NCBI GenBank assembly: GCA_012862575.1
Contig: BLSF01000018.1
Location: forward strand, 563,680 to 627,679
Source of the DNA: Parietichytrium sp. I65-24A
Lineage: Eukaryota; Sar; Bigyra; Thraustochytrida; Thraustochytriidae
Direction of reading: 5' to 3'
DNA length: 64,000 bases
The position numbers and the translations under genes were made by a program. Positions 1 through 64,000 of the stretch are shown here, piece by piece. The notes under the pieces are model-generated. The model saw only the letters and a list, made by a program, of their open reading frames with translations. It searched no databases and was not told where the DNA came from. Position 1 is the first letter of the stretch, and each line of letters opens with the position of its first letter.

Positions 1-256
1 ACGCCCTCCCTCAAAGAAGGGAAAAGGATTGAAAAGTGTCCCTGCGTACTGAGTACCCCTGCTCTTTCAACGTCCCCTCACCTCCAGGTCTAGCGAATTC
101 TGAAGCTTGCGAAGAGATTTTCGATCTCTCAAGCTATTCCGTGGAAACAGAGTTGTGAAAAAGAGAAGAGAGGCGCAAGTGAAAAAAAAGTAAAAGGTGA
201 AAGGTGAAAAGTAAAAGGTGAAAGGTGAAAGAAAGGTGAAAAGCAGAGCAGGCAAG
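1..256. other. Purine-rich leader region upstream of the CUE-domain gene
   Basis: No gene seen. It carries one TACTGAGTAC palindromic word near 46-56. From about 180 to 245 there is an imperfect repeat of AAAGGTGAAA/AAAAGT units that runs straight into the start codon of the next gene, and is probably its 5' leader. Confidence 0.5.
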
Positions 257-939
257 ATGAGCGGCGCAGATGTGGACACGCTATGCGCCATGTTTGAGCA
301 GGTAGATAGAGCGGTCGTGGAGATCGTCCTGGAGAGCAACAACTTCAACATGGAGAGAGCGCTGGATCAGCTGCTGCAAATGTCCGCGGAACAGGAGAGC
401 GCGACGAAGGATGTTGGTCAGCAAGAGGAACTTCATCATCAACAAAAGCAGCAACAGGAGGAAGAGGAGAACGTGGAGCTGGACGCGGAAGAAGAGGGGA
501 CGTGGCGGTCGCGGATTCCCGCGGACTTTCTGAGGCTCCCAAAAGATGTCAAAGTGCGCCTTGAAGACGAGCTGCAGATTCAGCAGGACATGCAAGTGGC
601 TCAGATGCTTGCGAACGAGCACTTTAGGAGAGAATTAGCTCAGCACGAAGAGTTTAGACAGCACTTTGACAGCGGCAACTCCGAATCGCTCTCAGACTGG
701 ACGGCCGCTTTAATAATCTGAGTGAGGCTGCCAAGACAAAATTCAACGCACTTGCCACGAAATTTCGCCGCGGCGAGTACCAAGCGCTCGAGTCCAGTGA
801 CGCGGATTCTTACCTCAACGCCATGCTCCCGTCAAATGGGTCGAGCATGTCGCGAAATCGGAGAAGAGGCGATAATGTCTCAGAGGATGGCGTAGAGATG
901 GATAACTTCTCGGGCATGTCCCGCATGAAGATTCAATGA
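257..939 (+). CDS. CUE-domain protein, CUEDC1-like, apparently frameshifted
   Basis: An N-terminal CUE (ubiquitin-binding) domain is readable at residues 5-40, with the typical 'LCAMF' start and 'ALDQLLQM' end. A Q/E-rich linker follows, then a segment resembling the region after the CUE domain in CUEDC1 ('LEDELQIQQDMQVAQMLANE'). This frame stops at 719-721. The -1 frame is open from 670 to a TGA at 937-939 and encodes a plausible continuation ('SEAAKTKFNALATKF', basic and amphipathic, like the CUEDC1 C-terminal region). No consensus GT-AG intron joins the two frames, so either one base is missing around 698-710 or the gene is truncated or recoded. The start at 257 is the ATG directly before the CUE domain; an earlier in-frame ATG at 218 lies in the purine repeat. 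The specific CUEDC1 orthology is inference. Confidence 0.6.
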
Positions 940-1099
940 TGCCTAACAGGCTTCTTGTTTCAAGAAAGCACAGGCAGAAAGTATATATCATTTGTTTATT
1001 CTCCATGGAGAGAAACAGCTACGTTAATGCCAAGCAAGCTATAGCTTGATGATATCTCTATCACAGGGAAGAGCCATGTCAGAGTGTCTCAAGGATCAC

Positions 1100-1666
1100 C
1101 TATTGGGACAGCGCGTCCTCGATTGCGCTTTGTACGCGGTACGCTAGCGGGGATGTCAACATGCTGAAAAAGTTGACGAGGTGCCCTTCCTTGTCGATTA
1201 ATATTTTCCAAAAGTTCCACCTGGGAACTCCGGCCCAACCGAGACCTGCTTCTGATCGAGCAAATTTGTAAAAATCGTTGCTTCCAAGTTCCACCATCTC
1301 TGCCATGGGGAACGACACGGAGAACTTGGCCGAGCAAAACTCGGACAGCTCTTGAGACGACTTCGGCTCCTGGTTAAAGTCATTTGAAGGTACGCCGAGT
1401 ACCACCAGTCCTTTGGACTTATACTTTTGATACAGCTCTTCCAGCTCTCCCAACTGATAGGTGAACCCGCACTTGCTGGCCGTGTTAACGACCAAAACAA
1501 CTTTTCCCTTGAAATCATCCAAACGAATCTCCTCCTCCCCGCCCAACGCTTCAAATTTGATCCCCTTGACCGTCCCGCTGGACCTCTCTGGCACCCACTG
1601 CGTGAAGCCAAACGCAAAGGCAGCCACTGCCGCGGCAACCGCGACCACACTCCTTCCAAAACCCAT
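1100..1666 (-). CDS. Glutathione peroxidase family, signal-anchored
   Basis: 188 residues. A hydrophobic Ala/Val/Phe-rich stretch at residues 5-22 looks like a signal peptide or membrane anchor, suggesting secretory-pathway or organellar location. The enzyme reduces hydroperoxides with glutathione or thioredoxin. The peroxidatic residue is Cys (not selenocysteine) in 'NTASKCGFT'. The conserved Gln lies in 'FNQEP' and the Trp-Asn pair in 'WNFWK', so all four catalytic tetrad positions are present. A second Cys in 'SEFCSAKF' lies close to where the resolving Cys sits in thioredoxin-dependent homologues. Length is usual for the family. It is transcribed divergently from the golgin gene. Confidence 0.88.
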   Translation of the reverse strand: MGFGRSVVAVAAAVAAFAFGFTQWVPERSSGTVKGIKFEALGGEEEIRLDDFKGKVVLVVNTASKCGFTYQLGELEELYQKYKSKGLVVLGVPSNDFNQEPKSSQELSEFCSAKFSVSFPMAEMVELGSNDFYKFARSEAGLGWAGVPRWNFWKILIDKEGHLVNFFSMLTSPLAYRVQSAIEDALSQ

Positions 1667-2217
1667 CTCGACGCGTCTTTCTCCCTCCTATGCGCCTGCG
1701 CCCTGACAGCCCTGCTCTCCTGCGTGAATACGTTCTCTTGGAAGCACAATAAAGCAAGCACAGCACAGCACAAACGTATCCAATCCTCCGTCCACATACA
1801 CATGCAAACTATGCAAACCTTGAAGATGTTTGTTTTCAAGAAGGCACTGCAGCAGCCACCAAGGCTAACCACCACGTACACGTAAAGCATGTACTAGGCG
1901 ACCTATTCTGTCAGGCGACCAGACTTTGCAGTCTTTGCAGTCTTTGGAGACTTTGGAGTGCGAGAGAGTTTTGTCGCAGTCTTGCTGTCTTTGCTGTCTT
2001 TGCTGTCTCTGTTGACTTTGTTGACTTTGTCGTGTCTCGGGGTCTGTTTTGGTGGGGTCGGCATTGGCGGCGGTAGCGAGACGGCGGCTGTCTTGGGGTT
2101 ACTGGAAGCAGTTGAAGAGGAGACGAGAGAGTGTGTGGAGACGTCGGAGGAAGAAAGGACGCGTCTCGGCCCGCAGGGTTGCAAGTGAAGCTGGAAAGGC
2201 AGGCGCCAGACCTGAAA
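1667..2217. promoter_or_regulatory. Divergent spacer between GPx and golgin genes, with pyrimidine repeats
   Basis: The shared upstream region of two divergent genes, so it presumably holds both promoters; no defined element is recognisable. Between about 1920 and 2030 there is an imperfect tandem run of CTTTGCAGT / CTTTGCTGT / CTTTGTTGA 9-mers on the + strand. Confidence 0.4.
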
Positions 2218-5200
2218 ATGTTCTTTTTCTCGCAGCAGATCAAGAAGGTGGGCGACCTCTTGGGAGAGGCTGTGCAGGAGGTGGAGCTAGAAGACGACGG
2301 GGAAGGGGGGCTCACCTTCACTGACAGCGCCGGGAACCGTGGCGAGGTGGTGGATATGCTCAACGAGGAAGAGCCTTCCGAGAATGAAACCAATCCACAT
2401 GGCGAGCACGGCGAGGTGTGGCAGCAAGGGTACTACGGCGGCTCAAATTATTCCTACGATGACCGCCAGGACCATGAGCCGCAGATGGAGGAGCAACAGG
2501 CGTATCAGGGGTACCGACACGGCGAGCAGCAAAACTACGGGGCGCACCAGCACCAAGCCCATTTGCAGCAGCATGACCAGAGCTATCAGGGCTTCCAAGG
2601 CTATTCTGCCCAGCAGCCGCTGCAAAATCAATGGTATCAGGAGTCCTACGGACAAGGGTCGGAAGACCATTCGCACACAGCTCAGGACGGGGTTCAACCA
2701 GAGATTGATCACGAATTTCACAATCAAGAGTATACGCCGACGAAAGGCAACCAGAACGATGCCCTAGTGGGTATGGAATCAATAGATTTGGGCTCCCCGG
2801 GTGTAGCACAGCCGATGGAGAGCTCCTTTGCTTCTCTCTCGCTCGATAGTAGAATAAACGACGAGCATGAACAGACGGCGCCATCCCAAACCTTAAACAC
2901 AAACTCGCAGAGCCGCCTTCGCAACCAGCAGAATATTCTCGAGGGTGCCACGAGCTCTCCGGTAGTGCCCAAGACGGAAAAGCTAGAGCGCCATTCCTTC
3001 TTCCGCTCGTCCTTCACTTCGGCTCTGCAGAAAATGTCTGAGCTAAAGAGTTTGGCGTCGGCGTCCTCGGAAAGCTCTGCGGCAGAATTGGCGGCTAAAA
3101 TCAAAGAGGCGCAAGTGCAAGGTATGAATTCATGTGATCCAAGCTATTTGGATGACCTTGACCGCCAGGTCCTGGATTGCCTTCGCAATCCAAAATTGAA
3201 GTCGCTGTTGGCGCTTAGGGGAGTTGATCCAGCGGACTCGAACCAGCTGAGCCAAGTACTCCGAGAGGGATTACAAACCCAACCTTCGCAACTCTTAGAC
3301 CACATGGACCGCACAGTGAAAGGCATGTGGCGAACTCACCTGGCCAAGAAACGGGAGGAGGCAGAGCATCTCGCAAGCAGCGAAACAAGCCCCCGACAAA
3401 AAGACAACTCCACGTCTAGGTCAGACTATTTGGGATCGATGGTAGGACTCCAGCCGTTGTCGCAGGAGGATGCTGACCCACTTCTTGAGGTGATGGAAAG
3501 GGAAGAACGTGTAGCCGAAAGCGAAAAGGAGCTTGCTAGGCGATGGGAAGACTTGGAGGAAACGGAGAGGCAAATCAAAGATGACCAGGCAAAGTTGTTG
3601 CGTAGAGAATCGACTTTGACTGCGAATGAAAAGAAACACCAAATCGCTGAGGAGGCCTTGCGTAGCAAAACTGCTGATCTGGATCGCAGGGAAATGGAGC
3701 TGGTTGCTGCTGGAGAGAGGATCAAGTCCGAAAGAGTGCAGTGGGACGCCGAAAGAGCGGGCGCAAAGACGCTACAAGATGCGAAACTGGCGGAGGAGAA
3801 AATGGCCCAGGAGGAGGATAAGATAAAGATTCAGAGTCAAGTATCGGATCTCAGCAATCAATTGCGTCAAGCTGAAATCAGCGAGGCGAAGCTGAAAGAA
3901 CAGAATGAAACCTTACAAGGTGAAGTAGACAAATTGCGTAAGGAAGTCGAACGTAGTTGTGAGCGGCTCAAGGAGAACCTATCAGAGCTTGACAAACTTG
4001 GTCGTGCAGAGCGCGAGTGCGAGGTGCTTCGGAACCAAGTGTTGCAAGATGAATACCGTCGCGTACTTGAGCTAGCTGCGCTATCAGCAGTCGACGTGCT
4101 GAAGCGAGAGATGTCTGATGCTGGCTTGAAAGGCGAGCAGGACTCTGGAGAAGCGAGTGACAGCCAGCTTGACCGATTTGTGCACTCCATTTTGTACCCT
4201 GGTCAGCTGAACGACCCGAAACAACTCCGCTTGGTCATCATGCAGCAAGCAATGATTGGCGTACTGCAGCAGCGGTTGAATGCTGTGAGCAGCAGCATAC
4301 AGGAGGCGTCTAAAGAGCTGCATTCTAATGTTGTTGAGAAGCCTAGCGTCGACACGGAAGTTTTGCACGTGGACACAATTCCAGAAAGATGTATTGCAGA
4401 GCTGAAAAGGACATACGGAATAGAGATCGATGTCGGCGAGCCTTCTGGCAGCTTGGCGGAAGGTGAGCTTGATCTTTGGGAGGCGAAGTTTGAAGACACA
4501 ATTGCAAAGTACAAGAGCGAGCATTTAATGAATCAGTCTGAACATTATCAGCACTTGACTGAGATACTGGAAGGTGGGGAACCGGAAGGCGGCGAGAATG
4601 GAGTTGTACATGCTATTCAAAATGTTTCAAAGATGGTTCACTTGCAAGGGTTCATGAGCAAATGTGCATCCAATTTGGCTCAGCAGGGGCAAAGGAGCCA
4701 AGATTTGATGACGCAGCGTGATAGACTCGCAAGGCTCGCTATTGAAGCGAGTAAAGCCTATCTGAGTGTGACGCAACAGCCTGGAAACAACGATGATGTC
4801 TTGCGATCCCCAACGGAGGACAAAGGTGTGTGCACAGATGAGCAAGTTGGCTTTGCTGGTTTGGAACCAGCACAGCCCGTGGTGGCGACAAGCGAATGCG
4901 AAGTACAAACGGACTTGGACGCTAGCGAGTCGACGGTTGCGCCAAAATCTCCAGTTGCGTCGGCGACCACACAGACGACCATCACTGAAGAAAACTGGGC
5001 ACAGGCTTCTCCTGCGGCACCGACCGTTGCAGAAGACAGCACAGAGAAGGAGGAGCCTGCACCTAGCCAGGCTGGTGAAGAAACTCTCGAGCAGCCTTCC
5101 AGGGATGAGGCGCGTCAGCGCGATCTCGTTGACAAGCGTCTGGCTGCTTCGGTCGTCGTTACATGCATTGAGCGTAACTGTCGGCACGACTGTCTCGAAA

Positions 5201-5391
5201 TAGTTGCTCGGCTTCTCGATTTCGACGAGGAGGAGCAGAGGCGTGTGGGGCTCTTGCAGGATCACGGCAGCTTGTGGAGTTCTTTTCTTCCGGATTGGTC
5301 CCGGAGCCAAGTGCGAGCCCAAAGCCTCAACACAGATGGGAAAACCTTTTCAGACCTGTTTTCTGACTTTGTGCAAGACGAGATCAGATAG
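2218..5391 (+). CDS. GRAB-domain golgin (GMAP-210/Rud3-like)
   Basis: A 1057-residue Golgi tether candidate. The short N-terminal helix 'MFFFSQQIKKVGDLLGEAVQ' could be a membrane-sensing amphipathic segment. A Gln/His/Tyr-rich disordered region (about 60-190) and a Ser-rich linker follow. A long coiled coil spans about 400-640. Near residues 965-1015 is a GRAB (GRIP-related Arf-binding) signature, 'DLVDKRLAASVVVTCIE' followed by 'ARLLDFDEEEQRRVGLL'. GRAB domains bind Arf1-GTP and recruit golgins such as GMAP-210 and yeast Rud3 to cis-Golgi membranes. The start is the first ATG of the open frame; upstream in-frame codons lack ATG. Function is inferred from the GRAB motif; the rest is too divergent to align by eye. 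Confidence 0.72.
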   Translation: MFFFSQQIKKVGDLLGEAVQEVELEDDGEGGLTFTDSAGNRGEVVDMLNEEEPSENETNPHGEHGEVWQQGYYGGSNYSYDDRQDHEPQMEEQQAYQGYRHGEQQNYGAHQHQAHLQQHDQSYQGFQGYSAQQPLQNQWYQESYGQGSEDHSHTAQDGVQPEIDHEFHNQEYTPTKGNQNDALVGMESIDLGSPGVAQPMESSFASLSLDSRINDEHEQTAPSQTLNTNSQSRLRNQQNILEGATSSPVVPKTEKLERHSFFRSSFTSALQKMSELKSLASASSESSAAELAAKIKEAQVQGMNSCDPSYLDDLDRQVLDCLRNPKLKSLLALRGVDPADSNQLSQVLREGLQTQPSQLLDHMDRTVKGMWRTHLAKKREEAEHLASSETSPRQKDNSTSRSDYLGSMVGLQPLSQEDADPLLEVMEREERVAESEKELARRWEDLEETERQIKDDQAKLLRRESTLTANEKKHQIAEEALRSKTADLDRREMELVAAGERIKSERVQWDAERAGAKTLQDAKLAEEKMAQEEDKIKIQSQVSDLSNQLRQAEISEAKLKEQNETLQGEVDKLRKEVERSCERLKENLSELDKLGRAERECEVLRNQVLQDEYRRVLELAALSAVDVLKREMSDAGLKGEQDSGEASDSQLDRFVHSILYPGQLNDPKQLRLVIMQQAMIGVLQQRLNAVSSSIQEASKELHSNVVEKPSVDTEVLHVDTIPERCIAELKRTYGIEIDVGEPSGSLAEGELDLWEAKFEDTIAKYKSEHLMNQSEHYQHLTEILEGGEPEGGENGVVHAIQNVSKMVHLQGFMSKCASNLAQQGQRSQDLMTQRDRLARLAIEASKAYLSVTQQPGNNDDVLRSPTEDKGVCTDEQVGFAGLEPAQPVVATSECEVQTDLDASESTVAPKSPVASATTQTTITEENWAQASPAAPTVAEDSTEKEEPAPSQAGEETLEQPSRDEARQRDLVDKRLAASVVVTCIERNCRHDCLEIVARLLDFDEEEQRRVGLLQDHGSLWSSFLPDWSRSQVRAQSLNTDGKTFSDLFSDFVQDEIR

Positions 5392-8300
5392 GAAGACTTG
5401 CCGATCCTCGCATTCCTCTATTCTATTCTCTCCCACAATTCGTGGGAGCTTCTCAAATTACTAAATTCTGAATTCTAAGCCAATCCTTTTCCAAATATGA
5501 GACTTTGCCGTGTATGAGCGGATCCAAATCTCGCCTTGCGCCAGGCTCGAATAAGGTTTGCGAGGGTGCATGTGGCCCGACCTGCAGAGGCTTTTCGCCC
5601 ATGCGAGCGCCGACGCCTCCCTTCTTCCCCCCTTTCCCCCTTCTCCTCCTCCCTCATTCACGCCCAAGCTTTTCAGAATTCAGGACCACGGCTATCTTTT
5701 AGCAACAGCCAAGCAAGCGTGGCGTTCCATCACGTTTTTTCATCACGTTCGGGTCGTTCGGCTATGGCCTTTTGGGTCAAAAACCAACAGTGCGCTCCGC
5801 GCGTGAATGGGAAGGCCGAGGGCGGAGTGGGCGAAGAGGGGGCGCCAGGAGAACCACGAGAAGGGGGGGGAGAGGGACTCTAGACTTGGGATCTCAGAGA
5901 TACACAGTATCGGTACCATAATCGAAGGTCGTCTCAGAACACCTCCACACCGCCCGCCAAGCTTGCGCGAACATCATGCATGAGCCAAACCCATTGCTCG
6001 AATCACACTTTAGCAAGGCTTGTGCGGAACCCCCATGGCGATGCATTGACTGACTGCGACTCACCAGATCTCACCTCTAACCCCCACGCACGTGCCAGGC
6101 CACGTGCCCGATGCTATTTAGCTAGTGGAGATAGTGGAGGCTGGCCGTTGCACACTTCCGGGGATGAGATGTCTTCGTGCTGCACTGCCCCCATCTGCCC
6201 CCCATGGGTCTCGCGAGCGGCCTTGCGGAGTTGAGAGAATTAGGATGCTCATTTTCGTTAATTTGGCAAAATAACCAAAAAAGTGTTTCGCAGTCTGAAG
6301 GCGGTGCCAGATGGCTCTCCGTCGCGTGGGGGATGGACTGCGAGTCGAAGGAAATACAGATCCATGAATCTATGGATCCAAAAGGATCGTGAACTTGACT
6401 AGATGATCCATCGCCTGGGACGCGAGCGTCGGGTCGGCAGGGACGCGGACGCAACGCAACGCAACGCAACACAACCTATTTATTTTCACATTTCGCCTCT
6501 CACATTTCACATTTGTGGCTCGGCGCCTTTCGTAGACACATCTTGGCTTTTTCATTTGCTTCCTCACGATCCAACCCATCCAAGCACACAAGTTTTAAGG
6601 TCGTCAGAGTCGTCAGGACATGTCAGGAGCACAAAAGCCGAGAACGAGGACGACGATGAGGATGAGGACATGGAGAAGCCATAGCATTGGCAGCCGCTCT
6701 GTAGGAGAGATAGTCTCGACACAGGCAATCAACTTGGAAGAGAGCTTGTTTTGGAGCTCCTGTGATCGCCTCCGACTAGCTGCTTTTGCTACTCGCAGTC
6801 AGCTCGCGCTGCGGGCCACTTGTCGTTGCATCTTGCATTCCATTATTAAGTGAAGCCACGAAGTGACGGCGTAAACAAACCCTATCGGAAGGTGGGGTGC
6901 TTGCATTCTATTCTTTAGTTTGAAGGAAACTGATTTTGTATCAGTACAAATTCAAACTCAAACTCACAGCCAGCCTCAGTTGGGAAGTTTGAAGGATGGA
7001 TTGACTACTCACAGTCAGTTTCCTTAGCACAGAAAGAGGCGCTGCTCCGTGAACGAACGAACTTCAAAATCCAGCGTGACGAGACACTTTCCTCACCTCC
7101 TTGGATTCTGTGCAACAAGCTGACGGAATGAAATTTGCTTTCCTTCTTTCATTCATAAGTTGTTCTTTCTTTCTCGCGAACGAGTTGTAACAAAGCCCAA
7201 GTTCCTCAATGCCACCACCACTTCTCGACACTGATGGACATGTGGCCGCCAGTAAGGGTGGTTGCCAGGCACGTGGACTGCATTTTGCAGTGGAGAGTGG
7301 ACCATAGTACTGGTACCGGTAATGGTACTCAGTTCTCAGTTCTCAGTTCTCAGCAATCTCAGCAACCAGGCTGTGATTGCATTGTTGGCTTTCCAAGTTT
7401 AGCGCCGATTTTTATTTGAACTGTTTGTTATTATCATAAACGCAGGTACCGGTATGTGTCTTTGATGAGAGCTCAAGGCTTCAGAATAGAGTTCAGAATT
7501 GACTGTGAATTCAGAATTCAGAATTCACTGTGAGGTTGACGAAGATAATTCACCAAATCTCTGTTCGGCAGAAATAAAGGAAGAAGGAGGGTGAAGTGAG
7601 AAGGTACTAATACAGTACTCCCTGTCAGTACCTTTAATTCTGTGTCACTCTCTCTCTCTCTCTTCTCGCTCTCTCATCTCTCTCTTCGCAAATCTGAGCA
7701 CTGTTCTGTATCTAATCTGTAGCTGCCACTACTGCTCTCCAACTCCAACTCCCACACATCTCGAGTGTGCGACCGCTGCCAAGCGCTACTGTTTTCATGT
7801 AGGTATTGGTAGTGCAGGAAGTTAGATGTTCTGTTTCCTCAAGGAGCCCCATGATCCTTATTCGACAAATAGAGCTAGCCACTAGCAGCAGGAGACTTTA
7901 CGCGAGACGGAAACGGCGCAAGTCCCTTCGTTCGATGTCAATGTTCATGTCAATGTCAGAATAATAAATGCAAGATGAAATGATTGATTGACTCTGAAAA
8001 TTGATTGGTTGACTGGTTGGTTTGAATCATATTCGATAGATTGCCGAATTTCTCTCTTGGAGTCGATAGTTTTCATGGATGATGAACATTGAGAGAGACA
8101 AAACGGAGACAGAGTTCTTTGTGGATCGGCCGCTGATGGTTGAGTGTTTTAAGAGTTAGCAGTGCTGTGCTAAATGAGCTGAATTCTGAATGAGCTATTC
8201 TCAAATGCATGCGTGTCACACACTCGCTTGGAAATTTCAAGTTCACGTCCCACATCATCATCAATCTGTCGAACCAAGAAATCACTGACTACGCCTAGTC

Positions 8301-9188
8301 CCGTGGCACTCACGGCTAGTCATATGCGTAGGCCCCTGACGATTGTGAGGGCGCGTGGCAGTGGGAGGGAGCTACTATTCGCTAGCTACTCAACCTATGC
8401 GTGCTATGCGTACTCACCAGCCAGTCCTATCCAGCTAGCTGTCTGGATGGCTAGAACAGCCGGTAGACGGTGGCTAGCAACCAGTAGAAAACGAAAACCT
8501 TCGCACGAGTCGGAAATTTGCAAGGGATGCTTTCGGGAGCAGCGTGTGGCGTGAAAACGACTTTATTCACTCACCGCTCACGTGCCTCGCAGAGCCACAG
8601 CCACCCAACAAAGTCAAAAGTCAAAAGTTAAGAGTCAAACAAACTGAGCAAAGTCAGCCAACTCGTTGTTGGTGTGAGAGGGAGCGAGTAGTTTGGTGTG
8701 GAGGCGGCCAGTGCTCGCAGTACATAAGACGATAGAGAGCAAGGCAGCGAGAAGCGCGCGGCTCCTGTTGTCTGCTTCACTATTCCAGCGTTTCCGCTGT
8801 TTTGAACGGTGGCTTAAGTCCGAAGGAGGCAAAGACAAACCGAGGCTGTGAGCCTGAAGGTACAGACCTTGGCAAGAGTCAAAGGACCGCTACGCACGCC
8901 ACAGTTGTTGTCGAACGATATTTGGGCGTGGCTCGCGAGAGGCAGAACCAGGCTTGCGTGCACCCTTGAACCATTTACCCAGAAAGGAATCAAAGAAGGG
9001 CGCGGAACAGCTCTTTTTCCGAGTTTGCGTGTGGCAAGTCGCTCCGAAGCCTGATCCCAGTGGAAGCAAGGTGGAGGGCAGTGCTCCATTCGAGAGTGAG
9101 TCAGTCACTGCAAAGTGGCAAAGAGCACGCACCAATTCACAGGGCACGAGACAAGGTCCGCAGCATTTCAAAGAGGGTGTCCTCGGCG
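5392..9188. other. 3.8-kb spacer without recognisable genes
   Basis: No ORF here looks coding. Visible content: GAATTCTGAATTC-type words (about 5465, 7485-7530, 8180), TACCGGTAC words (about 5910, 7310, 7445), a CT microsatellite near 7650-7680, several CTAGCTAG words (7870, 8370-8470) and the TSD-flanked insertion at 6841-6899. The last 300 bases are probably the leader of the next gene. Confidence 0.5.
6841..6899. mobile_element. Tiny insertion element, copy A, with 9-bp target duplication
   Basis: A 59-bp insert bounded by perfect 9-bp direct repeats CTTGCATTC at 6832-6840 and 6900-6908. Bases 6847-6902 match 43680-43735 at 54 of 56 positions; the two mismatches are adjacent to one unchanged base pair only. 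There are no terminal inverted repeats and no ORF. Read on the minus strand, the 3' end differs between copies (TAATAATG here, TAG in copy B), like the variable tail of a retroposon. Mobile origin is inferred from the target duplications. Confidence 0.6.
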
Positions 9189-9884
9189 ATGATTCCCACT
9201 CCAGTCCCAAAACTCGAAAGAAGCATTGTGTCAACGAACGCGTCTGCAACCAAGGCACCATCATCCGTCATGGCGGTCGTTTACCCTGGACTTTGCAGGC
9301 CCGACCAGGGCACCAAAGAGCCCATCAAGCCCAACTTGTTGTACCCCAAGCAGATCAACACCGTGAAACTGGGCAGTGGAGAGCGCGTGAATGGCCGCCG
9401 GAGGTCCTTCTCGCACACCGTATTCCGCGCACAAGCGACGTGCAATGTGGAGGGGTTTCAGCATCCTTGCGTGGTCAAAGTGGACGCCGAGGAGAAGTTT
9501 CTCGAAGTGCTTATTCCCGGCCTTTCAAAGACAGTTTCGTGCACGCTGACACGCGACAACTTCACGCTGGACTTGTACCAGGGCCAGAGGCACGGTCTTC
9601 GAGTGTATCTGTTTGACGAGGAGGACAACATAACAGATTCTTTGAGCTTCGCTTTCAGCGACTCTTATTGTGTGACCAGGATGCTTTTCACGCTGTCTGT
9701 GCTCCGCTCAGACGTTAGCTTCCACGGGCTCTGTCATCTTGCAAGTGCCTGTGTGAGCGGCTCGTCCTCCTCTGCCTCGAGCATCTTCAGCTTTTGCCCG
9801 ACCTTTTTCAAGCTTCATGCCCGTGAGATCGGGTATTATTTCCCTCGCGCAGCGGTTCTCCTTTCCGCTGCCTTGCCGCTCTGA
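9189..9884 (+). CDS. Hypothetical protein with a possible PH-like fold
   Basis: 231 residues from the first ATG. No family recognised. The segment at about residues 80-180 alternates short hydrophobic and charged stretches as in a beta-barrel, then has 'LSFAFSDSYCVTRMLFTLSVL', where a final strand runs into an amphipathic helix. That arrangement resembles the end of a PH domain, but this is inference from pattern only. The C-terminal 60 residues are Ser/Cys/Phe-rich and less convincing; an unrecognised intron near 9710-9760 could replace them. Confidence 0.5.
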   Translation: MIPTPVPKLERSIVSTNASATKAPSSVMAVVYPGLCRPDQGTKEPIKPNLLYPKQINTVKLGSGERVNGRRRSFSHTVFRAQATCNVEGFQHPCVVKVDAEEKFLEVLIPGLSKTVSCTLTRDNFTLDLYQGQRHGLRVYLFDEEDNITDSLSFAFSDSYCVTRMLFTLSVLRSDVSFHGLCHLASACVSGSSSSASSIFSFCPTFFKLHAREIGYYFPRAAVLLSAALPL

Positions 9885-10574
9885 GCTGCGATCCATCGGT
9901 CCGAGTCGATCGAATTGCGATCGTGATCGTCTCCGAAAGTTCTGTGCCTGAACCTGCTTCCCTAGCCCCATTTTTTAACTGCGCTGCATTGCACCACTCC
10001 GCAAACCACTGTTCATTTTGTGTTCCTTCACTACCTTTTATAATTCCGCAATCTTTGTTTTAAAAGACTGATTGAAAATACAGCACCCACCTTCAAGACC
10101 TTTTTCGTTTCCCACTGCGCTCTTCTTCATCTCCATCATCTCGTCTCCACTTACATGTTAATCCTCCACTGCAGCAACGTCCTACTATTTCCTCTGTCAC
10201 CTCACACAGTCAATTAAAATAGAACTGTCAATTCAGGAGCCAAGTAACTAACTCTCCATACGATCCATCCATATAACCTCTTCATATTCGCATATCTCGA
10301 TAGCCACGAATACTCCATCGTGTGGTCCATCACTCCTCGCACCTCTCCGCGCACGTCCCCGCAGCACACACTCGCGCCCGCTGCGTAGCCTCTTGAGAGT
10401 CAATACTCGCGCGCGTCTGCAAACCCCCACGTCACACTCACAGCACACTGCACACTGTACACAGAGTGCAAAGTGCATAGTGTCAAGACGGACGGTCGGA
10501 GAAGCAGAGGACTGAGTATTGAGTGTTGAGTGTAGAGTGTAGAGTGTAAAGTGTTGAGTGCTGAGGAGGAGAAG
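9885..10574. other. Spacer and leader of the mL43 gene
   Basis: No gene supported. The last 60 bases before the mL43 start contain repeated GTGTAGAGTGTAGAGTGT / GAGTATTGAGTGTTGAG units, probably part of the 5' leader. Confidence 0.4.
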
Positions 10575-10961
10575 ATGTGCTCGAAAGGAGTTTGGCAGCT
10601 GGAGAAGCTGACTTTGCAATACTGCGCATGGGGCGGAAGTAGCAGAGGCATTCGGTCGTTCGTGCGTGACCTTCTGCCGCAGTTCGCAGAAGGCGCGCCG
10701 CAAGTGCAGTTCGTGGTAGCGAAGAAGAGCAACAGACACCCGGTGCTTGTGGGCGAGTACAAAAGCGGCGAGCCCAAGGTGGTGGACGTCAAGAACGTGG
10801 ATGCCAAAACCGTGCTCAAGTTCTGCAGCGAGTTGAGAAACTCTTCCGGCCGCAAAATGACCAAGTTTAAGAGGTTTGAGATTAAGCGCAACGAGTCCGT
10901 GCAGGGGGTGTGGCAGCCGCAAGCCTCCAAGCAGGTGCAGATGACCGTGAAGGACTTGTAG
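10575..10961 (+). CDS. Mitochondrial large-subunit ribosomal protein mL43 (MRPL43/Mrpl51)
   Basis: 128 residues, the normal length of this small L51/S25/CI-B8 (thioredoxin-like) domain protein. It keeps the family pattern: N-terminal 'LEKLTLQYCAWGGSSRGIRS', a central strand ending 'HPVLVGEY', then 'KNVDAKTVLKF' and the C-terminal 'SVQGVWQP' that matches the conserved 'S.QG.W' of MRPL43. It is a structural protein of the mitoribosome large subunit. No separate presequence is visible, as is common for mL43. Upstream in-frame codons are GTG/TTG, so ATG 10575 is preferred. Confidence 0.82.
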   Translation: MCSKGVWQLEKLTLQYCAWGGSSRGIRSFVRDLLPQFAEGAPQVQFVVAKKSNRHPVLVGEYKSGEPKVVDVKNVDAKTVLKFCSELRNSSGRKMTKFKRFEIKRNESVQGVWQPQASKQVQMTVKDL

Positions 10962-11704
10962 GTGGCGAAGTGGAACTGTCTTGTCGCGCTTGGCGTCCCT
11001 CTCTGCGGCGCATAGTCGGGGTCGTCTGAATGTGAATGAATGTTTGAGACTGGGATGTCGTTGAGTTTTGGTTGAGCTGCACACTCTATCGCTGTCGCCG
11101 TTCCTTTTGCTTTTGCTTTTTTCCAGTGCCGCTGCGCATGCCGATGCCAGCTTCAACGTTGAAAAAATTGTGGGGCTGGTGATTCTAAAATTAGATTATA
11201 TGAAACGCAAACGATTTACTTGCCTCTCCCAATCTCCCTCTCCACGCCAAAGTTGCACGTCGGTCTCCCATTCTGACGCACCATGAGACCAACCAACCCA
11301 ACACACCAACACACCAACACATCACAGCTCGCCAGAACTCTCTCAATCTCGACTCATGGCCGCACCACACACTCTCTCTCTCTCTACCATCGCAGATCAC
11401 AGATCACAGATCGCAGAAAAATATTCAAAACATTCAAAACATACCGTTTATGTTCATTCAATTACACAAACATCAATCATTATCATTGCGCTCATTGCGC
11501 TCATTGCGCTCAAAGACATGCGCACTGGCAGTGAGTACTGAGTACTGAGTACTCACAGCAACCGCGCGCACATTGTCTAGTGTATAGTGCATTGGTACCG
11601 GCGCGTGTACGTTAGAGGCAGGAAGAGCCTGAGCTTGTGCGCCAGCTGTGCTTGCGCGGTGCTCAACTCGCTGGCAAACCCAAAACAAACACCCAAAACG
11701 CTCC
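10962..11704. other. Spacer with short tandem repeats
   Basis: No gene seen. Repeats include ACACACCAACACACCAACAC near 11300, CATTGCGCT in tandem near 11485-11512, and TACTGAGTACTGAGTAC near 11535-11553. Confidence 0.5.
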
Positions 11705-12799
11705 ATGGCGTTGGCGCCAGAGCCCTCGTTGACGCCGTGGCTTCCGCGCGCAACTGCGGCTGACCTCTCGTCCCTCGAGCAGCTGCTATCGCACCGCGCC
11801 GGCACACATGCGTTCCCAAACCACTCGCCCCAAGCAAAGTCCCGTGCGTTTTCCAGCCTGTCCAGCAGCTTGCGCCAGGCGCAGAGGGAAGAAGGAGACG
11901 CACGAGTAGTTGATGGGAATGTGAATGGGAATGGGAATGGGAATGGGAATGGGAATGGGACGGTGCGCAGGGAGACGGGCGTGGGGCGAACGGTGAGAGA
12001 TTCGGACGGGAGCGTGTGGCTGGAGGACGAAGGCGGCGGAAGAAGCGAGCTGGCGCGCACGTGGGAGGAGTATGAGCGACTTGCAATGGTGCACTGCGGA
12101 GTGAAGGGATGGGAATTGGCGTTCGCGCCGTCGGGCATGCATGAGGTGAGTGGGTCGATGGCTGTGCTTGTCGAGTTGTCGAGTTGTGAATTTGCCAGTA
12201 TGCCAAAATGCCAAAATGCCGCCCGGTGTGACTCTGCGCTGGAACGGCGTATCTGTGAATCTGACAATATACAGATGAATGGGGGTTGGGTTTACCTTGG
12301 CCGCGAATTATGGGGATTGTGAATGAGGCGACTGACTGATGCTGGAGGTGTGTCTCTTGTCTTGTGCTTGCTCTTTTTGGTTCGCGAGACAGGAAACCGT
12401 GCAATGGCTTCGGCTTCTTGTGCCAGGGGTGAGTGGATGATGGAAAGAGACCTAGAGATGAGCGGATTGTGTGTCCGTGTATATCACTGACTCAATGGAC
12501 AAATGATTGGCAAACAGCGCCTGGCTATCGATGAGGACAGGGCTGTCTTCATTGAACAAGAGCTGCCCCCAAAGAAAGGCATACAATTTCCAAAGTCTCT
12601 GGCTTACTTGGAGAGCAACCAAATCCAGAAGCGTAATGCGGAGAGGGGAAAACCTGTGACAACTGGAAGACCCGAAAGCTCAAGAAACGCACAGCACAGC
12701 CAACCGCTGCGACCCAGGTCCGGCGTAGCGGGGCAAAGGAAGAGGAGACCGTCTACTGCAACGCGGCGGCCGATCCCGACCCCCTCTGCGAAGAAATAA
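11705..12799 (+). CDS. Hypothetical protein, three exons
   Basis: Proposed exons 11705-12145, 12393-12428 and 12518-12799 encode 252 residues. Both introns are phase 0 with GTGAGT donors and ACAG acceptors, and each has a CTGAC branch-like motif upstream of the acceptor. The joined reading across exons 2 and 3 ('VQWLRLLVPG' then 'RLAIDEDRAVFIEQELPPKK') looks like continuous folded protein. Exon 1 carries an Asn-Gly repeat from a GGGAAT array (about 11925-11962). The C-terminus is basic and Pro/Ser/Arg-rich. I do not recognise the family. A 12-residue middle exon is short but well delimited. Confidence 0.65.
11925..11962 (+). repeat. GGGAAT hexanucleotide microsatellite in coding sequence
   Basis: Tandem GGGAAT units inside exon 1 of the three-exon gene, encoding Asn-Gly repeats. 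Each unit is 6 bp, so unit gains or losses keep the reading frame. Confidence 0.85.
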
Positions 12800-13031
12800 G
12801 GGTCTACAAACCAGGAGAACGTAAACGCGGAGAGGCGACGTATTACTCAGTCTGAGAGAAGGTGCCATGTATATAATAATTCCAAGATTGTAAATGAATG
12901 GCCGCGGCTCGATATATACGTTTTTGAACTTTCACGGTCCATACAAGCGACAAAAAAGAAGAAGAAGAAAGAGGAAAAAACCATATATTTTCAATTCGTC
13001 TTGACCTCCAAGAAAAATCCTAAGAGTTAAT

Positions 13032-14534
13032 TTACACAGCGCCCTGCTCGAGCATGGCCTGGGCAATACGCTTGAAACCACCAATGTTCGCTCCTCTGAC
13101 GTAGTTGACGTGGCCGTCTTTCTCCTCGCCGTCCTCCACACACATTGAGTGAATATCTTTCATGATCTTGCGGAGCTTCTCGTCTACCTCCTCTCTGGTG
13201 TAGGACAGGCGCATCGAGTTTTGAGCCATTTCAAGACCCGAAGTCGCCACACCACCGGCATTTGCTGCCTTTGCTGGTCCGAACAGTACTTTCTTGTCGA
13301 GAAAAGCTTTGATAGCATCGGCCTCGCACGGCATGTTTGCCCCTTCGCAGACAACAGAAACACCATTCTCAATAAGCTTCTTCGCGTCCTCCGCACTCAA
13401 CTCATTCTGAGTTGCCGCTGGAATAGCAACATCGCATTTCACTGACCAAGGCTTCTCGTCCTCCATGTACTTTGCGTCCGAAAACTTGTCGGCATACTCC
13501 TTGATGCGGCCACGCTGTTTCAGCTTGAGGTCAAAGACATACTTGAGCTTCTCCTCGTCGATTCCGCTCTCGTCGTAAATGGTTCCGCTGGAATCACTCA
13601 ACGTGACGACTTTGGCTCCGCAAGCGAGAAGCTTTTCGCATGCATAGAGAGCTACATTTCCTGACCCTGACAAAGCACAGACTTTGCCCTTCAGCGGCCC
13701 GTCCTCGAGCTTGACGCTTTTCTCGCTCTTCTTGTTGTTGTTTTCGGAGCTCCCGTCATCACTATCTGCGCTCGAGTTGTCCGAGCTCCCTTTGGAGGAC
13801 CCTTTTGCGGCCACGAGCATCTCGTGCAAAAAGTACACCACTCCGTACCCAGTGGCCTCCGTGCGGAGGTTGGAGCCTCCATACAGTAGCGACTTGCCAG
13901 TGAACGTTCCAGTGAACTCGTCGCGGATTCGTTTGTATTGGCCAAACATGAACCCGACCTCGCGGGCCGCAACCCCGATGTCTCCAGCAGGCACATCTAC
14001 GGATGGGCCGACGTGCCTTTGCAGCTCTGTGGCAAAGGATTGGCAAAATCTCATTACCTCGTTGTCCGACTTGCCCTTTGGATCAAAATCTGAGCCTCCT
14101 TTGCCTCCGCCGAGAGGCAGCATAGTGAGGGCATTCTTGAAGCATTGCTCAAAACCCAGAAACTTTAGTGTGTCGAGATCCACAGATGGGTGAAAGCGGA
14201 GCCCGCCTTTGTATGGGCCGAGGGTGGAGCTAAACTGCACTCTGAAGCCGCGGTTCACCTGGATGTGTCCATCGTCGTCGATCCATGGCACGCGAAACAT
14301 AACCACGCGCTCCGGCTCGACCATGCGCGACAGGATGTTGCTCTTCACATACTCTTCATGATTCTGCAGCTCATCCCAAATAGACTCCACAAACTCTTCC
14401 ACCGCTTGATGAAAGTTCGGCTCGTTTGGGTTGCGAGCCTTCACCACTTCCAGAAACTCTTTCGCAGACTTGACGTCCTTGTCCTGCTTGAGCTTGAGCT
14501 CCTGTGCTTTCTTCTTGTCGTCTGCCTGCCCCAT
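13032..14534 (-). CDS. NADP-dependent glutamate dehydrogenase (GdhA type)
   Basis: A 500-residue enzyme that interconverts 2-oxoglutarate plus ammonia and glutamate with NADPH. It closely follows bacterial/fungal GdhA: 'RVQFSSTLGPYKGGLRFHPS', the catalytic-lysine loop 'LPLGGGKGGSDFDPKGKS', 'DVPAGDIGV', the dinucleotide-binding 'ALSGSGNVALYA', and 'ANAGGVATSGLEMAQN'. An insertion of about 30 residues, rich in Ser/Asp/Asn/Lys, sits between the substrate domain and the Rossmann domain (around residue 250). The frame stays open upstream to an ATG at 14684, adding 50 basic residues. That could be a targeting extension, but its bases look like leader sequence, so ATG 14534 is preferred. Confidence 0.93.
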   Translation of the reverse strand: MGQADDKKKAQELKLKQDKDVKSAKEFLEVVKARNPNEPNFHQAVEEFVESIWDELQNHEEYVKSNILSRMVEPERVVMFRVPWIDDDGHIQVNRGFRVQFSSTLGPYKGGLRFHPSVDLDTLKFLGFEQCFKNALTMLPLGGGKGGSDFDPKGKSDNEVMRFCQSFATELQRHVGPSVDVPAGDIGVAAREVGFMFGQYKRIRDEFTGTFTGKSLLYGGSNLRTEATGYGVVYFLHEMLVAAKGSSKGSSDNSSADSDDGSSENNNKKSEKSVKLEDGPLKGKVCALSGSGNVALYACEKLLACGAKVVTLSDSSGTIYDESGIDEEKLKYVFDLKLKQRGRIKEYADKFSDAKYMEDEKPWSVKCDVAIPAATQNELSAEDAKKLIENGVSVVCEGANMPCEADAIKAFLDKKVLFGPAKAANAGGVATSGLEMAQNSMRLSYTREEVDEKLRKIMKDIHSMCVEDGEEKDGHVNYVRGANIGGFKRIAQAMLEQGAV

Positions 14535-14684
14535 TTTGCCCTTCTTTCTTATTCGCAATCCAGCGTTCAAACTACTACTCTCTCTGTGTGCGCCTGCCTG
14601 CCTGTTCCTCTGCTTGCTGCTCGTTGCGCGATACCTTTCAACCTCTTCGATGGTTTTGGTTTTGCCGCTTCCTGTTTCTTGCAT

Positions 14685-17600
14685 GTAACAGTCTCGTCCT
14701 ACTGGTACGAACTAGTGACTCTCCAGCTCCTCCCATAGGCGAGGCTGGCGAAGGTTTTCTTTCTTTCTTTTCTTTCTTTCGATCTACGCTTCTTTCTTTC
14801 TTGGCCTCACTGTCAATAGCCTAAATCTGCTGTGCTGCGCTGTCACGATGCTGGTTAGGCCTGAGGTTCGGAACTCGGGAGAACACTTTCCAATTTCCTA
14901 TTTTCCACTTTTCACTTTTCCTTCCTTTCCTTTTTCCTAAATTCTATGTTCGCTGTATGCTCTGTTTTGCATTCGCGGTTGACACTGTGAGTTAGAGAAA
15001 GAACAAACAGCTTTCGAGTGAGGGAGACAACTTGGAGGTGGCGAAATGCACCGTATAGCAGCTACCATGCAGCAGCCCTCGCCTCTGCGTAGGGCCTGAG
15101 GCTTCTTCGTAGTTTCCAACCCAGGACAGCTGCTCAGTAGGTAGTCTGGTCGCGCCTGGTCTTTGCCGCAGCTATAGCTGCGACGGGAGCGGTGGAACAT
15201 GGTGGAACAACGCCAGCAGAGGGGAGCAGTCGTACAAGTTGCGCCAAGTAACTTGAACTTTGGTTACACGCAGATTTCAGAGGAAGCTTAGGTCAGTCGG
15301 GAATCTTTCGGAAGGGAATTTATTATTTGTGCGCTTCTTCACGGTGCGTTCACTGTTCACTCATGTGCCAAGGCACCAGCATGCACCATCAACCATCAAC
15401 TGGTCTTGTTTGTTCCATGAGTTCCGTGAGTTCGTTCCAATGCTTTAATTCTGACTGTGAATCTGAATCTTGCAATCTTCTCCAAAACGGGAGGAACGTT
15501 CCTATGATGACTGAGTGGACTGACTGTGAGTGGACGTAAGCTAGTAGCGGTACTGACAGTGCCAGTACATGTACACCCGTGTATCCTATTTCTGCGCGAC
15601 AAAATATCCGCTGGGCAGCTGAGACTACTGAGACCCGCAGTGGGACTCGTGGCCTTTGGCAATGACATGGTTTATAACTAACATTCGATGGCCAGCGCAG
15701 TGCAGGACCGCTGGACGCCTATAGATCGATCAGCGATGTTGGAAAGTTTGGCAAGTCTAAGACACTCCCAAAGTAATCGAAGACTTGTTTCGAATCACTT
15801 ATTTCGAAGAAAGGAAGAAAGAAAGATGAACCATAAAGTTAGTACTTTCCCGCTGCTCAGTGTCTATACCACACTTGTGCTACTTTCCTCCTGCCTGTTT
15901 CCCGTGAGAGTTTTGAGAGCAACTTGCAGCAAGGTCGGCCACCGCCGTTGCAAAATCGAGATCCCCTCACCCATTGTCGCCGCTGCACTTGTCGGACTTT
16001 TGTCATCATCTATTGCTGCGTTTTGAAAAAAGAATGTCATCAATGATTTCTTTCAGAATTCACTGTCAGAACAGAATAAACAATTCAGAATTCAGATGTC
16101 AATCAAATCAATCCCAACAATCGTTCATTCATCGAAAACAGGAGGAAATAATTCACAGGGTCAACTCTTCATCCTGACATTACCCCAACTCTTATCACTC
16201 ACTGCTACTGAAGCTTATGCCTGTAGAGAGCACTGTGTAATAGGGTACCAATTACTGCCTGCAGTCCAGCTCCAAATTTCCAAACTTTTCTAAACTGACG
16301 CTAGAAGATGAAAGAAAAGATGCCTGGAATTGCTGGAACTCTGTGAGCAAAGTAATCTGTTTCTGACAGTAAATCCTGAACTCTGAGTTCTGAACTCTGA
16401 ATATTATTCTGACTGCGACTTCTGATTCCTGGAGTTTGATGACCAAGTTGATACACTTCGCGTTTCTTCCTACTCTTTTCCGCCAACTTGGATCCCCTCT
16501 GCAGAGGGAATGGGCGATCATAGAACGCGGTTTTGGCAGGCCACTGCGTTGTTGGAATGGCACTAATGTCACCGCTGCGTCGTGGAGCCAGCGAAGGGAC
16601 CGCGACCGCGACATCCACGCCATTTCCAATGCGGACACTCAAGAGTCTCGGTTGAACTACAGTACCTCTGCTGTGCGTGTGGCCGTCAACTCATCTCAAG
16701 TCGGCGAGAAGCTAGTGCTCAAGACTGCGCGCAATGCTGCGTCAGTGAGTCTGTGCAAGGTTGGGGGTTCAAAAAATTTCAACTGCTCGCTTCAAGCTCG
16801 CTCGCGCATTTCTTGGGAGACGCAAGTTGTAGGAAGGACAGAAAATAGCGAAACGAAAAACGGAAGAAACGATGCGGACTGCTCGTGTGACTGACGAGAG
16901 CCTCTCTCTGAGCACAGAGTGGGAACAAGGATGAACAAGGACGTTGGACGTTGTAGCATATTCCTGGACCCATCGATGATGATGCGTTCACCCGGACAAA
17001 AGCACAAAGTCAGGTCCGCCAAAAGCGACTGCAAGAGTGGCGGGGCTCCTCGGTTGCGAGCGAGTTGAAGGCCGGGAAAAGTCCAAGGTCCCTCCGATTG
17101 CCATGGAACATAAAAATCCAGCTTCCTGATCAGCCTGCTCGGACAGGCGATGATGGTACGGGCGGGTACTGAGTACGCGGATACTCTCAGGTTTCTCTGC
17201 CTCTCTCACGCAGGCAGCACAACGAAAGCACGCAAGCCAAGTTGCGACCCCAAAGGCTCGCCATCATTCAGACTGTTGCGTTCGCGATTCTGTGTGGTAC
17301 CCAAGTCATTCCAAGACCCTGCGATCAAACATGAGTTTCGCGAGATAAATATTACAAGTCCTGCGCTGGCCACTCGTAATGATTCCTATTGTCGCAATGC
17401 CTCACCTCAACCTACTGGTAAATTTTTAGCCGAGACTACTTCCCTACACTTAGGTTAGGACAATTTTATCGAAGTCAGTAGGCGATAGGCACCGAGTATT
17501 AGCGTTCTGGGTACATAGAGATCGCCGAGTGCCTCACTCGTCGCTGCTAGTCTGGATAGTGACTACTGGTAATGTAAGGTTGGGCATAGATATCTATCGT

Positions 17601-18647
17601 CCTCAATGTCTTGCAACTTGCTTGTTTGTTGAATTTTCTTGTTGCCACTGGCAATGTTGCCACTGTTGCCACTGCCTTGGCAGATCAGATCAAATGAAAT
17701 GAACGCGACGATCACTGCCATAGGCTAGCTGCCTGGGAAACTCTTCGGAATGAACGCTTGCGTCTCTTGCCTCCTTTGAAAGAATGGAAAAGACTGAAAT
17801 CTGTGAAATGGGATGACAGGCGGGCAGTCCTATTCGAGAGGGTACACACTTTCTCTGTCATGCATGAACTCAGGCAATTCCTGTGAAATGCGATGTCAAA
17901 GGCAACCATTGCAAGTTTAGTCCCGCGTGGGTCCGGCCTCAAACGTAGTACTTTGGCGGCATGGTCACGGTGGGCGAGCCGGTACCGGTAAGCGAACGGT
18001 TACTGCAAACTGGAGCCTCAAGCATGCCATGATTACCGACTGCGTGCGGGCAGGCAAGTCCGTTTAGACAAAAGCGCGCGGGGTTGGTTATGGTTGGTGA
18101 CATCTCAAGCAACGCGGAGCTGCACCTTGGAGAACTGCAAGGATTGGAGCTGTCAGAGCAAGCAAGGGTGGTCAAGATGGCTTCGCGCAAAAGTGTACTG
18201 CGGGAGGTGGTGCTTGCGAGACTGGTGCGATACTTGAGGAGTGAGAGGACAAGGCAAGGCTTTGCGAGCTTTGTCGTGCTTCTTTGGGCTTGCTATGTTC
18301 GCCTCAAGCTCTGAGAAGTGCGATGAACCCCACCACTGACGACCGTCCACTCATTCGAGCCTTCTCAGCATTATTACATCACGCCGAGACTGTGGATCCA
18401 CGCGTTGTCATCCCCAACTTGCAAAACTGTGGCAGTTGGCTGCCGCGCCGTGGCAAGGGGGTCGACACCCTCTTCACGAGAGCAGGCCGTGACCTTTGTA
18501 CTGTGATTTATATTTTTATGTTTTGGCTTGACAGTGTGAGTTTAAATATAAAGTGATTCGAAATTTTTACTTGAAAACGAACATCTGTGAGACAGGATTT
18601 GATTGTCAAACGCGAGTGTCAGTGTCCGTCCGAACAGTGCCTATGAG
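14685..18647. other. 4-kb spacer without recognisable genes
   Basis: Short ORFs here (for example 15688-16026 and 16436-16894) lack recognisable domains and were not called. The stretch holds TTTCTTTC tracts near 14760-14800, AGAATTC-type words at 16050-16100 and 16375-16410, and TACTGAGTAC near 17165-17175. It may hold undetected multi-exon or non-coding genes. Confidence 0.4.
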
Positions 18648-19544
18648 CTACTTTTTCGGCACCAGAGCGAAGACGTTGACTGGCATAGCGGTCGCGCCCT
18701 TGAACTTTGGCGGGTTAACGACAAGAGGAAACTTGTACTTTTTGAGCGAGTTACAAGCTTCTCCAATCGCCTCCATGTTCAAGTTTTCAACGATGTAGAT
18801 ACCGTTATCAGGGATCAAGATCCGGTGAACTGCGAAGACGCTTTCGGCCGTCTTGAATTCCAGAGTAAGGGTGTCGCCTCCAACCAGGAACACCTTCTTG
18901 TCAGCCAACCAGTTTGCAGCCTCCGCACCGATACCTGGTGTGTCGGCACTGTATTTAGTTGGGTCACTTTTGAAGAACTGCCCGTATCCGCTCCTGATCA
19001 AGATTGAATCCCCAGCCCTGATCTTCGTGTTGCCTTGAAACTTGGCGGTGTTTTCAAGGTCAGCTGCAGTAATTTCGTAACCAGGCTCCAGAGCATCCAC
19101 CTTCTTGTAGCGTGCAACGTCCAAGAGAACTGCTCGGTTGATGTACTTTTCAGCCGGGTATTCAGTGATATCAAGCTTGGTCAATCCATACTCTCCGGTC
19201 GCGTCTTTTGCGTTGATTCCTCCGTAGAGAATCGATTCACCTTCGGAGTTGACGTGGCCAATGTGTCCTAACGCGTCGATTGTAGGGGCCCCGTGCTGCC
19301 CACTGAAATACATCTTCTCCGAGGCAAACGAGAGCGATGGGATGTTGAACCCAAGGGATTCCTCATGTGTGATGGCCCAGCTGATGGAGTATTGCTCATT
19401 GAATCCCACAAGAGGTGACTCCGGCTCCCACACGTGGTTCAAGTCGACGACACTTGCCAACTCATCCATGAGATCCCAGTTAAAATTGGGCCGCTTTCCG
19501 CTCGCCGCTCCAGCAAGCGCCGCAAGCAATACGATAGTGCGCAT
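18648..19544 (-). CDS. Secreted cyclase-family hydrolase (PF04199, kynurenine formamidase-like)
   Basis: 298 residues with an N-terminal signal peptide ('MRTIVLLAALAGAASG'), so probably secreted or in the endomembrane lumen. The metal-binding motif of the cyclase/kynurenine-formamidase superfamily is represented by 'GQHGAPTIDALGHIGH' (about residues 83-98), close to the HxGTHxDAxxH pattern. 'AGDSILIRSGYGQFF' and 'GIGAEAANWLADKKVFLVGGD' match the later conserved blocks. Members hydrolyse amide or ester bonds such as N-formylkynurenine; the substrate here cannot be assigned. It is isolated, with several kilobases of spacer on both sides. Confidence 0.8.
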   Translation of the reverse strand: MRTIVLLAALAGAASGKRPNFNWDLMDELASVVDLNHVWEPESPLVGFNEQYSISWAITHEESLGFNIPSLSFASEKMYFSGQHGAPTIDALGHIGHVNSEGESILYGGINAKDATGEYGLTKLDITEYPAEKYINRAVLLDVARYKKVDALEPGYEITAADLENTAKFQGNTKIRAGDSILIRSGYGQFFKSDPTKYSADTPGIGAEAANWLADKKVFLVGGDTLTLEFKTAESVFAVHRILIPDNGIYIVENLNMEAIGEACNSLKKYKFPLVVNPPKFKGATAMPVNVFALVPKK

Positions 19545-20456
19545 TTTTCGAATCGCTTTTCCTCTTCCCTTTTCGATGACTGCAAGACGGGCTCAACTCA
19601 ATCGCGATCCAACCTGCAACCAAGTTGGGTGTCTGCCAGTCTGCGAGATCCGCCCTCCGCCCTCCGCCGACGCTAACTAGCCCTCCCCTATAATGGCAGT
19701 CTCTTCTACTTAAGCCACAAGAAGAAAAAACACGCATCTTCTCGCTCTCCTTCATTGAGGCCCCCCCCCACCACACGCAACAATAACATCTTTTATGTTT
19801 GGTATGTCAGGTCCTGTGAACAGACAGACAACTGAGCCGCTTGGACTCGAACGGGTCAGTTGGAGTGCGCCTTTTCAAAATTCACTCATGCACTAGAAGG
19901 CTTTCTTTAAATCTTCTTTTTCTTTTCTCTTTTTGTACAAATAAAAATATTGTCCAAAAGTGTTCCTCAATGAGCATGTTCTGCAAGTAATCCAAGTGTT
20001 CAAAGTAATTTCTGTTAAGGGGAGTTGCCCGTTTGATAAAGTTACTACTAGTACTGACAGCCACAGGACTCGCACGAATACGCTACTAGAAAGAAGAGAT
20101 CGCCAAGATCCTCCACAAGGTGTTTCTATTGCGGGTGCTAGCCAAATGGGTGTGCACTAAGTGCTGCCAATGTACTCTCCACGTAGCACTAAAGTGGCAT
20201 ATCATACCCATGGCGTTGAGCGTGAGACTCTTAGTCGTGAATAACGTTTATCTGTGAGAGTCAAGACGCTTTCGCGTAAGATTGGCGCCACTTGAGTGTA
20301 AAGTACAGGTAGGAGAGGAGGTTGAACCATGTTGAACCTTCGAGTTCAGATCTCTTTCTGAATTTTGAATTCTCTCGCCAATTGTTTTTTCGAGTGTGGT
20401 GTCCGAAGCTCTCCTCAGAACATGGCAAAGGCGGCGCTATGTGGACAAAATTTCTA

Positions 20457-20510
20457 CCTCTAGCTAGAGGCTAGCTAGGCTCGCAACGCCTCCACTAGCT
20501 CTAGAGCTAG
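20457..20510. repeat. Palindrome pair of CTAG-type words
   Basis: Two perfect palindromes lie close together: 14 bp at 20457-20470 (CCTCTAGCTAGAGG) and 16 bp at 20495-20510 (CTAGCTCTAGAGCTAG), with a further CTAGCTAG between them. There is no gene nearby. Confidence 0.85.
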
Positions 20511-22704
20511 CTTGGCAGTTGAAAGTGCCTACCCTTTGTTGCAAACACAAGAATTTTTATCAGAATCAGATCATGCGACTGCTAGCCGCCGCACGTTCAG
20601 GAGCATCCTGAGCCTTTGCACAAGAATGAATAGCACAAAAACCCACGCTCAAATTTGCAAATTGCACAACAGTGAATAAATTTTACAGTTAATCCCCAAG
20701 TCGGGAAAAGTAGACCGGTGAATTCTCGTTTCCCCGAGTCAGGGGCGCTCTTCTCTTCTCACTGTTGCGGACGACACGCACATTGCATCCATTTCATCAC
20801 ATCGATTCAATGGTCACCCGTTGGCCCTGGCCGAATGCAAACATCAGAGACCCAGCGTTCACTGTCAAAGTGGATGACGGTATGTTCAATTCCCGAGGCA
20901 ATAGCAAGCGTTATTTGGACGCGGAGCGTCATACTCTCATGACAACCCCTGCGTGCTGCGCGTGGATCAAAATAGCAATTCTAAGCTGGAGCAGCTTCGA
21001 TGGACGGTTTCATACCCCCATTGACTGTTGCCGAGTGGCTGTGAACCTACCTTCCGACCGCCTATCAATTGCGGGAAGAATCGATAGACTACCGGTATTT
21101 GAGATGTCGATGAAATAGGAAACAATGGGAAATCAAGAGCGACAGTTACATGACAGCACACCGCGCCCGCACATTTTCGCGGGTGTCTGTCTTCGAATAC
21201 TTACTAGCTGACGAGCCCTTTCTGATGCCGAAAGCGGATGGACAAGTCGCTATTATTCCTTTCTAATTGGAGGCCTCGGGGTCCAATCAGGGTTTTATCT
21301 GGAGTGCTTAGTTACTGGTGCTGCCAGGTCGCTCATTTCACTCCAAAAGCGACCGCCAAATCAAAAGGCGCCAAGAGCAAGAAGAATTGGCGCGAATTAA
21401 AAGTTGGGGTAGTGCGCTGATGGAGCATGCAGATCCGAACACATGTCGCGGTGCTGCGGCGCTGCGAGAGCGAGAAGAGTTAAAGGCTTGGCTATTGCAT
21501 GGCCTGAGTTCGATCTCGGCAATGTGTGAACCTTCGATGCGTTCAGGCGAGGTTGTACGCGGCTTGGTTTGGGCAACGAAAACTTGGGTGGTCGGATGCA
21601 CAGAAAACGAATGACTTGCCGACAAATATCGTGCCTGTACTTCTTTTCTTCGCTCTTCTTTTCAACATATATAAGATTCGCGACCACTGGCAGATGTCGG
21701 AGTCATCGGACCTAAACTGCTCAACCCTTGGACATCCTTGAACCAAAACAAAACAAACTTGAACAAAAATGTGTTACCGGTACTGAGAACTACGAGTATT
21801 AGCCATCCGTAAAAAGCTTTACCTCGACTGCTAACCTGCTCGAGAGTCTGATGAATGTTCTATTTTATTCCTTGTTGTTCAGACCGCATTCGGCACCCTC
21901 CTGATGCGGAAAGTTCCGGGAACAGATATAGGATAGCTTATGCACGGCCGAACTGAGCGTCAAACCCTTCTCTAAACGCTTCAAATGAATGAAAATGATT
22001 TTTTTCTCTGATTATCGAGTTTTAAGGTACGCTATAAGAATTAAAATCACAGTTTTATCAAACTTTTCTTGCTGATTTCCGCTTCGCGCAACGGTTCTTG
22101 TGCGCACAATTCTCGGTAACCCTGCGAACCATTCCTTTCTTCTTTTTCAAATTTCCCTCTTACCTCCACGAAGGTATTAATAATTGTCATATTAGTAATA
22201 ATAAATAGATAAGTAGTTTTAAAGCGCGGGCACTGACTTCTCCTGCTACCCAACCTCCTCCTCCCTCACTCCAGATTCCCGCAGCCCTATCTTAATTTCT
22301 ACCATCACCACACTAGCTTCCTCAATTTCACTACCAGCAAATCGCATATATACTCTCTAGTGTCCATCCAAGCATATCGCTCAACCAGACGAATCACTAG
22401 CCTTTGCGAGGACCTTCCGTGCCACTACCAGCTAGAGCCCGCCAAGCCACTACTACTCTCCATACCCCTTCCCTACCCCTTCCTACTCCTCCAGCTAGCA
22501 CTCATTGATTCTCTGTGAGAACCTCTCAGCTATCCACCACTACCCTCTTCTATCCCTAATATACCGGAGACTACTGCAGTTAAGCGGCTAGGCGACGACT
22601 TAAGAGCGGCGTAAGATGCGCGGGAGGAGAGGGAAAAGAGGGAAAAGGAAGGATGCGAAAGAGAGAATGAGAGAAAATGAGAGACGGGCAAAGAGGAAGG
22701 AAGG

Positions 22705-22860
22705 AAACAAACAAACAGCACAACCAAACAACCAAACAACCAAACAACCAAACAAAAGGACAGGTCTTTGAGGAAAGTGGAACAAAGACCAAACCAATCA
22801 AAGGAGGCGATCAAAAGCAAAACCAAAAGCAAAACCAAAAGCAAAAGCAGAGAAGAGCAG
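22705..22860. repeat. AAACAACC and AAAAGCAAAACC tandem repeats
   Basis: Two adjacent imperfect tandem arrays on the + strand, units about 8 and 12 bp, upstream of the Ig-like-repeat gene. They are likely part of its long A-rich 5' leader. Confidence 0.75.
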
Positions 22861-22983
22861 ATAAGAGCAGAGCAGAGCAACAAGAGCAACTTTCGTTCGT
22901 TCGTGAGTGAGTGAGTGAGCGAAGCAAGCGCAGGTTGTTGTGTTTGAGAAGTAGGAGCTGGGAGAAAGAACTGAAGGCGCAGG

Positions 22984-25050
22984 ATGAAGCGGCAGTTGGG
23001 CGAGGAGAGCGAGGAGAAGAGCGAAAAGGGCGACGATGAGAGCAGGGGCAAGCGGCCAAAGAAGAAGGAGATCAAGGCTGGGTCAGGTTTCGACACGAGA
23101 TGGCGCTTCAAAGTGGAACCTCAGCCGCCAAAGTTTCCCTTCAAGGATGAGTATTTTGACCTCAATGTGTACCTGGTAGACCAAGATGGGGTGCCCAAGG
23201 CCAATTACGAGGTTCCCATTCTGCTAGATCTGTTCGTGGAAGGGGAGAGTGTGCCAGTGTGCAACTCCAACATACAAGGGTCCAACTCTGTTGATATTGA
23301 CCCGAAAACACCTGCTGTGATTGATAAAACGGGCTGTGCAAAGCTCCGCGTCAAAGTGTGCGAGCTGAGCATGAACAGGAATAACCGCAAATTCTGCTTC
23401 GTCGTCAAGCGCAAACCCGGCCCGCGAGGGGACCTCCCGAGGGAGATCAACCCCGTGATGACCCGTGCGATGCTTGTCGTTAACTCTCATATCAAGATCC
23501 TCAACGAACTTCCTGAGGTTTGGTACAAAGACCAAGGCGGCAAGGACAAATGCCTCGAAATTGATTTGGAGCTTCGGGGTCCGCACGGCGTGGTAACGGG
23601 GCAGGAGGTTCCGGTCAAATGTGTGCTCCTTTACGAGGACTACCAGCAGGTGATCAATCAAGATATTCTTCAGCCGAGCTTGACAACAAGCATGTCCATC
23701 TCGAAGAGCGGTCGCTCGCAGATTCGCGTCCGAATAGAAGATGTGTCCAAGAACCACCAGAGCAAATCTTTTCGTATCAAGGTTGAGGCGGATAACACCT
23801 TAAGTCCGATTCACTACGACAAGTCGCCAGATATAAGTTCCCCGATCCTTACTCGAAGTAAACTGAACAGAAGACAAAAGCTGAAACTAGCCTTGCAGAG
23901 CGAAGACACATTGAAGGGAGAAGAGGCTATTGCAGTAGCTGCCATCAAGGCCCAGCAGCTCAAGGCCGCCCAGGATGCAAACAAGCACATCGGAGGTCCT
24001 GCCGTTCCGCTCCCAAAAGACGGCACTCCACAGCCACAGGTAGACGACTTCAGCAGATTCACACCGGAGGTTGCCACCGCACTGTGGTGCCAAAGCGCTC
24101 GGAATGCGATGGCCACTTTATCCACTGTTCTTGCGCAGTTCGTACAAAGCTTTGACAGACAGATCGCTCCGCACACCAAGGCGATCCTTGAGCGCGAGAG
24201 CGAGAGCAACCAGCTCTGCTCACAAGTCCTGTATGGTGAAAATACGAACGGAGCATTTAGTCGCGGTCAGTCGTCCATTCGCTCCCACGTGCAGTCAAAC
24301 GGCTCAAACCATCTGATTAGCAGTCAGTCAAACTCCAACGGAGTGGAACATGTCGGAGTTCCCTCCCTTTTACCTTCCGAGTCGGTCACTTCAACTGCTT
24401 CAAACGGCCAGCAAGATATTAACCCCCGTCCTCCACAGGATGCAGATCTGAGCAGAAGCATTTCCTGTGCCAGCCAAGGTATGGCGCAGCTTATGCGCGG
24501 AAGTACGCTGCTGTTCCGCAGTCTTTCAGGAGCGTTCAACAACGATCCAAACCAGAATCTGAACTTGAACTATGACGGCCCACCAGAGTTCAATCGCGAA
24601 TTTTCAATTCTATCCCTCGGCATCCAGGACGACAACTTCAACATGGGAGGGTCTCGCGGCATGAGCGCCCCAAGACAGAATTCGCTTGCCCTTCGAGACG
24701 ATCTTGAGCTTCCAGAAATGATCAAACGATTCAAAAGCAACGGCAGCTCTCAAGTCAGTTATATTCTCAAGCAAGTTTACAAGACGGAAACTGGTGGCAA
24801 AGGCGTCCCCGCATTCGACTCGGACCGGCGGCTAGTGGGATTTTACTCGCAGACTGAGCCAGGTATCGTGAGCTTTCGAGACCTTCAAAACTTTTTCTCC
24901 GGGGAGGAGAACATACAATACCATTACCGCATGTGCGACTCACAGTTCCAGCAACACCTCGCACGGGGTTCCAACTTGGTCTACCCGATTTCTGGCCAAA
25001 AGGATGGCTATGAAGCTGCCAGAGAAGTTTTCCAGAGTGTTTCACCCTAG
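22984..25050 (+). CDS. Unknown nuclear-type protein with two tandem Ig-like repeats
   Basis: 688 residues, not recognised. The basic 'KRPKKKE' near residue 24 could be a nuclear localisation signal. Two similar segments of about 100 residues follow (about 47-145 and 172-270). Each has a beta-rich 'L.V.L.D..G......VP' start and a matching end ('AKLRVKVCELSMNRNNRKF' and 'SQIRVRIEDVSKNHQSKSF'), indicating an internal duplication of an Ig-like domain. The region about 290-560 is low-complexity, rich in Ser/Asn/Gln. A conserved-looking C-terminal segment (about 575-685) contains 'MIKRFKSNGSSQVSYILKQV'. A role in DNA binding or transcription is possible but not shown. Confidence 0.7.
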   Translation: MKRQLGEESEEKSEKGDDESRGKRPKKKEIKAGSGFDTRWRFKVEPQPPKFPFKDEYFDLNVYLVDQDGVPKANYEVPILLDLFVEGESVPVCNSNIQGSNSVDIDPKTPAVIDKTGCAKLRVKVCELSMNRNNRKFCFVVKRKPGPRGDLPREINPVMTRAMLVVNSHIKILNELPEVWYKDQGGKDKCLEIDLELRGPHGVVTGQEVPVKCVLLYEDYQQVINQDILQPSLTTSMSISKSGRSQIRVRIEDVSKNHQSKSFRIKVEADNTLSPIHYDKSPDISSPILTRSKLNRRQKLKLALQSEDTLKGEEAIAVAAIKAQQLKAAQDANKHIGGPAVPLPKDGTPQPQVDDFSRFTPEVATALWCQSARNAMATLSTVLAQFVQSFDRQIAPHTKAILERESESNQLCSQVLYGENTNGAFSRGQSSIRSHVQSNGSNHLISSQSNSNGVEHVGVPSLLPSESVTSTASNGQQDINPRPPQDADLSRSISCASQGMAQLMRGSTLLFRSLSGAFNNDPNQNLNLNYDGPPEFNREFSILSLGIQDDNFNMGGSRGMSAPRQNSLALRDDLELPEMIKRFKSNGSSQVSYILKQVYKTETGGKGVPAFDSDRRLVGFYSQTEPGIVSFRDLQNFFSGEENIQYHYRMCDSQFQQHLARGSNLVYPISGQKDGYEAAREVFQSVSP

Positions 25051-25800
25051 CCTTGCTAACAATCATCAAACGGATTTGCCTTCGCCAACAGAAAGCGAAG
25101 GAGAAAGAATGTGCGTCTGATACTTGTGCTTTTACTCATCCTGACCTTTAAAAACCAATCTTATTCACAGCTGCGTTTCTTTTTGACCTTGAAAGACGTG
25201 AAGTTGCAATAGTCCCACTGCCAGTTCTGGTCGGCCGAGGTGTGCGATGCTGCCTACAACTGAACTTCTATGAGAAGAGCGGAGCGGAACATTTCCCGAC
25301 CCCATCTCATCACTCTGCAGACTCCGCAAACTGCAGTATAGAATGGACCAAAGGGTCGCTCTAGCTCCCCGGGAACATCAGTACAGCCCCTTGTTTTTCT
25401 TCCTTTGTTTCCTTCTCCTTGGACCTTCTTTTCCCATCGTTTTATCTGCATCGTGCAGCATCGTGCAATCAATAATTCGGAATAAGAGCTCATTAGATCA
25501 GACGGTCTGTCTGAATAAAACTTTAACAGTGTTCCGCTGAAAAGGTGTGAGAAGGAGGAAGGGTGGCAAGGCGGGGCCACGCAGAGTTGCGGCGTCTTCA
25601 AGCATCTTCAGGCGCCACATCTCGAGCAAAATAAAGAAGCGTTTCGCAAAGAAAGCGAAAATCGGGTTCGAGAAAACCAGGGCTCGAGGGCAAAGGAGGC
25701 TTGAGGTCCTCGGGCATGGAGGGTTGGAAAAGAGCGAGAAACAGCGAGCGAAGAAAGCTGGACGACTTTGACGGCCACTGTGTTTTGTCACCTTAGCGCG
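25051..25800. other. Spacer between the Ig-repeat and FUSC genes
   Basis: No gene supported. The last 250 bases are A/G-rich, like the leaders of other genes in this window. Confidence 0.4.
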
Positions 25801-28800
25801 ATGAACGAAGACGAGCCGGTCAAAGCCAAGCGCTCAGAGGGCGAGAGCGAGTACGTTTTGCGCAATGCGGATGTCGTAAACACGATCAACTTGGAAGTGG
25901 ACTTTCGGGCAGAGCAGTCGGAACTACAGGAGCGGGAGACGAAGAGCTCGAGGGATGCAGGGCGACAAGAGGAGCGCACCGACGGGTGCCGTGCGAGAGA
26001 GCTTACCTTTGTGGAGAAGATGGTCATCAGAGATATCTGTGCGATGCTCATATGCCTCACACTCACGTTCCTTCGCCCGATACAGGCCTACTTTGCGGAA
26101 AGTTGCGTTTACATTTCCATCTTTGGAATTGTCTTCACGCTCAAGCCGCACGCCCAGAGCTCTGTTGGCTACGCACTAGACACCCTTTCAATCTCAGCTC
26201 TCTTGGGAGTGCTGGCCGTCGCAATTGCTCTATGTATCGCTGCAATAGCCCCTCACTCCTCCGCGTGGTTTGTCTGCGCGTTTTTCTTCGTGGTATTGTT
26301 CTTCTTTTACTTTAGTTCCAAGCATCAGAGACTGGTGATGCCAATAGCTTTTTTCTGTGTGTTTTTGAGCGGAAACGTCACAGAATTCTGGTACATACAA
26401 AATAGCACCTCGAAAGCCGCTCTTGCGACGGAGGAAAAGAGATGGGCATATACCTTGCACTACGCACAGGCTCTGGCGTGTACTTTTCTCATTCCCCTTG
26501 GAATCCACGTAATGTGTGCTTTGACAGTCTTTCCTTGGTCTCATATGGCGTCCTGCAAACGCGATATGAAAGCGCAGTGGGACCAGGCGCAAAGAGTGCT
26601 TGAACTTACGTACAACTCGTTCGAGCGCAGCCTACTCGATGAACCCTACCAAGGCAGCACTGACCTGGATACAATCGAGGCTGCAAGCAACAAGCTCAAA
26701 AGCATTTACACTTCAGTGAAAGGTGGCCTTTTTGCTGCAAAACTCGAAGCTCGGTTTTATTTGAGTGGTGACGGGACCGAAATCGAGCAAAATTTTGGGC
26801 TCAGTGTGTCCACGTTTCGAGCTTTGCGTCGCTTAGCTGGCCGCACTGTAGCTGTGGCTAAAGCTCGTGATGTGCCGCGCGATGCCGAAGACGACTTTAG
26901 CGAGGGTAACGATGCTGGCGAGACATGCATTGAGATCACGGCTTCGCGCGACGAGGATAGCAATGTGATGGTCGACAGCAGTGCGATTTCGGTTTCAGAG
27001 AACGCAGAGGAGGAGCACGCACTGGCTGTCCAGCAAGTGGTTCGGGTGTGCCATCGTCTTGTTGACATTATGAGGAGAATTCTCCCTCTCATTGGTGAAT
27101 TGCTCTCCGCGCCTTGCAGACAACTTGCGAACCAAGAACAGCTCTTTGACCTCCTCCGCGAGCGGGACAAAGAGATGGGGGAGATTCTGTTGGATTTGCG
27201 TGCCGCTATGAGCGAGTGGGCTCTACTAAAGCGGCAAAATGAGATTGGGGCTGTAAGATTCTTAGTCCACGTCAAATTGATTGCCTTGGTGAGCCGGGAG
27301 CTCTCGGCGGCTTGGAAACGCAAATTAGAATGGATTACATCAGGTGCTCCAGAGTCTCGCTCGCATCGCTTTTCTGACGTGAAGGCAACCTTGCTGCATT
27401 TATCAACCCTCAAACTTCTCAAGTTCTCTGGTGGACCATTCTATGACACCAAGCAAACAAACTTCGCCTCTTACCAGAGGGTGTATCGCAAAATGTACCG
27501 TATCGTGGCCTCTGTTCCTTTCATTAACGCCTTCAAAGCAGCGCTCAGCTCCACAGTACTTATCATGCTGGCCTTTATACCAACGACCTCGGCCTTTTTC
27601 CAGTCTGCATCGATGACGAATGCCATGAACACGCTCTTTTCTGCGATGCGAATGATTCAAATGGGGCTCATATTCGACCGTGTCATGCAGCGCTTCTTCG
27701 GCATTGTCCTCGGCTACATTTTTGCGGGGATCGCCTATGAAATTTCATGCGCCAGTCAATCCGACTGCGCGCTGCTCTCTGGTTGGTTTCTTTTCATATG
27801 GGGCCTCCCTTTACTCGGAGTCTACTTGGCGGTAAAGGTGAAGCGGCCAGCGTATTTCTATGGGGCATATTCCGTGCTGAAGGAATACTACGTCATCTCG
27901 CTCATTGTTTACCTTTCCTTTGCCTTTCCCGACTCTATGCTCTTCTCTTACAGCTACATTGACGCCAGCGACCCGTCCCCGAAATCTGCTTGGTTGCTCG
28001 GGGCGTATATTACCCTCAGCACCCTCGCAGGAGGGGCTTTTGCCGTTGTGGTTGGTACGTTTTTGTTCCCAATCACTGGAACAAGTTCTTTCCGCCAAAT
28101 GCTCTCGCGAGTTTTTAAGCATCAGATATTCCTCCTGGAGGGGAATTTCCTCCTTCGGCAAAAGTCTAGGGCGCCAGAACTCAGTGCGGAAGATAGAGAG
28201 GACCTTTCTAAACTTGAGCAAAGGCTAGAGAGTGTCGAAAACTACCTTGCTCATGTTTTATCCACCGAAGCAGCATCATACATCCCATCAATCCGCAAAG
28301 AGCCCCTGCAGCTGCGCCAAACCGTGAAACCTGAGCTGATCACCACTGTCCTGAAATCTGTGGAGACCATACTTCAGAGTTTATGGACGATTCGCCGCTT
28401 GGTGCGCGATCCCGTTTTACATCTTGGGAGAGACCCGAACGCAAGCGAAGTGGTCAAACTCAATTATCTGGAGCTCGCGTACATAGAAATGCTTACCTCA
28501 ACGCTGTTTGGGTTTTCGGCTGCATTTCACGGCAACACATTCATTTTTACAAACATCCCCACGACAAGAAGCATTGCCAGTGATCCGGCTCATACGCACG
28601 AATATATGCGCCTCATCGGAAGTACGCTCGAAAACCCCCACCCTCGAGTCCTCAGTGAGCTGGCGGTCTTTTCTTATCTTCAGGAAGAGCTCAGCTCCAA
28701 CATGGTTGTGTTATACGAGTATGCAGACGTGTTGATGCAGTCATCACCGTACGCGGGATCTCTGAGGTCTCTTGCGGATGAGATCACTAAAACTCACATG

Positions 28801-28899
28801 TCACAAAGAAAAGCGGAGCTTGATGTTCAGCGCAAGATGCGTGAGCATGCCCAGGAACCCTCGGAGTGGTCAGACTCGAGCAGCAAAAAAGACAAATAA
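25801..28899 (+). CDS. FUSC/Bre4-type multi-pass membrane protein
   Basis: 1032 residues with two membrane halves. The first (about residues 75-255) includes 'VYISIFGIVFTLKPHAQSSV', 'LLGVLAVAIALCIAAIAPHS' and 'FVVLFFFYFSS'. The second (about 580-760) includes 'FFGIVLGYIFAGIAYEI' and 'LAGGAFAVVVGTFLFP'. Long soluble segments follow each half. This matches the fusaric-acid-resistance/aromatic-acid-exporter superfamily that includes fungal Bre4 and plant ALMT-like proteins, typically exporters of organic anions. The substrate is unknown. ATG 25801 is used; the frame extends upstream only through a TTG. Confidence 0.7.
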   Translation: MNEDEPVKAKRSEGESEYVLRNADVVNTINLEVDFRAEQSELQERETKSSRDAGRQEERTDGCRARELTFVEKMVIRDICAMLICLTLTFLRPIQAYFAESCVYISIFGIVFTLKPHAQSSVGYALDTLSISALLGVLAVAIALCIAAIAPHSSAWFVCAFFFVVLFFFYFSSKHQRLVMPIAFFCVFLSGNVTEFWYIQNSTSKAALATEEKRWAYTLHYAQALACTFLIPLGIHVMCALTVFPWSHMASCKRDMKAQWDQAQRVLELTYNSFERSLLDEPYQGSTDLDTIEAASNKLKSIYTSVKGGLFAAKLEARFYLSGDGTEIEQNFGLSVSTFRALRRLAGRTVAVAKARDVPRDAEDDFSEGNDAGETCIEITASRDEDSNVMVDSSAISVSENAEEEHALAVQQVVRVCHRLVDIMRRILPLIGELLSAPCRQLANQEQLFDLLRERDKEMGEILLDLRAAMSEWALLKRQNEIGAVRFLVHVKLIALVSRELSAAWKRKLEWITSGAPESRSHRFSDVKATLLHLSTLKLLKFSGGPFYDTKQTNFASYQRVYRKMYRIVASVPFINAFKAALSSTVLIMLAFIPTTSAFFQSASMTNAMNTLFSAMRMIQMGLIFDRVMQRFFGIVLGYIFAGIAYEISCASQSDCALLSGWFLFIWGLPLLGVYLAVKVKRPAYFYGAYSVLKEYYVISLIVYLSFAFPDSMLFSYSYIDASDPSPKSAWLLGAYITLSTLAGGAFAVVVGTFLFPITGTSSFRQMLSRVFKHQIFLLEGNFLLRQKSRAPELSAEDREDLSKLEQRLESVENYLAHVLSTEAASYIPSIRKEPLQLRQTVKPELITTVLKSVETILQSLWTIRRLVRDPVLHLGRDPNASEVVKLNYLELAYIEMLTSTLFGFSAAFHGNTFIFTNIPTTRSIASDPAHTHEYMRLIGSTLENPHPRVLSELAVFSYLQEELSSNMVVLYEYADVLMQSSPYAGSLRSLADEITKTHMSQRKAELDVQRKMREHAQEPSEWSDSSSKKDK

Positions 28900-29111
28900 A
28901 TAAGCCTGCCTCCGTGATCCTTTCCTTGTCGTTCCTACAGGCATGTGCAAATTTTGGGGTAGCCTCCTGACAAGACTTCCTTCTTTCTTTGTTTAAAAGT
29001 TTTATTTTTTTTATTTTTTTTTACAGTAAATGTGAATCACGAGCACTTGTACAACACGGCCGTTGATTGACACTCTCTACATTCAATTCATACAGCAATT
29101 AGAAAGGACAA
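28900..29111. other. AT-rich tail-to-tail spacer
   Basis: Contains a T-rich tract (about 28985-29022) between the convergent FUSC and PA-domain genes; probably both 3' ends. Confidence 0.5.
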
Positions 29112-30005
29112 TTATGCACGTCGACTCCGGTTCTTCTTGGAGCCTTCTCTCGCCTGGATCTCTTTCGCAGTCTCCCGAACCATGCGATAGGTTCCAAGCT
29201 TCTTTGACTGTTTCGTCTCGAGGTCCATGAGTCTCAACATTCTTTCTCCGTCGTCTGCGTGTATCAAAACTACAGGCACGTGCACTTTTCGCCATTCTGC
29301 CTGCAGATCACTGGCCCCAAATCCAATCGAAAGGTGGTCTTGTGGTCTGCTACCGAGCATGCCACATTTGAAAGGTTTCTCGCACGGGTCTTCTGAACGA
29401 TCAATAATTACGATAGCAATTGCCCCGGCTTCCTGCAGCCGGAGGACCTTTTCCAAAATGGGAACTTGGTTGCATCTATATACCAAAGCGATGCTGTTCT
29501 GAAGCTGGTGGGCATTGTAAAGCTTTCCACTTGCATCATTTGGAACGGAGAGGCGGAGTTTCCCATCCACGTGGTACTTGACTGGACCATAGTGCGAATC
29601 CCACGTGTCAATCCAGGACCCTGCCAAATGCGCGTCCCTGCAATTCTTGCAGATAGTCAAACCCTCGCCGAAGAGCAGAGAGCCTTGAACGCCGGGCACA
29701 AAGCAGCGATCGCCTTCGCAAACAAGGTCTTTCTCAATCAACTCCCGCCTCTTGACAACGCGTTCTTCTTCGGTCATCTGTGCGATTTGCTGCCTCTTTT
29801 CAAAGGCAGTACGATGCTGTCGGTTTTGGTATGCCGGCTTATAGTCCAGCGGCCGGCTCGAGAACATCCCGACTTGAAATGCATGCCCTGAAACCTTTCC
29901 CTTCAAAGCGCACTCCTCGTTTTCAGAAGCAAGGCAGCTCATGGTGGCCCCCGTGCCGGTGGCAAGCGAGAGCAGCAGAGCTGCAGCGTAAATTAGCTTG
30001 ACCAT
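29112..30005 (-). CDS. Secreted PA-domain protein
   Basis: 297 residues beginning with a signal peptide ('MVKLIYAAALLLSLATGTGA'), so it enters the secretory pathway. A protease-associated (PA) domain occupies about 150-265, visible as 'SIALVYRCNQVPILEKVLRL' followed by 'AGAIAIVIID', the typical 'A.V.RG.C.F..K...A..AGA.A.I..N' arrangement. Several Cys in the N-terminal half (for example 'LVCEGDRCF', 'TICKNCRD') probably form disulphides. The C-terminus is basic. PA domains are lids or ligand-binding modules of proteases and sorting receptors; no protease domain is present. An upstream in-frame ATG at 30059 would bury the signal peptide, so 30005 is preferred. Confidence 0.75.
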   Translation of the reverse strand: MVKLIYAAALLLSLATGTGATMSCLASENEECALKGKVSGHAFQVGMFSSRPLDYKPAYQNRQHRTAFEKRQQIAQMTEEERVVKRRELIEKDLVCEGDRCFVPGVQGSLLFGEGLTICKNCRDAHLAGSWIDTWDSHYGPVKYHVDGKLRLSVPNDASGKLYNAHQLQNSIALVYRCNQVPILEKVLRLQEAGAIAIVIIDRSEDPCEKPFKCGMLGSRPQDHLSIGFGASDLQAEWRKVHVPVVLIHADDGERMLRLMDLETKQSKKLGTYRMVRETAKEIQAREGSKKNRSRRA

Positions 30006-31132
30006 GTTGATCTCGTGGCTTGCTGAGGTTTGGGAACTGCCTGAGCTTCTCCCGTTCAACCCATTCCGAGTCTGCCCAGGCTGAACGCTCTACGAGTCTC
30101 GAGATTCAAAGCTTTCGTCTCCCTGAACGGATCTAAATCATTGAACGGTTCAAAAGTCGCCTTAACGAAGCCCTAAAGCAAGTGTTCCAACTGCGAACTT
30201 CGCTGCCAACACTAGCTCCCGCAAAACCCAACCGTAGTTTGCCTGCCACATTGCCACGTGCCATGGAAACGTGATTTACCTTCGGTCTTCTCGCCAGCAC
30301 CTCAACCGTCGCGGTTCAGCAAACCGTGTGACATCATTTGTCATGGCGACGTAAGCTTAAAGTCAGCTCAAACAAAGCGCTACTTGCAGACGCATCTGAA
30401 TGATGCTTTGCAGTCAGTTCGCGGTTGAGATGTTTTCGCACTAGCACAAGAATCTCCGTGCGCCGCGGTTGGCAACGAGCTCCTGCCAAAGTATTCCGAG
30501 CACCAGCATGCAGATGTCCTTCGCTTTCGAATCAATACGAACGATTGATTTCGCAGTCAATTGAAAGAAACAAAACACCAAACATCCTGTTCCGCAACTT
30601 CTGTCTACCTCCTAGCCTTTACCTTTATCCTTTTTACCTTCCATTCTCGAGAGTTGCTAACCAAATGGCATAGCAAAATGCGCAATATGGCCGTTACCGG
30701 ACACATTTCCGAGTCCTGGCCGAGGTCACGTTTGCCGTGGCTAGTCAGAGAGCACAAATGAATGGGCGTGGAAATTCTATTGGATCAGAAAAGAAAAGGC
30801 TTTGTGTTCCAAAACGTTCAATTTTTGATTGATCAAGAGCCTTGAAGATTGACAGTGAATTCCTTTCTTTGGAGGATTGTCGTATATGTTCATTTTTGGT
30901 CTAAAAGTAGGCAACGGAAGTTTCTCAAACTTTTGGTAGAGAAAGGAAGAACACTTCTCCATTCGTCGTCGCTGTTGGTGGAGTATTGAGTATGGTCTCG
31001 TTACATGCAGAGCGCCGTTAGAGGAGGGGACTGGCAGACACTCGCCAACGTTCTCGAGCCGAGCAGCTGTCGAAGGATTGATTATTCGCTCATTTTGCGC
31101 CGCGAAAGTGGCCTGCGCAGGCAGGAGCGACG
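30006..31132. promoter_or_regulatory. Divergent spacer between the PA-domain and Sfi1-repeat genes
   Basis: 1.1 kb between two divergent genes; it presumably carries both promoters. No defined regulatory motif and no coding ORF recognised. Confidence 0.35.
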
Positions 31133-33343
31133 ATGGACTCTCCGCCGTCGGACTGGCAAAAGCTAAGGCAAAAGTTCTCACATACCAACAAAGAAAGCCG
31201 CGAAGATGTGTCGCTCAGCGGAGGCTTGGCAGCTTTCGGCCAGGGTTTGGATGATGTCCTTGGCCTCTCCAAGCCGGGGAAGACCTCAGGTGGCAGCGTA
31301 TTGACGGAGGAGATGCGCAGCAGCAGCAGCAGCAAGGTTGCCATGCTTGGATCTCGAGATCCCGAATTGAATTTTAGTGACTATTTTCGAAGCGAGAGTA
31401 CAAGATCGGGTTTCGGGACCACTGAAGTGCGCCAAGGGCCTCGCAACAGCGGTGTGGGTAGCCTAGCAAGTCTTGGGCTAAAAAGCGGCGGCAACAGCGA
31501 AGTTGACCGTCTGCTGAACGGGCTACGGAGTACCAAACTCCCTTTCGAACATGGCCTAAGCGACGGGGAGGACAGCAGCGATGCTGACGAAGATGGCTTT
31601 CGGCAATTTGTCACTGAAAAATGGGCGAAAAGTGTGCATGCTCGGTACGTGGATGCTGAGAATCGCCGAACGGCAAATTTAATGGTCAAGCAGGACAAGC
31701 CACAAACGAAAGAGGTGAAGGTGAAACAGCGCAAATCTTCTAGCGGCCTTTTCACTTGGGAGTCACAGCAAATCAGGGATCCTCAGACGACAAGGCCGAA
31801 GCCTAAGGCTACCGCGGCAAGATCCCCTCGGACTCTCGCAAGGACAAAGCAGCTCAAGCTGAAGGTAACTCGATTTACAGCGAGACGAAAATTGATTGTG
31901 ACTCGCAAGGTCTTCGACGCATGGCAGCTTTGTGCACAGGAGTCAGCTGTGGTTCGAGAGGAGACAAACGATGCTATCCTGAATGGCTTTTGGCGTCGTC
32001 AGGGCAAAAGATTGCTACGGAAGGTATTTAATGAGCTCTGCCGAGCCCACGAGTTATTTATTCAAAGGAGGGATCGACGCAGGTCGCAAAAGCATTTTTT
32101 ATGTTGGAGAGAGTTCACTCGCACGGCTTTACAAGAGAAGCAACAAAAGGCCAGAGAGCGCCTCGAGTTGGAAAAGAGAGAGAGGGAAGCCGACTTGTTG
32201 ACCCAACAAAACAAAACCGCTGTCGAACATTTTGTTCGGCGCTGTTTGCTATTGCGCTGGCGGCAGTGGCGAAAGTACATCCAGATACAAAAAATTCATA
32301 CTGCTACCGAAATAGTCGATAAGCAGCGGCAGCAGTCTATAGCAGCATTCTTGAACCGCTTGGAGGGTTCACAACGCATAGGTGCGCCTGCACCAACCCC
32401 GCCAGTCGCTGCTCTCAACTTTGGCTCTCCTGCTTTTCAGCACTCTTGCAGCACGTCAACAGAAGCAGGGAGGGAGGCCACAAAATCGCGATCTGCCAGA
32501 ATGATCAGAGAAGCCGCATCCCAGAGCTCTAGCCGGAGCACCTTATCTTCGCGTGAAGTCCGACCTATTGCTCTGCCAAAGGAGTTGGAAGGAATGGAGA
32601 AGCGCACAAGAGAACGGAAAGAAAAACGCGAGGAGCTTGGCAGGCAGCGGGCTGAACTTCAACAGATGAGGCAAGTAGAGCTCGAGCAGCGACAAGTAAT
32701 GCAGCAGCAGGCCGAAGCCGAAGCTAAAAGAATGCAAATGGAGTCAAGGCGAGAGGAAGAACTTAAAGTCATGAAGCGAAAGCGCGCCAAGCTGGAACGA
32801 GAGAATGCAACTCGTAGACATCGCGAAAAAGCGATTCTGTTGTTTCGAGGATGGAAGCCATGGAAAAGTTACGTCGAATTGGCTCGGAGAAATTGTAAAA
32901 GGGCAGATTTGCACCACTTGATCGCACTTGTCCGACGATGCTTTGAGAGTTGGCTTTTGTTTGTCGAAGCTGTCAAGTCTGTTCGTGCGCAAAAAAAGGC
33001 TGCAATGAACAGAGCAGCGATACATTTTCGGCGAAGATACCTACTCAGGCTCGGATGGAATATGATGAAGCTTCAGCACTTTCGTCTTCAAACCCGGGCG
33101 TTGGCTGTGCAAGCTCAAAACAGGCATTACCGTCTTGCAAATGCGATTCGCGGTTGGCAAGCCGCACTGAAGAACCAGCACCGAGTGTCTACGACTTTGG
33201 CAAAGGAATTGATTTGGAATAGATTCAGACGAGCATTTTTAGCATGGAAAAGACTTGCCATTGCAGCACGAGAAAGAAGGCAAGTAGAAGCTGGAAAGAG
33301 TCAAATGTGGTCCAAAGTGCGCACATGGCTTGATGATATGTAG
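31133..33343 (+). CDS. Sfi1-type repeat protein (CCDC191-like)
   Basis: 736 residues, rich in Arg/Lys/Gln. Repeated Trp-containing helical motifs of the Sfi1 (centrin-binding) kind occur near residues 260 ('FDAWQLCAQ'), 297, 322 ('HFLCWREF'), 371 ('LLRWRQWRKY'), 572 ('FRGWKPWKSY'), 603 ('CFESWLLF'), 638, 669 ('AIRGWQAAL') and 698 ('RAFLAWKRL'). A charged coiled coil spans about 480-565. Proteins of this build sit at centrosomes, basal bodies or contractile fibres. Overall layout resembles animal CCDC191, but that name is inference. It converges on the docking-like gene, with 75 bp between their ends. Confidence 0.68.
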   Translation: MDSPPSDWQKLRQKFSHTNKESREDVSLSGGLAAFGQGLDDVLGLSKPGKTSGGSVLTEEMRSSSSSKVAMLGSRDPELNFSDYFRSESTRSGFGTTEVRQGPRNSGVGSLASLGLKSGGNSEVDRLLNGLRSTKLPFEHGLSDGEDSSDADEDGFRQFVTEKWAKSVHARYVDAENRRTANLMVKQDKPQTKEVKVKQRKSSSGLFTWESQQIRDPQTTRPKPKATAARSPRTLARTKQLKLKVTRFTARRKLIVTRKVFDAWQLCAQESAVVREETNDAILNGFWRRQGKRLLRKVFNELCRAHELFIQRRDRRRSQKHFLCWREFTRTALQEKQQKARERLELEKREREADLLTQQNKTAVEHFVRRCLLLRWRQWRKYIQIQKIHTATEIVDKQRQQSIAAFLNRLEGSQRIGAPAPTPPVAALNFGSPAFQHSCSTSTEAGREATKSRSARMIREAASQSSSRSTLSSREVRPIALPKELEGMEKRTRERKEKREELGRQRAELQQMRQVELEQRQVMQQQAEAEAKRMQMESRREEELKVMKRKRAKLERENATRRHREKAILLFRGWKPWKSYVELARRNCKRADLHHLIALVRRCFESWLLFVEAVKSVRAQKKAAMNRAAIHFRRRYLLRLGWNMMKLQHFRLQTRALAVQAQNRHYRLANAIRGWQAALKNQHRVSTTLAKELIWNRFRRAFLAWKRLAIAARERRQVEAGKSQMWSKVRTWLDDM

Positions 33344-33418
33344 TCTACTTTTGTAAAACCTAAAATTAATTTACGCTTAGCTTGTTTGCAATGATCAAGT
33401 AGAAGTGGTGGAAACGTA

Positions 33419-36286
33419 TCATTTTTTCTTTCGCAGCGCAAAGCTTCCCCTATCAACAGATTTCCTGCGAACCGTGCTTTTGGAGTTGCGCCTCACTTTC
33501 ATGCTGGCCCGCATGTTCCTCTCTGGCTTACCCTTTTTGGGCAATTCGGCTCCTTCTTGAGAATTTGTAGCTTTTGCGGGATCCTCATTCTTGCCGTTCA
33601 CGAGATTAAAAGTGGATATGCGATTTGTTCTCATTTTCACAAAAGAAGCTTGTCGCGAGGTGAACTCCATCGTTCGAAGCGATGAGTCCTTTTGCGACTT
33701 GGATTGTTTGTCTTGTACAGAGAGCTGCTTCGACACCAATTTTGCTTCCTCTCTCGAAAAGCAGAACTGCTTCAGTCCGTTGTCCTTCATGTAGGTACGA
33801 TACAAATCCTCTGCTGTGATAGACTCCGGCTGGTAAAAGTTGTATCTGTCCTTTCCAATAATCTCGAATAGGCGCTTGTTGTGCTCGAGTAAGTCTTGTT
33901 TTTCCTTGTTCTTTTCGTCGTAACTGGACTGTCCCGAACGTCCAGCAAGTTTCAGGAGCCCGTCGGTTCCCGAAGTGAAGCCTTTTCGGAGAAAAGCAAA
34001 GCAATTTTGGTTGAGCATCTCTTCTTGATCTGCGTCTGCGTCTCCATGATCAGACAAGGAGTCAAGAGAGTTTGTGTCGGCGTCGAGCTTACTCGTCAGC
34101 AGAGCAGCTTCCAAAGCTGGGCGGTAGTGATTTGGTTTGACCCTAATATTCGGGTCGTTCGGCCCGAGTTGCGACTCCGCGATCGCCGAGAGACTTTTTG
34201 CGACTCCTGAGAGAGGAGACTTTGGTGATACCGGAGGTGGCGAAGTAATTCCATTAATATCAGCGGTGATGCTCTGGTGCCGTTTTCCCTTTCGACTGCG
34301 AGCCGAGATTGCTTTCTCGACTCCACTCTTCTCCTTCACTACTATTGACGGAGCCAACGAAATACTGTCTTCGAGTAGTGCTGTGTCACAACCAATGATG
34401 TCATCCTCCTCGGAGTCCGAATCATCTCGAGGGATGAAGCGAATTAATGTCATGAGCCTTGACAACATGTCCTGAAGAACAACTTTCAAGAATTTGCTGT
34501 GATGAAGCGCATCTATCGGAGTCGTGAGATCCTCTACCCTCAGAGGGGTGAACAAAGACGAAGGGATAGGAACAAAAAGCTCGCGAGCAAGTGGCAAGAG
34601 GCCACTGACGATGGAAACACACAATCTGTACGAATCTCGGAGGCGATTTTGTTTGTAGCGCATAGTCCCACGGGCATCCCTCAAGCGCTGCTCCAGTGTA
34701 CCGAAATCATGAATTTCCCCGCTGGTTTCCACGCCATACTCTCGCAAATGCAAAAGCTTGGAGTTGCAATTTTCTAGTTTTTGCTTGAGTTGATCACGCA
34801 TTCCTGTAGCCGCCAGTGCCTCTCTGTCGAGCCGAATGCGCTTCAGTTCTTGTGAGAAAAATCTCTCCGTTATTGTACTGACATCCTTAATGCCTGTCGT
34901 CACCTGTATCTTCTTCACCAGCTGTTCGTACTTGGTCAGGTGCGCTGACAAGCTGGCTAAAACGCCTCCAACAACACTTCTTCGTTTTTCCATGAGAGAG
35001 CTAGTTTGCCGGAGTCTCTGCTCCTGCCTCTTGCTCAGGTCCCCCATCGTCCTGAGTGCAATTTCTTTCCTTCGAATCACAGTTTCGAATTGTAAGATTT
35101 TCAACTGCTGCAGCTCATTCAAGATCGTCCTCCGCTCCTGCAACTTGGCCTCGTTCCTTTCTCGCGCGGCATCAATCGCTTTGCTCTCCTTGAGTACCTC
35201 TCCGCGCAGGATTTCCGTTTCCTGCTCAACTTGCCGCAATTTGTAAGATGTTTCCTCTGAGTTCTCAGGGCAGACGCTTGGAGCTTGCAAATTTGCAGCC
35301 TCTGCCTGTTGTTTCGATATGTTCCGCTGGTCTAAAGTTCGGAGGTGAAGACGCTGCAGCTGCTGCGTGCGAAAATTCTCTCGCTGACACGACTCCACGG
35401 ATTCTTTGATAGATCTCTTCAGCTCTGATACCCTTGCAGTAAGTTTTTCGCAGGCTTCTTTGATTTCTTGGTTGTAGACTTCGTCAAGATCAAACTTTTG
35501 CACAACGTCGTCAAGCTCGATACTCTTATCTCGAACAGAGAGCTCGTGGCTTGCCAATATTTTTACAAGCTTGCTGTTTTCATCCACAAGACGAGCTATT
35601 TCATCCTCCAAAGTCTCTTTGTGCATCATGAGAAGTGCTTTGGTGACGGCAGAAGGGGTCTCGTCCTGAATAGGCTTCAACGCCTTTTGTCCTTTGCTGT
35701 CACACTCGCTTTCTCCGTGCTTTAATTTTCTATTTCGAGACGGGATCAGGCGCGGTGAGGCCTTTTTAACTGGAGAGCCACCGTCAATGTCTCCACATGG
35801 AGGCCTCGGCCTTCTCCAGGGCTTTGAGAATGGTATCTCCACGCTGGGCTTTTCATTGATTTCTTCGTCTTGATTGCGCCGAGTTCCCTTTGGCGACGTT
35901 TCCTTTGTTTTGCGTGTTCTTCTCAGCGAGGATAAGCCTTGGTTTTGAGAAATTGGTGCCATTCCTGGGATCGGGTTGAATTCTGTGGTAATTCCATGTT
36001 TGTGCAAAATCTCTGTCACCTTTGCTGGCGATTGTGTTGGAATTTTCGGCCCCAAGCTCCTAAATAACGAGTCCCCGGCGGAGGCGCTCGGGTCGAACCC
36101 GGGCAAAATAGGAAAAAATGCCTCGTCACCCGCATTCGGCAAGGTCGGCCGCTGGCGCTTTTTTGTGTCTGATGTACCTTGTTCCTCCTCCACGCGCCCC
36201 GGCCTGCCATTGAACCCAAGCGAAATTGAGTCGATAGCAGAGCACACCGCTTCGCCGAGCTGCGTGCGCCGCTTCGTGTCTTTCAT
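33419..36286 (-). CDS. Long coiled-coil protein, outer-dynein-arm docking-like
   Basis: 955 residues. The N-terminal 200 are disordered and Pro/Ser/Lys-rich; a long coiled coil runs about 210-600. Around residues 450-480 is 'KKIQVTTGIKDVSTITERFF', which resembles the 'ki..atG..d..e...rF' block of the CCDC63/CCDC114/CCDC151 outer-dynein-arm docking proteins; the surrounding heptads also fit. The C-terminal half has acidic linkers and a segment near 820-860 ('ESITAEDLYRTYMKDN'). The docking-complex assignment rests on that one block and is moderate. If right, it attaches outer dynein arms to axonemal doublets. Confidence 0.62.
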   Translation of the reverse strand: MKDTKRRTQLGEAVCSAIDSISLGFNGRPGRVEEEQGTSDTKKRQRPTLPNAGDEAFFPILPGFDPSASAGDSLFRSLGPKIPTQSPAKVTEILHKHGITTEFNPIPGMAPISQNQGLSSLRRTRKTKETSPKGTRRNQDEEINEKPSVEIPFSKPWRRPRPPCGDIDGGSPVKKASPRLIPSRNRKLKHGESECDSKGQKALKPIQDETPSAVTKALLMMHKETLEDEIARLVDENSKLVKILASHELSVRDKSIELDDVVQKFDLDEVYNQEIKEACEKLTARVSELKRSIKESVESCQRENFRTQQLQRLHLRTLDQRNISKQQAEAANLQAPSVCPENSEETSYKLRQVEQETEILRGEVLKESKAIDAARERNEAKLQERRTILNELQQLKILQFETVIRRKEIALRTMGDLSKRQEQRLRQTSSLMEKRRSVVGGVLASLSAHLTKYEQLVKKIQVTTGIKDVSTITERFFSQELKRIRLDREALAATGMRDQLKQKLENCNSKLLHLREYGVETSGEIHDFGTLEQRLRDARGTMRYKQNRLRDSYRLCVSIVSGLLPLARELFVPIPSSLFTPLRVEDLTTPIDALHHSKFLKVVLQDMLSRLMTLIRFIPRDDSDSEEDDIIGCDTALLEDSISLAPSIVVKEKSGVEKAISARSRKGKRHQSITADINGITSPPPVSPKSPLSGVAKSLSAIAESQLGPNDPNIRVKPNHYRPALEAALLTSKLDADTNSLDSLSDHGDADADQEEMLNQNCFAFLRKGFTSGTDGLLKLAGRSGQSSYDEKNKEKQDLLEHNKRLFEIIGKDRYNFYQPESITAEDLYRTYMKDNGLKQFCFSREEAKLVSKQLSVQDKQSKSQKDSSLRTMEFTSRQASFVKMRTNRISTFNLVNGKNEDPAKATNSQEGAELPKKGKPERNMRASMKVRRNSKSTVRRKSVDRGSFALRKKK

Positions 36287-37676
36287 TGCCCCAAAAGCTC
36301 TCGCCTTCGCATGCTATGCGAGACGAGCAACTCTCGAGCCGCGCGACGAGGAAATCCAGCGACTGATGTTCCTCATGCCAATTCTCGTCTCATCTAGCTT
36401 GTTCTGAGGGAAGTGAGAAATGATTAGCCACTTCCTGCCGGCTAGACAATTCTTCAGTAAATTAACACCCAATAGCCCAAGCCAAAAGCTCGCCGCACTC
36501 AAATTACCTCAATGCTTCACGGAAGGCCGAAATTCGAAAGAGCAGCCCGAAAAGTTTTGAGTTTCAACAGCCACCTCGAGCTCGCGCCTTTCAAACAGCA
36601 AGCAAACTTCTTCAAACCCAGCTTCCGATCAACAAAAGGACGCACCGGCACTTCCATCCTTCCCTTCCCTCTGTGACTTACAGTCCACCGGTGATGTCTA
36701 ACGCGTTACGCCTGGAACACCCATCTCTACGCGAAAAGTGACGAGCGACACATGAATGCAAGAATGCAAGAATGCAAGAATGCGCCTTTTGAATGAATGA
36801 ATTCCAATCAGAGTCACTTCCATTTACAACTTCCCTTACAATTTCAATTAGAGAATCAGAATTCCAACGAGACGGCTTTCCCCCCTTTCGCACTCATCGT
36901 GCACAGTGCCTTTCTTCCCGGTGCCAATGCCAATGCCAATGCCATAGTCATAGTGCCACAGTGACAATGGAGCCCACCGGATCTATTGTAATGCACAAGT
37001 CTTAACTGTGCAGTCAGCGTAATTGATAGCAATTTGCGCATCGAAGGCAACGTATCTTGGCGGGGTTTTTGCGTAAGATAAGGCGAGAGGAGACTGCCCG
37101 ATCGGTAGTTGTGCCTTCGAGCGGAGAGCTCTTGTTCTTGCTCTTCTTTTGGTTCTAGCTAGAGTCCTTGTTCTTGTTGTTGTTCTTGTTCTCGCCCCAG
37201 CTCTTGCTCTTGGGTTGGCCTCGGTGGAGATTTGACTTCGACCATTCTAGTTGTTTGGCGCATGTTGGCATTGGCGCATCGCCGACAAGACGAGCTGGAC
37301 GAGCGAGGGAAGGAGGAGTAGAACAGAGAGAAGGCATTGTGCTACGCTAAATGCTGCGATGATAATATGATGTCTGTTGCTGTTCATTGTGGATGTATGA
37401 ATGGCAGGGTACGTTGAGGTCTTACGCATTCCGCCTTCTGACAGCGGGTTCGGACAGCCTTAGAGCCAATTGATTGTTAAGAATACATGCAGCGAATGTG
37501 CACGCACACGCCTCGGTCGTCGTTTGCAAAGAGCCGCTTGTTCGCCTTGGGAAGAGACGAGCGGGTCGACCAGCCAGCACTGGCCTCTGCGCACTGCGTG
37601 TTCGATTCGTTGAGCTATCGTCGCTGAATTCACAGCGGGGCGCACGGCGAGGCGGAAAAGCAGGGCAGGTTTTAAG
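36287..37676. promoter_or_regulatory. Divergent spacer with short tandem repeats
   Basis: 1.4 kb between two divergent genes. It contains GAATGCAA in tandem (36752-36782), TGCCAA in tandem (36922-36945) and TTGTTCTTG repeats (37160-37195). No gene was recognised. Confidence 0.4.
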
Positions 37677-39404
37677 ATGGCAGAAGCAAGGGTTGAGCAG
37701 AATGTGGTTCGCTATGCGCGAGGGCGGAGGCCTTTCCTGGTGAAGAGGAGCTCCGGGACCATCGAAAACAGCGAAGAGGCTCGAGAGGGAGCAGAGAATG
37801 TGGACTGGTGGAAAACAAAGTCTGCGCTTATTTATGAGTGGTTTGGAATGAATCCGCTGAATCTCGGCATGGAGGATGATTCTGTGGCGTTGGTCAAGTC
37901 TATGCTGAAGAAAGGGCAACAGACTACGGATGAAGAGAAGCGGAGACGATGCTGGGCACACATATGTGTTGAAATGGCAGATGTGCCAGCAAACCCTCTC
38001 GCGCAACAAGACCATACGTTTTTGGAGGAAATGGTAAGCCAAGCAACCCAGCCACAAACGGCGGCCAAATCGCCGGAAACCGAGTCCCCAGAGATGTCAG
38101 CCTCAGGTAATCTCATCGGAGGACAGAACAACGAAACAGACACGACTCCTCGAACCACAGGGACAGAGGAGACGCAGGACTCGCTCCAGTCGTTTCAATC
38201 TAGTGAAGCTGAAAAGCAAGTTAAGGAACGTGAGCAGCACCGTGCAGCCCAAAATGAACCAAAGTCTGGCACAGATTCCAAAGCTGAAAAGAGCGGTTTG
38301 GGCAGCGGGCGTGGGAGAGAGGCGTTTCGAAAAGCTGCTTCTGCAGTGATGAACAAGAAAAGCCTTTCGAGCATGACACTAATTGAGCGTCAAGAGTATT
38401 TGCTGCAAAAAAAGAAAGAGCGCCAAGAGAAAATCATAGCGGAGCAAAAGGAAAAAGAAACGGAAGGGTGCACATATAAGCCGCAAAAGTTCACTAGGCG
38501 CTCAACCTTTTCGAACGTCGAGAGTGTTGTGAAAAAGCAGAGCAGCCCAGTGAAGGGTTCACAGGTGCCTCCAAACGCATCCGCTTCCAACATGGGACGG
38601 GTAGATTCGAGCGCGTCGCTCTTTGAAAGCAACGAGGAGAGCACGAACGAAAGCGGGCCTGCGCCTCAAACGAACGCGAGCGCAGCAGCTTCAAGCTTTC
38701 TGGATGAATGCAGGGCATTGATGCAGCGCAAAAACTCTTCGGGTTCACTGCTTTCTAGCGGAAGTGGAACTTTAGAGACCAATAGCAAGAATGGGGACTC
38801 CAAGAAGCGGAGCACGGCTCCCAAAAAACGCAAGACCAGTCGTGCGAAGACTAGTGCATCGTTGCTCGATGCCTGCCGTGGTGAGCTCGAGCGATCGCGG
38901 AAAAAGGAGGAGGAATCAAGTCCTACAGAAGACATGAAAAGTCCAGAGGTTGGGGACAGCCCTCGAAACGAAGATGGGGAATATCAGCCTCAGAATGAAG
39001 AGGGCAATGATGAGCTGGCCAGCCAAAGTGACCCTTCATCGGGTGACGCACAGGAAGAGGAGCCTCGAAATGAAGAGACAAGCGAGTTTGGGGAGCGCAG
39101 TGTGGCTCCTGGCAAGCGTAGAGAATATACGTTTGCAACGAGTTCTACGGAATTTCGCGGCAAGGTAGAATTGCAAGACTATAATGAGTTCCAATTGGAC
39201 TCCTTCTACAGGAAGAGAGACCGTGGATCCAGCAAACCTGGAGTCACCTTATTGATGGGCCGACGCGACGACGACCTGACAGAGCAGGTCGTTGCAGCGA
39301 TTTTCGACCGCGCGAAATTCTCTGAGGAAGAAGCGTCTGATTGGCTCAACTTCAACCTGCATCGGTTTCCCATGGGTCGCCGCGAACTTCGCAAAGCCCG
39401 ATAA
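37677..39404 (+). CDS. Hypothetical charged protein, possibly cytoskeletal
   Basis: 575 residues, mostly disordered and rich in Ser/Glu/Lys. Residues about 235-275 form a charged helix ('ERQEYLLQKKKERQEKIIAE') ending in 'EGCTYKPQ'. That kind of helix followed by C-T-[FY]-K-P is frequent in flagellar and centrosomal proteins. Two short similar stretches, 'SSFLDECRALMQRK' and 'ASLLDACRGELERS', suggest an internal repeat. The C-terminal 70 residues look folded. The family is not recognised; the cytoskeletal suggestion comes from the motif and from the neighbours. Confidence 0.62.
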   Translation: MAEARVEQNVVRYARGRRPFLVKRSSGTIENSEEAREGAENVDWWKTKSALIYEWFGMNPLNLGMEDDSVALVKSMLKKGQQTTDEEKRRRCWAHICVEMADVPANPLAQQDHTFLEEMVSQATQPQTAAKSPETESPEMSASGNLIGGQNNETDTTPRTTGTEETQDSLQSFQSSEAEKQVKEREQHRAAQNEPKSGTDSKAEKSGLGSGRGREAFRKAASAVMNKKSLSSMTLIERQEYLLQKKKERQEKIIAEQKEKETEGCTYKPQKFTRRSTFSNVESVVKKQSSPVKGSQVPPNASASNMGRVDSSASLFESNEESTNESGPAPQTNASAAASSFLDECRALMQRKNSSGSLLSSGSGTLETNSKNGDSKKRSTAPKKRKTSRAKTSASLLDACRGELERSRKKEEESSPTEDMKSPEVGDSPRNEDGEYQPQNEEGNDELASQSDPSSGDAQEEEPRNEETSEFGERSVAPGKRREYTFATSSTEFRGKVELQDYNEFQLDSFYRKRDRGSSKPGVTLLMGRRDDDLTEQVVAAIFDRAKFSEEEASDWLNFNLHRFPMGRRELRKAR

Positions 39405-39651
39405 GTCTGTACTGCTAAACGAACCCCTTAATTGTGTACTTGCATCTGCTTTTGTTCCTGTTTTCCGCTCAGTGTACTATCTCGTATAAACGCGTGCAAA
39501 ACCCCAACTTTAGCTTTTAGGTCACTTAAAGCAATGCTTCCATTCCCGTTCATTTTTTAGTTTATTTTTATGATATGCCAGGTGTGCGGATGCGGCCCTT
39601 CATCGGAACAGCGAAAGTAATAGTCGTCGGTGAGAAGCATCAAACTACGGG
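39405..39651. other. Short tail-to-tail spacer
   Basis: Space between two convergent genes; contains an AT-rich stretch around 39540-39570. Nothing else seen. Confidence 0.4.
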
Positions 39652-40299
39652 TTAGCTCTTGGTGCTGTAACCATGGAGCTCCGCTTCGAGTTCTTGAAGC
39701 TGCTCTTCCAAACGAGCTTTGTGACGCTGCAAGCGCTCGAATCTCACCGTTGAGTCGCTCTGAATGGATCCATATGAACGTGAACTCATGCTACTATACG
39801 ACGATCGACCAGTGCTTGAGTGGCAATCACAATTGCAATTGCAAAAAGACCTGTCAGATGCGGCACTACTCCGAAAGGACGACACGATGGAGTTTGACGA
39901 GCGCGCAGTTTGAAAGCAGCCGCAACTGCAACCTGAGCGGGAAGAAGAACGATTTGAGTCCTTTTGCTGCCAGCTTCTTGACGACACCGATGAGTTCGAG
40001 CTTTTGTTCGATCGCTGCACGACCAACACGAATTGCAGTGAGGAGTCAGTCTGGCGCTCCCAATCCATGCTTCCCTTCCTTCCTTCCTTCCCTCCCTCCC
40101 GCCGCCACCCACTTACCGACGAAGAGCTCTCCTTCCAATCGAGCATTTTGTTTCTCTTGAACTTGGCCGCTCCATACTTTTCCACTTCCGCTCGGAGATG
40201 GTCTTCGCTTTGAATCGACTCTTTGAGAAAAATCGTTTGCGCCCAGTTGTGAGTCACGTGCCCATCGCGGTAGGCGTGCGCTGCCAATTCATTCGGCAT
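39652..40299 (-). CDS. Hypothetical Ser-rich protein with a C-terminal coiled coil, two exons
   Basis: Proposed exons 40117-40299 and 39652-40014 encode 181 residues. The intron has a GTAAGT donor, a CTGAC branch-like motif and a GTGCAG acceptor, phase 0. It is 102 bp and itself open, so retention would give 215 residues. The N-terminal 61 residues look folded ('EVEKYGAAKFKRNKMLDW'). The middle is Ser/Cys-rich. The end is a coiled coil ('HKARLEEQLQELEAEL'). No family recognised. A second frame of the downstream exon also reads smoothly for about 45 codons, so the exact splicing is uncertain. Confidence 0.52.
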   Translation of the reverse strand: MPNELAAHAYRDGHVTHNWAQTIFLKESIQSEDHLRAEVEKYGAAKFKRNKMLDWKESSSSVSGWRREGGKEGRKGSMDWERQTDSSLQFVLVVQRSNKSSNSSVSSRSWQQKDSNRSSSRSGCSCGCFQTARSSNSIVSSFRSSAASDRSFCNCNCDCHSSTGRSSYSSMSSRSYGSIQSDSTVRFERLQRHKARLEEQLQELEAELHGYSTKS

Positions 40300-40741
40300 G
40301 TTCGACCGTCTCGCTCTCGTCTGCCTGCTGCTTCCCGCTTGACCTTTCGCTGTCTTCCGATCTCAAACGTGACTTGGTGAGCGGTGCCACCACGTCTCAG
40401 AAGCGCGGCGCCTTGATCTAAGTTCACTGTCCACTCACAGTCAATCCCAGGTGTACTTTAAAATTTCTTGTTCTGATGTTCATTTCAATTGATTGACTGG
40501 AAAAAAAAAAATTTAAAGTGTGCACTACTGTTTTACGTAAGACGCGTGTATTTAAATTGCGTTCCGCGAGTTTCCCTGAACGGACAAATGGTGCGATTGA
40601 GTAGTAGTAGACTATAGTTTGTTTTAGCTGGTGGCAGCAAGATATGCTTGGATGATTGTGGGAGCATGTCGAATGAGGGAGGGACTAAAAGCAAGTGGGC
40701 CAAAATAAATCTTTTGTATTGTTTGCGAGAAGAACGGAGCA
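40300..40741. other. Spacer upstream of the two-exon gene
   Basis: Between a gene start and the end of MCM7. It contains an A-tract (40500-40511) and a CACTCACAGTCAATC word near 40432. No gene was seen. Confidence 0.45.
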
Positions 40742-43129
40742 TTAGGTTTGCACGATAGAGATTCTTGTCCTTGCAGGGTTTAGTTGAAAGACGTTGATAT
40801 CTTCGTACTCGGTGAGTGTCCTCTCTAGCTGCTCTACAGTCAAACCACGGGCTAGGACAATCGGCTCGACGTCGGAATACTTTACAGTGCCGTCGCGCGA
40901 CGCAAGCGCAAGCTCTCGGATGATGTGAAAAACTCTGGTGACGGAGTCATCTTGAGCCGACTCGGGGTTGTGGTCACGCGTGTCGGTGTCCTCAAGCGAA
41001 AGCTTCGACGCGCGGACAAGGCGGATGGCCTCCTGGATGTCTTCTGCCGAAACGTTTTCGCGAAAATGAAGACGTGCGAGCCCCTGCGCCATCCGCAAAA
41101 TGGATAAGAGCTGACGCGCAGTGAGCATTGAATGCGTCCCAGCATCTTGGGCGTCCGTGTAGTCTTGTTGGCGCATGTTGACATAATGCTCGACGATCTG
41201 GTTGCAGAGCGATGGGGGCACGTACGGCTCAACCTGCCGGGCCTGTGCTATATAAGCCCGGAGAATGTTTGGCCGCACAGGAGTGAAGTCAAGCGGAGGG
41301 TGCTTTGCGGTGCGATGGACGTGGGTGATGTGGCGGGCAAGGGCGGTGTCAGCCTCAATATCAGGCACGTCGAGTAGGAGGAACAGGAGATCGAAGCGAG
41401 AGAGCAATGCCGTGGGAAGGTTGATGTTCTTTGCAGGGGAAAGCCGCCTATTGTAGCGACCATACAGTGGATTTGCAGCGGCCAGAACGGAAGTGCGGGC
41501 ATTCAGCGTCGTGGTGACTCCGGCTTTGGCAATGGAGACTGTCTGTTGCTCCATCACCTCATGGATAGCAGTTCGATCCGCTTCTTCCATCTTGTCAAAC
41601 TCATCAATGGCGCAAATGCCCATATCAGCAAGAACGAGAGCACCTCCCTCCAAAGCAACCTCTCCAGTGGACTTGTCTCTGGTCACGCACGCTGTGAGAC
41701 CAACGCCGGAGGAACCTTTTCCTGTTGTGTATACCCCGCGAGGAGCTATGGTGGAAATGTGTTTAAGGAGCTGGGACTTTGCCACTCCAGGATCGCCCAT
41801 CAAAAGGATGTTCAAATCTCCGCGAATGCTCATTCCGTCCTCCATGCGTTTCGTGACCCCTCCTACAAGCTGAAGCAAGAGCGCCTTTTTCACGTCGAGC
41901 TGGCCGAAGATTTCCGGCGCGATGGACTGGGCTAGCTTTGCATACACATTTCTATCAGAAGCCAACTCGTCAATCTCGTCCTCAACCTCAGGTGTCAGCT
42001 CCGAGAAGAGTTCCGAATATGACTTTTTGTGGCGCTTGATTTTCATGCACGAGAGGTACGTGGTGGCGGTTAGACCGCGTGTCATCTGCTCCCAGCCTCC
42101 CAACGACAAGGGTAGGAAGATCCCCACGAGCTCCACGTTGTCTCCGGGGCTGCATTGCCGGGTACACTCTCCGCGACAATGAACTGTGAGGGAGCGCGGG
42201 ATGTGTCCGACAGGAACCTGGTCGGGTGTCTCCTGGATCTTAATCTCCTGGAACTTTTCAAATTTGGAGCCGCGCAGTGAAGGGTAAACTTTTGGTCTAT
42301 CCTTCTTTTTGATTTTCTGGCATTCACGAGTCTCGCACATTTGAGGAGGCCTAAACTCCCCAGTCTCGCCGATCCGCTGGTACATTTCACTGCCGCACCT
42401 GTCGCAGATATAGGTCACCACGAGTGCGCGGGGCTTGACGTCGGTGACCCGTGTAACTATGCCCTTTATTCTCACCAAATTGCCTATGTTGGTCGCCGTA
42501 ATGTTTCTCAGAGACTGAGCCTGCGCCTTTGTGGGCGGAGAGATTACTACCTCGTACGTGCGCAGAAGCTCTGGCGGCAGGACGTTCTGAGGATCCTCTT
42601 CCTCATCGTCGTCGTCATCGAGCTGATCAGCACCTTCAGGGTCGTTCGCGCGATTGTCGTTGTTGTTTGCCAGGTTGTTGGCGTACTGCTGGAGCCTTTG
42701 AAAACGAAAAATCTCTTGAGAGTTGAAGCCGTCGAAATTTCCAGCTAGCGCGCGCACGATGTTGGGGTCCGTCGGAGTGGGCATGAGCTCGTCCGCCTCC
42801 TTGGCAAACATTTTTGAATACCTGAGAGCATTCTTTACAACGCGGTCGAGAAATGCGTCATCGTCCCTGAAGAACCCCATCATATCATTGAGATCAATGT
42901 CTAGCACCGCTGACTTTCTATTCGCAATCTCGCCCAGCATGTCCATGTACTTGTTCTTGCGCACGCCCGGAGCGGCCTCGAAGCTGTAGTTCTTCAGAAA
43001 CTCTTTGCATCGCAGACTCTCCTGCACGTAATTGAGCTTCTCCACAGGCTCTTCGTCGCTGCCTTGCGTCCTCTGCGACGCAGAGTTGCCCGGCTGGCTG
43101 CGCATCGACACCGACGCCGCCGAAGACAT
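40742..43129 (-). CDS. MCM7, replicative helicase subunit
   Basis: 795 residues. One of six MCM2-7 subunits of the CMG helicase that unwinds DNA at replication forks. The MCM7-specific block 'QEIKIQETPDQVPVGHIPRS' is present. The zinc-binding region starts 'CDRCGSEMY' and continues 'CETRECQK'. The AAA+ core has Walker A 'GDPGVAKSQLL', Walker B 'ICAIDEFDKM' and the arginine finger in 'LLSRFDLLFLLLD'. A C-terminal winged-helix-like segment is present. It is slightly longer than animal MCM7 because of an acidic insert around residues 160-180. Single exon; the ATG gives a complete N-terminus. Confidence 0.96.
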   Translation of the reverse strand: MSSAASVSMRSQPGNSASQRTQGSDEEPVEKLNYVQESLRCKEFLKNYSFEAAPGVRKNKYMDMLGEIANRKSAVLDIDLNDMMGFFRDDDAFLDRVVKNALRYSKMFAKEADELMPTPTDPNIVRALAGNFDGFNSQEIFRFQRLQQYANNLANNNDNRANDPEGADQLDDDDDEEEDPQNVLPPELLRTYEVVISPPTKAQAQSLRNITATNIGNLVRIKGIVTRVTDVKPRALVVTYICDRCGSEMYQRIGETGEFRPPQMCETRECQKIKKKDRPKVYPSLRGSKFEKFQEIKIQETPDQVPVGHIPRSLTVHCRGECTRQCSPGDNVELVGIFLPLSLGGWEQMTRGLTATTYLSCMKIKRHKKSYSELFSELTPEVEDEIDELASDRNVYAKLAQSIAPEIFGQLDVKKALLLQLVGGVTKRMEDGMSIRGDLNILLMGDPGVAKSQLLKHISTIAPRGVYTTGKGSSGVGLTACVTRDKSTGEVALEGGALVLADMGICAIDEFDKMEEADRTAIHEVMEQQTVSIAKAGVTTTLNARTSVLAAANPLYGRYNRRLSPAKNINLPTALLSRFDLLFLLLDVPDIEADTALARHITHVHRTAKHPPLDFTPVRPNILRAYIAQARQVEPYVPPSLCNQIVEHYVNMRQQDYTDAQDAGTHSMLTARQLLSILRMAQGLARLHFRENVSAEDIQEAIRLVRASKLSLEDTDTRDHNPESAQDDSVTRVFHIIRELALASRDGTVKYSDVEPIVLARGLTVEQLERTLTEYEDINVFQLNPARTRISIVQT

Positions 43130-43523
43130 CTCGCCCTCTCTTCCGCAGCACGATTCTCACCCACTCACCCACTCACCCACTCAGTCGAGCCCGATTCCGC
43201 CCGTGCCTCCTATACTTTGCACTTTGCACTTTACGTATGCAACAACGAGTCGTACGTACGTGCAAACTTTGGCCTTCGCTGTGCTTTGCTTTTGACCTTT
43301 CTCTTTCTTCTCCTGTGCAAGCGTTGCAACGAGGACCAAACGAAAATACGAAAACAAAGACTTGACTTTCTTTCTTTCTTTCTGTCGTTTTCATTCACTG
43401 TTTTCACACTGTCTGTTTCCATCCTCCGCAGTCTTAGCGACCGGGTTATTTACCCTTAGTGAGCAAGGCACTCGGGAGGGCTATGAGGGGTTTAGAGGTT
43501 ATACTATGAGTCGAGTTTTCGAA

Positions 43524-43551
43524 TTTTTTTTCCCTAGGGTTGCGCGACCCT
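43524..43551. other. T8 tract followed by CCCTAGGG and a small hairpin
   Basis: Eight T residues (43524-43531), then the palindrome CCCTAGGG, overlapping a 5-bp stem AGGGT/ACCCT around the loop TGCGCG. A T-run like this could end a polymerase III transcript, but no internal promoter is convincing upstream. Confidence 0.4.
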
Positions 43552-43678
43552 AACCTTGCGTTCGGGATTGAATTGAGGAATAAGGAGCTGCTCGTCCGAG
43601 TGGGGGAGCAACGAGCTATTCGCTGTGTCCAAAATGCGCGAAACCCTCTGTTTTCAGTTTTCCGAAATTCTTCTGTTC

Positions 43679-43732
43679 CTAAGTGAAGCCACGAAGTGAG
43701 AGCGTAAACAAACCCTATCGGAAGGTGGGGTG
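43679..43732. mobile_element. Tiny insertion element, copy B, with 9-bp target duplication
   Basis: A 54-bp insert between perfect 9-bp direct repeats CTTCTGTTC (43670-43678 and 43733-43741). It shares 54 of 56 bases with copy A, although the flanking repeat sequence is different, so the flanks belong to the target and not to the element. There are no terminal inverted repeats and no ORF. Confidence 0.6.
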
Positions 43733-44716
43733 CTTCTGTTCTGAATTCTGGTTTTTTGTTTTCGAATTGTTGTTCGAGGGCATCGCGCGTGGGAGAGGAA
43801 CACTGCGTTGACTGCGCTGTAGTGCGTGCGTCTTTGACGCCGATCTCCTGAGAGCGTTTAGTGGCTCTTTTTGAAAGTGCCTTGAATTTGTTTTGATTGA
43901 AACGAGTGATGTTGCTTCACACGCCGGCGATCGGCTGTGCCTTCCTTGGAGTACGCATGACTCTGAGACCGATTCTGCGACAAAAGCTTTGTAGTTTGCA
44001 AATGTTTCTCGTGTGAAGACGTTGAAAATGTTTTGTCTGATGTTTGGAACCAAAATCTACAACAAGAAATTTGGCGCTGAAGAAGCAGCAGCGATGGGTG
44101 GCGCTTCGATCATAGAAGAAGAAGAACACTGATCTGACGGCCTTGGCGTCTCTGCGATTATGGCATATTTCGTGTGACTTTTATAGTTCCCTTGACACGA
44201 GTAACTTCGCCGTCTCGAATCAACAACAAAGCACGCTCATACATGCTTGACTGCCCACACAGATACGCAGCATAACCGTGTCCTCAGCACATTGTTCACC
44301 ACGTGAACTTGCTTTTTCAATTGACTGTCCATGTCCACGTTCATTTCACTGAACTGAACAGAACATCTTCAATCGAAGAAACTAACACCAGTCAACTCCC
44401 GGACTTGGGATTCGTCTACATGTACGTGCACTACTTTCCAGAAGGACAGAGTGGTACTGACTGTGAGAACAGCTGACAGCGCTTAGTTAGCACACCCTCG
44501 GACCACTGGTACACTGGTACTGAGTACCACTGGTGGACCCGAGCGCGCACATCGTCTCACATCGTCTCACACAGCACACTTCGCTCGTACATCGTACATC
44601 GTACATCGCACAAGTTCACACTTTCAGCCAAGCGTGAATTGCGCGAGGAGGCTCGCCACCATTGCAGTGCTGAGTGCTGAGTGCAAACATAGTCTAGCCG
44701 CGAAAGTGCGACAGAG

Positions 44717-45566
44717 ATGGCTGACGGAAGTGAGATAGTGGAGACCGTGGACAAGTTGGCTGAGGCGAAAGTGGGCGAGTACAAGGCGCCGAGGAGCAAT
44801 GGCACGATGGCGCGGTGGCTAGAGTCGGTGGCGGCATGGGCGAAGCGCATGGAGGAGATGGAGAAGCAGTCGCCCAGTCAAGGGGCCCCACCGAACGTGT
44901 TTACGCCCGTTTCGGTTGGGCTATTTGCGCTCTCTTGCGTGGGGATGCTTGGCGTGGGATTCCGCATTGGCATGGTGCGCGAGGTGAGTCGGTAGAAGTG
45001 GCTGCGAGTGATTAAGTTTGAAAGGGTTTGGTGCGCTGACCTCGAATAATTTCGTCGAATAAATGCGACAGCTCAAGAAAGACTCGTCTCAGGATGTGTC
45101 AAGTCGGAGCATGGTGCCGGGAAGTCTGCGTGACCGCGTTAATCAAGAGGCTGGGAGAGCGCCGCAGATGGTGCCAGTTAAGAAGGTGAAGGGTGGGCCG
45201 AGTGTACCTGCACCTGCATTGGCAATGCGCGCACTCGGGCTCGCAACAGTGCTCACCATATCCACAGCTACATTTGTGTGCGTGTCAGGCAAGTGGTACT
45301 TCGGCATTACTTCAATGGAAGATCTCGTCTGGCGCTTGAAGCGCAATGTGCCGGTTCATGCCGATAAGATGAAGAGTGTCGTCGTGCCACCCCTGGAACT
45401 GTTTCGAGACAGCATGCAAACCGTCTTTAAGGTGTTCCGCCCGTCTATTGCTCCTCGAGGTGACATTGGCGACTTTTCCACCACAGCCGAGCAAGAGAAG
45501 CGCGAACTAGCTCAGCTCGGACTCGATTCCTCTTACGTTCTTGGCAACGAAGAAGAGAAGAAATGA
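44717..45566 (+). CDS. TMEM242-like mitochondrial membrane protein, two exons
   Basis: Exons 44717-44983 and 45072-45566 encode 253 residues. The 88-bp intron is phase 0 with a GTGAGT donor, a CTGAC branch-like motif about 35 bases upstream, and a GACAG acceptor. Two hydrophobic segments are visible: about 63-84 ('VGLFALSCVGMLGVGFRIGM', interrupted just after by the intron) and about 140-163 ('LGLATVLTISTATFVCVSG'). The second is preceded by 'ALAMRALG' and followed by 'FGITSMEDL', which match the 'ALRALGWGSL' and 'LGVHSMNDF' blocks of animal TMEM242. TMEM242 helps assemble the ATP synthase c-ring and complex I in the inner membrane. Orthology is moderate. Confidence 0.66.
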
Positions 45567-46504
45567 CTGCAAAAATGACCTCTGTTAGGCGTTGTCATTC
45601 GTTCTGGCTGCTTGCTCTCAAAATCATTTCATCGATTGTACATAGTACTCTGATCGCTTCCCTACTTATTTGTATGCATATTGCCGTGCACGCGATGTGG
45701 CAGCTCCAGGAAAACAAGACGTTCTTGGCAACCGCCGGCCGTTAATTAACCGTTAAAAGCACACAAATGGCATGTGTCGAGTGTCCTCCGGAACATAAGT
45801 GTTCCATCAGTCGTGGAGTGGATCGAATCCATAAACCGTGATGGTGTCTGGACTGGAGGGATGCAAAATGTCCTGCGACTTCCTACGAGAAAAGGAGAGT
45901 GTTAGGTTGACGTGCTTTTATTACCTCGCGTTGATGGATTTTTTTTGAGTTGCAAAATGAAATTTGTGGAAGGTTTTGTTTGTTGACAGATGAAAAATTG
46001 ACCCCCCGTATTCTGCTCTATCCCCGGACATTGAAGCGTACTTGCTTCAGACCTCCTTGTTAAAACCTACATATCAATTTTTAACATTACAATACTTTTG
46101 TCAAAGTATGCAAGTTGCTGCAAATTCTGCCTCCACCGTGTCCCAACAACAGCATCAACAACTCAACCATTGCACATTGACTTCCATCTCGAATGTTCCG
46201 CCATTCCAAAACCGTGTACTGCTTCTCGCCGAGTCTAAGGCTATAACGGTCCCACGGAACGGTCATTCTAAACTCATCTTCATAAATTTGACAGATGTTG
46301 TATCACTTGGCAATTGCCGACTTCATCTGGTACATGCCCTTTTCCTCCACAATGCGTGAGTTGTCAGTGAGCCTGCCATCAGCAGCTTTGACTGTGCACT
46401 ACTCTTCCAATGCTCTTTGCCCTCTTTTCATCTCTCGGAGCCCATACAGCAGTATTCAGTACCCAGCACCTACTAGCTAATAGTACAGCACTCGCGGTGC
46501 AATC

Positions 46505-46574
46505 GGCTTTGAATTCGATGCATAGCCGCAAAGCAAGCGGTGAGACAGACACTCCACCACTGAGCTACCCCACA
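46505..46574 (-). repeat. tRNA-like relic with box A and a degenerate box B
   Basis: On the minus strand, a perfect polymerase III box A core (TAGCTCAGTGG, 46567-46557) preceded by GTGGGG is followed 35 bases later by GCATCGAATTC, a weak box B (46521-46511). The spacing is tRNA-like, but the anticodon and T stems do not fold properly. It looks like a decayed tRNA gene or the head of a tRNA-derived SINE, not a working tRNA. Confidence 0.35.
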
Positions 46575-48821
46575 TTGTCCCAATTTGGACCAGCAAATGT
46601 ACTCGAATGCTTCTTGGTCTGATCGAGTGCTAACTTCCCACATAAGTTACCAGATTGTCAACTTTTCACCATATTCAGTATCGCATCGAATTCGAAGACT
46701 GCAATTTCGCCCCACGCTGAATCGTGCAACTTGCGTGCTCTGAGATTTGACCTGAACTGACAATTCGCGTTGACTACTAGTACTCAGTACCGAGCTGATT
46801 GGGCCACCACACTTGGTTGTGCCCATTTCGAGATTCTTGGAGCCAAAGTATACGTGGATCTCAGTGCAACGCAACAGGAGCAGCGCTACATGGTGCTAAG
46901 AGCACCTGGCGCCTTTTGTACATCGCAAACGGAACTGGAACTGTTCTGGTGAAATTGCACGATAACCCTTCAAGATGATGTACCATATTGGGTAATATTC
47001 AGTGTAAGCGTCTTGGGACGCTTAAGAATTCGAGGTATAAAATTCGATTCAACAATTTGGGACAACTTTTTTGGGACGCAGTTCATTTTGGCATCTGTTC
47101 ATCACTTGGTCTCTCGCAATCAATCTCAGGGCAGAAACGAAAACATGGAAGCTATGGAACAGTGGGATCGATTGAATCGATGATTGCTTGGAAAGCTGGC
47201 CGATTCCATCGTTTCGTTTCTCGTTGCTGCTTGTCTGCGCCGAATTCTGTGACACCCCGCCTTCACAATAAGTTACAGTTGATTCACAGCTCTGCAAGCT
47301 GCAGTCCGAGTCAGGGCGGGTGTATGCGGATGTCAATGGGCCTCCTCCGGATCCAAGATCACCAAGATCCTCAAGAGCCCTGATTGGTAGCAATGCTCAT
47401 CGCAGATTCGATTCGTCACGGGCAAGGGCATGGCAGTCTAAGCATTTATTTTTCAGAAGGCTTGCCTAATTGATAGTCACTCACCATGCTGTGGTCCCCA
47501 CTTGCACCACACTTTTGTCTCGATTCTCGTAATTTATTGCCATCCACTCCACGAGTCCACGCATCCACGCATCCATCCATCACATCCATCCATCCATCAT
47601 GCCCGCCCTCTTCATGTTCGCATGGATGCTCGATGAGCTTGCAGACACAGTACCAGTACTCGAGTACAGATTGTCGGAAGCCAGATCGATAACAAAAACA
47701 ATAACAAAGCGTTCGGATGATGGAATATGATGGAATGGCTATTGTGCCATATTGTGCCGCTCAACTCCATCTGCTGACGAGAGACTCACTGCTATCCAAA
47801 CTCTGACGTGTATCACGAACCCAAAGGCAACCCTATCATCGCGCGACCACGGAATTGCGTAGGCAGGTTTCAGGAGCTTCACAGTCCGGGCATCTCGTGA
47901 GGAGAATAGGAGGATAGAAGGATGCAAAGGCTGCCAACATCTGCCAAACATTGCCAAAACGCGGAGCCGAGAGCTGAAGCCACTGCGGAGGCACTCGCGC
48001 ACGCACCTGTGGCACCTGTGGCGACGAGTGCTGAGTACTGACTGTGAGTACTGAGCACCCACTGTGAGTGTAGTGCTCTACACATCTCTGCACATTCCTG
48101 GCTCCATGATCCCAGCGCAGCTACGAAATAAAAGAAAAGGAAGCTCAGCGCGAAAATGGAAAATTTGCCGGACTCACTCTTGCTCGCCTCTCGAGGGTAG
48201 AGTACTTAGTTCTATAGTATGGAAAGCGCCAACCAGCTCTCCCACCCGGAATGCCGTCAACAAAGAGCATGTGCCGGCCGCATGCCTGCGTTACCTGCGT
48301 TGCAAGTTGTCGGTGTAAAAAGAGAGCTCCAACAAAGCCAACAACTCATGGCTCATGACATCTCATGACACGTCTCTTCCACGACTGGTTTGGATGTGGT
48401 CGATCAAAGGTGATCAAAGCTCGACGTCTTTGGCCGAAACAATGCTGTCCAAGTTCAGTCTACATTTCTACATTTCTACATTTCTGCATTTGTTATCAGG
48501 ATGAATTTGACTGTGAACGACGACATGGCCCTCTTTGCATCCGCCTAGGACTTGTCTAACCCCGGACAGCAACAAATGTGGTGGCTTTTTGGGCTCTCTG
48601 CAGTCTCCACTGTCTCCACCACACACTCTAAAGCTGACTAAGGATCGTCTGCTCCCGACAGTCAGCACAACGCCATCCATTGGTAGGAGTCCTAGCCCTC
48701 GCGGTGATGCATCATCACCCAGCCGCATGTACGCCTTCCTATCCGCCGCAGTAGACGCCTGCTACCGTCCATGCACGAGGGATGTACGACAGGGTGAACC
48801 TTAGCGCGCGAGGCACAGCCA

Positions 48822-48852
48822 CTTTCTCTCTTTCTCTCTTTCTCTCTTTCTT
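48822..48852. repeat. TTTCTCTC microsatellite
   Basis: Tandem pyrimidine array of TTTCTCTC units on the + strand in intergenic DNA. Confidence 0.85.
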
Positions 48853-50279
48853 TTTAAACTTTACTTTCTCTTTCTCCTCGTGCTTCTAATCGTGGGTAGT
48901 TGGGACTATGGATGCACAACAGAGTTCAGAGGAGCGTGCAATGAACAAAATTTAAAAAAAATGGGTGCTGACTCACTCCGAGTATCTCCGAGTGCAACAA
49001 CCAAATGAATGCAAGCATTCCTCTTCCTGTGTTCATTCTCACTCACCACTTCTCTTTCTTCCCATCGATTTATGCGCTTCAGTACCGCACCTAGGATGAG
49101 CGTAAGAGACTCTCTATCCGCACCTCCAGCCTCCCAGGACGCAGTCCTACTCTATGCGCTCGCGCATTGTTAGCCGTGAGGATCCATTCTTTGTTCTTTG
49201 GCAGAGACACGGGTATATAATAATCGAGTTCTACCTGATGCGCAGTTTATGTCAGAAGCTTAGGCTCGGCAGCCGATCCAAGCTCTGAGTCTTAGTGGCG
49301 CTCAGCGCAGCATCCTAATGCGGTCAGCAATGTAACCGACCCATACCTTATTAAAATGTCTAAATGGCATTATCTATAAGACATCTGTTGGCGATGAGTA
49401 TGAAAAAGGCCATGTCACAGTTAAGAGTCAAGTAGCCGAGTGAACCACAAGTCAAGTTCAGTGAATTCGTGCAAAATAAAACCAGACTGTGGTCCTTTGC
49501 CAATACAAGGGCAGTTCCACTAGTTGCTCTTATGTGAAGACTACGCAATTTCCAGCCGTTTTCACTTAACCTTTTGCGTGCTGTCCGCTAAGAGACAAGC
49601 GGTTTCGTCGTATCTCTCCTCAGATGAGTTTTGAGATTCGAGTGTGAGTGGGACCAGTCAAGTCCCTCTGTGTATTGCGAGGGAACAACGTTCGGTTGTA
49701 AAGAGAGGCAAAAAATGTACAAATCACGCAGCACTACCACGTATTACGCTAAAACTTTACTCCGCGGAGAAGTTGGCGACGCTCCATTTTGATCGACCCT
49801 CCCTTACCGTTTGCCATAGCCAGACACGATTTCCCGTACCTCCCATCTACCCAAATCCCTATGCTACATCACCCGGTAGATCTTTCCAGGCTCCCCACAA
49901 AAAGCCCTCACAACTGCCTCCCCTCCAACCCTACGGTAGAACCTTCCACCCAATTCAGTGAACGCAGCATTTTTGGGAGCCTCAGTCACCGACATCCATA
50001 ACACCCTCTTACACTCCAGTATACGCCTCTCTCTGCGCGCACTACCGTAACTCCCAGCCCTTTCCATAGTCCCACCGGCCCAACAGCATCGCACCTCTAG
50101 GCCGGGAGGAGGAAGGGGCCGCCCCACTACAGAGAAAAAGAGGGACAGTAAAAGATATTAAGAGACCGCTTAGCGATTAGTTAGACGCCCGCGTATCGCC
50201 AACGTAGTAAAAGTATTTGTGAGAGGTGAGCGAGGAAGAAGAAAGCAAGAGCCGATCGCAACAGAGAGCAAACAGGAAA

Positions 50280-50293
50280 GAAAGCAAGCAACA

Positions 50294-50324
<31 letters not shown>

Positions 50325-50520
50325 CAACAGAGACAGAGACACTGAGAGAGAGAGACGGAAAAGAGAAAAGGGAAAAAGAGACAAACAAACAAAGACAGAG
50401 TCCAAGTCACAGCTCGCAGGCCACAGTCAAAGAGAGAGAGAGAGACGCAGACAGAGACAGACACAGACACAGACAAACAGACAGAGCGAAAGAGACAGAG
50501 ACAGAGAGAGGGGAGAGACG
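50280..50520. repeat. Purine-rich AAAG / AGACAG repeats
   Basis: AAAGAAAG tetranucleotide array (about 50293-50325), then AGAGAGAG and ACAGAC arrays up to about 50510. This lies 250-480 bases upstream of a gene start and may be its leader or promoter region. Confidence 0.8.
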
Positions 50521-50768
50521 CGCGGCTTTAACACGTACGGCGTGAGGGGCGTCCGCATCGGTCGTTTGACTGGAAGGAGAGAGAGGGAGGACTCGCAGTC
50601 TGGACACGGGTGTTGTTGGGTGTTGTTAGGTGTTGGTGATTTGGCGAATTGGTGAGATTTGGCGCAATATACACAAAGGACAAGACGTTGTACGGCCGCG
50701 GCAGGCGAAGTTTGCCAAGTTTGACTTGAATTTGGCAGGAGTTGGTATCGAAATTTGCGGTTCTTCAC

Positions 50769-51431
50769 ATGGGCGAAGGCAGGAAAGGACCTCTGACGGT
50801 GGTCCCAGGAAGTTCGCCGAAAAGGAGCTTGGCATTGGTGGACCCATCGTTAGAATTGGCTGCGAGCGGCGGAACAAAATTTAGGTCCCCGAAACACAGC
50901 AGCAATAGTAATAGCAGCATTCCTTCGGAAGCGACGATTGTCATTTCGGTGTTTGATTACCCTGCGGGGAGCGGGGCCGCAGACAACAGCACGTCACCTA
51001 AAGGGGAAAACATGGCGAGATACGGCTCGAGCTGCAGGAGCTATCACAATTTGAGCTTCGACTCGACACAGCATTACGAGAGCGGGACGTGCAAGTATGA
51101 CGACTCGTGCTCTGTCCCTGCTGTGAACTTGACTGGAGTTGTCTTGGTTGCCACACTTATCGTCACGGTCAGCTGGTTCTTGGACGAGCTCTATGATTCG
51201 TTTCATTCGTCGGAATACATATATCGCGAGTACAGTCCTGATGATGCTGCGAACACCATCTCGTTTTCATCAGTGTCCGGCTACAGATCAAATACTTCGG
51301 TAACAATCGCCAGGGCGGGGCTCGCGCTATGCGTGCTCTTTGTCATTGCAGTTTGGGGAGTTAGTGCGTACATCAAATTCAAATACCTCACCCCAAGAGA
51401 GGATGCCGTCTGTCCATCGCTCTCCTGGTGA
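50769..51431 (+). CDS. Hypothetical two-pass membrane protein
   Basis: 220 residues from the first ATG. The N-terminal 120 are polar and Ser-rich. Two hydrophobic helices follow: about 122-142 ('LTGVVLVATLIVTVSWFLDE') and about 178-200 ('AGLALCVLFVIAVWGVSAYI'), separated by a loop rich in Ser, Tyr and acidic residues. No family is recognised and no signal peptide is obvious. The predicted hydrophobic segments and a normal codon mix support real coding. Confidence 0.55.
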   Translation: MGEGRKGPLTVVPGSSPKRSLALVDPSLELAASGGTKFRSPKHSSNSNSSIPSEATIVISVFDYPAGSGAADNSTSPKGENMARYGSSCRSYHNLSFDSTQHYESGTCKYDDSCSVPAVNLTGVVLVATLIVTVSWFLDELYDSFHSSEYIYREYSPDDAANTISFSSVSGYRSNTSVTIARAGLALCVLFVIAVWGVSAYIKFKYLTPREDAVCPSLSW

Positions 51432-52161
51432 ACGTTTTCACTCGCTTGAGCCATGCCTGGGTTTGGACGCAGTCGGCTATTCCTTGGGTCTCGAGATGCC
51501 GTGATGGACAAGACCTCGACTACACTGGCCAGGCTCAAATTACTTTCCGTGATCTGTAGAGGTGCCATTTTGCGTTCGGAGGAAACAATGAATGCATGGA
51601 TCCGCAAATACCGCGTAGCCGCCTCGTGGTCTTGCTTGTGCTCCCTACCCTAAATTGATTGAACCTCGGAGGGAACACCAGCGAGACTATTAATGATGTA
51701 AAGCCGACTTTCTCGCAATTAGAACGCTCACCCGCTTGAGGCACCGGTCGATTTTTTTTCTTTACCGGGTATGTAATCTTTGAAACATAGTGTTGCATAT
51801 CAATTGTGCACATTCGCTTACAATGATGGTGACGCTAGAAATGAGTGCTCTATCCTCCAAACCCAACTAAATTTTGTGTTTTTTTTCTTGTTCTCGAATT
51901 CTTTTTGAAAACTCTATTCTTTCATCGCGCGATGATTTCGTACAAATGAGATTTCTTCGTATGTCCGGCTCAGGCTAGATTTAATAAAGATTGACATGGG
52001 AAACTGAGGACTGACTGGCGGAATGCAGTACCGGTACGAGGATCAACGCAAACCTAGGCACCAACGAAAAGGAGCCGAAGAAAAGAGAAGACTGGCAAAA
52101 ATATAGTACTGAGAAAGTTGGCGAAATAATACGTTGTATATAGAATGTACTGTACCGACCT
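51432..52161. other. Tail-to-tail spacer
   Basis: 730 bp between two convergent genes. T-rich tracts occur at 51755-51765 and 51875-51890, and a TACCGGTAC word near 52028. No gene was seen. Confidence 0.4.
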
Positions 52162-52944
52162 TTACTTTGCAGTGCGCAGCCACTTGGTGTACAGGCTTGC
52201 AATACCACCCGAGATCCCCACCGCGCAGAGTTTGTATGGCGAGAGGGAGGCATATCCAGTAGCGTAGTTTCCTGCGAGCACAAGATCACTAAGCACTGCC
52301 ACAAGCCAAATCATCTCGCGGCGGTGCTGCTCCTGCAGAGAAGCCTTCTCCTCCTTCTCCTCAGCCTTCTTGATTGCTGTTGACAGAGCCTTTGCCCTGG
52401 TGTATGTCTTGATCAGATCGCAAATTACGTACAGAAACCAAGCACGCACCGAAAGGAGCGACAGCCTGTCACCATTGTAGCTCACAAGTTTTGGCTCAAC
52501 GGTGCTGAGGAGCCACAGGTTCTCCAATGGAGAGTACACCAGCATAGAGATGGTCATGATGCGTCCCAGAATCGCATTCATGGACATGTCAGAAAAGTCC
52601 AGGTGCATGCATGCCTCAAGCATGGCAGGGAATCCCCCAAGACGATTGATGAATCTCGCGTCTGAGAGGCGAGTGTACATCTGAGTCAAAGATTGCGCCA
52701 ATGCAGTTGGCTTGCCCCCATTCGCATCGGTCGAGTACTGGGCAACCAGCAATCCAGAGTACGCGGCTATGCGCAGGAACCCATCCAAGCTCCATCTATA
52801 TCTGCTGTTAGGCTTCAACTTCTCTCTCGATCTCGTATCAATGCGCACGAATATGGCATGCTTTGGCACTTACGTGTTGCTCGCGAGCTTGTTGAACCTG
52901 GACAAAAGCTCCAGCTGCTGTGGGCTCAATCGGAGACCGCTCAT
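52162..52944 (-). CDS. Peroxin 11 family protein, two exons
   Basis: Exons 52874-52944 and 52162-52804 encode 237 residues, the usual PEX11 length. The 69-bp intron has a GTAAGT donor and ends CTAACAG; it splits a codon after two bases, and the joined reading is 'FNKLASNTRYRWSLDGF'. PEX11 proteins shape and divide peroxisomes. Matching features are the N-terminal amphipathic region, 'RLSDARFINRLGGFPAMLEA', and a C-terminal membrane-associated part ('LSDLVLAGNYATGY' ... 'AVGISGGIASLYTKWL'). Without splicing the second exon would start at an ATG inside the intron, giving a poorer N-terminus. Confidence 0.75.
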
Positions 52945-54773
52945 CTTTCTTCACCTGCAAACACCTTTCGCACAAACAAGCCAGACGCTCTGTCAACAAA
53001 CCCCTCTTCCAGCAACATCCCAGCTCCAAACCACCGACTCGGCCGGTCCGACAGCCGTTCTGCACGAGCGAGCAACTTACCTCTCTCAGCCGAGCTCCAA
53101 ACTCCAAACTTCACAACCGCAATCGCAACCCTGACAAGCACGTCGACCGCGACTGAATCTGCGACCGCACAGACTGCAATGCACAGATCAACAACCCACG
53201 CAAGCCAAACACGAGTCACACGGTCGATACGAATTGCCACGAATGCGGGATTGCAGTATTGCAGTCAACCCAAACATTCAACTTCATCCAGCCCAAACAA
53301 AGAAGCAAACTAATTAGAAGCAAACACACAGATTCGCACGACTCATCATCCATCTACCGCCTCTTACCTCCCAGCCGTAGCGGTCGTGCAGGACGAGCAG
53401 CGGAAGAAGCACTACTACTACGGTCTTTCTGCTCTCTTGTGTTTGGGAATCTGTCATTTCTATTCCCCTATTTTCTTTCGTCACAGTCTCACTGAGGGAA
53501 CATTGGAACAACTAAAGCCTAGATAGCTAGCTAAAACAAGTGAGAGGTCTTATGCCAAGCGACATAGGCTACGCGACTCCTAAGAAAGAGCTAGCACTTC
53601 GGGTCTGAGGGGGATGGAGTGCAACTTGGTGATACTCTAGTGGACTATACTATGGTGTAATGGCAGTGGTAGAGGGTTTCGCTAACATGCATTTTCATCT
53701 TTCTTAGGAAATGAACATTCAAAATGCATCCTTTCCTTTCACAGGCAGAACATTCATCAGCATTCATTCATTCATTCATTTCACTCGCTCACTCGCAAGC
53801 GCGCGATCGCGTGCCGGTGTCTCAAGTTTCGCCGCAGATTTGACCGCGAATTCATTCACCGCGTCCAATTCAATTCAGGATCAGAAGGCGTCTAAATTCG
53901 GACTGGTGGACTCAGCTAGCAGCTGCACTAGCAGAGGCTAGAGTACCATGCACGCCACGCACAGATAGATCGACTGGTGGAGAGAGACAAGAAAAATCTC
54001 ATCGTCGACACCGCTTGGAGAGAAAGCTCAGGCGCAGCGAAACAAACAATGTAAACAATGCATTCTTTCTACTGGTCTTCATGCAACTGCCTTGAATGCT
54101 TTTGCTTGATGCATGGAGTTGTGCGCTTTTCGGTCATCGAAGAAAATATCAATCTCGCTCTCAAAGCAGAGTTGACCAAAGGGCGATCTATACAAAGGAT
54201 CGGAAGGAGGGCTCTCCGGACTGTTCGCGATTTTATTCATTTCATTATGAACATGAACAACAAGGACAAGGACAACAACAACGATAACGATAACGATAAC
54301 AAAGACGGGCTTGGCAGGCTGGGCTAGCTAATGCGTTTATTTCATTTTGTTAGCGGCCTTGTGTCGGACCCAACCACACTTGCCACTCCAAAGTGTCGGA
54401 CATGTCGGACTGTGGCTTCGAGCCGGCGGAACGGTGTGCGCTTGAGATGGCGCGCTTGAATGGCAGCGCGCGGCATACGCGAAACATGCCGCGATGGTCC
54501 GCAAGGACACGTGACGTTGGGCGCTGGGATGCGACACCTGGTCATAGCTTCGCGCACAGTCAAATGAAAAATGCGATCATCGGCTGTTGGGCGTAAAACC
54601 ATTGAGATCCTTGGATTCTTTCGACTCGGAGAAATAGCCTTAACGGAAACACGACCCATGCCCCAGTGGTCCGAGTGGGTCTCGAAGAAAAATGGAAAAG
54701 TGAAATCGAAGGGCAAGTGCCAGAGAGATGTGCATGTGTGAGTATACTATGGTTTCATTTCATTCATCAATAA
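52945..54773. other. 1.8-kb spacer
   Basis: No gene accepted. It includes ATTC repeats (53757-53778), CTAGC words (53525, 53910-53940) and an AACGAT array (54277-54300). A more GC-rich part at 54360-54600 has an open minus-strand frame of 124 codons without recognisable features. Confidence 0.4.
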
Positions 54774-55574
54774 TCAAGCAAGGTCTGCGCGCGGGACGTT
54801 GTGCACCGAGCGGCGGCGTCCTCGAAGAGCAACCTTGAGGACCTTTTTCACTTTCGAGCCGATCATCAGAGGCTTAAAGAGCTGGCCGGTGCAGCCGTAC
54901 ATGCGCCATGCACTGAATCTGGTCTCGCAATCTCCGCAGAGAATCGAGCTGGGCCGCGCCTTGTCGCCTAGTTCCGTCACCCGATCAGCAAAGCATTGGT
55001 CGCAGTACCGATGCATGCCGCAAAATACACAGGCCACCGTGTAGAATTTGAAAGCGTTGCAAGAGTTGCAAAAGTTGTAATGTTCAAAGCAAACCTTGCA
55101 GATGTTGGCTGGAAGGCCCTCTTCGCCACACTTGAGCTTCTTGATGCTCTCCCGATCGATACACTGAGCGTATGCCGCGTCGTCGACTCGGCAAGAAGAG
55201 CAGCAAAAGTCATTGCAGTTTGAACAGTTTACGCCCCCCTCCTCATCGAATGAGCTGCACTGCAGGCAACTGTGAAGGCAGGTATGGCACCAACCTGTTT
55301 GGCTGTCGATAGCTAGCGAGTTCAGGCCGCTGCGAGTACACTTTCTGTTTCTACAAGGTGCGTAAGCGAATGAAAGGATGTGTGCCACGCAAGCATCGGG
55401 AAGCTGGCTGAACTGCTGCAACGCGTCTTTGCTCGCCTCCAGCGACGGATCCGTTACTTGAGCGCAGACGCTTTGCTCCTGCGTCGGACCGGAAAGCGCC
55501 AACGCAATCAGCCTCTCCGTAAAGCTTGGCCGCCGCCTTCCATACCGTCGATCGCTCTTTAATGAGGCTTTCAT
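54774..55574 (-). CDS. Cys-rich zinc-binding-type protein with an F-box-like start
   Basis: 266 residues. Near residues 55-75 is 'FSQLPDACVAHILSFAY', which resembles the core of an F-box. The middle (about 80-235) is dense in Cys pairs ('CHTCLHSCLQC', 'CSNCNDFCCSSC', 'CKVCFEHYNFCNSC', 'CVFCGMHRYCDQC', 'CGDCETRF'), a pattern for several structural zinc sites. The C-terminus is basic. Specific function unknown; a role in protein interaction or ubiquitin ligation is only a guess. The open frame continues upstream to a GTG, but ATG 55574 is the first ATG. Confidence 0.6.
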   Translation of the reverse strand: MKASLKSDRRYGRRRPSFTERLIALALSGPTQEQSVCAQVTDPSLEASKDALQQFSQLPDACVAHILSFAYAPCRNRKCTRSGLNSLAIDSQTGWCHTCLHSCLQCSSFDEEGGVNCSNCNDFCCSSCRVDDAAYAQCIDRESIKKLKCGEEGLPANICKVCFEHYNFCNSCNAFKFYTVACVFCGMHRYCDQCFADRVTELGDKARPSSILCGDCETRFSAWRMYGCTGQLFKPLMIGSKVKKVLKVALRGRRRSVHNVPRADLA

Positions 55575-56501
55575 TCCGGCATGCACATCCTCGCCTGTCT
55601 GCTCCCCCACCTTGAAACGAGCGCCCTTCGTCGCACTTCACGCTTGCGTGCTTCCAAGCTCCCCAAACTCACGACCCTAAAAAAATACAGAATTCACAGT
55701 CAGGCAATTTGAAACCAGTTGAACCTGACTGAGCACAACCTGTTGCTCTCGCTTCCCTTTTCGCCCTTTCTTCCCGCTTCTCGGCACTGCCTTTCAAGTC
55801 GACTCGATTGAGCTTGCCAAGCTGCACGTCCCAAAGTTACAAGCTGCAAAGTTGCACAGTTGCACAGTTGCGGGACTGCCAATGCGTCGGGGCCTGAACA
55901 CTGCTTCTTTTGGCCTTCTTGTCCCTCGGTGTCTCCGGAATCATTGAGCAGTCAGTCACTGCAGTCTTGTCAAAATGCTTACCGGTACGTACTTTTTACT
56001 TGGCAGTCAAATCAATCAATTGAAAAAACTGTCCAACCAACAGGCAAACAAGTTTCCGCATCGGCCAGCAGAAGAGACTCTCTTTCTCTCTTTCTTTCTC
56101 TCTGGAGTTGGGAACGCTTCGCAGTACGAGTTCTCACTGTCAATAACAATGAGAACAGAGTACGCTCTCCAAGACGTAGTTTGACAAAGAAGCCTTGTCC
56201 CTTTCTTTTTCTTTTGTTAGTTTGTTGTCGCGTTGACTGTGAAGACGAAACTCCTCTGGTTGGTCTCCATACCTTGTGGCAACTGGGCTCTCACAATATC
56301 TCACAATCGTCGAAACAGAAATACTCTGCTCAGTATTCGGCAACTTGTTTCGCAGCGGCCAATTGTTCATTGACATTGAGTGAGTGAATGAACGTTCATT
56401 GACTGTGAATGTCAAGGCTCGCTGACAGAGTTGTCAATTAGTCAACAGCGAGATTAGTCATTGCAAAAAGTAAATCAAACAATTGCAATCGAAACCGCGC
56501 A

Positions 56502-56533
56502 GGTACCGGTACCAGGTACTGAGTACTCAGTAC
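56502..56533. repeat. Adjacent perfect palindromes of the TACCGGTAC and TACTGAGTAC types
   Basis: A 12-bp palindrome GGTACCGGTACC (56502-56513) is followed two bases later by an 18-bp perfect palindrome GTACTGAGTACTCAGTAC (56516-56533). Both are built from words that recur in other spacers of this window. Confidence 0.9.
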
Positions 56534-56802
56534 TACCTAGCATGATCATCGATTGATCCTCCACTGGCTGGGTATAATGCATACGAGCCGCCTTGTAGTT
56601 TTGTTTGGTTAGTTTTTGGTTTGCTCTTTGGCAGCGCCAATGACGAAGAGTCAGTCAAAAGTCTAACCAGTCGCTCGATTGGTGATGGCAGCGGTGAGAT
56701 GGGATGATGCGAATGCAGCACGCGTGTAGCGAGAAGAAGGAAGCAGGTAAAGGACGCGCGGTAGTACAGTAGGCTTTTCTTCGGACGTTAGCTGGCTGGC
56801 TG

Positions 56803-56838
56803 TCATGCCATGTCATGCCATGTCATGCCAGTCATGCC
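56803..56838. repeat. TCATGCCATG tandem repeat
   Basis: About four imperfect tandem copies of a 10-bp unit in intergenic DNA. Confidence 0.8.
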
Positions 56839-57449
56839 GACTCGGAGCGATCACTTCCGAGCACTCCGCCAGCGCCGCAATGCTAACTAACGGTCACCTC
56901 AGGTACTCCACCAAGAAGCTACTAGCTAGCCTCCTGCTTCCGCCCTTTTGCAATCGAGCATGAGGCTAACGCAAGTACAACTTGGACAGCAGCTGCGCAA
57001 GACTAAGCTTAAAGTTTTAACTTGTTGGTTGATTGACAATTAGATTGTTCGAATGCGTCATCCGTCATCCGTCATCGCGCTCCGAGATTCCGAGATTTAG
57101 TGCAAGTGGTTTGGTGCGCAGAAATCAGGGGTTGCGAGGCCCGCGTTTGTGGCACAAGCCACGAAAGTAGTCTGCATTCGGTCGAGTTTCAAGTTGTGCT
57201 ACGAATGGACGGATAGACTTGACTAGACACAGGACGCTCGACGCGGAGGAGGCTGGTGGGCTCTGCGCGAGAGAAAATGAATCTTGATTGAAATGGAGCT
57301 CACAGGACGCGCAGGTTGACTCGAGAGGGAGGAGGGAGAGGAGAAAAAGCAAAACATGGAAAGCTTGGCAGGAAAGTGCAGCGAATTTTCATACTTGGCA
57401 GTGTATTTTACTGTTTTGTTGTTTTCAGGCAGTGGGGCAGGGCAGTGAG

Positions 57450-58448
57450 TTAAACGTTGAGCCAGTTGCGAGGGTTCTTCAGGACGTCCAACGTCTTGGC
57501 CTCCTCGCTGTTCTCTGGCACGGCGTGGCAGTACTCCCATCGCGCCGTGAGCGGGAGGCTCATCAAAATACTCTCCACGCGGCTGTTTTTGGGCATGTTT
57601 AGCCCGAACTTGGTCCCGCGGTCGTACATCAAGTTGAACTCAACGTACCTCCCGCGGCGGACCTGCTGCCACTCCTTTTGCTCGGGCGTGAAAGAGAGGT
57701 CTTTCCTGCGCTTGATGATCTCGCAATAAGTTGGTGCAAAGGTGGCTAAACAGTCAGTGCAAAACTGGGCAATCGCGGCTCTTACGGAAAGGGTGCTTGG
57801 CGAGTTTGTTGGTCGCTCGCAGAGGTCGTCGAAGAAAATGCCACCGATTCCGCGGCCTTCTTCGCGGTGCTTGATGTAAAAGTACTCGTCGCACCACTTC
57901 TTGAAGCGCGCGTAGTAAGATGCGTCATTCTTGTCACATGCCTGTTTCAGTGCGGTGTGGAATTCGATAGCATCTTCCTCAAAAACGTAGCTTGGAGTCA
58001 GGTCCGCGCCGCCTCCAAACCACCAGCACTCGTTTCCGAGCTCATCCATCACCGAAAAGTACCTGTAGTTCAAGTGCACAGTAGGAGCCATGGGATTCTT
58101 GGGATGCATCACCAAGCTGAGCCCGTTTGCGTAAAACGTCTGCTTGGAACCAACGATCTTATCCAGACGGCCCATTGCGCGCATGGCCTTGATGGCCTCG
58201 GGGGCAAGATCCCCGTGCACCACGGACACGTTCACGCCAGCTTTTTCAAACACGTTTCCATCTTGCAGCACTCTCGACCTTCCCCCGCCGTTATTGTTCT
58301 CCCTTTCCCACTTGTCTTCCTTGAACTCGACGCCGTCCACGGCCGAGACCGCTCTGCAAATCTCGTCCTGCATGCGGAAGAGCATGTCGCGAAAATGAGC
58401 CTTCACATCCGACACTTCGCGCTCGGGCATCTCGTCTTGGGCTCCCAT
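57450..58448 (-). CDS. Oxygen-dependent coproporphyrinogen III oxidase
   Basis: 332 residues. It oxidatively decarboxylates coproporphyrinogen III to protoporphyrinogen IX in haem synthesis. Family blocks are complete: 'VHLNYRYFSVMDE', 'WWFGGGADLTPSYV', 'GIGGIFFDDL', 'RRGRYVEFNLMYDRGTKFGL' and 'ESILMSLPLTARWEY'. The protein begins directly with the catalytic domain; no plastid transit or mitochondrial targeting sequence is visible from this ATG, suggesting a cytosolic enzyme as in fungi. The frame does stay open upstream without an ATG for some codons, so a missed upstream exon is possible. It diverges from PRMT3. Confidence 0.94.
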   Translation of the reverse strand: MGAQDEMPEREVSDVKAHFRDMLFRMQDEICRAVSAVDGVEFKEDKWERENNNGGGRSRVLQDGNVFEKAGVNVSVVHGDLAPEAIKAMRAMGRLDKIVGSKQTFYANGLSLVMHPKNPMAPTVHLNYRYFSVMDELGNECWWFGGGADLTPSYVFEEDAIEFHTALKQACDKNDASYYARFKKWCDEYFYIKHREEGRGIGGIFFDDLCERPTNSPSTLSVRAAIAQFCTDCLATFAPTYCEIIKRRKDLSFTPEQKEWQQVRRGRYVEFNLMYDRGTKFGLNMPKNSRVESILMSLPLTARWEYCHAVPENSEEAKTLDVLKNPRNWLNV

Positions 58449-59930
58449 CGTGGCTGGTTCTCTAGCTCTGAATGTCGCGCCAAGTAGCCTTCCTTGGGTA
58501 CAGTCTTCCTTCCACGTCGCGCTGGAATGGCAATGGGTGAGCGAGTGAGTGAACGTTTGGGGTCTGCAGCGCTACTGGCAAGAGCACGACTTTCAACCTC
58601 TAAACTATGAAGGATTGCAGACGCAAGCTCGGCCGCTTTAAAAGCACTATAGTTCTGACAATGCAAAATCTTCTCGATTCGACATTCATTCACAAATAAG
58701 TTCTACAGTTTCTCAACACACACTCTTTCCCAAAGTCCATCGTTGAGTAACATTTCAATCAATCAATCAGAACAGCAATCAGACGCAGCAAGTTTTCATC
58801 TTGATGCATTCGGGCCACACTTTAAACTGCTGCATTCTAAAAGAAGGAAGAGCTGAATGCTAAACGCTGGCAACTCGCTCAACTTCGAAGCTGTTGTTGT
58901 CTTGTTCATGTTCCAAGTTGCTCGTCCATCGATAAAAAATAGATAAATACATCATTTCGAAACAAACATTCGCAAGTTGAGAAAATCGTTTCTTCTTATT
59001 CTTACAGTTCTTACGACAGATGACAAGTGATGAGATAAAGCGTCGTAGCTTAACGCTTCACAGTCAATCAAATTCACAGTCAATCAAACTCATTACGTTA
59101 GTTGTCAGAATTCAGAAATTCAGAATTCAGAAACGTTCTGTCTCACATGTGGGATTGCATTCATTTTCAAGCACGCCACCCCTCTTCCTAGTGTAATTCA
59201 CTATCGCTTACTTATGCCCGACCTGTCCTCGAGGACATTTACTCTAAAGGCCATATCCGGCGCCACCTCTAGCACTCATCCACCGGAACGCTAACCCCCA
59301 TCGAGAAATATTCCCCACTCGCAAGCCTGTCTCGCTCACGTCTCTGTGACGCATTTTCCTTGCTCACAAACATTTCAAATCGCCATTTCCACATCACCAA
59401 GACCCCTTCGCGACGCCAACCGCGCTCAGATCACCCCATTCCTATGCCATTGTCTAAACATGGCTAAACAGTCAGTAATGCCAAACGGGGTCTTATCGAA
59501 AGTGGTATGCGGACGGATAGGAGCCCCTTCGTAGCTCTCCCATCCATTCATCAAAGTCATCAACGTGTGGAATTTGGAAAAGTATCTGACAGTCAATACA
59601 GTGTCAATACAGTCAATCATCAATAAATCATAATCAATCTCAACCAAAACAAACAAGCAATGAGATAATGAGATACCGTAATGAAGATAATGAGATAATG
59701 AGATAAGCTTTTTAAGTGGGTGAATGATAGTGAATGAGTGAATGAGTGAGTATGAGTGAGTGATTGACAGTGAGTGTTCACAGTGAAAAGAGAAAAGAGT
59801 GAAAGAGTAAATGAGTGATTGGCAAGTTTGAGAACGCGTTTCGCGAAGAGGTTGCGAAGCAATTGGAGCGTCTTCAAAGAGCGCCGGGACAGTGGGCAGT
59901 GAGCAATTGGAGAAGCAGAAGAAGAAGAAG
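58449..59930. promoter_or_regulatory. Divergent spacer between CPOX and PRMT3 genes
   Basis: 1.5 kb, presumably including both promoters. It contains TTCACAGTCAATCA in two copies (59078-59105), AGAATTCAGAA words (59107-59135), a GATAATGA array (59665-59708) and GAGTGA repeats (59730-59765). No gene was seen. Confidence 0.4.
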
Positions 59931-61454
59931 ATGGATGCGGACGGTCGCAAAGTGGAGGCGGAGGACGAAGAGCAGGAGTTGCTGGCCTCTGACCGCGAAG
60001 ATGAGGACTGGTCGGACCAGGATGAGGAGTGCAAGGACCTGTTTGGAGATGGAAAGTTTACCAGCGCGAAAGCGTGCATCGACCACGTCAAGTCTGCGTA
60101 CGGGCTGGACCTCGGGCGAGAGGTCAAGGTGAAGGATGAGTACGAGTGGATTCGGCTTATTAATTTCTGCAGGCAGGGAATGGCAGCTGGCATTGAGGTT
60201 TCTGCGCTGATTAGTGGCGTGCGGAGCAGAGCGTTCATGGATGACGAGAGGTACCTCAAGCCTCTGGATACTGAAGACCCGCTTCTGTTCTCCTTTGAGG
60301 AGTGCGTCACTTTGGAGACGGAGGCAGATGATGGCGGGCTTTCCCCGGAGGAGCGCATTCTGATCCTCGAAGAAGACCTTCGCCGTTGCCGCGCCAAGAT
60401 TCAGGAGCTCCTGGAGGACAGCGACTCCGAGTCAGACGAGGCGAGTGGCGACGAGTTGGAGAAGACGAGTGGCAGACGTGGAATGAACGCAAGGATCAAG
60501 AAGGGAAAGAAACACTTTGACGATAGCTATTACTTTGACTCTTATGGCCATTTGGACATTCACGAAGAGATGCTTCGTGACAAACCTCGCACCGAGTCTT
60601 ACCGCGACGCTTTGCAAACTGTCCTTGCTTCGCGGCAAGGCGCATCTGTTGTAGACGTCGGCTGTGGAACTGGAATATTATGCCTCTTTGCTGCACGAAG
60701 CGGGGCCAAGTCTGTCGTAGGTGTAGAGGCGTCCAAAATAGGCGAACTGGCTGAACAGATCATTCGCCGAAACAACTTTGCGGACACCATTCGAGTTGAG
60801 AGAGCCAAAGTGGAGACTTTGGAGCTCTCCGACAAGGTTGATGTCATTGTCTCCGAGTGGATGGGTTATGGCTTGCTCTTTGAATCCATGCTCGATTCTG
60901 TTCTCGTCGCCAGGGATCGTTTTCTCAAGCCCGACGGTATTTTAGTGCCTTGCAGAGCATCCATCTTCATTCAAGGCCAGGATGACACTTCTCGCGAGCT
61001 TTTTTGGAAAGACGTGTACGGTTTCGATTTCTCTGATGTCGTGCAAAAGCTTCAACGCAATGACGCCATCGTTGAAGTTGTAACGCCATCTACCATCTCC
61101 ACCGATCGTCTTGTCGTTGCAGATATTGATATCGCTAAAGTAACCAAGGAGGAGCTGGACTTTGATGGAGAGGCAACTCTGACTGCAGCAAGGAATTCAA
61201 CCTTGACTGGCATTGTGATATCGTTTGACTGCTTGATGGCAGAGGAATCCGGGCTCGTGTTAAGCACAGCGGTCGAAACCACCAGCACACATTGGGCTCA
61301 GACAATTCTTCCACTGCCAAAACCTCTTAATCTTTCCGAAGGAGACAAGATTCCTGTTAAAATGTCCTACCGAAGGAACGAAGAAAACCCTCGCGAGATT
61401 GATATCACCTTGGCTGTCGCGGGGAGCCAACCAATTTTGTATAGTCTCAAGTAA
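59931..61454 (+). CDS. PRMT3, protein arginine N-methyltransferase
   Basis: 507 residues with PRMT3 layout: acidic N-terminus, a C2H2-finger-like region (about 25-60), a linker coiled coil, then the methyltransferase. 'YYFDSYGHLDIHEEMLRDK' opens the catalytic core; motif I is 'VVDVGCGTGILCLFAARSG'; the double-E loop is 'SEWMGYGLLFESMLDSVL'; the THW loop is 'THWAQTI'. It transfers methyl groups from S-adenosylmethionine to arginines; the known PRMT3 substrate is ribosomal protein uS5. In the finger region only one Cys and one His of the four usual ligands are in place ('ECKDLF' and 'DHVKSAY'), so zinc binding there may be lost. Confidence 0.92.
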   Translation: MDADGRKVEAEDEEQELLASDREDEDWSDQDEECKDLFGDGKFTSAKACIDHVKSAYGLDLGREVKVKDEYEWIRLINFCRQGMAAGIEVSALISGVRSRAFMDDERYLKPLDTEDPLLFSFEECVTLETEADDGGLSPEERILILEEDLRRCRAKIQELLEDSDSESDEASGDELEKTSGRRGMNARIKKGKKHFDDSYYFDSYGHLDIHEEMLRDKPRTESYRDALQTVLASRQGASVVDVGCGTGILCLFAARSGAKSVVGVEASKIGELAEQIIRRNNFADTIRVERAKVETLELSDKVDVIVSEWMGYGLLFESMLDSVLVARDRFLKPDGILVPCRASIFIQGQDDTSRELFWKDVYGFDFSDVVQKLQRNDAIVEVVTPSTISTDRLVVADIDIAKVTKEELDFDGEATLTAARNSTLTGIVISFDCLMAEESGLVLSTAVETTSTHWAQTILPLPKPLNLSEGDKIPVKMSYRRNEENPREIDITLAVAGSQPILYSLK

Positions 61455-61831
61455 ACCTGATGTTGCCCCTGTTCAGCACACTTCTGAAGTTCCGGTCCCA
61501 ACAAACTGTTAAACCACGCAACTGACTACAACCTGCAATGGATGTACGCTTCAAGGGGCACGTTGTTCGATACGAACGAGGCCAAAGACGCTCAATGGGT
61601 CCATGATACACTATTCGGTTTCAATTTTGAATTCTCAAAAGCCCTGGCGCGCTTTGCACGTAGAGTCGCATAGCTCGCGCTGGTTCACATCCGTCTCTGA
61701 AAATAGACTCTATTGTTGATTCTCGCAAGGATAGCAACACGGCGAACAGAAAAGAGTACAAAAAAAATTACATACAGCAGGCATTTGATCATGTATTTGC
61801 ATCTTTCTACCTTGTGTTCGTCAGAAATCAT
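61455..61831. other. Tail-to-tail spacer
   Basis: Between the convergent PRMT3 and TEX47-like genes. Nothing recognised. Confidence 0.4.
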
Positions 61832-62557
61832 TCAGAATGGAAGATCGTCCGCAAGATTCTGCATTGGCCAAACATCATCTGATATTGAGGTTGTTGTGAT
61901 TGGAACACCATAAATTTCGTGAAATTCATCCAGCGACATAATAGAGGGCTCCTCGGCAATTGCCAAGAGCTTCTCGTTCGACAAGAATAAGTTAGGGTAC
62001 TTGGCCTTGATATCATCCAGCTTGGTCTTTGGTGAGGCTTGCAATTTCTTCCCGATCTGGATACAGCTGGAATTCAGATCGCATAACACACCAACGGCCC
62101 CTCCCTCGGGTATGAGCAAGCCGCTCTCCTTTGGCACATTCACCGACGCCTCGTAAAAGCCTGGAAATACTCTGCTCGGGACATCATCTGTGTATGAGCA
62201 CACGCGCACCGAAGTGAACGCCGAACTTTTCGCCACCAAGTCTTCCCGGAATTCAAGCAACAGCTGGACCAAACTTTTTGAAGGGCATTCCAGCATCAGT
62301 AAGGCGCTCTGTCGATGAAAGAGGCAAAGTCCAGTGGCAACCCCTTGCGCGACACGCTTCGTCACCTCCAGCGCATACTTCTTTGCGGTATCCGCATTCT
62401 GCGCGGTGACCACCAGACTGCACCGCGCCACAACCACAGGGTTTCTCTCGCGGACTACATCAAAGAGACTCTCTGGCAGCTTGAGCGGCTTCACCACCGT
62501 TGGCTTGCCGTCAGCGTCCTCCGCTGCTTTGGCCTTTCGCGCTGCAGCTTTGCTCAT
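61832..62557 (-). CDS. TEX47/BLUF-like protein
   Basis: 241 residues. After a basic N-terminus, a ferredoxin-like alpha/beta segment reads like the BLUF-related TEX47 family: 'ATGLCLFHRQSALLMLECPS', then 'VRVCSYTDDVPSRVFPGFY' (TEX47 has a 'V..IPTRLF..W' block), and a C-terminal 'MSLDEFHEIYGVPI' followed by 'DDVWP', which corresponds to the 'EF...Y.RPIHV..DS..VWP' end of TEX47. TEX47 is testis-associated in animals; its role is unknown and flavin binding is not established. ATG 62557 is the first ATG; the frame extends upstream via TTG only. Confidence 0.62.
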   Translation of the reverse strand: MSKAAARKAKAAEDADGKPTVVKPLKLPESLFDVVRERNPVVVARCSLVVTAQNADTAKKYALEVTKRVAQGVATGLCLFHRQSALLMLECPSKSLVQLLLEFREDLVAKSSAFTSVRVCSYTDDVPSRVFPGFYEASVNVPKESGLLIPEGGAVGVLCDLNSSCIQIGKKLQASPKTKLDDIKAKYPNLFLSNEKLLAIAEEPSIMSLDEFHEIYGVPITTTSISDDVWPMQNLADDLPF

Positions 62558-64000
62558 CGTTGCCCTGTCCTGTCCGTGGTATTTGCGCTCGCACGCAATG
62601 TCATCTGCTTTGCTTGGCGATGATTTAGTTGATCGTCGAGCAGTTGTATGGACCAATGAATATATTCATATTCATTTTATAGTGCCTTCGTTCTGCATTG
62701 ACTTTTACTCTTTTCGAGAGAGAGAATACTCGCTCTTAACCAACGCTCAGCTAGCTCAGCTCGCCTTGCCTTGCCTGGCATGAACAGCGTGAGGAATTGG
62801 AAGCGGCGTTGCATTTCGTCTGCATTCACAATTGGCTTTTGCTTTTCTTTTGCTTTGCTTTACGAAACTGTTTCTTCTCGTTGTATTTCTTCTGTTTCTT
62901 GCACAAATTCACAGTCAATTCGGAATTGAGCCAATTGAGCCCTTGCGCAGTCCATTTCCAAACTCTCTACTAATTAGAAAACGCAACCTGCAAAAATTGC
63001 AAGGAAATGAAAGCCGTTAGCCCAGAGAACTACTCTCTGTTCGCGGTCAACGAACAGTTCTCTAACGTTCAGAATTGCGTTCCGCACTCAACCCCACCGA
63101 AACGCAGCTGCGTTTCGCTCTGCCCATCCTACCTACCTACCCTATTATCCGCCTAACACCCCCAACAGACGGAGAATTGCTGAATTTGCTGAATTCTGAA
63201 AGTTTCGGGAAAGTGTCCTCGCGCACGGGTAATAGCCACCAATAGTCGACTATTAAGAAGTCGCGGAAGAGCTGGGAGAGCGGGTTCTGTGAGGAAGGAA
63301 ACGCGAATGTTTGTGTACGACTTGCTAGCTCAGTTCAAGTTTTAGAAACGGAGCAAAGAGCAGAACAGCAAAAGAGCAAAAGAGAAAAAGAGAAAAAGAG
63401 GAAACGTTTCTCGCTCTCATTATTCTATTCGTCAACTTGATTGGACCGAGAGCGTTGTCTTGAAAGCGAATTTGTATGCTCGATTGTTGCCGAGTGTGAA
63501 AAGTTTACAGCTTTACTCAGCTTTCGGTGAGTGAGTGAGTGAGTGAGTGAGTGAGTGCTTCTTGTTTTGCACTCTCGTGGAACTTTGTAAACTTTGTAAA
63601 CTTTGCAAGTTTCCATAAGTCGCAACTTGCACTTGACTCAGTGACGAGAGCACGGAAACGTATAAACGTATAAAGCTGTAAAGCTATAAAGCTTGTGTGA
63701 TAGTGAATTGAAGGAACAGCATGCATGCAGCCGTGATAACGCACAGATAGGTCGATAGGTCTTGGAATCGGAATCAGAGCTCTGGGGTCAAGCGCTCCGA
63801 AGAGTGAGAGGCAGAGTGTGTTAGTCTGCATGCAAGAGGGAATTTGGGCTGTTCCTGGCGCCGGGAGATGGAGGACCGCACAGGAGTGAGCCGGAGACGA
63901 TGGTTGCGCTCCACGCTTGGCCAGCAGCGCAAACTTCCCGCTCTGGAAGATGGCCGATTCGAGAGTGGTGACAAGCAATTGAGGGCGGTGGCGTTAGACA
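62558..64000. other. Terminal spacer of the window
   Basis: No gene supported in 1.4 kb. It contains CTAGCTCAG words (62746, 63327), an AAAAGAG array (63370-63400), a GTGA microsatellite (63523-63556) and CGTATAAA / AGCTATAAAGC repeats (63658-63692). Confidence 0.45.
63523..63556. repeat. GTGA tetranucleotide microsatellite
   Basis: A clean run of about eight GTGA units in intergenic DNA. Confidence 0.9.

Follow-up and report, generated by a model that had tools for sequence, protein, structure and literature searches.

A dispersed family of ~52-bp elements with a fixed 9-bp target duplication and a distant target word in Parietichytrium sp. I65-24A

Two copies of a short element

The window, a 64,000-nucleotide stretch of contig BLSF01000018.1 of Parietichytrium sp. 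I65-24A, encodes eukaryotic proteins in its long frames (e.g., an MCM helicase and coproporphyrinogen oxidase). No tRNA genes were found in it, and no Rfam family in the window reached the gathering score. The window holds two copies of a short element, here called A and B, whose parts are listed in Table 1. The original prediction described the two as near-identical, and their cores indeed differ at only 2 positions, with perfect 9-bp repeats flanking copy A and copy B alike. The same prediction was correct in describing an element that lacks long inverted ends and contains no open reading frame.

Table 1. Parts of the two element copies in the window
Feature	Positions	Strand	Basis or remark
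Copy A, left 9-bp target duplication CTTGCATTC	6832-6840	.	Sequence read directly
Copy A, CATTATT, extra bases of the ragged end (5' on the plus strand)	6841-6847	+	Between left duplication and core
Copy A, element core, 52 bp	6848-6899	+	Sequence read directly
Copy A, putative 3' hairpin, CCCTATC-GGAA-GGTGGGG region	6880-6898 (limits approximate)	+	Plus-strand fold
Copy A, right 9-bp target duplication	6900-6908	.	Sequence read directly
Copy B, left 9-bp target duplication CTTCTGTTC	43670-43678	.	Sequence read directly
Copy B, CT, extra bases of the ragged end	43679-43680	+	Between left duplication and core
Copy B, element core, 52 bp	43681-43732	+	Sequence read directly
Copy B, right 9-bp target duplication	43733-43741	.	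Sequence read directly

A genome-wide family with a fixed stagger

Copies A and B are members of an interspersed, genome-wide family of ~52-bp elements, as evidenced by searches of the 42.5-Mb genome (172 contigs). The 27-base end of the element, AAACAAACCCTATCGGAAGGTGGGGTG, occurs within 3 mismatches at 370 places in the whole genome (204 forward and 166 reverse), while a reversed-pattern control found 0 places at the same threshold. Exact matches to the last 17 bases of the element number 245, and those to the first 18 bases of the core number 185. An older subfamily with the end CCCTATTGGAAGGTAGGGTG is represented by at least 5 exact and at least 18 one-mismatch places; two of its stem positions are changed with plus-strand pairing kept, which is one comparison only. 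A search of viral contigs with a 29-base end returned 0 matches.

A first set of 115 copies with long flanks was assembled from 117 loci; it over-represents copies whose right end is exact, and most of its members lie on contigs C1 to C28. Duplications were called by seeking the nine bases beside the flush end of the element again beyond its ragged end, with at most 1 mismatch allowed. By this measure, 85 of the 115 copies carry their own 9-bp duplication (66 exactly) and 30 do not, whereas a swapped-flank control yielded 0.09% exact repeats and 0.88% with one mismatch. The target duplications proposed for the two window copies are real, and the abundance of copies in the genome, with a flanking repeat particular to each, bears out the proposal of a mobile element. 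In the 115 copies, aligned from their flanks, the element is not part of any longer repeat.

The insertion stagger is a fixed 9 bp. Among the 66 exact duplications, 51 are exactly 9 bp, 13 are 10 bp, and 2 are 15 to 16 bp long, and chance extension to 10 bp is expected for about a quarter of true 9-bp cases. The original prediction called for flanking repeats of 8 to 10 bp; such repeats are present, but their length is fixed at 9. One locus (L068, G000:C9:374698-375724) holds two inverted copies whose ragged ends face each other across a short palindromic spacer, and neither copy has a called 9-bp duplication.

One flush end and one ragged end

The two junctions of the element differ in kind: one end is flush and the other is ragged. 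The flush end is the plus-strand right end (...GGTGGGGTG), which lies directly against the duplication; its constancy in the 85 copies is partly a selection effect, given that the search anchor was built on this end. As a check, among 20 fetched places with the left part of the element and no exact right end in the match lists, inspection by eye found the right end damaged or missing in 3 (L140, L150, and L153). The left end carries short T/A-rich extras or small truncations, and the insert without its duplication measures 52 to 56 bp in 62 of the 85 copies, less than 50 bp in 10, and more than 56 bp in 12.

Extras of up to 7 nt comprise 70 T, 46 C, 27 A, and 5 G. The choice between C and T in these extras shows no link to the internal subfamily of the copy (38 copies; permutation p = 0.18, with low power), as expected if the extras are formed anew at every insertion. 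Across the first set and a second set described below (n = 111), the first base of the insert is C in 66 copies, T in 33, A in 7, and G in 5. The insert starts with CA in 57 of the 111 and with TA in 21; in the case of one-base extras, the A of the initial CA already belongs to the element. The 57 inserts that start with CA thus have CA...TG termini, as the inserts end in TG. Two loci have long fillers at the ragged end that hold the 9-bp target in reverse, exactly in L109 and with one mismatch in L066; they resemble the product of a fold-back of the end that then copied the target.

Site choice and repeated use of sites

In about one-third of the insertion sites, the word GGAAC, at its best GCGGAAC, lies 16 to 17 bp beyond the duplication, to its left or to its right. 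Motif counts exclude the 30 of 115 copies without a called duplication. GGAAC starts at this distance in 27 of the 85 copies (10 on the left only, 17 on the right only, and 0 on both sides), against about 0.4 per 85 expected by chance, an expectation derived from 10 occurrences over 46 other offsets combined. The longer GCGGAAC, at 14 to 15 bp, is found in 12 of the 85. Because the word was discovered in the first set, a second set provides an independent test: 28 of its 47 loci had a duplication call, 26 were kept after L162 (which has the flanks of L158) and L163 (spurious) were dropped, and GGAAC lies at 16 to 17 bp in 10 of these 26. Exact GGAAC is missing from 58 of the 85 copies, and weaker forms of the word may be present in many of them, judging from a position table. 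Inspection of the two window copies by eye shows GGAA in place of GGAAC on the right of copy A, at the offset of the motif, and no target motif beside copy B. As for background frequencies in the window, GCGGAAC occurs 16 times against 8.5 expected, an excess of about twofold, and GCGGAACC is not over-represented (2 against 2.1 expected). GCGGAAC may itself serve as a promoter or a site for a host factor.

Insertion sites also avoid open reading frames. When the empty site is restored, a frame of at least 150 codons runs across it in 6 of the 85 cases, compared with 48% of 2,000 random positions in a control drawn from the window only.

Certain sites have been used more than once. Head-to-tail copies separated by a shared target repeat occur at six loci (L032, L081, L101, L108, L116, and L117, with L108 and L117 read by eye). 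Because the copies within L032, L081, L101, and L116 differ in their tails or internal bases, the pairs at these four loci represent separate insertions. GGAAC lies at 16 to 17 bp in five of the six loci; in L117, it lies at about 13 bp, beside a decayed repeat. L032 and L081 turned up incidentally, and L116 and L117 were fetched with a pair-seeking pattern. L017 is a more tangled cluster. The earlier reading of the window foresaw neither the constant spacing of the target word nor the repeated use of a site.

Candidate helpers in the genome

A search with RVT_1 found only telomerase and one LINE-like family as reverse transcriptases. The gene for the telomerase reverse transcriptase, with Telomerase_RBD and RVT_1 domains, lies at G000:C11:65169-65615 (L118). 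A LINE-like reverse-transcriptase frame (L119/L120, G000:C1:1287782-1289548) is located near the end of contig C1, where the LINE-like copy runs off the contig, and further fragments (L121 to L128) are on C45, C40, and C138; the C45 fragment adjoins two 5S rRNA genes identified with Rfam. The end of the element is absent from the readable 3' regions of L120 to L128, which gave two weak partial matches, neither at a plausible end; the assembly or the search may have missed other LINEs. The LINE-like junctions show no 9-bp duplication accompanied by the target word, only two chance-like repeats.

Matches to a MULE transposase domain are present at C106:4561, C9:354544, and C4:939917, in frames of 521, 847, and 1,072 aa, respectively, with no stops inside the domain match. 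Among the matches listed, the MULE loci on C4 and C9 have no copy of the element within a few kilobases.

A proposed mechanism: target-primed retroposition

A fixed stagger is compatible with two classes of mechanism: DNA transposition, and target-primed reverse transcription in which the endonuclease is a dimer. We favor the latter because one end is ragged and has untemplated-looking bases, because the flush end adjoins a hairpin on the plus strand, and because the element is physically so short. At roughly even odds (a probability of about 0.5), the element is a non-autonomous retroposon whose ~52-nt plus-strand RNA is inserted by target-primed reverse transcription. Such an RNA would end in the hairpin ACCCUAUC-GGAA-GGUGGGGU, and we infer that a reverse transcriptase supplied by a helper would recognize this 3' structure. 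A dimeric, sequence-guided endonuclease would nick the target twice, 9 nt apart, and one of the resulting 3' ends would prime cDNA synthesis exactly at the 3' end of the RNA (...GGUG), creating the flush junction. On leaving the 5' end of the RNA, the enzyme would add a few untemplated bases or would stop early, and the cDNA would then join the far side of the cut, creating the ragged junction. The added bases would be chiefly A, followed by G, when read on the cDNA, corresponding to T and C in plus-strand reading. Either orientation of the element relative to the target word would be allowed because either nick could prime, and sites with the word would stay open to further hits. The original prediction had pointed to a variable 3' tail on the minus strand; that difference is real and corresponds to the extra bases, but judging from the hairpin and the flush end, it is probably on the 5' side of a plus-strand RNA.

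There is precedent for several of these steps. One account of target-primed reverse transcription, in the part available, holds that the switch to the far strand of the target may be aided by untemplated bases and describes at least one enzyme of this kind as a dimer whose subunits make one nick each (PMC2881922). Likewise, R2 and its short deletion derivatives are described, in part of another source, as having untemplated additions at their 5' junctions (PMC3414825). Among known systems, a close likeness is to the R2/R1 SIDEs of Drosophila, which, according to the same portion of that source, are non-autonomous, reduced to the needs of the helper, and equipped with a structured 3' end, untemplated 5' junction bases, and a sequence-directed site (PMC3414825). 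Read on the plus strand, the element likewise has a precise 3' junction and a variable 5' junction with untemplated-looking bases. However, those SIDEs descend from R2/R1 and occupy 28S rRNA genes, whereas the element has scattered targets and no known parent; the one LINE-like family in the genome shares no common end with it in the readable parts.

The plus-strand fold is better than that of shuffled sequences (z = -2.2, with 5 of 200 shuffles as good), and the minus-strand fold is unremarkable (z = -0.63). Several observations count against target-primed retroposition. Covariation was not found among the 36 distinct hairpins of single copies: of 32 changed pairs, pairing is kept on the plus strand only in 6, on the minus strand only in 11, on both in 2, and on neither in 13, so single-copy mutations do not favor the plus-strand hairpin. 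Also, the fixed duplication length and the orientation-symmetric choice of target would suit a DNA transposase, and the CA start with the TG end hints at matching DNA ends. A further point against it is that RVT_1 turned up no reverse transcriptase besides telomerase and the LINE-like family, whose readable 3' regions do not contain the end of the element.

Weighing the alternatives

The foremost alternative is a miniature DNA transposon that depends on a transposase of the Mutator type, or on another that duplicates 9 bp, with one defined end and one loose end at a nearby CA. We consider this unlikely but worth serious attention. An excerpted description of MULEs gives duplications of 8 to 11 bp and families in which inverted ends are missing (PMC6446971). 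A duplication that is mostly 9 bp falls within this range, the three open MULE frames offer a possible source of transposase, and the symmetric use of the target word and the CA...TG termini would both fit. Nevertheless, beyond CA/TG the element has no inverted ends, and it is far shorter than Mutator-like elements and MITEs; its single ragged end bears T/A-rich, G-poor extras that are unexpected from either concerted two-ended transposition or random capture of donor flanks, and the MULE matches on C4 and C9 lack nearby copies among the matches listed. Pairing the ends of a 52-bp element would, moreover, require very tight bending.

A retroposon of ordinary SINE polarity, in which the RNA would be the minus strand with 5' CACCCC... 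and 3' ...CTTCACTT followed by a short A-rich tail, is less probable again. It would account for the observation that most copies, read on the minus strand, have an exact 5' end and a brief A-rich stretch at the 3' end, and the last bases of L022 are repeated, which 3'-end slippage could produce. These tails, however, consist of 0 to 3 A with G beside the duplication, rather than a run of A; folding of the minus strand is unremarkable; and in the 85 copies no untemplated bases were seen at the CACCCC junction, where 5' variation would be expected. The element does resemble SINEs in being short, non-coding, interspersed, target duplicated, and presumably moved by the reverse transcriptase of another element, and to that extent the earlier idea of a SINE-like retroposon stands. 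It differs in its size of ~52 bp (an abstract gives 100 bp for Platy-1 SINEs), in the constant spacing of its target word, and in a duplication fixed at 9 bp rather than of the variable lengths of SINEs. A SINE head with tRNA, 5S, or 7SL likeness was not found in the tRNA scan of the window or the Rfam scan of 6780-6960, no clear Pol III box B is visible by eye in the element, and the 3' end that a SINE would have in common with its helper LINE was not found in L120 to L128. The suggestion of a truncated SINE of an Rfam RNA fails as well: an E-value scan of 6780-6960 gave only two matches, far below the cutoff, the best at 18.6 bits against 114, and neither is a credible relative. Finally, an introner, an intron-making element, is very improbable. 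Part of a published account reports introner families with median lengths of 30 to 654 nt and, in some, duplications of 3 to 9 bp (PMC9860276), and the element is of similar size and duplication length. Constant GT...AG boundaries are lacking, however, and we rejected this reading given that the insertion sites avoid open frames.

Implications

Within target-primed retroposition, we tentatively propose a more specific and less probable version, a minimal retroposon. Its 52-nt RNA would comprise hardly anything beyond the recognition hairpin, and its helper would read GCGGAAC at a fixed distance, cut with a 9-nt stagger, prime from either strand, and leave a site that can be refilled. No comparably small element with a target rule of this kind appeared in the literature searched, although absence is not thereby proven. 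The fixed distance of the word makes the geometry of the cutting enzyme, a 9-nt stagger with the word 16 to 17 bp away, directly testable. Should a DNA transposon prove responsible, it would be an extreme, one-ended one and equally surprising. If the minimal retroposon is real, it would represent a size record and a rule of target choice undescribed for SINEs in the literature searched, and it would reveal how little sequence a mobile RNA needs.
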